From: a virus
IMG/VR virus record: IMGVR_UViG_3300045742_000176
Location: 1 to 31,368 of that record
Strand: one strand, 5' to 3'
DNA: 31,368 bases
The notes beneath the pieces are model-generated. The model had not been told where the DNA came from. It worked only from the letters and a program-made list of their open reading frames with translations, and ran no database searches. Positions within the stretch are counted from its first letter, which is position 1, and the number at the start of each line of letters is the position of its first letter. This document shows, piece by piece, positions 1 to 31,368 of this stretch. A program made the translations under genes and the position numbers.

Positions 1-1201
1 GGTCGACCTTGCGGGCGATGTTCGGGATGATCGAGAACAACTCACCCCGCTTCTTCCAGGACCCGCCGTACGCTGCCTCCTTCTCCAGGTGCAGAGCGCA
101 CAACTCGTCGAGGAACCGGCTCCGGATCCCGTTGGAGTCGATGACGTTGTCGCCGGCAATGATCTTCCCGGCGAGGACCCCCGCAGCGAACTCAGGCTTC
201 TCGACCTTCTCCCGCTTGGGCTGGAGGGAGTACCAGGTCGCTGCTTCGAGCCTGCTGTCGGAGAGCGGCTCGAGGTACTTGCGGTCGCCGCTCCACCACC
301 ACTGGAGCATCCGGAGCCAGGAGCGGAGCATCGGCTCCGTGAAGGCGTCGACAGCACTCGGCGGGCAGTACCCGTTGCGGATCATCTCCTCCAGCACGAA
401 CCAGGAGTCGAAGAGGTTCTGGAGCCGGTCGAAGTTCTGTCCCACGACGGACGCGTCGAACCTGGGGGACGGAGCCAGGTGGTCGAGGTTCCCCAGGGTC
501 TGGGTGCGGATCCGGTGGGCCTTGGCGAAGTGCAGGTCGTAGAGGTGGAACGAGGTGGTCGAGAAGTGGAGGGAGCCGGGCTTGGCACCTACCATGCCGG
601 CAGTGATCTCGAGGAGGGACGACCACTCGAACTGGTTGATGCCGGACCAGCCCCAGATGACGTCGTTGGAGCGGACGGCCACGTGCAGGTCCAGGGATCC
701 GAACCTGCTCAGGAACGAGAGCCAGTCGTTGCAGGGGATGTCCTTGCCGGGCTGGGTGTCGACCACGGGGTCCCAGATGGACATCACGGCCCGGCGGGAG
801 GCCGGTTCCTCCTTGAGGTGCTCCACGATGAAGCGCCACTGGTCCACGACCGCCGGGCGTCCATGGTCCTCCCAACGACGGAGGCGAGCGCCGTACCCTG
901 CGCGCCACTTCTGGCCGTCGTCCGAGAACTCCCGGACGCGAGGCAGGTAGTGCTCGAGCCAGTCGATGTCGTCGCGGCCCGAGAGCACCCACATGGTCTC
1001 GGCGATCTGGGCGGCGATGTTCGGCTTGCGGAAGTCGCACAGGATCTCGCGGTCGAGCGGCTCCAGCAGCGTGATGCCGACCTGGGTCATCTCCTGGGTG
1101 CGACCGGCCCGGCTGCCGATCTTGGTGCCCTCCTGCTCCAACTCGTTGAGCAGGCCGGGCAGGGCCTCGGTGACGGACGGGTAGACGAAGTTGTGGTACA
1201 C
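1..1201 (-). CDS. Thymidylate synthase homologue with extra C-terminal domain (3' end outside window)
   Basis: At least 400 residues; the C-terminus lies beyond the window. The GTG start at 1201 sits 3 nt after AGGAGGAA. Residues up to about 240 align with ThyA: the SRR phosphate-binding pair before SIWDP, catalytic Cys157 in IPCND (the usual following His is replaced by Asn), RSNDVIWG for the RSxDxxLG motif, Asn189 at the pyrimidine-recognition position, and FHLYDLHF for the HLYxNH region. Asn at that position is typical of dUMP rather than dCMP enzymes in this family. Residues from about 360 form a separate segment with KEAAYGGSWKKRGE followed by PNIARKVDR, resembling from memory the DUF1599 (nucleotide-modification-associated) domain. 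It would methylate or hydroxymethylate dUMP; sequence alone cannot say which. It lies 8 nt downstream of the pyrophosphorylase/kinase-like gene, presumably in one operon. Confidence 0.8.
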   Translation of the reverse strand, partial: MYHNFVYPSVTEALPGLLNELEQEGTKIGSRAGRTQEMTQVGITLLEPLDREILCDFRKPNIAAQIAETMWVLSGRDDIDWLEHYLPRVREFSDDGQKWRAGYGARLRRWEDHGRPAVVDQWRFIVEHLKEEPASRRAVMSIWDPVVDTQPGKDIPCNDWLSFLSRFGSLDLHVAVRSNDVIWGWSGINQFEWSSLLEITAGMVGAKPGSLHFSTTSFHLYDLHFAKAHRIRTQTLGNLDHLAPSPRFDASVVGQNFDRLQNLFDSWFVLEEMIRNGYCPPSAVDAFTEPMLRSWLRMLQWWWSGDRKYLEPLSDSRLEAATWYSLQPKREKVEKPEFAAGVLAGKIIAGDNVIDSNGIRSRFLDELCALHLEKEAAYGGSWKKRGELFSIIPNIARKVD

Positions 1202-1209
1202 GGTTCCTC

Positions 1210-2079
1210 CTAGATGGTGGTGTGCCAGTTGGGCGGCAGCACCGGGGCTGACTGTACCCCAGGATGGGCCGGAGAGTACGGCTTCTCTGGAGACGGCTTA
1301 CTCGCGAAACGAGCATACTTCGAGAACTCGCAGAGGCAGTTCTGGACGTCCATCTTCGAGAGGAAGTGGCCCCGGTTGCCGGACCCCCAGATCATGGGCG
1401 GGTTGTCGTGGTAGACGTCGATCTCCTGGTGCGCCCACTCGATGGCTTCCTCCCCACTCATGCCCAGCACCGCTGCCCCCTTGAGGGCTCCCGGCCCCGG
1501 AACGACGAAGTCGTCCTCCCGGAACTCGGTGCTGTAGCCGAAGTCAGTCAGGATCTGCATCGCGTTGAAGTACCCCATGCCCCGGCAGCGAGCGAGGGCC
1601 TCGAACCTCTCGGCCTGGGTGTCGGCCACGAGGAAGTCTGCGAGGCCCTCAGAGGCCCCTTCCAGCACGCCGAAGACGTGGTCGATCTTGTCCACGCCCT
1701 TCTCGGTGCCACCCCAGATCATGTAGGCTCCAGAGAACACCCGCTCGCCCCGTGCCTTGCGGGCATGCAGGTGCTCCCGGAACTCACCGGGACGCTTGAC
1801 CAGGCTGAGGTCTCCGTCGAACGACGACCAGGCTTCCGGCAGGTTCGTGATCCGGTAGAGCAGGCAGCGCGCCAGGAACTCGAACTCGTCGTCGCAGAGC
1901 AGGTCGGTGATGACGAACTGGGAGCCGGGGTCCAGCAGGCGGAAGACGTTGGTGAACTTCCGGGTGGCGAGGACCGGGTCGTCAGTCCAGGGCTGGGGAG
2001 CCCCGACCTGGCGCTGTTCCCAGATGCGATGGCGCTCGGACACGAAGTCCAGGAAGGTGAGCGCGGCGTCGACGTCCAT
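1210..2079 (-). CDS. Alpha-glutamyl/putrescinyl-thymine pyrophosphorylase or 5-hmdU DNA kinase helical-domain-like protein
   Basis: A 289-residue protein starting MDVDAALTFLDF; the ATG overlaps the upstream stop (TGATG). The helical core has KFTNVFRLLDPGSQF, RCLLYRITNLPEAW, FSGAYMIWGG, RCRGMGYFNAMQILTDF and DDFVVPGPGALKGA. From memory these match the DNA-glycosylase-related helical family named aGPT-PPlase or HMUDK helical domain, whose members act on 5-hydroxymethyl-uracil in phage DNA. No P-loop kinase motif is present, so this would be the helical domain alone. The position directly before a thymidylate synthase homologue supports a role in hypermodified thymine synthesis. Family assignment is by motif recall; the exact reaction is inference. 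Confidence 0.62.
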   Translation of the reverse strand: MDVDAALTFLDFVSERHRIWEQRQVGAPQPWTDDPVLATRKFTNVFRLLDPGSQFVITDLLCDDEFEFLARCLLYRITNLPEAWSSFDGDLSLVKRPGEFREHLHARKARGERVFSGAYMIWGGTEKGVDKIDHVFGVLEGASEGLADFLVADTQAERFEALARCRGMGYFNAMQILTDFGYSTEFREDDFVVPGPGALKGAAVLGMSGEEAIEWAHQEIDVYHDNPPMIWGSGNRGHFLSKMDVQNCLCEFSKYARFASKPSPEKPYSPAHPGVQSAPVLPPNWHTTI

Positions 2080-2273
2080 CACTGGTCGTACTCCACCTTC
2101 ATCCACATGCCGGGAGCGTACATGGCGACGACCTTGGCCACCATCCCGTCCTCCGTCTCCTCGGGAGTCCCGAAGACCCGGAGAGCGCCTCCGAGGTCCA
2201 TGTCCATGACGGCGTCGTGGGCGTCCTCCCACTCGTCGACATCTCCGCTGGACAGCAACACGCTGACGTTCAT
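2079..2273 (-). CDS. Hypothetical 64-residue acidic protein
   Basis: Starts MNVSVLLSSGDVDEWEDAHDAVMDMD and ends WMKVEYDQ. The ATG at 2273 is preceded by AGAAGG with 7 nt spacing; an alternative ATG at 2279 overlaps the polymerase stop (ATGA) but has almost no room for a ribosome-binding site. It lies between the polymerase and pyrophosphorylase-like genes and overlaps the latter by one base, so it is part of the same transcript. No family recognised. Confidence 0.7.
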   Translation of the reverse strand: MNVSVLLSSGDVDEWEDAHDAVMDMDLGGALRVFGTPEETEDGMVAKVVAMYAPGMWMKVEYDQ

Positions 2274-2275
2274 GG

Positions 2276-4291
2276 TCATCCCTTCTTGTACCTGTAGGTG
2301 GCGAAGCCGTCTCCGTCGACCGGCAGGCCCTCGGCCCACGGCGGCAACTCGCACATGATCTCCTTGACGAGGTCAACGTCCTTGGTGCCCTGGACGATCA
2401 CCTCGTCGTGCACGTGGGCGACGACCTCCAGCCCGGCCTTCTCGAGCCGGACGAGAGCCTCCGCCATGAGGTCGCGTGCCACGGCCTGGGTTGCGTTCTC
2501 GGCCAGCCGACCTCCGTAGGTCTCATCACGGCCAGGGTAGCGTGCCGTCGACGAGAACGTCAACACCTGTCGATCCTCCCACCGCTCCTTGTACTTGTTC
2601 CACTTCTTGCGGGTCTGGACGCCTGCCTTCCGGTACCCGATCGCACGGCCCGAGGGGAGCCGGAGAAGCCTGTCTCGGTTCCCGTGGGCCTTCTCAAAGA
2701 CCAAGTGGTCCCCGACGTCTCCTCCGGTCCGGAAACGGCGGTCGAGGGCTGCCCACAACTTGACGATGTTGGAGTTGGCGTCGCGCCACGGCCACACGAA
2801 CATCTCGTAGAGGAGTTCGTCGTCCACGTGGGCCAAGAGGACCTCCTCCCCGTCGATCTCGAGCACGTCCCGGTCGGTGGCCATGGCCTTGAGCGACCCG
2901 GCACCTCCGTTGTAGCCGAGAGCCAGCACCGCGATCTTGCCCTGAGCCCTGGTGAGTCCACCCATCTGTTTGGCGGTCTCGACGTAGATGTCCCGCTTGT
3001 CGCGGAAGGCCTGGAGCGCCCACTCCTCCCCGGCCAGCCACGAGATCACGACGGCCTCGATGGCGGAGTAGTCGACCACCACTCCGTCGATGACGAACAT
3101 GGGGCGGACGGACTTCTTCAGGGTGAGGGTGGGGACGGACTCCCCGGCCATGATCGCCCGGATCTCCTGCTCCATGACGCGGGCCACGGCCTCTGCCTCG
3201 TAGGCGGCGATCTCGGACTTGGGGACACCCAGGTCCCGCATGGCCTCCATGACGGCCTCGTCCTCCTCCGTCGGCTTGAAGGAGGCACGCGGCAGGTTGT
3301 GGGGCTGGGGGCCACGACCGGCCCAGCGCCCGGTGTGAGCGCCGTGGTAGGCGAGCGTACCGTGGAGACGCCCTTCGACGTGGGTTTCGAGGACCGCAGA
3401 GAACTTGGCGGGAGCAGCCAGCGCCAACTCCTGCCGCAACTCCAGAACCTCCCGAACGTCGGCCGGGAGGTCGGCCCGGAGCAACATCCGCTCGACGGTC
3501 TCGGCCTGGAGGTTCGGCACCCCGAAGCCACGCTCCTCGAGCCAGGCGCTCATCTGCTGGACGGAGCCGGGATTCTCGACCTCCCAGAGCGTGAGTTCGC
3601 GGACCCTCTCCTTGTCGTCCTCCGTCGCTCGAGCGGCCTGGGCCTGGGCCTTGCGAGCCAGCCCGAGGTCGACGGCGATCCCCCGGTCGTTGATCGCCTG
3701 GTCGGCCAGGTACACCTGGCGCTCGGTCTCGGTCGGCCACCCACCCTCCTCGAGGAGGATGGTGTCGATCTCCTTGAGGGTCTCGGTGTCCTGCTCGCAG
3801 TAGGCCACGAACTGAGCCCACTTCTCCGGGTGGTCCTCGGGCCGGTTGAACCCGCCCTTCCGGTTGGGCTTGCAGAAGAAGTTGATGAGGGCCGATCCGG
3901 CTTCGTCCTTCGGCGTCGCCCCGAGAGCGTGTGCCATCTTGGCCAGGGACTTGGGGTACCCGTGAACGGCGCCAAGGGCCTGGGTGTCACGCCAGTGTTC
4001 CGGAGGCAGGAAGCGGGTGGGGAGATCCATGCCTCGACGGCCAGCGAACTCGCTGAAGCAGATGCGCTCGAACGGAGCGTTGTGGGCCACCTTGGTGACC
4101 TCCGGGTCCCACAGGCCCGGGATGGCGAAGACCTCGTCCTCAGTCGTGGCCGTGATCGTCGGCCCGTCGTCCAGGATCCAGGAGGCCATCAGGATCCGGA
4201 AGTCCGGGCACCGGACGTACCTGTAGACGCCGGTCTTCTTGAGGTTGACCCGGCTCCGGGTCTCGATGTCGATGTGGAGGGTACTGCTCAC
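2276..4291 (-). CDS. polA-like: Family A (Pol I-like) DNA polymerase with 3'-5' exonuclease domain
   Basis: A 671-residue replicative polymerase. The N-terminal exonuclease domain shows the DxE motif in HIDIETRS, KVAHNAPFER and a YCEQDTE segment. The polymerase domain has GTLAYHGAHTGRWAGRGPQPHN, motif A VVDYSAIEAVVISW (Asp407), motif B in the form QGKIAVLALGYNGGAGSLKAM and motif C HVHDEV (Asp629). No 5'-nuclease domain is present, as usual in phage versions. The GTG start at 4291 follows GAGAGGAACC. It is the genome copying enzyme, placed downstream of the ssDNA-binding protein and upstream of the base-modification genes. Confidence 0.95.
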   Translation of the reverse strand: MSSTLHIDIETRSRVNLKKTGVYRYVRCPDFRILMASWILDDGPTITATTEDEVFAIPGLWDPEVTKVAHNAPFERICFSEFAGRRGMDLPTRFLPPEHWRDTQALGAVHGYPKSLAKMAHALGATPKDEAGSALINFFCKPNRKGGFNRPEDHPEKWAQFVAYCEQDTETLKEIDTILLEEGGWPTETERQVYLADQAINDRGIAVDLGLARKAQAQAARATEDDKERVRELTLWEVENPGSVQQMSAWLEERGFGVPNLQAETVERMLLRADLPADVREVLELRQELALAAPAKFSAVLETHVEGRLHGTLAYHGAHTGRWAGRGPQPHNLPRASFKPTEEDEAVMEAMRDLGVPKSEIAAYEAEAVARVMEQEIRAIMAGESVPTLTLKKSVRPMFVIDGVVVDYSAIEAVVISWLAGEEWALQAFRDKRDIYVETAKQMGGLTRAQGKIAVLALGYNGGAGSLKAMATDRDVLEIDGEEVLLAHVDDELLYEMFVWPWRDANSNIVKLWAALDRRFRTGGDVGDHLVFEKAHGNRDRLLRLPSGRAIGYRKAGVQTRKKWNKYKERWEDRQVLTFSSTARYPGRDETYGGRLAENATQAVARDLMAEALVRLEKAGLEVVAHVHDEVIVQGTKDVDLVKEIMCELPPWAEGLPVDGDGFATYRYKKG

Positions 4292-4359
4292 GGTTCTCGG
4301 TTCCTCTCAAGGAAGCGGCCCCGGTGGTTCGGAAGGCGAGGGAAGGAACCGTAAACCAT
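4288..4359 (-). CDS. Possible 23-residue leader peptide overlapping the polymerase start
   Basis: ATG at 4359 opens MVYGSFPRLPNHRGRFLERNREP. Its TGA overlaps the polymerase GTG (GTGA), the arrangement used throughout this arm for coupled genes. Its own ribosome-binding site is poor (GAGG one base before ATG). It could couple translation of the polymerase or be chance. Confidence 0.3.
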   Translation of the reverse strand: MVYGSFPRLPNHRGRFLERNREP

Positions 4360-4402
4360 ACCTCGCCACCGGGATCCGATCCACCGGGGCCACTGGGGGC
4401 TC

Positions 4403-4408
4403 AGCCTA
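4403..4408 (-). promoter_or_regulatory. Candidate -10 element TAGGCT upstream of the polymerase
   Basis: TAGGCT on the coding strand in the 146-nt gap between the ssDNA-binding protein and the polymerase gene. The same hexamer recurs upstream of several other transcription units in this window. No clear -35 is visible. Confidence 0.3.
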
Positions 4409-4437
4409 CCTGGTGAGGGCCTGCTGAGGGTAGTGGG

Positions 4438-5007
4438 TCAGCCCAGCATGTCCTCGTCGTCGCCGTCGTCGTCCAGCGGCTCGAAGTCGTCCTCGGCGCG
4501 CGACCGGCCACCCAGGTAGTCGCCGTCGGCGATCTTCTGGATGTGGTTGAGGCCGAAGGAGACGCCCTTGTTGCCCTGCTGGTTGAACGGGAAGGCGTTG
4601 ATGGACACACGGGCGTAGCACCCGCTGTAGACCTCGCTCGAGTCGAGGATCGGCTGGACCGACGCGTCGACGACGCCCGGCTTGGTCTTGGACGAGACCG
4701 ACATGAACATGTGGCCCTCGTACTCCGGGTTGCGCTCGAGGTCGGCGTCCTCGTCGCCGTCGTGCAGGGTCATCTTCGGGTTGGCGGGGATCTTGCCGCC
4801 GAAGGTCTTCGCCTTGCCCTGCTCGAGAGCGGCCTTCTGGGCCTTCTCGATCGCCGCGAGCGTCTTCTTGTCGCTCTTGGGGATCAGCAGGACGCAGGAG
4901 TACTTCTCGGGCTGGTCGTCCGAGTTCGAGAACGGCTCGAACACGTGGACGTAGGACAGCCGGACCTTCCCGGTGACGACCTTGGTGTCGGATGCGGTGG
5001 TGGCCAT
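4438..5007 (-). CDS. Single-stranded DNA-binding protein (DUF2815 family)
   Basis: A 189-residue protein starting MATTASDTKVVTGKVRLSYVHVFEPF. The OB-fold-like body includes EKYSCVLLIPKSDKKTL, KTFGGKIPANPKMTLHDGD and YSGCYARVSINAFPFNQQGNKGVSFGLNHIQKI, characteristic of DUF2815 phage SSBs. The C-terminus is an acidic tail ending DDDGDDEDMLG, typical of SSBs that recruit partners. The ATG at 5007 has GGAG 6 nt upstream; an upstream in-frame TTG at 5019 is less likely. It protects ssDNA during replication. Confidence 0.88.
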   Translation of the reverse strand: MATTASDTKVVTGKVRLSYVHVFEPFSNSDDQPEKYSCVLLIPKSDKKTLAAIEKAQKAALEQGKAKTFGGKIPANPKMTLHDGDEDADLERNPEYEGHMFMSVSSKTKPGVVDASVQPILDSSEVYSGCYARVSINAFPFNQQGNKGVSFGLNHIQKIADGDYLGGRSRAEDDFEPLDDDGDDEDMLG

Positions 5008-5056
5008 GGATGGCTCCAATCGGTGTGTCGGATATCGGTGTGTCGTTGCATGCCGC

Positions 5057-5084
5057 CGGGTGGGTGTCTCGGGTCACCCACCCG
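5057..5084 (-). terminator. Hairpin upstream of the ssDNA-binding protein gene
   Basis: A perfect 10-bp stem, CGGGTGGGTG with CACCCACCCG around an 8-nt loop, lies in the 125-nt gap between the coiled-coil gene and the SSB gene. No T tract follows on the minus strand. It may act as an attenuator or leader structure because a -10-like TAGACT lies just upstream of it. Confidence 0.4.
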
Positions 5085-5095
5085 TCGACTGAGCC

Positions 5096-5101
5096 AGTCT
5101 A
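5096..5101 (-). promoter_or_regulatory. Candidate -10 element TAGACT ahead of the SSB gene
   Basis: The coding strand reads GCGCTAGACTGGC, a 13-mer that also occurs on the plus strand before the small terminase (16291 region). The shared flanks suggest a phage-specific promoter motif. Confidence 0.42.
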
Positions 5102-5132
5102 GCGCACTTGCGTGACGCTCGGCCGGTACTCG

Positions 5133-5537
5133 TCAGAGGCCGAAGAACTCGGCCAACTGAGTCTTGGTGAGGGAGATGTTGCCGTCGGCGTCCGCGACCA
5201 GCGAGTCGGCCTTGGCGACGATCTGGGACCGCGTGTCCTGGAGGTCACGGAGCCGGGCCTCGGCCCGCTGGCGGTCGCGCAGGTTGAGGTCGGGCACCGG
5301 AGCGACCCGGAACTCGGCGAGTTCCCGGTCGCGGAGACGTCCGTCCCCCAGCCGGGAGAACAGGTCGGAGATCCGCTTCTCCTGGTCGGCGCGCCACTGG
5401 GCGACGAGCGCCTCGACGGCCTCCGGGTCATCGTGGGCGTCGACCTCGTTCTGGGCTCGAGCGATGCGCTCATCGATGGAGCGTAGCGCGTTGGACTTGA
5501 GGGTGGACAGGTGGAACATGACCTTGGACGAGGACAC
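5133..5537 (-). CDS. Hypothetical coiled-coil protein, 134 residues
   Basis: Starts at GTG 5537 (GAAAGG 8 nt upstream) as MSSSKVMFHLSTLKSNALRSIDERIARAQ. The body is rich in Arg, Glu, Asp, Ala and Leu with heptad-like spacing (ERIARAQNEVDAHDDPEAVEALVAQWRADQ; RQRAEARLRDLQDTRSQIV), so a largely helical coiled coil is likely. It ends LTKTQLAEFFGL. No family recognised. It is separated from the SSB gene by a hairpin. Confidence 0.75.
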   Translation of the reverse strand: MSSSKVMFHLSTLKSNALRSIDERIARAQNEVDAHDDPEAVEALVAQWRADQEKRISDLFSRLGDGRLRDRELAEFRVAPVPDLNLRDRQRAEARLRDLQDTRSQIVAKADSLVADADGNISLTKTQLAEFFGL

Positions 5538-5549
5538 AGGCTGGACCTT

Positions 5550-5672
5550 TCAGCGGAGGAGGAGGATGAACATGATGACGAGGATCCAGAACGCGGACCC
5601 CATGACGATGCCGACGAGGCAGCCCTTGGCCGCGCCCAGGGCCTCGTCACTGCTGACGGGCTCGAGGTTCAC
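5550..5672 (-). CDS. Small single-span membrane protein, 40 residues
   Basis: GTG at 5672 overlaps the stop of the DUF4406 gene (GTGA) and has AGGAG 5 nt upstream. The product starts MNLEPVSSDEALGAAKG and continues as one hydrophobic span of about 20 residues ending FILLLR. The short cytoplasm-sized N-terminus and single span fit a small inner-membrane phage protein. The function is unknown; holin-like action is possible but its place in the replication arm argues against it. Confidence 0.7.
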   Translation of the reverse strand: MNLEPVSSDEALGAAKGCLVGIVMGSAFWILVIMFILLLR

Positions 5673-6136
5673 GACAACTCCTGGGCAGCACGCTCGAGCC
5701 ACTCGGCCTCGGACCGGACCGGCATCTTGAGGAGCCCGCCGACGTTGATCTCGTTGCGGGCTCCGGTGGACTTCCACCAGTCCGGGAGGTAGCAGATGCC
5801 GTAGCACGTCAGCATCTGTACGAGGTCCTCCCGGAGGAAGTCGACGTAGTGGACCTTCTCGGGCCGGTCGATGGAGACCTCTGCCGGGTTCACCACCTCA
5901 TACCCGGCGCTGCGGAGACGCTCGGAGACGGAGTTGAAGAGCGGGTAGTTGGAGTCCGGATACCCGGTCATCGGCCCGGCCACGTAGAGACGACGGACCT
6001 TGGTCGGCTCGCTGGTGGCGAACGGGTCGTGGGTGGGGCCGTCCACGCAGACGTAGTCCGGCGGGTCCAGCCTCATGTCGTGGTGGGTCTTGCCGCCGCA
6101 CCAGCACCTACGCTGGTCGTTCACTTCGATGTTCAT
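5669..6136 (-). CDS. DUF4406 (nucleoside deoxyribosyltransferase-like) protein
   Basis: A 155-residue protein. The core YVAGPMTGYPDSNYPLFNSVSERLRSAGYEVVNPAE, followed by DFLREDLVQMLTCYGICYLPDWWKSTGARNE, is the recognisable DUF4406 / 2'-deoxyribosyltransferase-like fold. An N-terminal extension, MNIEVNDQRRCWCGGKTHHD, carries CxC and His residues that may bind metal. The ATG overlaps the stop of the dCMP deaminase gene (ATGA), linking it to nucleotide metabolism. Catalysis is not proven for this family. Confidence 0.82.
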   Translation of the reverse strand: MNIEVNDQRRCWCGGKTHHDMRLDPPDYVCVDGPTHDPFATSEPTKVRRLYVAGPMTGYPDSNYPLFNSVSERLRSAGYEVVNPAEVSIDRPEKVHYVDFLREDLVQMLTCYGICYLPDWWKSTGARNEINVGGLLKMPVRSEAEWLERAAQELS

Positions 6137-6570
6137 GACGGTTCCTTCAGGGGACGGGTCCACTCCCAGCCGGGAGTGACGACACGGTGGATGGGGGTGC
6201 CCTGGATGGTGCGGAAGCACCCGCCGCAGGGCCGGTCGGTGACGTAGAGGGTGGCGCCGTCCATCTCGCTCCAGGAGGCGCGGATGACGACGTTCTGCTC
6301 GGCGTGGAGAGCGATGCAGGAGCCAAGGCCGGTGTCGTACGAGGAGAGCGGCTCGACCTCTTCCAGTGACGCACGCCCACGAGGACACGCTCCATCCGTC
6401 AGACAGCCCTTCTCGCCTGCCGGAGCGCCGTTGTAGCCCGTGGCCACGATGCGGTGGCGCCAGTCGAGGAGGACCGCGCCGACCCGGCGGCGAGTGCAGT
6501 CCGCACGCATGCTGACGGTGTCAGCCACGAGCAGGCCCCACTCGTCCCAGGTCGGTCGCGGGTCCTTCAT
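6133..6570 (-). CDS. dCMP deaminase
   Basis: A 145-residue zinc-dependent cytidine/deoxycytidylate deaminase. Visible motifs are RRVGAVLLDWRHRIVATGYNGAPAG, the catalytic HAE (His89-Glu91), and PCGGC (Cys115, Cys118). It converts dCMP to dUMP, the substrate of thymidylate synthases, so it feeds the synthase homologue at the end of this arm. The ATG at 6570 overlaps the upstream stop (ATGA). It stands in a tightly coupled block with the DUF4406, small membrane and DUF2800 genes. Confidence 0.93.
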   Translation of the reverse strand: MKDPRPTWDEWGLLVADTVSMRADCTRRRVGAVLLDWRHRIVATGYNGAPAGEKGCLTDGACPRGRASLEEVEPLSSYDTGLGSCIALHAEQNVVIRASWSEMDGATLYVTDRPCGGCFRTIQGTPIHRVVTPGWEWTRPLKEPS

Positions 6571-6803
6571 CCCAGCAGGTCCTCGTCGTCGCCGAGGAGG
6601 TCGTCCTCGGGCTCGGCCTCGGCCTCGGGCTCGCCGTCGCCGGTCAGCACCGAGGCCCAGTTGCGGCCCTCGGTCCAGATGAACGACTTGATCTCGTCGC
6701 GGGTGGCCTGCCGACGCTTGCCGCCGTCCCCGTCGATCTCGGCGGCGATGGCGATGCGCTGCTCGTCCGAGACCTCCACGGTCTCGTAGATGTTGACCTT
6801 CAC
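6567..6803 (-). CDS. Hypothetical 78-residue protein with acidic tail
   Basis: GTG at 6803 overlaps the stop of the DUF2800 gene (GTGA). It starts [43 protein letters not shown] and ends with an acidic low-complexity tail [15 protein letters not shown]. This C-terminus is close to that of the SSB (DDEDMLG), suggesting a shared docking partner. Function unknown. Confidence 0.72.
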
Positions 6804-7999
6804 AGTAGGTCGTCTCCTTCCAGGGCCGCGAACTCCCTCGCGGCCTCGATGTTGGGCGTGATGGAGGGACGGCTGTCCGACTCCAGTGCGAGGGACGGGC
6901 GTCCCTCTGACTTCGCGACGATGCCGGTGTCCTCGAGCAACTCGGTGAACTTCTCCTTGCCGAGCAACTTCTCCATGTCGCCGATGCCGCGAGGCTTCCG
7001 GGGCGACATGATCTCGTCCACCGTGTACCCTGCTCCGAGCAAGGTCTCCTGGAACTCCTCCGGCTCGACCACCCGGCGCTGGCCTCCGGACTGGACGACC
7101 TTGTACCCGGGGATGGCGATGCCCTCGGAGTAGGCCATGTTGAGCGCGGCCTGCTCGAAGGCATTGAGCCAGTCCTGGATCATCTTCCGCTTGCCGAGGA
7201 CCTCCGCGACCTCACCGGCCGAGAGGGTCTCCGGCTTGGCCTCGAAGTCCGTCGCGAAGACGGCCTCCAACTGGGCCTGGCACCGGCCCGACGCCGGGCA
7301 CCAGCGGCACGCGGTGTCGGAGGGGCCGAACGGGGCGTCGTCGGTCAGGGCCGACTCAGCGATGGGAAGGATGGACGCGTGCCACTCGCGGAGAGCGTCG
7401 GCGGTCATCTCGTCCGTCAGCACGTGATCCATCCGGGGCTGGAAGACGGTGATGCGCACCAGCCTGGTCTCCCCCAGAAGGTCCCCGTACTCCATGAGCG
7501 CGCCGAAGGCGTAGATCCGCAACTGCGGGTTGCCTCGAGCCTCCACTGCGACCCCGGCCCCGTACTTCAGGTCGATGATCTCGATGTGCTCCTCCGACAC
7601 GATGACGGTGTCGGAGGTGCCCTTGCCCTCGTCCGGCAAGCCGGTCGGGAGGCGCTGCTCGAGGAAGAGGATGGAGTTGGGGTAGAGGGCCAGCCGGTCG
7701 CGGATCAAGTCCACGTAGGTGTCGGTGTGGCGCTCCATCTCGACCTCGACCTCATCCTTGCCGATGACGTCTGCGTTCTCCTTGGCCCACACGGCCCGGC
7801 GGTGGACGAACTGTTCCTTCGTGATCTTGCCGAAGGCCAGCGAGGCCTTCAGTTCGCCGAGAGCGTGAGCGATGGTTCCCTCACGTGCATACTCCGACTC
7901 CTCCTCCGGCGGGACCTGAGCCTCCATACGCACAGAGGCAGGACACTCAAGCCACCGCTCGGAGGCGGAGGGGGAGAGCCGGGCGTGCTCACCAGGCAT
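6800..7999 (-). CDS. DUF2800 PD-(D/E)XK nuclease (RecB/Cas4-like)
   Basis: A 399-residue protein. The N-terminus [16 protein letters not shown] (Cys19) and [10 protein letters not shown], then [21 protein letters not shown] with the D...(D)xK nuclease signature, and the C-terminal [10 protein letters not shown] triad resemble the Fe-S cluster arrangement of RecB/Cas4/AddB nucleases. Family DUF2800 is common in phages alongside DUF2815 SSBs, as seen here. It likely acts in DNA recombination or end processing. ATG at 7999 has AAGGAACC upstream. No Cas proteins or repeats are nearby. Confidence 0.86.
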
Positions 8000-8026
8000 G
8001 ACGGTTCCTTCGTTGCCGGCGGTCGG

Positions 8027-8377
8027 TCAGGACGCGGAGAGGGCCGAGTGGAACTCGGCGACCTTGTCCTCGGACACCTCGGACACCTTCTTGGCGCCGA
8101 CCTTGGTCAGCGCGGCCTTGACCTTGGCGGCCTCGCCGTTGGCGACCATCTTGGAGGCCAGCGCCTTGGCGTCGGCCAGCGACACGCCGTCGGCCTCCGG
8201 CTCGACCTCGGCCTCGGCCTCGGCCTCGGCCTCCGGCTCGGGCTCGGGCTTCTTGGCAGCGGGCTTGGCAACGGTGGTGGCCTTGGGCTTCTCCGCGGTG
8301 GGCTCGGAAGACATGATCAGCGAGAGGATCTGGACGTCCAGGTCGCTGAGGTTGTTCGTATCGAGCGTGATCTGCAT
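8027..8377 (-). CDS. Hypothetical 116-residue protein with Ala/Glu/Pro linker
   Basis: Starts MQITLDTNNLSDLDVQILSLIM; the ATG has GAAAGG 8 nt upstream. A low-complexity middle (PEPEPEAEAEAEAEVEPEAD) joins it to a C-terminal helical piece, AKVKAALTKVGAKKVSEVSEDK, which resembles small modules seen in phage replication-arm proteins. It could be a DNA- or protein-binding adaptor. The linker is encoded by repeated GCCGAGGCCGAG-type codons. Confidence 0.7.
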   Translation of the reverse strand: MQITLDTNNLSDLDVQILSLIMSSEPTAEKPKATTVAKPAAKKPEPEPEAEAEAEAEVEPEADGVSLADAKALASKMVANGEAAKVKAALTKVGAKKVSEVSEDKVAEFHSALSAS

Positions 8378-8476
8378 GGGTCTTGCCTTTCGGGCTGTCG
8401 GTGTACGGATTGCCTTGCGTGGGCTGCCGGGTCCGGTCCCGGAGAAGCGGCCTCGCCGCCAGCCCTGTGGAGCCTA

Positions 8477-8737
8477 CTACTCCACGCGCTCCCACACCGT
8501 CGAGACCTCGATCTCGTCGGTCTCGGAGCGGCTCAGGATGTCGCACAGGCCGTCGAAGTCGACGATCTGCGAGACGTAGGAGTTGAACGACGCCGCCGTG
8601 GTGTACCACTGACCGTTCCCGGCCTTGATGGCAGCGTAGTTGTAGGTGCCGGACGCCTTCCAGCGGATGACGGTCCCGACGTCGAACTTGTCGACGTTCT
8701 TCCCCTTGAGCGCCTTCTTGAGCGCCTTCATGCTCAT
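8477..8737 (-). CDS. Hypothetical 86-residue protein behind a leader and hairpin
   Basis: Starts MSMKALKKALKGKNVDKFDVGTVIRWKASGTYNYAAIK and continues with a beta-rich body. A second ATG lies at 8731. AAAGGA lies 7-8 nt before the first ATG. It is the first complete gene after the 88-bp promoter-like element, so it is likely strongly transcribed. The basic N-terminus could bind nucleic acid. No family recognised. Confidence 0.72.
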   Translation of the reverse strand: MSMKALKKALKGKNVDKFDVGTVIRWKASGTYNYAAIKAGNGQWYTTAASFNSYVSQIVDFDGLCDILSRSETDEIEVSTVWERVE

Positions 8738-8762
8738 GGTCGGTTCCTTTCCTCGAAACGAG

Positions 8763-8804
8763 CGAGGCCCTCAGCCTAGCCTGTGGCCGGGGCTGAGGGC
8801 CTCG
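8763..8804 (-). terminator. Strong hairpin in the leader, containing a -10-like hexamer
   Basis: A 14-bp perfect stem: CGAGGCCCTCAGCC pairs with GGCTGAGGGCCTCG around a 14-nt loop. There is no T tract on the minus strand. Coding-strand TAGGCT (8773-8778) overlaps the loop edge and stem, so the site may be a terminator/attenuator, a promoter, or both. Confidence 0.5.
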
Positions 8805-8818
8805 AGTTTCCGAGATGG

Positions 8819-8851
8819 TCAGTCGTCGTCGTTCTCCTCCTCTTCGTCCAT
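8819..8851 (-). other. Possible 10-codon acidic micro-ORF in the leader
   Basis: ATG at 8851 encodes MDEEEENDDD and ends in TGA. It lies between the 88-bp element and the 14-bp hairpin, the position of an attenuation leader peptide. No good ribosome-binding site precedes it, so it may be fortuitous. Confidence 0.2.
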
Positions 8852-8873
8852 GAACTCGTCAGTCGTTGAAGAT

Positions 8874-8961
8874 GGGCTCCCGGTGAGCCCTACGACCTCA
8901 AGAGTACGCCTGTCGTCCGCCGGACGGTAGTGTTTCGCAGAAAAACTTTGGAAAACTTTTC
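8874..8961 (-). promoter_or_regulatory. 88-bp repeated regulatory element, leftward copy
   Basis: Read on the minus strand it has a 30-nt block, GAAAAGTTTTCC through CTGCGAAAC, then 24 unrelated bases, then a 34-nt block starting GTACTCTTG and ending in the hairpin GGGCTC-ACCGG-GAGCCC. The same two blocks with the same 24-nt spacing occur rightward at 23593-23680. It begins at the stop codon of the methyltransferase-like gene and precedes the 86-residue protein. It probably combines a promoter and a 5' leader hairpin. Confidence 0.75.
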
Positions 8962-9713
8962 TACAGGACCTCGAGCCCCACGGGAGAGTCGGGGGTCGGG
9001 AGCAGTTGACCAGGCAGGTCTCCGTCGTCGGGGATCAGGGCCATCACGGCGCTCCAGCGGTCGAAGTAACCCTCGTGAAGCCGGTAGCCGTAGAGGCCCT
9101 CGAAGCGGTGGAGAAGAGCCCTGAGGTACGTCTCGTACGAGCCACAGGTGCCCTCGCCGAGCAGGGTCTCATAACGCTCCCGGTGCAGGTGCAGGTACCG
9201 GCAGGCGATGTCGGTGAACACCACGGCCTTGGGCCGGGCCGCGAACGTCTTGTCGAGCAGGCCCCGGTGCTTCTCCCCGTCCCTGGTCTTCCACGCCGTG
9301 AGGTCGCCGAAGTCGAGCATGACGAGGTCGCATCCGTCGAGGTTGAGATCGCCGTAGGCGTCCGCCATGGAGACGTGGACCATGGGGTTGCCCGCGAACA
9401 GACGATCCAGGTGCGTGACCGCGTCCCAGTTGTACTCCCCGATGTTGTGCTCCACGGTGTTGAACAGGTGCTCGATCATGAGGGCCTGCGCACCCATCCC
9501 GCCGAAGCACTCGTGCACGTCGGTGATGTCGTCCCCCTTCCGGTAGACCTCCTTGAGCGAGTTGAGAGCCAGCCAACCGGCAGTCAGGTGTCGACCGGCC
9601 TGGTTGGGGGAGCGGAGGACGTAGTCCAGGAACCACGAGTCGCGGTCGGGCGCAGGCCCTTCGACGGTGATGCCGAAGCGCTCAACGACGGACAGGATGG
9701 TGGAGTCGGTCAC
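8961..9713 (-). CDS. Putative Rossmann-fold (methyltransferase-like) protein, 250 residues
   Basis: GTG at 9713 overlaps the primase-helicase stop (GTGA). The segment DVHECFGGMGAQALMIEHLF resembles a SAM-binding motif I, and DLVMLDFGDLTAWK resembles the motif IV region of class I methyltransferases, with a beta strand VVFTDIACRYL after it. No DPPY/NPPY or PCQ signature of DNA methyltransferases is seen. It could be a divergent methyltransferase acting on DNA or a nucleotide, or an unrelated Rossmann protein. It ends at the 88-bp element. Confidence 0.5.
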   Translation of the reverse strand: MTDSTILSVVERFGITVEGPAPDRDSWFLDYVLRSPNQAGRHLTAGWLALNSLKEVYRKGDDITDVHECFGGMGAQALMIEHLFNTVEHNIGEYNWDAVTHLDRLFAGNPMVHVSMADAYGDLNLDGCDLVMLDFGDLTAWKTRDGEKHRGLLDKTFAARPKAVVFTDIACRYLHLHRERYETLLGEGTCGSYETYLRALLHRFEGLYGYRLHEGYFDRWSAVMALIPDDGDLPGQLLPTPDSPVGLEVL

Positions 9714-12067
9714 AGCAGGTCCTCCTTGCGGACGAAGATGGTCTGGGTCCCGTATCCCGGGAAGTGTCCATGGCCGGTCGACACCCAGCCGAGTTCCCGG
9801 AGCGACTGGGCGATCTCCAGCAGGTCGGTCCGGCGCGGAGGGATCCGCTGACCGAGGGCCTCGTGCCACAACTGCCGGGTGCAGGTGCGGTCCACGACCA
9901 CGTCTCCCTCGGCCTCGAAGCCCTGGTCCCGGTCGACCTTCCACTGCATGCGGGCCATGGGCGACTTCGTCCACCAGTCCATCGGCACCGGCGTGGCGAG
10001 GAAGTCCTCGATCACGCCCATGTTGGTGTCCTCCTCGAGGAACGGGTCCCGCTCGAGTTCGGCCAGCAACGACTCCTCGTCGTTGAGGTAGAGCCGCTCC
10101 CCGGACTTGTAGATGGCGACGGCCTCGGCCCACAACTGGTCGACGTAGGCCGGGGTGAGGGCTTCGAAGTCCACCTTCTCCAGACACCGGACCATGAGGA
10201 ACCGGCGGTTGCCGCGCTGCCTGGTCAGGAAGGTCTCGTCGTTGGTCGACGACCAGATCACGCACTGCCTGGGGTGCACCATGGTGTCCCGGTCGTACGG
10301 CATCCGGAACACGTCGTGAGTCCGGGTCAGGAACTCCTTGAGCGCGTCATTGTCGGACTTGCGGAGGGAGTGGCCCTCGTCCGACACAACGATCCAGGAG
10401 CGGTGCATCGCCAGGAGGGTGTCCTTGGAGTGGATGGGGCCGAGGGTGTAGTGGTAGGTGTGGCGCTCGTCGATCCCGACGTGGGCCAGCCTCTCGATCC
10501 AGGTGGACTTGCCCAGGCCCTCGTCTCCCTGGAGGACCAGGGTGTGGTCCCACTTCAGACCGGGCTCGTAGACGCGAGCCACAGCCGCTGCGAGCACCCG
10601 GCGAGCCACCAGCCGGTTGTAGCGGGTGTCGGCCGCTCCGGGGAGGCAGGTCTCCACACGTTCGACGCCGTCCCACTCCAGGGCTTCCAGGTAGTCCAGG
10701 ATGGGCGACACACGCCGCTTCCCCACCGTGGTCTGCACCAGGTGGTCGACCTGCTCCTTGGAGGCCCGGAACCTGTAGTGGCGCTCGATGTAGTCCCGGA
10801 GTTCCGCATGGTCGATCCCGTCGAAGGTCCGGCTGAGCGGCTTCACCTTCCGCCACGGCAGGTTGCCGGCAGCCTCGGGAGACTGGGTGAGCAGGTTGAA
10901 GTACAGGAGGCTGAAGACCCGGTCGTTGTTGCGGATGAGGTCCCAGTTGGCGATCTCGTCCACGAAGCGGCCACGGTTGTTGAGCACGAGCCGGGCGCGC
11001 CAGGAGTTGTCGACGTCCTCGGCATCCCCGTCCTCCTCGTCCACCCACTCGCCGAACTCCGCCGTCTGCTCGTCGAACATCGCCGCGACCACGCGGGCGT
11101 CCTGGGTGGCCTGTGCCAGCATGAGTTCGTGGGACGGCAACTTGTTGACCGGGGTGCCCGGCTTCGCGCTCTCGTCCTCCACACCGTACCAGTGGAGACG
11201 GACGAGGTCGAAGGAGGAGCAGGTCTGGCCGTAGGCCGGGTCGTTGGCATGGTGGGAGAAGTAGAGACCGGGAGCCCCGGCGATGGGGCCGAACCCGGCC
11301 TCGGAAGACGCTCCTGCGAGCGAGTAGCGGTCGTCGTTGTCCTTGACGTACGGCAGCCCGTAGGCCTCGATGAGATCGTCCAGGTCCTCGTACACCCGGT
11401 TGAACGCACCCACCACTCCGTCGATGGCGAACGGGTCTCGCTTGTTGCGGCCCGGCTTCGGCATCGGGAGTTCGGACAGGTCGCGGTCGTACTCCACCAG
11501 CAGGTCGTCCACCGGGATCGGGACGCCGTCGTTGGACCACGAGTCGTACCACTCCGGCTTGCGGGTGGCGGGCTTGAACATGAAGCGGGCTGCCTGGAAG
11601 GTGCCGGTGTCGAACTGGTCCTTGCCCAGCCGAGCGGCCAGGGCCTCCGTTGCCATGACGTACTCGTCCGGCGCCATGTCCCGGTCGGTCTGCACCAGCA
11701 GCCGGTAGCGGGGCTCGGACGGCGTGGACGAGTGCGTGGTGTGGATGACGTAGGTGTAGTCCGCCAATGTGGCTTCAACCACGAGGTCGAACGCGTCCTC
11801 GGGGTTGTCGATGTCCATGGCGAGAACGGCGCTTCGACGGGCGACCGACCTGTTGTCGCGGTGTACGTCAGTGCACGGCTCCTCGGCCCCTGGATGCACC
11901 TTCTCGGTACGCTCCAGCGTGGCGAGGATGTAGTTGCCGCACTCCTTGCGCCGGGCCGGGTGGGCCACCCACTCCAGGATGGTGTCCCAGGTGACGGTGT
12001 CAGGTCGCCAGTGCCGGTCGTTCGGCTTGTCTGCGTAGGCTACGGGGAACTCCGTCACAGGAGGCAC
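9710..12067 (-). CDS. Primase-helicase (VapE-like, superfamily 3-type ATPase)
   Basis: A 785-residue protein. The N-terminal AEP-like primase region has LAMDIDNP (Asp85, Asp87) and HTTHSSTPSEPRYRLLVQ. The C-terminal ATPase carries Walker A GDEGLGKST (Lys520), Walker B WIVVSDEGHSLRKSD and the VapE signature VIWSSTNDETFLTRQRGNRRF. It should prime and unwind DNA at the fork. GTG at 12067 has GGAG 7 nt upstream; an in-frame GTG at 12058 overlaps the previous stop (GTGA) and is a reasonable alternative. Confidence 0.88.
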   Translation of the reverse strand: MPPVTEFPVAYADKPNDRHWRPDTVTWDTILEWVAHPARRKECGNYILATLERTEKVHPGAEEPCTDVHRDNRSVARRSAVLAMDIDNPEDAFDLVVEATLADYTYVIHTTHSSTPSEPRYRLLVQTDRDMAPDEYVMATEALAARLGKDQFDTGTFQAARFMFKPATRKPEWYDSWSNDGVPIPVDDLLVEYDRDLSELPMPKPGRNKRDPFAIDGVVGAFNRVYEDLDDLIEAYGLPYVKDNDDRYSLAGASSEAGFGPIAGAPGLYFSHHANDPAYGQTCSSFDLVRLHWYGVEDESAKPGTPVNKLPSHELMLAQATQDARVVAAMFDEQTAEFGEWVDEEDGDAEDVDNSWRARLVLNNRGRFVDEIANWDLIRNNDRVFSLLYFNLLTQSPEAAGNLPWRKVKPLSRTFDGIDHAELRDYIERHYRFRASKEQVDHLVQTTVGKRRVSPILDYLEALEWDGVERVETCLPGAADTRYNRLVARRVLAAAVARVYEPGLKWDHTLVLQGDEGLGKSTWIERLAHVGIDERHTYHYTLGPIHSKDTLLAMHRSWIVVSDEGHSLRKSDNDALKEFLTRTHDVFRMPYDRDTMVHPRQCVIWSSTNDETFLTRQRGNRRFLMVRCLEKVDFEALTPAYVDQLWAEAVAIYKSGERLYLNDEESLLAELERDPFLEEDTNMGVIEDFLATPVPMDWWTKSPMARMQWKVDRDQGFEAEGDVVVDRTCTRQLWHEALGQRIPPRRTDLLEIAQSLRELGWVSTGHGHFPGYGTQTIFVRKEDLL

Positions 12068-12405
12068 GTCCCGTCTCCGTCACAGATGGTGCCCAGGCAG
12101 AACTCGCACTCCTCGTCCTCGGCCTTGAGCCGGGGGATGGCGGGGTTGCCCACGTCCGTCTTCACCAACCTCTCGAGCACCGACTCGGGGATGTTGTCGG
12201 GGTCCGGGATCTCAGGGGACACCCAGACCTCGCCGTTGGGCTGGAGCCGGTCATCCAGCGCGGCGGCCCGACCAACCTTACCGTGTGCGGTCAGCCGCTC
12301 CACGTAACCTGCGGGGTTCAGCAGGTTGACGCCAGAGTGACCCACCACCCAGCCCTGGCGGGTCAGGTACTCGAGGCGGCAGAGAGTGGGTGTAGGGATG
12401 GCCAT
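12055..12405 (-). CDS. Hypothetical 116-residue protein with C-terminal Cys cluster
   Basis: Starts MAIPTPTLCRLEYLTRQGWVVGHSGVNLLNP; the ATG overlaps the helicase stop (TGATG). The C-terminus CEFCLGTICDGDGTCLL has four Cys that could bind zinc or form a cluster. It sits between the SF2 helicase and primase-helicase genes, so a replisome accessory role is plausible. No family recognised. Confidence 0.72.
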   Translation of the reverse strand: MAIPTPTLCRLEYLTRQGWVVGHSGVNLLNPAGYVERLTAHGKVGRAAALDDRLQPNGEVWVSPEIPDPDNIPESVLERLVKTDVGNPAIPRLKAEDEECEFCLGTICDGDGTCLL

Positions 12406-13820
12406 CAGATCGGGCTCTCCAGGAAGGCCAGCAGGTCCTGCTGGGTGTCGGACTTGGCGACGAGCCGGTTGCGGATCAGGTGGTCGATCGACTTCTTCGC
12501 CAGGATCATGTGGATGACGACGGGGTGCTTCTGGCCCTGTCGGGCGAGCCGCTTGTTGCCCTGGTCGAAGTGCTCCAGGTCCCAGGTGGGCGACGTCCAC
12601 ACAGCGGTGTGGCCTCCGTGCTGGAGGTTCAGCCCGTGCCCGGCGGACGCCGGGTGGGTCAACAGGATGGGGATCTCCTGCCGGTTCCACGCCTTGACGA
12701 CGCCGTCCTCCTCCAGCGTGTGGGCAGCGTCGCCGAAGTGCTTGAGGATCATGTCGCGCTCGGCGGTGTACCTGTAGAACACCAGCAGCCCGCCCACGCG
12801 AGGTGACTCCGCGATCTCCTCCAGTGCCTTGATCTTCTCGCTGTGGAGGACGGTGTGCTCGTAGTTCCGGATCTCCGCGTCGTCCACATACAGGAAGCCT
12901 GCGGTCATCTGGGAGAGCCGGGACGTCAGGATGGCCGCGTTGCCGGCAGTGTGGACCTCTCCACCGAACAGGTCCTTGAGGTTGACGGTGAGTTCGTCGG
13001 AGAACTCCCGATACGCCTTGCGGACGGCAGGAGGCAACTCGATCGCCACGTCGTTGAACGTCAGCGGAGGCAGGGTGATCCGGCCCTCCGACTTCATGGC
13101 GAGGCAGATGTCCTCGATCCGCTCCTTGATCCGGTCGATGGAGAACTCCCGGGGAGCCCACGACACAGCGACCTCGCGAGTCCCGTTCCAGATCGTCTGG
13201 TCCACCACGAAGTAGCGATCACGGTACCCGGAGAACGACTTGCCCAGCCGTTCTCCTCCGTCCAACAGCGAGATCTGGCCCCACAGGTCCAGGTAGCCGT
13301 TGGGGGCCGGGGTGCCGGTGAGGCCCCAGACGTTGGCGGTGGTCTCCTTCTTGATCTGGCGCCGGGCTGCCTTCCACCGGACGGAGCCCCGGTTGCCTCC
13401 GGACTTGAAGCCGCTGAGTTCGTCGATCACGAAGGTCCGGAACGGCTCGCGATCACGGGGCTTGAGGGAGTCCAGGTCCCGGAGGTTGTCCCGGCCCAGC
13501 ACCACGATGGGAGCGTCGGACAGCAGCGCTGCCTTCCGCTTGGCCGGGTCCCCAGCAGCCACAGCGATGCCCAGGTCGGGACGCCACCTCTCCTGCTCCA
13601 CGTCCCACACCTCCTCCGCTACCCGCTTGGGTGCGGTCACGAGAGCGGGTAGATGACGGTCCTCGAGGGCTGCGAGAACGCTTGCGGTCTTGCCGAGGCC
13701 CATATCCATCATCAGGGCCGCTCGAGGCTGCCGACGCAGGAAGTCGACCGCCAGGTCCTGGTACTCGTGGAACTGGCCGAGCGGGTGGTGGCTGGAGCAG
13801 GTGTCACAGACCTCCGTCAC
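12405..13820 (-). CDS. SF2 / SNF2-type DNA helicase
   Basis: A 471-residue two-lobe helicase. Motif I is DMGLGKT (Lys44), motif II VIDELSGFK (Asp133-Glu134), motif III GLTGTPAPN, and the second lobe has LLVFYRYTAERDMILKHF, THPASAGHGLNLQ and the arginine-finger helix FDQGNKRLARQGQ. This is the usual phage SNF2-like helicase. The N-terminus has CDTCSSHH, a possible small metal site. GTG at 13820 overlaps the previous stop (GTGA). Confidence 0.93.
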   Translation of the reverse strand: MTEVCDTCSSHHPLGQFHEYQDLAVDFLRRQPRAALMMDMGLGKTASVLAALEDRHLPALVTAPKRVAEEVWDVEQERWRPDLGIAVAAGDPAKRKAALLSDAPIVVLGRDNLRDLDSLKPRDREPFRTFVIDELSGFKSGGNRGSVRWKAARRQIKKETTANVWGLTGTPAPNGYLDLWGQISLLDGGERLGKSFSGYRDRYFVVDQTIWNGTREVAVSWAPREFSIDRIKERIEDICLAMKSEGRITLPPLTFNDVAIELPPAVRKAYREFSDELTVNLKDLFGGEVHTAGNAAILTSRLSQMTAGFLYVDDAEIRNYEHTVLHSEKIKALEEIAESPRVGGLLVFYRYTAERDMILKHFGDAAHTLEEDGVVKAWNRQEIPILLTHPASAGHGLNLQHGGHTAVWTSPTWDLEHFDQGNKRLARQGQKHPVVIHMILAKKSIDHLIRNRLVAKSDTQQDLLAFLESPI

Positions 13821-14212
13821 GAGTACCCTCCCTGCTCCTCCGTCACGCGGATGGTGAAGGCGTGGCCGGTCTCGGCGTCCGGCACCAGTTCGCAGTCCAG
13901 CAGCAGCCGGTACTCGTCACGGCTCGCGATACGGCCGAGACGGATGTTGTCTCCGAAGAGGTCCTCGTACTCCTGGCGGTGGATCAGCACCATGCCGTTG
14001 TCGGCACCGGCGGTCTTCAGGTTGCCGATGGTGAACTCGACGTCGTTGCCGTCCTTCTTGCCACGGATGACGAGAACGGCGTCATCGAGTTCCACGCCCA
14101 TCGTCGACAGCGACTCCTGGAAGGCAGTGCCCTCGTGGTCCAGGTCGATGTGGGAGAACGGGGTCACCCGAGGCTGGTCCCAGTACAGCCGAGTGTGGCG
14201 GATGCTGGGCAT
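13817..14212 (-). CDS. Hypothetical 131-residue protein
   Basis: Starts MPSIRHTRLYWDQPRVTPFSHIDLDHEG; the ATG overlaps the previous stop (TGATG). It is beta-rich, with DDAVLVIRGKKDGNDVEFTIGNLKTAGADNGMVLIHRQEYEDLFGDNIRLG. No recognised motif. The coupling to the helicase gene on both sides suggests a role in the same replication operon. Confidence 0.72.
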   Translation of the reverse strand: MPSIRHTRLYWDQPRVTPFSHIDLDHEGTAFQESLSTMGVELDDAVLVIRGKKDGNDVEFTIGNLKTAGADNGMVLIHRQEYEDLFGDNIRLGRIASRDEYRLLLDCELVPDAETGHAFTIRVTEEQGGYS

Positions 14213-14442
14213 CACGACCACGACCCGTCGGGCTGCCGGGAGATCCGGCTCGGCTCGGTGTTGGTCAGGTCGCCGAAGAGGGCCGCGACCGCGATCAGGT
14301 TCGGGGTCATGCGGCAGGTGCAGCGGATACACCGCTTGGGGATGGTCGGGATCAGGTCGGCGATGTCGCCGACGTGCTCGTCGATCGGGTGGCCGCAGTC
14401 GGACTTCGGGCAGCGGACTACAGGGGTGATGCTGTCGTTCAC
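14212..14442 (-). CDS. Hypothetical 76-residue Cys-rich protein
   Basis: The GTG at 14442 follows GGAGGAACC, the genome's preferred ribosome-binding pattern, and gives MNDSITPVVRCPKSDCGHPIDEHVG. Cys and His pairs (CPKSDCGH, CIRCTC) suggest a small zinc-binding module. A longer form from 14469 is possible but lacks such a site. The same-strand TAGGCT at 14472-14477 may be its -10 element. Confidence 0.68.
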   Translation of the reverse strand: MNDSITPVVRCPKSDCGHPIDEHVGDIADLIPTIPKRCIRCTCRMTPNLIAVAALFGDLTNTEPSRISRQPDGSWS

Positions 14443-14471
14443 GGTTCCTCCACAGGTGTGTTGGGACACCC

Positions 14472-14477
14472 AGCCTA
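14472..14477 (-). promoter_or_regulatory. Candidate -10 element TAGGCT (GCGCTAGGCTGGG)
   Basis: Overlaps the stop codon of the VRR-NUC gene and lies about 30 nt before the Cys-rich gene's start. It shares flanks (GCGCTAG-CTGG) with the SSB and small-terminase candidates. No convincing -35 hexamer is visible. Confidence 0.35.
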
Positions 14478-14807
14478 GCGCCTGGCCGGGCGACCCCGCT
14501 TCTTGCTCGTCGTCTCGGTAACGATCCTACGGAGCCACTCCGTCACGGCGTCACGCGAGTCCAGCACCACGACCTCGAAGCCGAGTCCGCGGAGCCGCTC
14601 GTGCCACACCTGCTGGATGGCAGAGGGCTGTTCCCCGGCCCGCTTGAGTTCCACGAAGTAGGTCCGACCACCCGGCATCAGCACCATCCGGTCGGGCACG
14701 CCTGCGATGGTCGGGGTGAACTTGAAGGCGTAGCCTCCCAGGAGCCGGACCCGCTTGCGGAGGAACTCCTCGATGTAGGCCTCGAGCGGGTCGGCAGGTC
14801 GGCTCAT
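14475..14807 (-). CDS. VRR-NUC domain nuclease
   Basis: A 110-residue minimal VRR-NUC protein. It shows GVPDRMVLMPGGRTYFVELKRAGEQPSAIQQ with active-site Asp39, Glu53-x-Lys55 and Gln65, then VWHERLRGLGFEVVVLDSRDAV. Stand-alone phage VRR-NUC enzymes are thought to cut branched or flap DNA. The ATG at 14807 overlaps the upstream stop (ATGA). It starts the replication arm together with the 63-residue gene. Confidence 0.93.
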   Translation of the reverse strand: MSRPADPLEAYIEEFLRKRVRLLGGYAFKFTPTIAGVPDRMVLMPGGRTYFVELKRAGEQPSAIQQVWHERLRGLGFEVVVLDSRDAVTEWLRRIVTETTSKKRGRPARR

Positions 14808-14995
14808 CGACGCTCCCCAGGGACGGTCACGAGGCCCCGGCGACGGTTCAACTTCTCGGCGTCGCGGACCTCCTCGAGCCGCTTGTCCCGGCGGAAGTAG
14901 TGCTCGCTCGGGCGCTCGGGGTGGGGCTCCTTCAGGCACCGGAAGATCTTGCCGGAGAGCATGGTGTAGGCGTGGTCACATGTCGGTTGTTCCAT
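14804..14995 (-). CDS. Hypothetical 63-residue basic protein, first gene of the leftward arm
   Basis: ATG at 14995 gives MEQPTCDHAYTMLSGKIFRCLKEPHPERPSEHYFRRDKRLEEV. CDH and C...H pairs may form a small zinc site. No Shine-Dalgarno is evident; instead an 11-bp hairpin (15010-15041) lies just 15 nt upstream of the start. It is the first gene read leftward out of the control region. Confidence 0.7.
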   Translation of the reverse strand: MEQPTCDHAYTMLSGKIFRCLKEPHPERPSEHYFRRDKRLEEVRDAEKLNRRRGLVTVPGERR

Positions 14996-15009
14996 GCCGT
15001 GAAGCGTAC

Positions 15010-15041
15010 GGCACCAGCGCCGGGGAAGGTGCGCTGGTGCC
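15010..15041 (-). promoter_or_regulatory. 11-bp hairpin immediately upstream of the first leftward gene
   Basis: GGCACCAGCGC and GCGCTGGTGCC flank a 10-nt loop. In leftward mRNA it ends 14 nt before the ATG, where a ribosome-binding site would be expected, so it may control initiation. Confidence 0.5.
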
Positions 15042-15049
15042 GAGATCGA

Positions 15050-15108
15050 CGACGCCGGGCTGGCGGGAAGTTTCGCGGATCCGGGTAGGACCTCTCAGCC
15101 CGGCGTCG
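15050..15108. repeat. 13-bp inverted repeat with a 33-nt spacer
   Basis: CGACGCCGGGCTG (15050-15062) and CAGCCCGGCGTCG (15096-15108) are perfect inverted copies. The spacer is long enough to contain a binding site or promoter. It lies upstream of the hairpin and the leftward genes. Confidence 0.55.
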
Positions 15109-15385
15109 AAGAGGGGCCGCTCGAGCCACCGCCGGTGCCCTCTTCCCCAAGAGGCGTCCGGACTCCCACGCTCCTGGTCGGCACGGGGCTCGTGGCGGGG
15201 CTGCTGGTGGGTGCAGCGGCGCAGGAGCGGCGTGTCGGCGTGGTGGTGGCGAGCGGCATAGGGGACATCGTAGCGCATGGTCGGGGGTCGGGCAAAGTGT
15301 GGTGGTTGCCCGGCGAGTTGCGGGGGGATCATGGGGGGAGTACCTGTGCATCATGCATGAGGGCTTCGACCGGATAGCGACAGTA

Positions 15386-15406
15386 TGAGTAACCGTACTT
15401 TACTCA
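15386..15406. promoter_or_regulatory. Operator-like inverted repeat TGAGTAA-N7-TTACTCA
   Basis: A perfect 7-bp inverted repeat with a 7-nt spacer in a locally AT-rich stretch. Its size fits a dimeric regulator or initiator site between the divergent arms. Confidence 0.4.
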
Positions 15407-15477
15407 AGGACCACCATCCAGAGGGGCGTAGAGGGGCGCTTTCTCGCCTGCAGATAGGAGATCGTCGACAGAACGGG

Positions 15478-15783
15478 CCTTACTTGGACGCCGAAACACC
15501 TTACTTGCCAAGTTAGGCCGATCGGAGGTCAAGTTAGGCCCCGATCGTCGAAAACACGGCCCCCGACCCTTAGAACGACCCTCTACGACCCTCTACGACC
15601 CTCTGCGGCTTTTGAGGCCGCGACCCTCTGCTGACCTGGTAAAACGCACTAAAACGACCCTCTACGACCCTCTAAACGTCAGAAGAGGACCCGCTCGCGT
15701 AGGGCTTCAAGTTAGGTCCCTCAGAACGTCGACGATCGGGTCAAGTTAGGCCGAGTAAGGCGCAAGTTAGGTCGCAAGTTAGG
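15478..15783. repeat. CAAGTTAGG iterons with inverted near-copies
   Basis: Six direct copies of CAAGTTAGG begin at 15509, 15530, 15708, 15742, 15763 and 15775, each followed by YC. Near-inverted copies CCTTACTTG begin at 15478 and 15499. Several starts are spaced by exactly 21 nt (15478-15499, 15509-15530, 15742-15763), about two helical turns. The pair at 15499-15517 forms an imperfect palindrome. The pattern suits iterons of a replication origin or a regulator array. Confidence 0.78.
15564..15674. repeat. CGACCCTCTA decamer repeats
   Basis: Copies or near-copies begin at 15564 (variant), 15576, 15586, 15596, 15621, 15655 and 15665, several of them head to tail. An inverted relative (CGTAGAGGG) lies near 15427. 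They sit between the two groups of CAAGTTAGG iterons, giving a nested two-motif array. Confidence 0.75.
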
Positions 15784-15930
15784 TCCTGACACACGGAGCC
15801 CGGAGGCGGAGTGAGGACACCTCGGCCAGCACGGCGCGGACGCACAGCCGCTCTGACGCGCTATCATGGGGCCGGTGGGTGGAGTGCCCACCACTCGGCC
15901 CGTAGGCCGGGAGACAGGAAGGAGGGCACC

Positions 15931-16104
15931 GTGAAGGCATCGGAGTACGGCGGGTCGGACACCGTCAAGACCCAGGGCATCCAGCCCAACCCGCACGAGC
16001 CGACCCCGGACGAGCAGTTGCGCCTGCTCTACGCCACGGACCCGGACGACGCTGTCACCGGCCCGGACCGTGACACCCCCAAGAAGAACTGGAGGAAGGT
16101 GTGA
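15931..16104 (+). CDS. Hypothetical 57-residue protein, first gene of the rightward arm
   Basis: GTG at 15931 follows AAGGAGGGCACC. The product begins MKASEYGGSDTVKTQGIQPNPHEP and ends PKKNWRKV; it is hydrophilic and probably unstructured. TATCAT at 15862-15867 may be the -10 element. Its stop overlaps the next ATG (TGATG). Confidence 0.72.
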   Translation: MKASEYGGSDTVKTQGIQPNPHEPTPDEQLRLLYATDPDDAVTGPDRDTPKKNWRKV

Positions 16105-16181
16105 TGGGCGGCAAGCCGAGCAAGGGCACCAAGAAGGATCGACGTCTCCGAGGGAACCGGAAGAAGACGAAGAAGGGCTGA
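16104..16181 (+). CDS. Tiny basic protein, 25 residues
   Basis: Encodes MGGKPSKGTKKDRRLRGNRK followed by KTKKG; over half of residues are Lys, Arg or Gly. ATG overlaps the previous stop and has GGAGGAAGG upstream. Its charge suggests nucleic-acid binding; small Lys-rich proteins near the terminase occur in other actinophages (recollection). Too short for the usual ORF cut-off. Confidence 0.65.
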   Translation: MGGKPSKGTKKDRRLRGNRKKTKKG

Positions 16182-16247
16182 CCGAGAAGCGATTCTCCCT
16201 CTCAGAAGGGACGATCGTTCCCTCGGCCTGCACACCGAGACGCCGGA

Positions 16248-16291
16248 CCAGAATCCCAGAGAGACCAGAGCATGGTGTTCTGGGATTCTGG
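16248..16291 (+). promoter_or_regulatory. 13-bp inverted repeat before the small terminase
   Basis: CCAGAATCCCAGA (16248-16260) and TCTGGGATTCTGG (16279-16291) flank an 18-nt spacer. TAGACT starts 4 nt after it. It may be an operator, an attenuator/terminator for the two tiny genes, or a packaging recognition site. Confidence 0.5.
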
Positions 16292-16294
16292 CGC

Positions 16295-16300
16295 TAGACT
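16295..16300 (+). promoter_or_regulatory. Candidate -10 element TAGACT for the small terminase
   Basis: Context GCGCTAGACTGGC is shared with the SSB candidate promoter on the other strand. It follows the inverted repeat and precedes the 9-nt tandem repeats and the terminase ATG. Confidence 0.42.
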
Positions 16301-16323
16301 GGCCGGGACGCCGCCGGGGAGCG

Positions 16324-16359
16324 GACACCAGAGACACCAGAGACACCAGAGACACCAGA
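16324..16359 (+). repeat. Four tandem copies of GACACCAGA
   Basis: Four uninterrupted 9-nt units end 19 nt before the small terminase start. Repeats near a terminase gene can be terminase-binding (cos/pac) sites, but this is inference. Confidence 0.7.
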
Positions 16360-16378
16360 GGATGGGAAGGTGGGGAAG

Positions 16379-16846
16379 ATGGCAGACGACGACCTCTACG
16401 TCCGCGTGACGGGCAGGTACGCGATGCTCATCTCCGGCGCGCTGAAGGTTGAGGACCTGGACGACGAGGAGTTGAGCCGGGGCCAGTTGCGTGCATCCGA
16501 CGGGTCGTTCCGTGGCCGTCCTCCCAAGATCCTGCCCACCGAGTTGGTGCAGGCGATGCGTCGGGAGTGGATGTCTCGAGCCCAGGGCAAGTTGCGGGAG
16601 GCTCTCCTCCAGCACGGCATCGGCACTCTGGTGGACCTGGCGACGACGTCGATCGACGACGGTGTCCGTCTCCGTGCTGCCCAGGCGATCATCGAGCGGA
16701 CCATGGGCAAGGTGCCCGACAAGATCGAGGTCGCTTCCGAGGACCCGGTGGAGACGCTCTTCCGTCGCATCCTCCAGAACCCCGACGGCCTGGACGCCCC
16801 GGTGATCCACGAGCCGAGTGCCGAGGAGAGGGAGATGCTGTCGTGA
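16379..16846 (+). CDS. terS-like: Terminase small subunit (putative)
   Basis: A 155-residue protein starting MADDDLYVRVTGRYAMLISGAL; AAGGTG lies 6 nt upstream (a GTG nine nt earlier is possible). The centre has a helical SRAQGKLREALLQHGIGTLVDLATTSIDDGVRLRAAQAIIERTMGKVPDK, a pattern common to actinophage small terminases that recognise the packaging site. It precedes the large terminase but is separated from it by six small genes and the lysin gene. Assignment rests on pattern and position. Confidence 0.7.
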   Translation: MADDDLYVRVTGRYAMLISGALKVEDLDDEELSRGQLRASDGSFRGRPPKILPTELVQAMRREWMSRAQGKLREALLQHGIGTLVDLATTSIDDGVRLRAAQAIIERTMGKVPDKIEVASEDPVETLFRRILQNPDGLDAPVIHEPSAEEREMLS

Positions 16847-16947
16847 TCTACCTCGTGGAGCGTACGTGGCTCACCGCTCGGTGCCTGCTCTGTCGTCGCC
16901 GGGTGGTGCGGTGGGGACACCTGCACGCGCCGGGCGAACTCTGGTGA
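16843..16947 (+). CDS. Tiny CxxC...H..H protein, 34 residues
   Basis: GTG at 16843 overlaps the terminase stop (GTGA). The product MIYLVERTWLTARCLLCRRR continues with VVRWGHLHAPGELW and has CLLC and HLH, a possible zinc knuckle. It is coupled to the following gene by a further GTGA overlap. Unknown function. Confidence 0.6.
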   Translation: MIYLVERTWLTARCLLCRRRVVRWGHLHAPGELW

Positions 16948-17153
16948 ACCCCGGCTGGCTGACGCAGGACGGCCCCAGTGGTGTCAACGTGCTGCCGGTC
17001 GACGACATCATCGTTCACGTCGAGTCCTCGGCGTGTCCGTGTGCTCCGAGGGTCGAGTGGATCGGGTACACCTGCCACGACCACGGGGACGGCGGTGTCG
17101 CTGCCGCTCGTCAGATGATCGTGCACGAGGCTATGGACGGTCGCGAGGAGTAG
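16944..17153 (+). CDS. Small conserved-type phage protein, 69 residues
   Basis: GTG start in a GTGA overlap. It reads MNPGWLTQDGPSGVNVLPVDDIIVHVESSACPCAPRVEW and ends IVHEAMDGREE. The C-P-C, CHDHGDGG and terminal HEAMDGRE pattern recalls a widespread actinophage family of unknown function. Probably metal-binding. Confidence 0.72.
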   Translation: MNPGWLTQDGPSGVNVLPVDDIIVHVESSACPCAPRVEWIGYTCHDHGDGGVAAARQMIVHEAMDGREE

Positions 17154-17164
17154 AGTGCACCGGC

Positions 17165-17311
17165 ATGAGCACTCGACTTCCTCTCCTCCCCGCCGTGCCT
17201 CCCCGTCCTCGGCGGGCAGCAGCGACTGCACTCCGTGACCTGGCGGACAGGCTGGACCCTCGACCCCAGGCACCCCACATCCACACGACCAAGGCGAGGA
17301 TCTGGAGGTGA
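17165..17311 (+). CDS. Hypothetical 48-residue basic protein, probably leaderless
   Basis: ATG at 17165 gives MSTRLPLLPAVPPRPRRAAA, Pro/Arg-rich. There is no Shine-Dalgarno; TAGAGT (17151-17156) lies 8 nt upstream, which would place the transcription start at or next to the ATG. Its stop overlaps the next start (GTGA). Confidence 0.6.
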   Translation: MSTRLPLLPAVPPRPRRAAATALRDLADRLDPRPQAPHIHTTKARIWR

Positions 17312-17709
17312 GCCGCTTGGGAGACGCAGTGAACCGCGTGCTCGGCAGGAGCGTGGTCGACTTGGCCGGTGCCGTCGACGAGGCCCTCGCCGACCTGGCC
17401 CGTGCACGTGGAGTGCAGGCCGAGTGCGAGGTCGCTCTGGAGTTGGCCAAGGGAGACGTCCGGGCCTCGCTGTCCCGGTTGGCCGACGCTCGGGCCGCTC
17501 TGTTCAAGGAGCACCCCGACCTCCTCGCCGACGCTCCCCCGCTTCCCACGGGTGCCACGCCTGCCAACGATGGGAGCGATGGTGGACTCTGGGAGACCGT
17601 GGAGGTCGACGACCCGGACGCTCCTCCCGCCCCTGGCGGAGGGACGTCCCGTGGCCGTGTGCCCCCGGCGGGGGATCTCGCAGACATGTGGGCCGAGCAC
17701 GACGAGTAG
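17308..17709 (+). CDS. Hypothetical 133-residue acidic helical protein
   Basis: GTG overlaps the previous stop (GTGA). Residues 1-75 are Ala/Leu/Asp/Arg-rich and probably form coiled coil (AVDEALADLARARGVQAECEVALELAK); the remainder is a Pro/Gly-rich linker ending DLADMWAEHDE. No family recognised. Confidence 0.72.
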   Translation: MSRLGDAVNRVLGRSVVDLAGAVDEALADLARARGVQAECEVALELAKGDVRASLSRLADARAALFKEHPDLLADAPPLPTGATPANDGSDGGLWETVEVDDPDAPPAPGGGTSRGRVPPAGDLADMWAEHDE

Positions 17710-17712
17710 TGC

Positions 17713-17718
17713 TACCCT
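17713..17718 (+). promoter_or_regulatory. Candidate -10 element TACCCT before the secreted protein gene
   Basis: TACCCT lies 39 nt before the GTG of the secreted protein, leaving a leader with its own GGGAAGGAACC site. The hexamer is repeated before the 90-residue gene at 18288. Confidence 0.32.
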
Positions 17719-17757
17719 GGGTGGGCTCGTAACAGCAACCGAGGGAAGGAACCTCTC

Positions 17758-18243
17758 GTGAAGAAGATCCTCGCCATCCTGGGTGTCCTGGCGACTCTGG
17801 TCGTCGTGGGGGCCGCACCGGCCAACGCCGCGTCCGGCCCGTACACCCGCACGATGTGCCACACCCACCGCTCCGCCGACCCGTTCCAGGACTGGATCGT
17901 CACGTGCTTCTCCACGACGTGGAAGAAGCAGGACGACGGGACGGGCTCCCGGATCCAGCGCATCAGCGTCTACCAGAACGGACCCAACTGGGGAGCCACG
18001 GGCTACACCGACATGTCGATCCGGTGGAAGTACCCGGACGGGTCGACGAAGAAGCGTTGGACCCCGACGTCGGAGAACGACACGTCGTGGTCGGACAGCG
18101 TCGGCAACAACGGCTGGTGCAACATGTCGATCTACTACTACGTCCGGGTGAAGGTCTCCCACACCTTCGACCACAACGTCCGCATGGAGGCGGACCTCGA
18201 CTGCGACGGAGGGTTCGACGTCGTCACCAACACCGAGCCGTAG
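17758..18243 (+). CDS. Secreted protein with signal peptide, 161 residues
   Basis: GTG at 17758 is preceded by GGGAAGGAACC. The N-terminus MKKILAILGVLATLVVVGAA is a classical signal peptide with a probable cleavage after Ala24 (ANA). The mature part of about 137 residues has four Cys (MCHTH, VTCF, GWCN, LDCD) and many aromatic residues, consistent with a disulphide-stabilised, beta-rich extracellular domain. Position between terminase and lysin genes suggests a role at the cell surface during lysis or in superinfection control. No family recognised. Confidence 0.78.
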   Translation: MKKILAILGVLATLVVVGAAPANAASGPYTRTMCHTHRSADPFQDWIVTCFSTTWKKQDDGTGSRIQRISVYQNGPNWGATGYTDMSIRWKYPDGSTKKRWTPTSENDTSWSDSVGNNGWCNMSIYYYVRVKVSHTFDHNVRMEADLDCDGGFDVVTNTEP

Positions 18244-18287
18244 ACCTCCATCTTGCCGGCAGACCAGGGTGCGCTCCAGCCGGGGCG

Positions 18288-18293
18288 TACCCT
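18288..18293 (+). promoter_or_regulatory. Candidate -10 element for a leaderless transcript
   Basis: TACCCT, then GGTCGC, then ATG at 18300. The spacing puts transcription start at the start codon, as in many actinobacterial leaderless genes. Confidence 0.4.
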
Positions 18294-18299
18294 GGTCGC

Positions 18300-18572
18300 A
18301 TGTCTCGAGGAACTTGGTCCACGTCCGACGTCGGCTCGCCGGAGTGGCAGACCCACTGGCTCGCCTGTGCAAGCGCTACCCTTGTGTCGCGTGGACAGCC
18401 GCACCTGGCGGTGTTGCTGAACCCGGAGGAGCCGACGCCGGAGATGCACCGCACCGCTGCCACCGCCGTCGGTCCTCTCCGGTCCATCAACTGGGAGGAC
18501 CCGGCCCAGGTCAAGACGAACGAGGCGTGGGAGCAGTATCGCTCCTGGGCCGAGGAAGGAACCCCGCAGTGA
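18300..18572 (+). CDS. Hypothetical 90-residue protein upstream of the lysin
   Basis: Starts MSRGTWSTSDVGSPEWQTHWLACASATLVSRGQPHLAVLLNPEEPTPEM and ends YRSWAEEGTPQ. No Shine-Dalgarno, but a TACCCT hexamer 6 nt upstream. The stop overlaps the lysin GTG (GTGA), so it is co-translated with the lysin. No transmembrane segment; it is not a holin. Confidence 0.66.
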   Translation: MSRGTWSTSDVGSPEWQTHWLACASATLVSRGQPHLAVLLNPEEPTPEMHRTAATAVGPLRSINWEDPAQVKTNEAWEQYRSWAEEGTPQ

Positions 18573-20014
18573 CTGACCCGATGCCGGTCCACGGCGCAGA
18601 CATCTCCCACCACCAGGCCAAGGTCAACATCAAGACGGCGAAGGCAGCCGGGCTCCGGTGGCTCTACCACAAGGCGACCGAGGGCGAGACCTTCACTGAC
18701 GACCAGTACGCCTCCCGCCGTGCGGCTGCCGCTGCCGCCGGTCTCCCGTTCGGGGCGTATCACTTCGCTCGTCCCGATGGCAACGACGCTTTCGTCGAGG
18801 CCCGCCGGTTCATGGCCGTGGCCGACCCGCGCCCCGGCGACCTCCGTCCGGTCCTGGACCTCGAGGTCATGGGGACCCACACCAACGAGTCGCTCCGGAA
18901 CTGGGCGAAGGTCTTCGTCGACAGGGTGACCGAGCACACCGGCGTCCGTCCCATCGTGTACACCCCGTACGACCTTGGCAACGCGGTCGAGGGCTGCCTG
19001 ATCTGGAGGCCCCGGTACAACGACTCCAACACCCCGCCGACCCGGTCGTGGGACATCTGGCAGTTCAGCAACGGCGTCTTCGGCGTCCCGAACTCCTTCC
19101 CCGGCCTGGGCCACGTCGACCTCAACACGATGCGCAAGGGCCTCCGGGTGGCCGAGATGCTGATCCCGAGGCCGGTGCCCGAGCCGCAGTACAGCCGGGT
19201 GCACGTCGTCCACGCACCGCTCCAGTTCTCGGACTCTCCTGGGGAGCACACCCGCGACATCGGGATGATCTTCGACCGCTGCGCCCGCCGGGGCGTCCGC
19301 ATCATCGGCGGCACCGAGGCCGGGCCGGGAGCCAACAACACCTCGGAGGAACTCGTCCGGATCGGAGCCGGATTCGGCTACCGGATGTGGGTGCCGTCCG
19401 CCCAGAGGAAGGGGCCGGGCTCTTCCACGGACTGCTGGGTCGGTGTCCGCGAGGACTGGATCGTCGGGGACTTCTGGGAGACCGGCTTCGAGCGGCTCAT
19501 ACCGGGCTCTGGGGAGTTGTACAAGGCAGCCGGGGTGAACCCCAGGGGCAAGCCGCGCTGGGGGCCGAAGGGCCTCGTCTGGGCGTCGTGGGACAGCCCG
19601 CTCGGCCGGTGGACCCATGGTGAGGGCCACATGTTGACGAAGGACCGTGGCCCCGGCAAGTCGACCATCGGAGGAGTGGACCACCACAGGTGGAACACGG
19701 AGTTCACTCGGGGGATCGCGGTCTGGGGCAAGGACAAGGGCCGGGGCTCCGCTCTCGTCACCTACGGCGGTGACCAGAACCTCAACGACCGCGAGGTCGA
19801 CACCTTCCGCGGAGGCCCGTTCACCTCGCTCGCAGACGAGTTGGAGAAGTGGGTCAACACCGGCCACGGACCCATCGACGTGCTGGCCTCCTTCAACAAC
19901 GACGGGCGCGTGGAGGCCGCATACTGGCGGGCTCTCAACGACCGTCGCTTCCCGCTCCACGTCGACCACTTCCTCTGCGAGGGTGGTCTCGACGTCAAGC
20001 ACCTGGCGACGTGA
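18569..20014 (+). CDS. Lysin: GH25 muramidase fused to an endonuclease/exonuclease/phosphatase-like domain
   Basis: A 481-residue protein. Residues 1-195 are a GH25 lysozyme: GADISHHQ (Asp11), KAAGLRWLYHKATEG, GLPFGAYHFARP, LDLE (Asp97, Glu99) and WDIWQFSNG. After a PRPVPEP linker, residues about 209-475 show EEP-fold landmarks: IIGGTEAG (Glu250), VWASWDSPLGRW, GGDQNLND (Asp402, Asn404), PIDVLASF and HVDHFLC (Asp466-His467). The first half should cleave peptidoglycan; the second would be a metal-dependent phosphodiesterase or nuclease. Both parts are in one unbroken frame. GTG overlaps the previous stop. It lies between the two terminase genes. Confidence 0.85.
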   Translation: MTDPMPVHGADISHHQAKVNIKTAKAAGLRWLYHKATEGETFTDDQYASRRAAAAAAGLPFGAYHFARPDGNDAFVEARRFMAVADPRPGDLRPVLDLEVMGTHTNESLRNWAKVFVDRVTEHTGVRPIVYTPYDLGNAVEGCLIWRPRYNDSNTPPTRSWDIWQFSNGVFGVPNSFPGLGHVDLNTMRKGLRVAEMLIPRPVPEPQYSRVHVVHAPLQFSDSPGEHTRDIGMIFDRCARRGVRIIGGTEAGPGANNTSEELVRIGAGFGYRMWVPSAQRKGPGSSTDCWVGVREDWIVGDFWETGFERLIPGSGELYKAAGVNPRGKPRWGPKGLVWASWDSPLGRWTHGEGHMLTKDRGPGKSTIGGVDHHRWNTEFTRGIAVWGKDKGRGSALVTYGGDQNLNDREVDTFRGGPFTSLADELEKWVNTGHGPIDVLASFNNDGRVEAAYWRALNDRRFPLHVDHFLCEGGLDVKHLAT

Positions 20015-20166
20015 GGTACTCCGTACGGCGCTCTCCGGCGCTGCCGACCCGGCCCCAGCCGAGTTGGTGGCGCCGGTGGCTGTGCGAGGCTCTGACCCAT
20101 GATCTCGTGCCGTCTCGGGGTGGCTCCACGGTGCGGTGTCAGCGCTGCGGGGACACCTGGCCGTGA
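20011..20166 (+). CDS. Hypothetical 51-residue basic protein with CxxC
   Basis: GTG at 20011 overlaps the lysin stop (GTGA), and its own TGA overlaps the large terminase start. It begins MRYSVRRSPALPTRPQPSWW and ends RCQRCGDTWP. Possibly a zinc-dependent nucleic-acid-binding protein; such small genes often precede terL. Confidence 0.62.
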   Translation: MRYSVRRSPALPTRPQPSWWRRWLCEALTHDLVPSRGGSTVRCQRCGDTWP

Positions 20167-21674
20167 CCGTTCTCCCCCAGCAGAGGATCTCCCTGGATCC
20201 GCCCCGGCCCATCAACGAGATGGCGCTGTATGGCGAGACGGGCTGGAACCCACACGAGGGCCAGCAGCGCGTCATCCTCGCCAGGGAGCGACAGAAGGTC
20301 GTGTCCGCAGGTCGCCGGTTCGGGAAGTCCGAGATCGGCGGGCACAAGTTGACGCAGGAGGCGCTCAACACCCGGCTGGTCAAGTCCATGCTCGAGGACC
20401 TCGGCAAGCGTCGGGAGTTCTGGGTCGTCGGCCCGTCCTACACGGACTCCGAGAAGGAGTTCCGGATCCTGTGGAACGAGTTGGCGCGCCTGGGCTTCAA
20501 GGACTACTTCGACCGTCCGGGGTCGTACAACAACCCGCAGACGGGGGACATGCACCTCAGTCTGTGGGAGGGGAAGTTCCAGGTCCACGCGAAGTCCGAG
20601 AAGCACCCCGACTCCCTCGTCGGTGAGGGTCTGTCGGGCGTGGTGCTGGCGGAGGCCGCGAAGTTGAAGGAGAGCACCTACAACAAGTTGATCCGGCCGA
20701 CGCTCGCGGACTTCCTCGGGTGGTGTCTGATGACGTCGACGCCGGAGGGCAAGAACTGGTTCTACCGGATGTGGAAGCGGGGACAGGACCCGCTCCGTCC
20801 GGACTGGTGGTCCATGCGTGCACCGTCCTGGCTGAACCCGTACGTCTACCCTCGAGGAGCCACCGACGACGGCCTGATCCTGCTGCGCCGGGTCATCAAC
20901 GAGCGGGACACCGTCATCGACGACGCGCTGTTCGAGAGGCTGGGAGTCGACCCCGAGATCGCGGCCCTGGCAGCCGACCTCACGGAGGAGGCGTTCAACC
21001 AGGAGATCGGGGCCATGTTCACGGAGTTCGTGGGCCGGGTCTTCAAGGAGTTCGACGAGGACATCCACGTCGGGGACTTCGACTTCGAGCCGGGCTGGGA
21101 GACCGTGGCCTGCGTGGACTACGGCTTCACGAACCCGAACGTGTGGCTCCTGTGCCAGATCGACCCTCACGGAGAGCGGGTCCGGGTGCTGGACGAGGTG
21201 TATGAGACCGGGCTCACCAACGACGAGTTCGCCGACGCGATCGAGGCAGCGGGCCTGTGTCCGTCGGGGCTCCGGTACTTCTACCCGGACCCGGCGGACC
21301 CCGGCGCGACACGTGTGCTGGAGAAGCGGCTCAAGATCCGCCACAAGAGCGGGACCGGAGGCGAGATCAAGCACCGGATCGACGCCATCCGCCGGGCTCT
21401 GAAGGTCCGCAACACCCACCGCGACGAGGGCGACCCCGTCCGGGTGCCACTGCTCCAGTTCGACCGTCGGTGCGTCAAGACCATCAACGACTTCCTCAAC
21501 TACCGTTACCCGGAGAAGAAGACCGAGCGGGCACAGGACTCCAACGCTCCGGAGAACCCCATGAAGAAGGACGACCACGGGCCTGAGGCAGTAGGACGGC
21601 TGTTCGCAGGCAGGTTCGGCACTCCGCAGAAGGAACGCCGCTCCAGGGCCACGAAGGCCGACGTCTCGGGCTGA
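20163..21674 (+). CDS. terL-like: Terminase large subunit
   Basis: A 503-residue packaging motor. The ATPase half shows HEGQQRVILARERQKVVSAGRRFGKSE (Walker A Lys55) and the Walker B region GVVLAEAAKL, then LMTSTPEGKNWFY (motif III). The RNase H-like nuclease half has CVDYGF (Asp319), RYFYPDPADPGA and the late DDHGPEAVGRLF segment. The GTG at 20163 (MTVLPQQRISLDPPRP) overlaps the preceding stop; the longer upstream frame lacks support. It cuts concatemers and pumps DNA into the prohead. Confidence 0.95.
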   Translation: MTVLPQQRISLDPPRPINEMALYGETGWNPHEGQQRVILARERQKVVSAGRRFGKSEIGGHKLTQEALNTRLVKSMLEDLGKRREFWVVGPSYTDSEKEFRILWNELARLGFKDYFDRPGSYNNPQTGDMHLSLWEGKFQVHAKSEKHPDSLVGEGLSGVVLAEAAKLKESTYNKLIRPTLADFLGWCLMTSTPEGKNWFYRMWKRGQDPLRPDWWSMRAPSWLNPYVYPRGATDDGLILLRRVINERDTVIDDALFERLGVDPEIAALAADLTEEAFNQEIGAMFTEFVGRVFKEFDEDIHVGDFDFEPGWETVACVDYGFTNPNVWLLCQIDPHGERVRVLDEVYETGLTNDEFADAIEAAGLCPSGLRYFYPDPADPGATRVLEKRLKIRHKSGTGGEIKHRIDAIRRALKVRNTHRDEGDPVRVPLLQFDRRCVKTINDFLNYRYPEKKTERAQDSNAPENPMKKDDHGPEAVGRLFAGRFGTPQKERRSRATKADVSG

Positions 21675-21681
21675 CGTCCGG

Positions 21682-21687
21682 TAGGCT
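21682..21687 (+). promoter_or_regulatory. Candidate -10 element TAGGCT ahead of portal
   Basis: TAGGCT lies 31 nt before the portal ATG in the 44-nt terL-portal gap, the same hexamer seen on the minus strand before several genes. Confidence 0.33.
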
Positions 21688-21718
21688 TCGCTCCAACCCA
21701 CGACCAGGAGGACCAACG

Positions 21719-23236
21719 ATGGACCTGACGCCGTACTCGAGCGTGAAGCCGCTCATGGGTCCTCTGGACCAGTGGCTCACGGCGGAGGACGCTGAGCGTC
21801 TCCAGGCGTACAGCATCTATGAGGCGATCTACCGGAACGTCCCGCAGGCGTTCAAGTTGATCCAGCGGGGCGACGAGCAGAACCCGATCTACCTGCCGTC
21901 GGCCCGGACGATCATCGAGGCCAAGAACAGGTTCCTCGCCAAGGGATGGAACTACTCCCTGGTGCCGGGGCTCGGGACCGACCAGGACCGGGCTGCCCTG
22001 GGCTACGCGATGGAGACCCTCTTCCGCCGGGAGATCATCCGCACCAAGTTCAAGACCCAGAAGCGCTGGGGTCTCGTGCGTGGCGACTCCGTGTGGCACG
22101 TCGTGGCCGACGAGGAGAAGCCGGAGGGCTCCCGCATCTCGGTGTACGAGATCGACCCGGCGTCCTTCTTCCCCATCTACGACCCGTGGAACCCCGACAA
22201 GATCACCGGCGTGCACCTGGTGGACCCGGTGGAGAACGAGGCCGGGAAGGTCGTCATCAAGCGGCAGACCTACCGGAAGACCGAGTCCGGCACCATCTCC
22301 TACGAACTGTCGTGGTGGGAGACCGGGGCCTGGGACGACCGGGACCCGTCCATCAAGTTGAAGAAGGCCAACGGGAAGGACATCCCCGAGGGCGACTACA
22401 ACGCGCCGGACACCTACGAACTCCCGGCCCGGATCACCTCGCTGCCGGTGTACCACATCAAGAACAACCGGGTCACGAGCCAGCCCTTCGGCACCTCGGA
22501 CCTCGCGGGCTTCGAGACCCTCTTCGCGGGCATCAACCAGACCATCTCCGACGAGGACCTGACCCTGGCGATGCAGGGCCTCGGGCTCTACTGGACCAAC
22601 AGCGGCCCTCCGACGGACGACGAGGGCAACGAGATCAACTGGAAGTTCGGCCCCGGCTGGGTGCTCGAGATCGACGAGGACTCGGAGTTCGGGCGCATCG
22701 GGGGGGTGTCGACGGTGGAGCCGATGCAGAAGCACATCGAGGCCATCAAGGGCTCGATGCACGAGGCAGCCGGGGTGCCCGACATCGCCATCGGCTCGGT
22801 GGACACCCAGGTGGCCGAGTCCGGCATCGCTCTCGCCTTCCACATGGCCCCCATCCTCGCCGCCAACGAGGAGAAGGAGGACGAGATCAACGGGGTCATG
22901 GACCACCTGCTCTTCGACCTCACGACCATGTGGCTCCTGGAGTTCGAGGGAGTCGACACCCCGGCCCGTGTCATCTCCAACACCGGCGACCCGCTCCCGA
23001 CCAACCGGGCTGCTGTGCTGGCCGAAGTCATCCAGATGCTCAGCACCGAGCCTCCGCTGATCTCGGCCGAGTACGCTCGGACCATCCTCCAGGAGAAGTT
23101 GGGGTACGACTTCCCCGCAGAGATGGCGACCGCCGTCGTGACGGAGGCCCAGGCTCTGGCGGACGCCCGCAACGTCGACCCGTGGATCGCTCGAGCGAAG
23201 TACGAACTCCAGCAGGAGGACCAGGGTGGCCAGTAG
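21719..23236 (+). CDS. Portal protein
   Basis: A 505-residue portal (SPP1-gp6-like type). The ATG has AGGAGG 8 nt upstream. Landmarks include YEAIYRNVPQAFKLI, FRREIIRTKFKTQKRWGLVRGDSVWHVVAD, SVYEIDPASFFPIYD, LPVYHIKNNR, DLAGFETLFAGINQTISDEDLTLAMQGLGL and the stem/crown helices SGIALAFHMAPILAANEEKEDEIN. It forms the dodecameric DNA gate at one capsid vertex. It directly follows terL, the usual order. Confidence 0.92.
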   Translation: MDLTPYSSVKPLMGPLDQWLTAEDAERLQAYSIYEAIYRNVPQAFKLIQRGDEQNPIYLPSARTIIEAKNRFLAKGWNYSLVPGLGTDQDRAALGYAMETLFRREIIRTKFKTQKRWGLVRGDSVWHVVADEEKPEGSRISVYEIDPASFFPIYDPWNPDKITGVHLVDPVENEAGKVVIKRQTYRKTESGTISYELSWWETGAWDDRDPSIKLKKANGKDIPEGDYNAPDTYELPARITSLPVYHIKNNRVTSQPFGTSDLAGFETLFAGINQTISDEDLTLAMQGLGLYWTNSGPPTDDEGNEINWKFGPGWVLEIDEDSEFGRIGGVSTVEPMQKHIEAIKGSMHEAAGVPDIAIGSVDTQVAESGIALAFHMAPILAANEEKEDEINGVMDHLLFDLTTMWLLEFEGVDTPARVISNTGDPLPTNRAAVLAEVIQMLSTEPPLISAEYARTILQEKLGYDFPAEMATAVVTEAQALADARNVDPWIARAKYELQQEDQGGQ

Positions 23237-23591
23237 CACCAGCCCCAAGCGGCCGACGTCGCTGAAGATGGGGTACATGGACGTCACTGTCCGCTGGCTG
23301 GACGACAAGGCCTGGAAGGAGGCCGGGCTGGCCGACAACGAGGGAGGTCAGTTCGACGGAGCCGGGGCCACCATCTCGGTCCGGCTCGCCGAGGGCCAGC
23401 ACGACATCCACCTCCGCGAGATCCTGCTCCACGAGGTCCTCCACGCGTGCTACTACGTGTCCGGGATCTCCGTGAACGACGACCCCCGCGTGGTGCCCGA
23501 CATCGAGGAGTTCACCGTGGCCCGCGTGAGCCCCGTTCTCCTCGAGATTCTCCGGGACAATCCGGCGCTGTCGAAGTTTCTCGAGTCGTAG
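23226..23591 (+). CDS. HExxH metallopeptidase-like protein, 121 residues
   Basis: GTG at 23226 overlaps the portal end by 11 bases. LLHEVLHACYY (His69, Glu70, His73) is a zinc-binding HExxH motif; DIEEF further on may supply the third ligand. The protein is short, a SprT/ImmA-like minimal fold. As neighbour of portal and MuF-like genes it could process head proteins or be a virion-borne enzyme, though peptidase activity is not shown. Its stop is at the edge of the 88-bp element. Confidence 0.68.
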   Translation: MASSTSPKRPTSLKMGYMDVTVRWLDDKAWKEAGLADNEGGQFDGAGATISVRLAEGQHDIHLREILLHEVLHACYYVSGISVNDDPRVVPDIEEFTVARVSPVLLEILRDNPALSKFLES

Positions 23592-23592
23592 A

Positions 23593-23680
23593 GAAAAGTT
23601 TTCCAAAGTTTTTCTGCGAAACCCTAGCGTTCTCTCGAGATGGCGAGTACTCTTGGGGTTGTAGGGCTCACCGGGAGCCC
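23593..23680 (+). promoter_or_regulatory. 88-bp repeated regulatory element, rightward copy
   Basis: Block 1 (23593-23622) is identical to the minus-strand block at 8932-8961; block 2 (23647-23680) differs at two bases from the minus-strand block at 8874-8907. Both spacers are 24 nt and unlike each other apart from a CTA. Block 1 contains AAAGTTTT twice; block 2 ends in GGGCTC-ACCGG-GAGCCC. It immediately precedes AGGAGGAACC and the ATG of the 127-residue gene. Confidence 0.78.
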
Positions 23681-23702
23681 GGATCACCCAGGAGGAACCG
23701 AC

Positions 23703-24086
23703 ATGACCACTACCGCTGACTTCGCCCGCCAGGACCGTCTCGCTGCCGAGTACGGCGTCGTCGAGTCCGGCCTCCCCGTCGGCCACGAGTACCACTCCGG
23801 CGTCGACTACGCGGACCAGATGACCCTCGGCGAGTTGGTTCGCCAGGGTGGCCGCGTCACCCGCGTTCGGCTCCTGACCGAGCGCTGGCCCTCGGGCCGC
23901 ATGGCCGACATCTCCTACATCCACGGCACCCTGCCCTCGGGCAAGGTCGTCCCGCTCTACGTCGACGCCATGGGTGGCCCGCTCCGCGGCATGAAGGGCG
24001 AGTTCATCGAGTGGGCCAAGCGTGAGGGCGTCTTCGCCAAGGGCTGCGGCCTCCTCGACGAGGGCAACTGGTCAGTCCTGTACTGA
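23703..24086 (+). CDS. 127-residue protein with its own promoter element and terminator
   Basis: ATG at 23703 follows AGGAGGAACC. It begins MTTTADFARQDRLAAEYGVVESGLPVGHEYHSGVDYADQMTLGELV and ends GCGLLDEGNWSVLY. No family recognised; it is compact, mixed alpha/beta, with no signal peptide or membrane span. Unusually for the structural arm it is a single-gene unit between the 88-bp element and a 14-bp hairpin. Its codons are almost all the preferred C/G-ending ones, consistent with high expression. Confidence 0.75.
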   Translation: MTTTADFARQDRLAAEYGVVESGLPVGHEYHSGVDYADQMTLGELVRQGGRVTRVRLLTERWPSGRMADISYIHGTLPSGKVVPLYVDAMGGPLRGMKGEFIEWAKREGVFAKGCGLLDEGNWSVLY

Positions 24087-24097
24087 CCCAACTCTCC

Positions 24098-24130
24098 AGA
24101 GGCCCCGAGGACGCGCTCCTCGGGGCCTCT
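24098..24130 (+). terminator. 14-bp hairpin terminator candidate
   Basis: AGAGGCCCCGAGGA pairs perfectly with TCCTCGGGGCCTCT around a 5-nt loop, 11 nt after the stop of the 127-residue gene. There is no T tract, as is common for terminators in high-GC phages. Confidence 0.7.
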
Positions 24131-24135
24131 CGGCG

Positions 24136-24141
24136 TAGTAT
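24136..24141 (+). promoter_or_regulatory. Candidate -10 TAGTAT for a leaderless MuF-like gene
   Basis: TAGTAT, then GACCCC, then the GTG at 24148. The gap places transcription start at the start codon; no Shine-Dalgarno is present. It sits directly after the hairpin. Confidence 0.48.
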
Positions 24142-24147
24142 GACCCC

Positions 24148-25041
24148 GTGGCCACCCGAACCCCGCTCCAGACCTACCTCGTGCTCCAGAGGGCTCTGGA
24201 CGCCGACCTGCTGGCCATGCTGAACGTCACCTACAAGTCCATCAGCGCCGAGTTGACCCGGCTCCAGGGCCGGGTGGGCATCGGCAACGCTGTCCGGGCC
24301 GACCAGTTGCGCTACTCGCTCGTTCAGATCAACAGGGACCTCGCGAACTACTGGATCCGCGCTGGTGACTCCATCCTAGCACAGCAGTACCTCGCCGGTG
24401 CAGAGGCTGCTGAGGCCGCGCTGTCAGCAGGCTTCCTTCGTCGGGTGCTCCCGAGCGGTGACGTGGACTACCTGCTCCGCTCGGCTCGAGCGAGCGCCTC
24501 CAACTCGGTGGTGGCCGCGATGGAGAGGATCTCAGGTTCCTCGTACATCCCTCTCGCCGACTCGGTCTACCAGAACCAGGCACTCGCCAGTGGAAAGATC
24601 GACGAGATCGTGAACGCTGCTCTCGGCCGGGGAGCCAGTGCAGCAGAACTCGCCACGGACGTTCGGGCCTACATCAACCCGCAGGTCCGAGGAGGAGTTC
24701 GGTACTCCGCCACCAGGCTCGGCCGGACGGAGTTGAACAACGCCTTCCACGCGTCGTCGGTACGGCAGGCTCAGAAGTCCCCGTGGACGACCGGGGTGAA
24801 GTGGGAGTTGTCTGGCTCTCACCCGGTGCCCGACGAGTGCAACGACTACGCAGAGACTCAGCAGGTCCCCGGCTGGGATGTCGGGGTCTTCCGCCCCGGT
24901 GACGTCCCGATCAAGCCGCACCCGAACTGTCTCTGCTACACGACGACGGTCGACGTCGGCCGCGACGAGTTCCTCGAGCAGTACCAGTCGGGAGCGTACG
25001 ACTCGTACCTGAACGAACTCGGAGTCCCCGGCGCGCCGTAG
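24148..25041 (+). CDS. Minor head protein (phage Mu gpF-like)
   Basis: A 297-residue protein. The C-terminal half has RLGRTELNNAFHASSVRQAQ, a W..SGSHPVPDECNDYA segment and VPIKPHPNCLCYTT, the MuF signature with conserved Cys and His. The N-terminal half is helical. MuF-like proteins lie near portal in capsid assembly clusters. GTG at 24148 has no Shine-Dalgarno and seems leaderless. Confidence 0.87.
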   Translation: MATRTPLQTYLVLQRALDADLLAMLNVTYKSISAELTRLQGRVGIGNAVRADQLRYSLVQINRDLANYWIRAGDSILAQQYLAGAEAAEAALSAGFLRRVLPSGDVDYLLRSARASASNSVVAAMERISGSSYIPLADSVYQNQALASGKIDEIVNAALGRGASAAELATDVRAYINPQVRGGVRYSATRLGRTELNNAFHASSVRQAQKSPWTTGVKWELSGSHPVPDECNDYAETQQVPGWDVGVFRPGDVPIKPHPNCLCYTTTVDVGRDEFLEQYQSGAYDSYLNELGVPGAP

Positions 25042-25124
25042 GCGTTGGGGCTTCCCCTTGTGTTGCAGGATAGGGTATGCTTCCCCTCGACATACACGTC
25101 CGGCAGACCCAGGAGGGCACGGAG

Positions 25125-25955
25125 ATGGGGCTGAGCCTCGCAGACGCCGCAGTTCGCGGCAACCAGTCCAACACGACCATCGCCGACCAGAAGCAGTCGC
25201 TTCTCGAGGCAGGAGACATCGAAGGGCTCGTGGCGCTGAACCACAGCATCTTCGGCGGAGCCACCATGATGGCCAAGGAGGACGACGCTGACGAGTCCGA
25301 GGACGAGTCCGACGAGGACGACGACGAGGACGAGGACGACGACGAGGACGACGAGGACGAGGACGAGGACAAGAGCAAGAAGTCCAAGACCGACCCCCGC
25401 GACGTCCGCATCCAGGAGTTGAGCGCCGAAGCCAAGAAGCGGCGTCTCCGGTCCCGCAAGGACCGCGAGCGCATCGCCGCACTCGAGGCCGAGAACGCAC
25501 GGCTCAAGGGCACCAAGCCGAAGGCCAAGAAGGACGACGAGGACGAGGACGACGAGTCCGGCGACTCCGAGGCGCTCCGGAAGGCCCAGGAGGAGAACGA
25601 CCGTCTCAAGGACCGCCTGCTTCGGCAGGAGATCCGGGGCGAGTTCACCGACCTGGTCACCGGCCCGAAGGCGAAGGTCAAGTTCAAGGACACGAAGGCC
25701 GCGTTCCGGCTCCTCGATCTCGAAGACGTCGAGGTCGACGAGGACGGCGAGGTCGACGGGCTCGAGGACGCGATCAACGATCTCGCCAAGGCGTACCCGT
25801 TCCTGGTCGACGACGGCAAGTCCGCCGACGACAAGGACGAGGACGACGAGGACGAGAAGCCCAAGCGTCGCACCGGTCAGCGGACCGGAGGTCGTGGGAA
25901 GGCCAAGAAGCCCGACCGCGACGCTCTGATCAAGAAGTACGGCATGAAGCGCTGA
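25125..25955 (+). CDS. Capsid scaffolding protein (putative)
   Basis: A 276-residue, very charged protein. The ATG at 25125 has AGGAGGGCACGGAG upstream; an earlier ATG at 25077 lacks a site. After the N-terminal segment (residues 26-50) there is a long Asp/Glu tract, then helical heptads (RERIAALEAENARLKG; EALRKAQEENDRLKDRLLRQEI), another acidic tract and a basic C-terminus ending ALIKKYGMKR. This acidic-coil-basic layout, directly before decoration and capsid genes, is typical for scaffolds. Residues 26-50 match capsid residues 14-38. Confidence 0.82.
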   Translation: MGLSLADAAVRGNQSNTTIADQKQSLLEAGDIEGLVALNHSIFGGATMMAKEDDADESEDESDEDDDEDEDDDEDDEDEDEDKSKKSKTDPRDVRIQELSAEAKKRRLRSRKDRERIAALEAENARLKGTKPKAKKDDEDEDDESGDSEALRKAQEENDRLKDRLLRQEIRGEFTDLVTGPKAKVKFKDTKAAFRLLDLEDVEVDEDGEVDGLEDAINDLAKAYPFLVDDGKSADDKDEDDEDEKPKRRTGQRTGGRGKAKKPDRDALIKKYGMKR

Positions 25956-25997
25956 CCCTCCGGGTCGGCACCCACCACAACGAAAGGACCATCCGTC

Positions 25998-26384
25998 ATG
26001 GGCACTGCCCGATACGACAAGTACGACGGCAAGGTCGGTGGCTTCCGTGCTCCTCTCGACGCCGACTGGGACGCAGACGCGGTGGGCATCCCCACCGCCG
26101 TGGCCCTGGACGGCAATGGTCGAGTGGTCGTGGTCGCTGCCGAGGACACCGCCAAGGGTGTCCTCGTGATCGACCACCCGTTCGCCGCTGGCGACGTGGT
26201 GGACGTCATGACCGCCGGTGAGATCGTCGACTGCGAGGGACTCGCTGCCGGCACGACCTACTACTCCGCCGACGACGGCACCCTGGACTCCACCTCACCG
26301 TCCGCCGGGGCCAACGCCGTCCAGATCGGGCACACCGTCGAGGCCACTCGCCTCGTCGTTCGTGTCCAGAAGGTGCAGGGCTGA
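25998..26384 (+). CDS. Head decoration protein (putative)
   Basis: A 128-residue protein starting MGTARYDKYDGKVGGFRAPLDADWDADAVG. It is beta-rich (RVVVVAAEDTAKGVLVIDHPFAAGDVVDVMTAGEI; YSADDGTLDS), like trimeric capsid decoration proteins located between scaffold and capsid genes. GAAAGGACC precedes the ATG. Confidence 0.75.
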   Translation: MGTARYDKYDGKVGGFRAPLDADWDADAVGIPTAVALDGNGRVVVVAAEDTAKGVLVIDHPFAAGDVVDVMTAGEIVDCEGLAAGTTYYSADDGTLDSTSPSAGANAVQIGHTVEATRLVVRVQKVQG

Positions 26385-26387
26385 TCC

Positions 26388-27590
26388 ATGACCCTCCGGA
26401 CCTACACCACCGAGGACGCCAACCGCTTCCTGGCTGCCAACGACGTCGCGGGCCTCATGGCCCTGCGCGCCGAGCAGTTCGCCGGGATGCAGATGATGGC
26501 GCGGGGCTACAACGCGTCGGCCGACGTGCTGACCCAGACCGCCGACGGTCGCGACCTCAACGAGATCTGGACCGAGTTCCAGGCCACCGTCGCGATCCAG
26601 AACGAGGAGCGCCAGCGGATCATCGACCTGCTGACCTTCCCGGTCACCCAGGTGATCGAGGACGTGCCGCAGTTCGGCACGGAGGACTTCGAGGAGGCGT
26701 CGGAGTACGGCGTGCCCAAGTCCATCCGTCCCGAGGCGTCGGTGCTGTCGCTCGGCTACACCTTCAAGTGGTACGACATCTCCAACCGCTTCACCTGGCA
26801 GTTCCTCGCGGAGGCCACGGCGCAGCGGGTGGAGGCCGTCCACCAGCAGGTGCTCGACGCCGACAACCGCAAGATCTTCCAGGAGGTCATGCGGACGCTG
26901 TTCCGCAAGACCAACCGGACGGCGACGATCAAGGGCCAGAACTTCAACGTCTACACGTTCTGGAACGGGGACGGCACCGTGCCCCCGGCCTACAAGTCCA
27001 ACATGTTCGACGGGGCGCACACCCACTTCCGCACCACGGGTGCCGCGACCATCGACTCGGGCGACCTGGACGAGATCGAGGACGACTTCAAGTCCCACGG
27101 CTACTCGGCCGAGAACGGGACCACGATGTTCGTCATGGTCAACGTCACCGAGGCGAACGTCATCCGGTCCTTCCGGGTGTCGGGCGGCGACCGCTACGAC
27201 TTCATCCCCGCCACCGGCCAGCCGGGCCTGATCCTCTCCCAGGAGAGCGTCCTCAACGGCCAGCCCGCCGGCAACTTCCGGGGCCTGAACGTCATCGGGT
27301 CGTACGGCAACCTCCTCATCATCGAGGAGGACTACGTGCCCCCGGCCTACGTGGTCGCGCTCGTGTCCGGCGGTCCCGAGTCCATCCAGAACCCCATCGG
27401 CCTGCGCGAGCACAGCAACGCGAGCCTCCGGGGTCTCCGGCTGGTCAAGGGCCGCGACAACGACTACCCGCTGATCGACTCCTACTACGTCCGGGGCTTC
27501 GGCACCGGCGTGCGGCAGCGGGGAGCCGGTCTCGTGATGCAGGTGACCGCGTCGGCGACGTACACGCCTCCGACCGAGTACACCTCCTGA
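26388..27590 (+). CDS. Major capsid protein (HK97-type)
   Basis: A 400-residue protein. The sequence contains an E-loop-like stretch with GYNASADVLTQTADGRDLNEI, a spine helix region (DADNRKIFQEVMRTLFRK) and later beta segments (FRGLNVIGSYGNLLIIEEDYVPPAYVVAL; PLIDSYYVRGFGTGVRQRGAGLVMQV). It follows scaffold and decoration, and precedes neck genes. It forms the icosahedral shell. No separate protease is in this region, apart from the HExxH protein. Confidence 0.9.
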   Translation: MTLRTYTTEDANRFLAANDVAGLMALRAEQFAGMQMMARGYNASADVLTQTADGRDLNEIWTEFQATVAIQNEERQRIIDLLTFPVTQVIEDVPQFGTEDFEEASEYGVPKSIRPEASVLSLGYTFKWYDISNRFTWQFLAEATAQRVEAVHQQVLDADNRKIFQEVMRTLFRKTNRTATIKGQNFNVYTFWNGDGTVPPAYKSNMFDGAHTHFRTTGAATIDSGDLDEIEDDFKSHGYSAENGTTMFVMVNVTEANVIRSFRVSGGDRYDFIPATGQPGLILSQESVLNGQPAGNFRGLNVIGSYGNLLIIEEDYVPPAYVVALVSGGPESIQNPIGLREHSNASLRGLRLVKGRDNDYPLIDSYYVRGFGTGVRQRGAGLVMQVTASATYTPPTEYTS

Positions 27591-27607
27591 TCGGCGGGTG
27601 ACCTGAC

Positions 27608-28051
27608 ATGGCTCGGAAGTTCAACAAGCCGCTGACCAAGGACGACCTGGCATGGCTGGGGTCCCGTCGCCCGAAGTCGTACGTCGACCGCATGATCGCG
27701 GTCTACGGCGTCGAGGGCGGCGAGGACACCACGCCCGAGGAGCCCGAGAACAGCCCGGAGACGGGCGAGGACACCACGCCCGAGGAGCCCGAGAACAGCC
27801 CGGAGACGGGCGAGGGCACCGAGGGCGAGGGCCAGGCCCCCGAGGCCAGCGAGGAGGCCGGAGAGCCCGCTGAGGACGCGGAGGACGAGGACCTGATCGG
27901 CGACGACCAGGACTTCGACCCCAAGGACCACACCGAGGCCGAGATCGTGAAGCACCTCGAGGACTTCGAGGGCGACGCGGACGCGGAGAAGGTGCGGATC
28001 CTGGCACTGGAGGCCGATGGCCGTCAGCGCAAGGGCGTCCTGGCTCTCTGA
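27608..28051 (+). CDS. Head-associated protein with tandem peptide repeat, 147 residues
   Basis: Starts MARKFNKPLTKDDLAWLGSRRPKSYVDRMIAVYG. A 15-residue acidic unit (GEDTTPEEPENSPET) occurs twice, followed by a third partial, then an acidic low-complexity linker. The C-terminal HTEAEIVKHLEDFEGDADAEKVRILALEADGRQRKGVLAL is a conserved-looking tail seen after capsid genes of actinophages. It has no catalytic motif. Confidence 0.74.
   Translation: MARKFNKPLTKDDLAWLGSRRPKSYVDRMIAVYGVEGGEDTTPEEPENSPETGEDTTPEEPENSPETGEGTEGEGQAPEASEEAGEPAEDAEDEDLIGDDQDFDPKDHTEAEIVKHLEDFEGDADAEKVRILALEADGRQRKGVLAL
27719..27808 (+). repeat. 45-bp in-frame tandem duplication
   Basis: Two perfect 45-bp units (27719-27763, 27764-27808) encode GEDTTPEEPENSPET twice. 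No synonymous difference is seen, suggesting a recent slippage event. Confidence 0.85.
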
Positions 28052-28069
28052 GCCCCTGCAACCAGTCTG

Positions 28070-28105
28070 AAGAGGCCCCGGCTCCGCGTGGGGCCGGGGC
28101 CTCTT
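28070..28105 (+). terminator. 13-bp hairpin terminator candidate
   Basis: AAGAGGCCCCGGC pairs with GCCGGGGCCTCTT around a 10-nt loop, in the gap after the 147-residue gene. It may end or attenuate the capsid transcript. Confidence 0.68.
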
Positions 28106-28124
28106 CGGCAAGAGAGGGAAGACT

Positions 28125-28433
28125 GTGGCCACCGCCGACCAGATCTCATCTCTCCGGCTGCTGATCGCTCAGCCGGACGACATCGCTCCCTGGGACGACG
28201 TGACCCTGGGTGTCCGCATCGACGAGTCTGACAGCCTCGAGGCCCTTGCTGCCGTCATCTGGAGGGAGAAGGCAGCCAGTTACGCCGGTCTCGTGGACAT
28301 GAAGGAAGGCAACAGCGACCGAAAGTTGTCGCAGTTGCACAGCCAGGCTTTCGCCATGGCGGTGTCCTTCGAGTCTGCTTCGGGAGTCTCCGCCCGTCGT
28401 CCCGCCAAGACCCGGAGGATCGAGCGGCAGTGA
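28125..28433 (+). CDS. Head-to-tail adaptor-like protein, 102 residues
   Basis: GTG at 28125. It shows LRLLIAQPDDIAPWDD, IDESDSLEALAAVIWREKAASYAGLVDMKEGNSDRKLSQLHSQAFAMAVSFE, matching the common actinophage adaptor pattern with WREKAA and LVDxxEGxSxRKLS. Its stop overlaps the next GTG (GTGA). It would join portal to the neck. Confidence 0.72.
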   Translation: MATADQISSLRLLIAQPDDIAPWDDVTLGVRIDESDSLEALAAVIWREKAASYAGLVDMKEGNSDRKLSQLHSQAFAMAVSFESASGVSARRPAKTRRIERQ

Positions 28434-28837
28434 CCAAGACGCTCTTCACGACGACGGTGCGCTACGCGAACGGACAGGTTGCCCGGAACCAGGCGGTGAC
28501 CATCTTCAACCGGGGCGCAGAGACACTCCCGGATCTGTACGAAGACGCCGCTGCGACCATCCCCCTGACGAACCCTCTGCGGACCGACTACGTGGGGAAC
28601 CTCGCCTTCTACTTGGACCCTGGGTACTACGACATCGAGGCGTACGACGTCCGGGTCCCCTTCGACATCACTTCCATCGGAGACGGCAGCGCCATCGTTG
28701 CCCAGGTCTCCGGGCTTGAGTCGACAGTGGTCACTCTGGGAGAGACCGTCTCGACTCACATCTCGAGTCCTCGGCCGCACCAGGCTGCCGAGTCAGGCCG
28801 CGACTTCGCGGGCTGGTACAACGCAGGCATCGCCTGA
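28430..28837 (+). CDS. Virion head-fibre-like protein with SGRDFAGWY tail, 135 residues
   Basis: GTG overlaps the preceding stop. The N-terminus TTTVRYANGQVARNQAVTIFNRG is a beta domain (PDLYEDAAATIPLTNPL; GNLAFYLDPGYYDIEAYDVR). The C-terminus PHQAAESGRDFAGWYNAGIA is recognisable from actinophage minor structural proteins. It is grouped with the next three genes. Confidence 0.62.
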   Translation: MTKTLFTTTVRYANGQVARNQAVTIFNRGAETLPDLYEDAAATIPLTNPLRTDYVGNLAFYLDPGYYDIEAYDVRVPFDITSIGDGSAIVAQVSGLESTVVTLGETVSTHISSPRPHQAAESGRDFAGWYNAGIA

Positions 28838-28849
28838 GGAGGAAAAACC

Positions 28850-29353
28850 ATGGCAGCCAATGACCTCACCACCGAGGCCCAGATCGACGCTCTCGTCGCA
28901 GCGATCGTGGCCGACGCGAACGGGCTCCGAACCAGCATCGGGACCCTGACCTCCCTCAGCACCACCGCCAAGGCGAACCTCGTCGCGGCCATCAACGAGG
29001 TGAAGTCCGTCGCGGATGCCGCTGCGGGTGGAGGTGTGTCCATCAACGACGCGGCCACCAACACCACCCAGACCTGGTCGTCGTCCAAGATCAATGGCGA
29101 CATCACCAGCGCCGTCTCGGCCCTGGTGAACGCCGCCCCCGGGACCCTCGACACCCTGGACGAACTCGCCGCTGCGCTGGGCGACGACGCGAACTTCGCC
29201 TCCACGGTCACCACGGCTCTGGCGGCCCGTCTCCGGGTCGACACGGCGGCACAGGGCCTCACCGGCACCCAGCAGTCCAACGCGCTGACCAACCTCGGTC
29301 TCGCCTTCAGTTCGGCCGACTTCGCTGCGGACTACAACGCCGCTGTCGCCTGA
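28850..29353 (+). CDS. Head-fibre-like structural protein, 167 residues
   Basis: Begins MAANDLTTEAQIDALVAAIV. The rest has LVAAINEVKSVADAAAGGG, INDAATNTTQTWSSSKIN, LDTLDELAAALGDDANFASTVTTALAARL and QGLTGTQQSNALTNLGL, as in tail- or head-fibre shafts. Its first 20 residues match those of the next gene at 12 positions, so both may dock to the capsid by the same anchor. Confidence 0.7.
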   Translation: MAANDLTTEAQIDALVAAIVADANGLRTSIGTLTSLSTTAKANLVAAINEVKSVADAAAGGGVSINDAATNTTQTWSSSKINGDITSAVSALVNAAPGTLDTLDELAAALGDDANFASTVTTALAARLRVDTAAQGLTGTQQSNALTNLGLAFSSADFAADYNAAVA

Positions 29354-29365
29354 GAGGTCTAGCCC

Positions 29366-29605
29366 ATGGCCTCCAACGACATCGTCACCGAAGGGCAGGT
29401 CGACGATCTCGTCGCTGCCCTCAGCGGAGACTTGAAGTGGCTCACGAACTTCGGCGTCTACGGATGGAAGACTGGGGACTCGGACCCCACGGTCGGAGGA
29501 ACGGTCACCCTTCCGGCGGGCATCTGGATCATCGTCCTTGACAATGGAGCGTCCGCACCGTCTTGGACTCCGACTGGCGCAGTCGTGATCGAGGCAGCGG
29601 CGTGA
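29366..29605 (+). CDS. 79-residue protein sharing the fibre anchor
   Basis: MASNDIVTEGQVDDLVAALS resembles the start of the previous protein. After it comes a short beta domain, LKWLTNFGVYGWKTGDSDPTVGGTVTLPAGIWIIVLDNGASAPSW. Probably a minor capsid decoration or a shortened head fibre. Its stop overlaps the next gene's start (GTGA). Confidence 0.65.
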   Translation: MASNDIVTEGQVDDLVAALSGDLKWLTNFGVYGWKTGDSDPTVGGTVTLPAGIWIIVLDNGASAPSWTPTGAVVIEAAA

Positions 29606-30435
29606 CCGTCGCCTTCGGCAACTCAGTCGCTCCGACGTTCGCCAGCGACACGACGACGCCGCACGGAGCCGTCAATCGGTCTACGACCGCCAACGGCGCT
29701 GGGGATATCTGCATCCTCATCGCGTCGTCCAAGCCGTACAGCACCACCTGGTCCGTCAGTGGTGACTTCTCCGACACCGACAAGGTCGTTGACTACGCAG
29801 ACGGCACCACGGGCATGTCTAGTGGTACTGGCTCGCAGCGCCTCACGGCTTGGTTGCTAGAGGCCGGTGGAACGCTCGGCTCGCAGACACTCACCCCCTC
29901 TAGCGCATACAGCCCAATCGGTCGGTATGAGTTCCACTACACCAGGTCCGGGGGAGACGGGTGGGACGTCGGCGTTACTTGGGGTGGGGACAGCAGCGCA
30001 TCCCTCACATCCTGGTCCGCCACGATGGTCGATGACCCAGGCTTCCAGGCAGGAGATGTCGTTGTCGCCGTAGCGTCGATGAACGACGACACAGCAGCGC
30101 CAGAAACTCCGACCCTGAGCATCCCTGGCTGCACTACCTCGCTCACGGCCACACGCATTGACGTCGGCAGCGCCTCCGGCAACGACATCAGGGTCGTCAT
30201 GTGGGAGTTCACCGTTGACTCCGGTTCCTCCACTGGCGCAGCGACTCTGTCGGCCACTGTGGTGTCTGGCGACAGTCAAGGTCCTGCTGCTCTGATCCGA
30301 CTCCGCGAGCAGACCACGCCGCCGTCTGGCCCGAGCGTCGGCGTTTGGAACGGGTCGTCGGTAGTCCCGGCATCGGTTGGGGTGTATGATGGCTCCAGCG
30401 TTGTACCGATCGCTGGTATGGAGGTGTCCCCGTGA
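29602..30435 (+). CDS. Beta-rich virion surface protein, 277 residues
   Basis: GTG at 29602 overlaps the previous stop. It is rich in Ser, Thr and Gly; segments such as AWLLEAGGTLGSQTLTPSSAYSP and WEFTVDSGSSTGAATLSATVV suggest Ig-like or jelly-roll domains. The C-terminus has two near-repeats, VGVWNGSSVVPAS and VGVYDGSSVVPIA, seen in actinophage structural proteins. By eye it uses more T- and A-ending codons than its neighbours, which points to separate acquisition. It may bind host surface or sugars. Confidence 0.68.
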   Translation: MTVAFGNSVAPTFASDTTTPHGAVNRSTTANGAGDICILIASSKPYSTTWSVSGDFSDTDKVVDYADGTTGMSSGTGSQRLTAWLLEAGGTLGSQTLTPSSAYSPIGRYEFHYTRSGGDGWDVGVTWGGDSSASLTSWSATMVDDPGFQAGDVVVAVASMNDDTAAPETPTLSIPGCTTSLTATRIDVGSASGNDIRVVMWEFTVDSGSSTGAATLSATVVSGDSQGPAALIRLREQTTPPSGPSVGVWNGSSVVPASVGVYDGSSVVPIAGMEVSP

Positions 30436-30839
30436 CGACCATCCCCAACCCTCCCGGCTCTGCCGGTGGGGGAGGACTCAGCACCGCCGAGGTGGAGGTC
30501 AACAAGCGGCTCACCCACGTGTTCATCGGCACTCTGCCGACGGTCGTCGTCCTCACTCCTCGTTCGAAGGTCAACAAGCCTGCCGGTGGCTTTGCTCTGG
30601 AGGCTCAGGAACCCCGCGACCCCCAGACCATGAGGCTCATCGAGCCCAGCACCATCCCGCTGCCGACGGTCACCCTGGACGGCGTCCAGAGGGAGACCCA
30701 GTTCGAACTTCTCGGGGAGTGGGACGCACAGATCTCGGTGTACGACACCTTCGACGTCGACGGCAAGCGCTGGGAGGTCGTCCACCTCGCCTTCTTCAAC
30801 GGCTGGGAACAGCGGGCACTCGTGTCCAGGTTCGGCTGA
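30432..30839 (+). CDS. Head-to-tail stopper-like protein, 135 residues
   Basis: GTG overlaps the preceding stop. It shows VVLTPRSKVNKPAGGFALEAQEPRDPQTMRLIEP, TVTLDGVQRETQFELLGEWDAQISVYDTFDVDGKRWEVVHLAFFNGWEQRALVSRFG, a common neck-stopper pattern in actinophages. Followed with TGATG overlap by the HK97-gp10-like gene. Confidence 0.68.
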   Translation: MTTIPNPPGSAGGGGLSTAEVEVNKRLTHVFIGTLPTVVVLTPRSKVNKPAGGFALEAQEPRDPQTMRLIEPSTIPLPTVTLDGVQRETQFELLGEWDAQISVYDTFDVDGKRWEVVHLAFFNGWEQRALVSRFG

Positions 30840-31198
30840 TGGCTCGGAGGTCTATCACCTGGGACGACCGCACCTTGTACAACAGGTTGCGGACCTTCAA
30901 CGCAAGGGCAGACCGCTTCCTGACCGCTGCCATCGGGTATCACGCCACGAGAGCACAGTCGTACGCTCGGTCCAACGCTCGCTGGACGGACCGGACTGGC
31001 AACGCTCGCAACGGACTCTTCGCCAAGGCCGAGAGGGACGCTCCGAAGTACCGGATTGTCATCGGCGGGTCCGTCCCCTATCAGGTCTGGCTCGAGGTAC
31101 GCTTCTCGGGCCGGTACGCGATCCTCCGGCCGACAGTCGACCACGAGGCACCCGAACTGATGCGCACGGTATCGACCATGTTCCAGAAGTTGATCTAG
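30839..31198 (+). CDS. HK97 gp10-like neck/tail completion protein, 119 residues
   Basis: ATG overlaps the stopper stop. The pattern MARRSITWDDRTLYNRLRTFNARADRFLTAAIGYHATRAQSYARSNARWTDRTGNARNGLFAKAE, then IVIGGSVPYQVWLEVRFSGRYAILRPTVDHEAPELM matches the gp10 family, including the TGNARNGL and PYxxWLE segments. It joins head and tail. Confidence 0.82.
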   Translation: MARRSITWDDRTLYNRLRTFNARADRFLTAAIGYHATRAQSYARSNARWTDRTGNARNGLFAKAERDAPKYRIVIGGSVPYQVWLEVRFSGRYAILRPTVDHEAPELMRTVSTMFQKLI

Positions 31199-31207
31199 GA
31201 GAACCTG

Positions 31208-31368
31208 ATGTCCGCACCGAAGAGCAAGGCCACCAAGGAGCACCGGGAGTACGTGTCCCAGACGGAGGCCGCGATCAGGAAGTGCCACACCCAGATCGAG
31301 AACCAGGTCGCCATCATCAACCGGCTGATGGTCGGCGGCACGTACGACGACATCCTCCGGGAGCAGGT
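31208..31368 (+). CDS. Start of a further structural-arm gene (cut by the window end)
   Basis: ATG at 31208 with AGGAG upstream. The first 53 complete codons read MSAPKSKATKEHREYVSQTE and continue AAIRKCHTQIENQVAIINRL..., a helical, charged N-terminus. Its position suggests a tail terminator or tube neighbour, but too little is present to decide. Confidence 0.6.
   Translation, partial: MSAPKSKATKEHREYVSQTEAAIRKCHTQIENQVAIINRLMVGGTYDDILREQ

Follow-up and report, generated by a model that had tools for sequence, protein, structure and literature searches.

In some phages a fraction of the thymine is exchanged for a bulkier base that resists cutting by host enzymes, and the aminoethoxymethyl base of Salmonella phage ViI is derived from serine. 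The ViI base is given as 5-NeOmdU and the base of Pseudomonas phage M6 as 5-NedU (PMC6449724). Phage ViI has a dUMP hydroxymethylase, a PF18723 protein, a PF18724 protein, a PLP enzyme of family phrog_3650, and a P-loop kinase, with the genes scattered over 157 kb. In M6, a thymidylate synthase (TS) homologue, PF18723, PF18724, a PLP enzyme, and a P-loop kinase belong to a cluster that lies upstream of the DNA polymerase and includes a dCMP deaminase (PMC9476957, in which the hypermodification cassette is listed). A TS homologue paired with aGPT-PPlase1 near PolA has been described for M6-like phages and pelagiphages, and has been read as DNA hypermodification in both, the HTVC023P-type pelagiphages of SAR11 hosts among them (PMC9599517). 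Some pelagiphages with that pair have a glucosyltransferase nearby (PMC9599517, PMC9476957), and the actinophage Tonitrus is noted to carry a five-gene set (PMC11955845).

Related gene sets occur in other named phages. Glutamicibacter phage Montesquieu (OV696619, MONT_38-53) has the order PolA, aGPT-PPlase1, and TS with a C-terminal extension, followed by aGPT-PPlase2, an "ACC deaminase" (PLP), and two Ploopntkinase3 proteins. In GenBank this phage is already annotated with aGPT-PPlase of clades 1 and 2 and with a TS/pyrimidine hydroxymethylase, and no published base analysis of this phage was found in the literature searched. Brevibacterium phage LuckyBarnes and Microbacterium phages such as QuadZero also encode a PF18723 protein and a TS homologue, and the LuckyBarnes TS homologue has the same fused domain as ours. 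However, these phages have two TET-associated glycosyltransferases (TAGT) instead of the transferase and kinase, and in QuadZero the TS homologue is likely a dCMP-type enzyme.

We analyzed a virus record from IMG/VR (31,368 bases, 66% G+C) over its whole length, referred to here as the window; the record has no sequence to the left of position 1. The left half is a replication block running leftward, with a helicase (12405-13820), a primase/helicase (9710-12058), an exonuclease (6800-7999), a dCMP deaminase (6133-6570, minus strand; PF00383, E 1.7e-16; phrog_2369, E 1e-42), a Gp2.5-like single-strand binding protein (4438-5007), and a family A DNA polymerase I (PolA; 2276-4291, minus strand; PF00476, E 1.3e-10). 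By eye, the zinc motifs of the deaminase (HAE and PCGGC) are intact. The right half encodes an endolysin, terminase, portal, and major head protein. Adjoining the deaminase in the leftward block is a DUF4406/nucleoside 2-deoxyribosyltransferase-like protein (5669-6136), for which a role in the nucleotide pool is possible. Across the first 4.3 kb the nearest named phages are Montesquieu and LuckyBarnes, and the host is therefore likely to be actinobacterial.

At the left end, and separated from PolA only by a called 66-amino-acid open reading frame (2079-2279, minus strand), are two minus-strand genes encoding a PF18723 protein (1210-2079) and a TS homologue (2-1201; PF00303, E 7.9e-23; phrog_3676, E 4e-60). 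The TS gene starts with GTG at position 1201 and runs for 400 amino acids without a stop before the window edge, so that its 3' end lies outside the window. This GTG comes 8 bases after the TAG stop of the upstream gene (1212-1210). Because the Shine-Dalgarno sequence of the TS gene, AGGAGG (1206-1211, minus strand; read directly as TAGGAGGAACCGTG), overlaps that stop codon, translation of the TS gene is likely coupled to that of the PF18723 gene. The original prediction, made from the letters alone, had proposed a thymine hypermodification gene pair beside the DNA polymerase and had connected it with the dCMP deaminase. The pair, its position, and the deaminase were all confirmed, and a hydroxymethylase-type TS homologue with an HMUDK_hel protein near PolA and a dCMP deaminase gives the thymidine-hypermodification reading good support at the sequence level. 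From the gene identities, the hydroxymethylase residues, and the downstream genes of the nearest relatives, we put the probability at roughly 80% that these two genes make up the first half of a ViI/M6-type thymidine-hypermodification cassette, probably in a phage of an actinobacterial host. This kind of cassette is already known from M6, ViI, the pelagiphages, and the Montesquieu annotation, and the window adds one more case. Less ordinary are a C-terminal fusion to the hydroxymethylase and the finding that PF18723 stands beside a kinase or a TAGT and never both.

The 289-amino-acid helical protein matched PF18723 (HMUDK_hel/aGPT-PPlase1; "5-hmdU DNA kinase, helical domain") at E 7e-48, with residues 8-260 aligned to positions 6-276 of the 281 in the model (163.8 bits against a cut-off of 25). 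It also matched phrog_2396 (E 2e-48), the family of M6 gp55 (E 1e-108) and ViI gp160 (E 1e-155). These matches, like those of the TS homologue, lie well outside what chance would give. PF18723 was absent from all 14 control genomes, and the sequence patterns used found no relatives in bacterial genomes. An AF2 model built from only 7 sequences had a pLDDT of 75, and its best Foldseek match was MjOgg, with DUF2419 and MUTYH among the next, all at nonsignificant E values of about 1 to 4. This weak likeness of the model to HhH DNA glycosylases, although not significant, would agree with a role in recognizing DNA and exposing bases.

We then counted decorating enzymes on the same strand within 8 kb of PF18723. 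Among 90 distinct contigs, 49 had a P-loop kinase, 20 had a TAGT-like glycosyltransferase, and none had both (Fisher p 5e-9, a value that is only indicative because the contigs are related). Every PF18723 contig bearing the transferase also had a kinase (30/30). On the PF18723 tree, a minimum of 8 switches between kinase and glycosyltransferase was counted, with ViI set to kinase by hand (gp67 = PF18748) and phiW-14 by assumption. Whether a kinase or a TAGT is present, almost every TS homologue linked to PF18723 belongs to the dUMP type. We predict from this gene content that the TAGT-linked contigs represent an hmU-glycosylation branch that is mutually exclusive with the kinase branch. TAGT genes of PF20691 beside PF18723 and a hydroxymethylase, with no 5-hmdU kinase family present, were noted in L126 (9656-10657), L133 (9443-10411), L115 (9461-10324), L003 (15548-17159), and L004 (6293-8187).

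The Pfam name of PF18723, and the adjacency of its gene to the P-loop kinase in M6-like phages and many contigs, would be explained if the helical protein belonged to the 5-hmdU kinase and were not a recognition factor of general use. We consider this rather unlikely. The complete genomes of LuckyBarnes and QuadZero each hold PF18723 and two TAGT genes with no PF18748 or PF18751 kinase, and PF18723 occurs with TAGT in the 20 contigs above, where kinase and TAGT are never together. Additionally, what is called 5-HMUDK has served as one enzyme supplied with ATP (PMC6457204). The idea that the helical protein is itself the kinase was not supported: the P-loop protein is the kinase family, with PF18748 matching ViI gp67 (E 2.6e-116) and M6 gp54 (E 7.7e-18), and the helical protein is also present in kinase-less phages. 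Because PF18723 is common to two ways of decorating the base, the data agree better with a protein that recognizes hmU-DNA or exposes its bases than with a kinase component, which suggests that the protein is a shared hmU-DNA factor. We propose, tentatively and at somewhat less than even odds, that PF18723 is a general factor and that kinase/transferase and TAGT modules have been swapped around a core of hydroxymethylase and PF18723, a core that in the window carries an Nmad1-like fusion. No description of such module exchange was found in the literature searched, with two primary papers beyond its reach. This gives a testable view of a little-understood protein, in which PF18723 is constant and the decorating enzymes (kinase and transferase, or glycosyltransferase) are exchanged.

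Within the window, which is cut off at its left end, there is no P-loop kinase, transferase, or PLP gene, and an exact 26-mer search found no contig overlapping the left edge. Four IMG/VR contigs, L005 to L008, extend beyond the point where the window ends. Identity to the window pair is 72% (TS) and 80% (PF18723 protein) in L005, 67% and about 77 to 78% in L006, 57% and 47% in L007, and 56% and 54% in L008. In all four the TS gene is followed by an amino acid:DNA transferase (PF18724/phrog_3271; recognized by PF18724 in L005, L006, and L008 and by a custom profile in L007), a PLP enzyme with the ACC-deaminase fold (PF00291, phrog_3650; best PDB match 1j0a), and a P-loop kinase (PF18751). Each also has a small open reading frame resembling that at 2079-2279 in the equivalent spot. 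In the TS tree, the window falls in a five-member clade (support 99/96) and within a three-member clade (100/100). Because all four other members of the 99/96 clade carry transferase, PLP enzyme, and kinase, we expect the full set in the window virus, just left of the window, and hold this to be very probable from sequence comparison. These same four relatives bear out the original prediction, which had placed a possible P-loop kinase left of the window.

We infer the missing part rather than see it, because some relatives with the same fusion carry glycosyltransferases instead. Among the 30 other contigs with a fused TS homologue, 15 have transferase, PLP enzyme, and kinase, 4 have transferase and kinase, and 1, a short contig, has the kinase only; the remainder have none of the three. 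A TAGT-like gene lies near the pair, with the kinase absent, in 6 of the 30. The missing left part might encode a TAGT with which the virus glycosylates 5-hydroxymethyluracil, as is predicted for LuckyBarnes and for L048, L056, and L039. However, this is very unlikely for the window virus, since its four nearest relatives (TS identity 56 to 72%) have the transferase, PLP enzyme, and kinase, and TAGT was absent from all three of the nearest relatives tested.

We examined the active site of the TS homologue in a residue alignment with E. coli ThyA, SPO1 gp29 (annotated as a dUMP hydroxymethylase), M6 gp58, ViI gp66, and the phiW-14 enzyme. The catalytic cysteine, Cys157 (codon at 731-733, minus strand), corresponds to E. 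coli Cys146 and is followed by Asn where TS has His. In E. coli numbering, E58, Y94, R126, C146, R166, S167, D169, N177, H207, and Y209 are kept, the set that binds dUMP and carries out covalent catalysis. W80 and the C terminus of TS matter for whether the product is methyl or hydroxymethyl. ThyA W80, W83, L143, and H147 are V, F, D, and N in the window protein, and the C-terminal PVAI is replaced by unrelated sequence, so that with V80, N147, and no PVAI the protein does not conform to ThyA. The same losses are seen in SPO1 gp29, M6 gp58, ViI gp66, and the phiW-14 enzyme, and T4 td retains L143 and H147 (its row was misaligned near position 80 and was read there from the printed sequence, VWDENY). 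The dCMP hydroxymethylase T4 gp42 has D143, T147, and, replacing N177, the Asp of an FRND motif (position 177 lies beside an indel in T4 gp42 and QuadZero and was read from the printed sequences, FRND and YRAD). The window protein has N at both 147 and 177, against T147 and Asp177 in T4 gp42, and thus reads as a hydroxymethylase of the dUMP type; a dCMP-specific enzyme was rejected on these two residues. The best PDB match by sequence was the MilA hydroxymethylase, ahead of all true synthases. The same was found with an AF2 model of the complete L005 homologue (E 8.9e-16). Judged by these residues and matches, the window enzyme is predicted to be a dUMP hydroxymethylase and not a thymidylate synthase.

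SPO1 gp29 shares this active-site pattern, and one could suppose that the virus makes only 5-hydroxymethyluracil, as in SPO1, with no further decoration and with the helical protein doing something else. This is highly improbable, as PF18723 adjoins the hydroxymethylase and, in relatives, the decorating enzymes, and a kinase or TAGT is nearby in 69 of the 90 PF18723 contigs. One might also suspect a normal thymidylate synthase that supplies nucleotides, beside a gene unrelated to DNA modification, in that dCMP deaminase and ThyA are frequent in phages and the gene is usually annotated as thymidylate synthase. This is barely credible when the protein shows the hydroxymethylase-type replacements of W80, L143, H147, and the C-terminal PVAI and the neighbor is a PF18723 protein, the family missing from the 14 control genomes.

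With the pair read as the first half of a hypermodification cassette, a pathway can be proposed. The dCMP deaminase would convert dCMP to dUMP, and the TS homologue would convert dUMP to 5-hydroxymethyl-dUMP. After phosphorylation, the neighboring PolA would build the hmdU nucleotide into DNA where some of the dTMP would otherwise go; no enzyme taking hmdUMP to hmdUTP was identified within the window. On the replicated DNA, a P-loop 5-hmdU DNA kinase would (pyro)phosphorylate the hydroxymethyl group at chosen sites, an amino acid would displace the (pyro)phosphorylated group through the action of the amino acid:DNA transferase, and the PLP enzyme would trim the product, most likely to a ViI-like 5-(2-aminoethoxy)methyl-dU or something closely related. 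This decorating step would be encoded just left of the window, and the PF18723 protein would most likely serve whichever decorating enzyme follows as an hmU-DNA recognition or base-access factor.

In the actinophage cassettes, both the transferase and the PLP enzyme fall into the families found in ViI, whereas M6 has members of other families. By phmmer, the transferase gave E 2e-19 against ViI and no match against M6, and the PLP enzyme gave E 8e-34 against ViI and 6e-9 against M6. The PLP lysine is conserved in 9 of 9 aligned sequences. M6 differs from these cassettes in having a radical SAM enzyme, Nmad5, a PLP enzyme of phrog_7093, and a transferase of phrog_6364. No radical SAM gene was found near the actinophage cassettes, a further likeness to ViI. 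Because the transferase and PLP enzyme are of ViI families and radical SAM is absent, a ViI-like aminoethoxymethyl-dU made from 5-hmdU is the predicted base; at 26 to 30% identity, which does not fix substrate or product, we favor it only slightly over other outcomes. The "possibly new chemistry" of the original prediction thus gives way to a ViI-like base as the default. The arrangement differs from that of ViI in that the genes of the window relatives form a single cluster beside PolA, the kinase is PF18751 rather than PF18748, and the window TS homologue carries a C-terminal domain; of the cassette, no more than the two leading genes lie in the window itself. It differs from Montesquieu, whose pair is only 34 to 38% identical in protein to the window pair, in that eight genes, the ribonucleotide reductase beta subunit among them, separate TS from the transferase in that phage. 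These results add a set of clustered thymidine-hypermodification cassettes of the ViI type, carried by phages whose hosts are apparently actinobacterial; one carrier, Montesquieu, is in culture and so can be tested.

The extra C-terminal domain noticed at the YGGSWKKR stretch is real. Complete relatives of the TS homologue are 470 to 593 amino acids long, compared with 264 for E. coli ThyA, and about 130 to 230 of these belong to the fused domain. In the window the domain begins at about residue 363, with the YGGSWKKR stretch as its start (2-115, minus strand; FLDELCALHLEKEAAYGGSWKKRGELFSIIPNIARKVD...), and most of it is cut off; a custom profile of the domain scored 58 bits on the window. Across 29 aligned sequences, the invariant residues are K, YG, S, G, N, RK, DR, DT, D, and Y. 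The fused form matched no Pfam or PDB family, and PF07659 (DUF1599), the "nucleotide modification associated domain 1" (Nmad1), gave nothing on it at E values up to 10 when tested directly; 1 of the 29 domain members matched PF07659, at E 0.13. The domain also occurs as a separate gene beside hydroxymethylases in L138 to L141, L146, L147, L156, and L171, and the stand-alone homologues in L140, L141, and L147 match PF07659 weakly (E 7e-5, 3e-4, and 0.03, none reaching the curated cut-off). By sequence, the fused domain would thus be remotely Nmad1-like. A dTTPase is induced by phiW-14 infection (PMC5977210), and by analogy we would guess at nucleotide-pool cleaning as the role of the domain. 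No description of the TS/C-terminal-domain fusion was found in the literature searched, with two primary papers beyond its reach.

Several related loci showed variations. The TS homologue encoded by QuadZero gene 50 (L004, 5094-5849) has Thr147 and Asp177 as in T4 gp42 and is likely a dCMP hydroxymethylase, beside a PF18723 protein and two TAGT genes; the pattern in L107 resembles it. In an otherwise similar cassette, L114 has in place of the PLP gene a 298-amino-acid protein (10538-11434) with no Pfam match, the start of which resembles a Rossmann oxidoreductase and which may carry out a different tailoring step. Public annotation and PHROGs (phrog_800) list 5-hmdU DNA kinases under the name "terminase small subunit", as with ViI Vi01_061c (L025, 4204-4866) and M6 gp54 (L017, 21686-22249). 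In Montesquieu, the tandem Ploopntkinase3 proteins MONT_39 and MONT_40 (L002, 18428-19621) are annotated as thymidylate kinase and ABC transporter. Two P-loop kinases are likewise listed for ViI in the SW16-7 paper (PMC10458263), and such paired kinases might divide the two phosphorylations between them.
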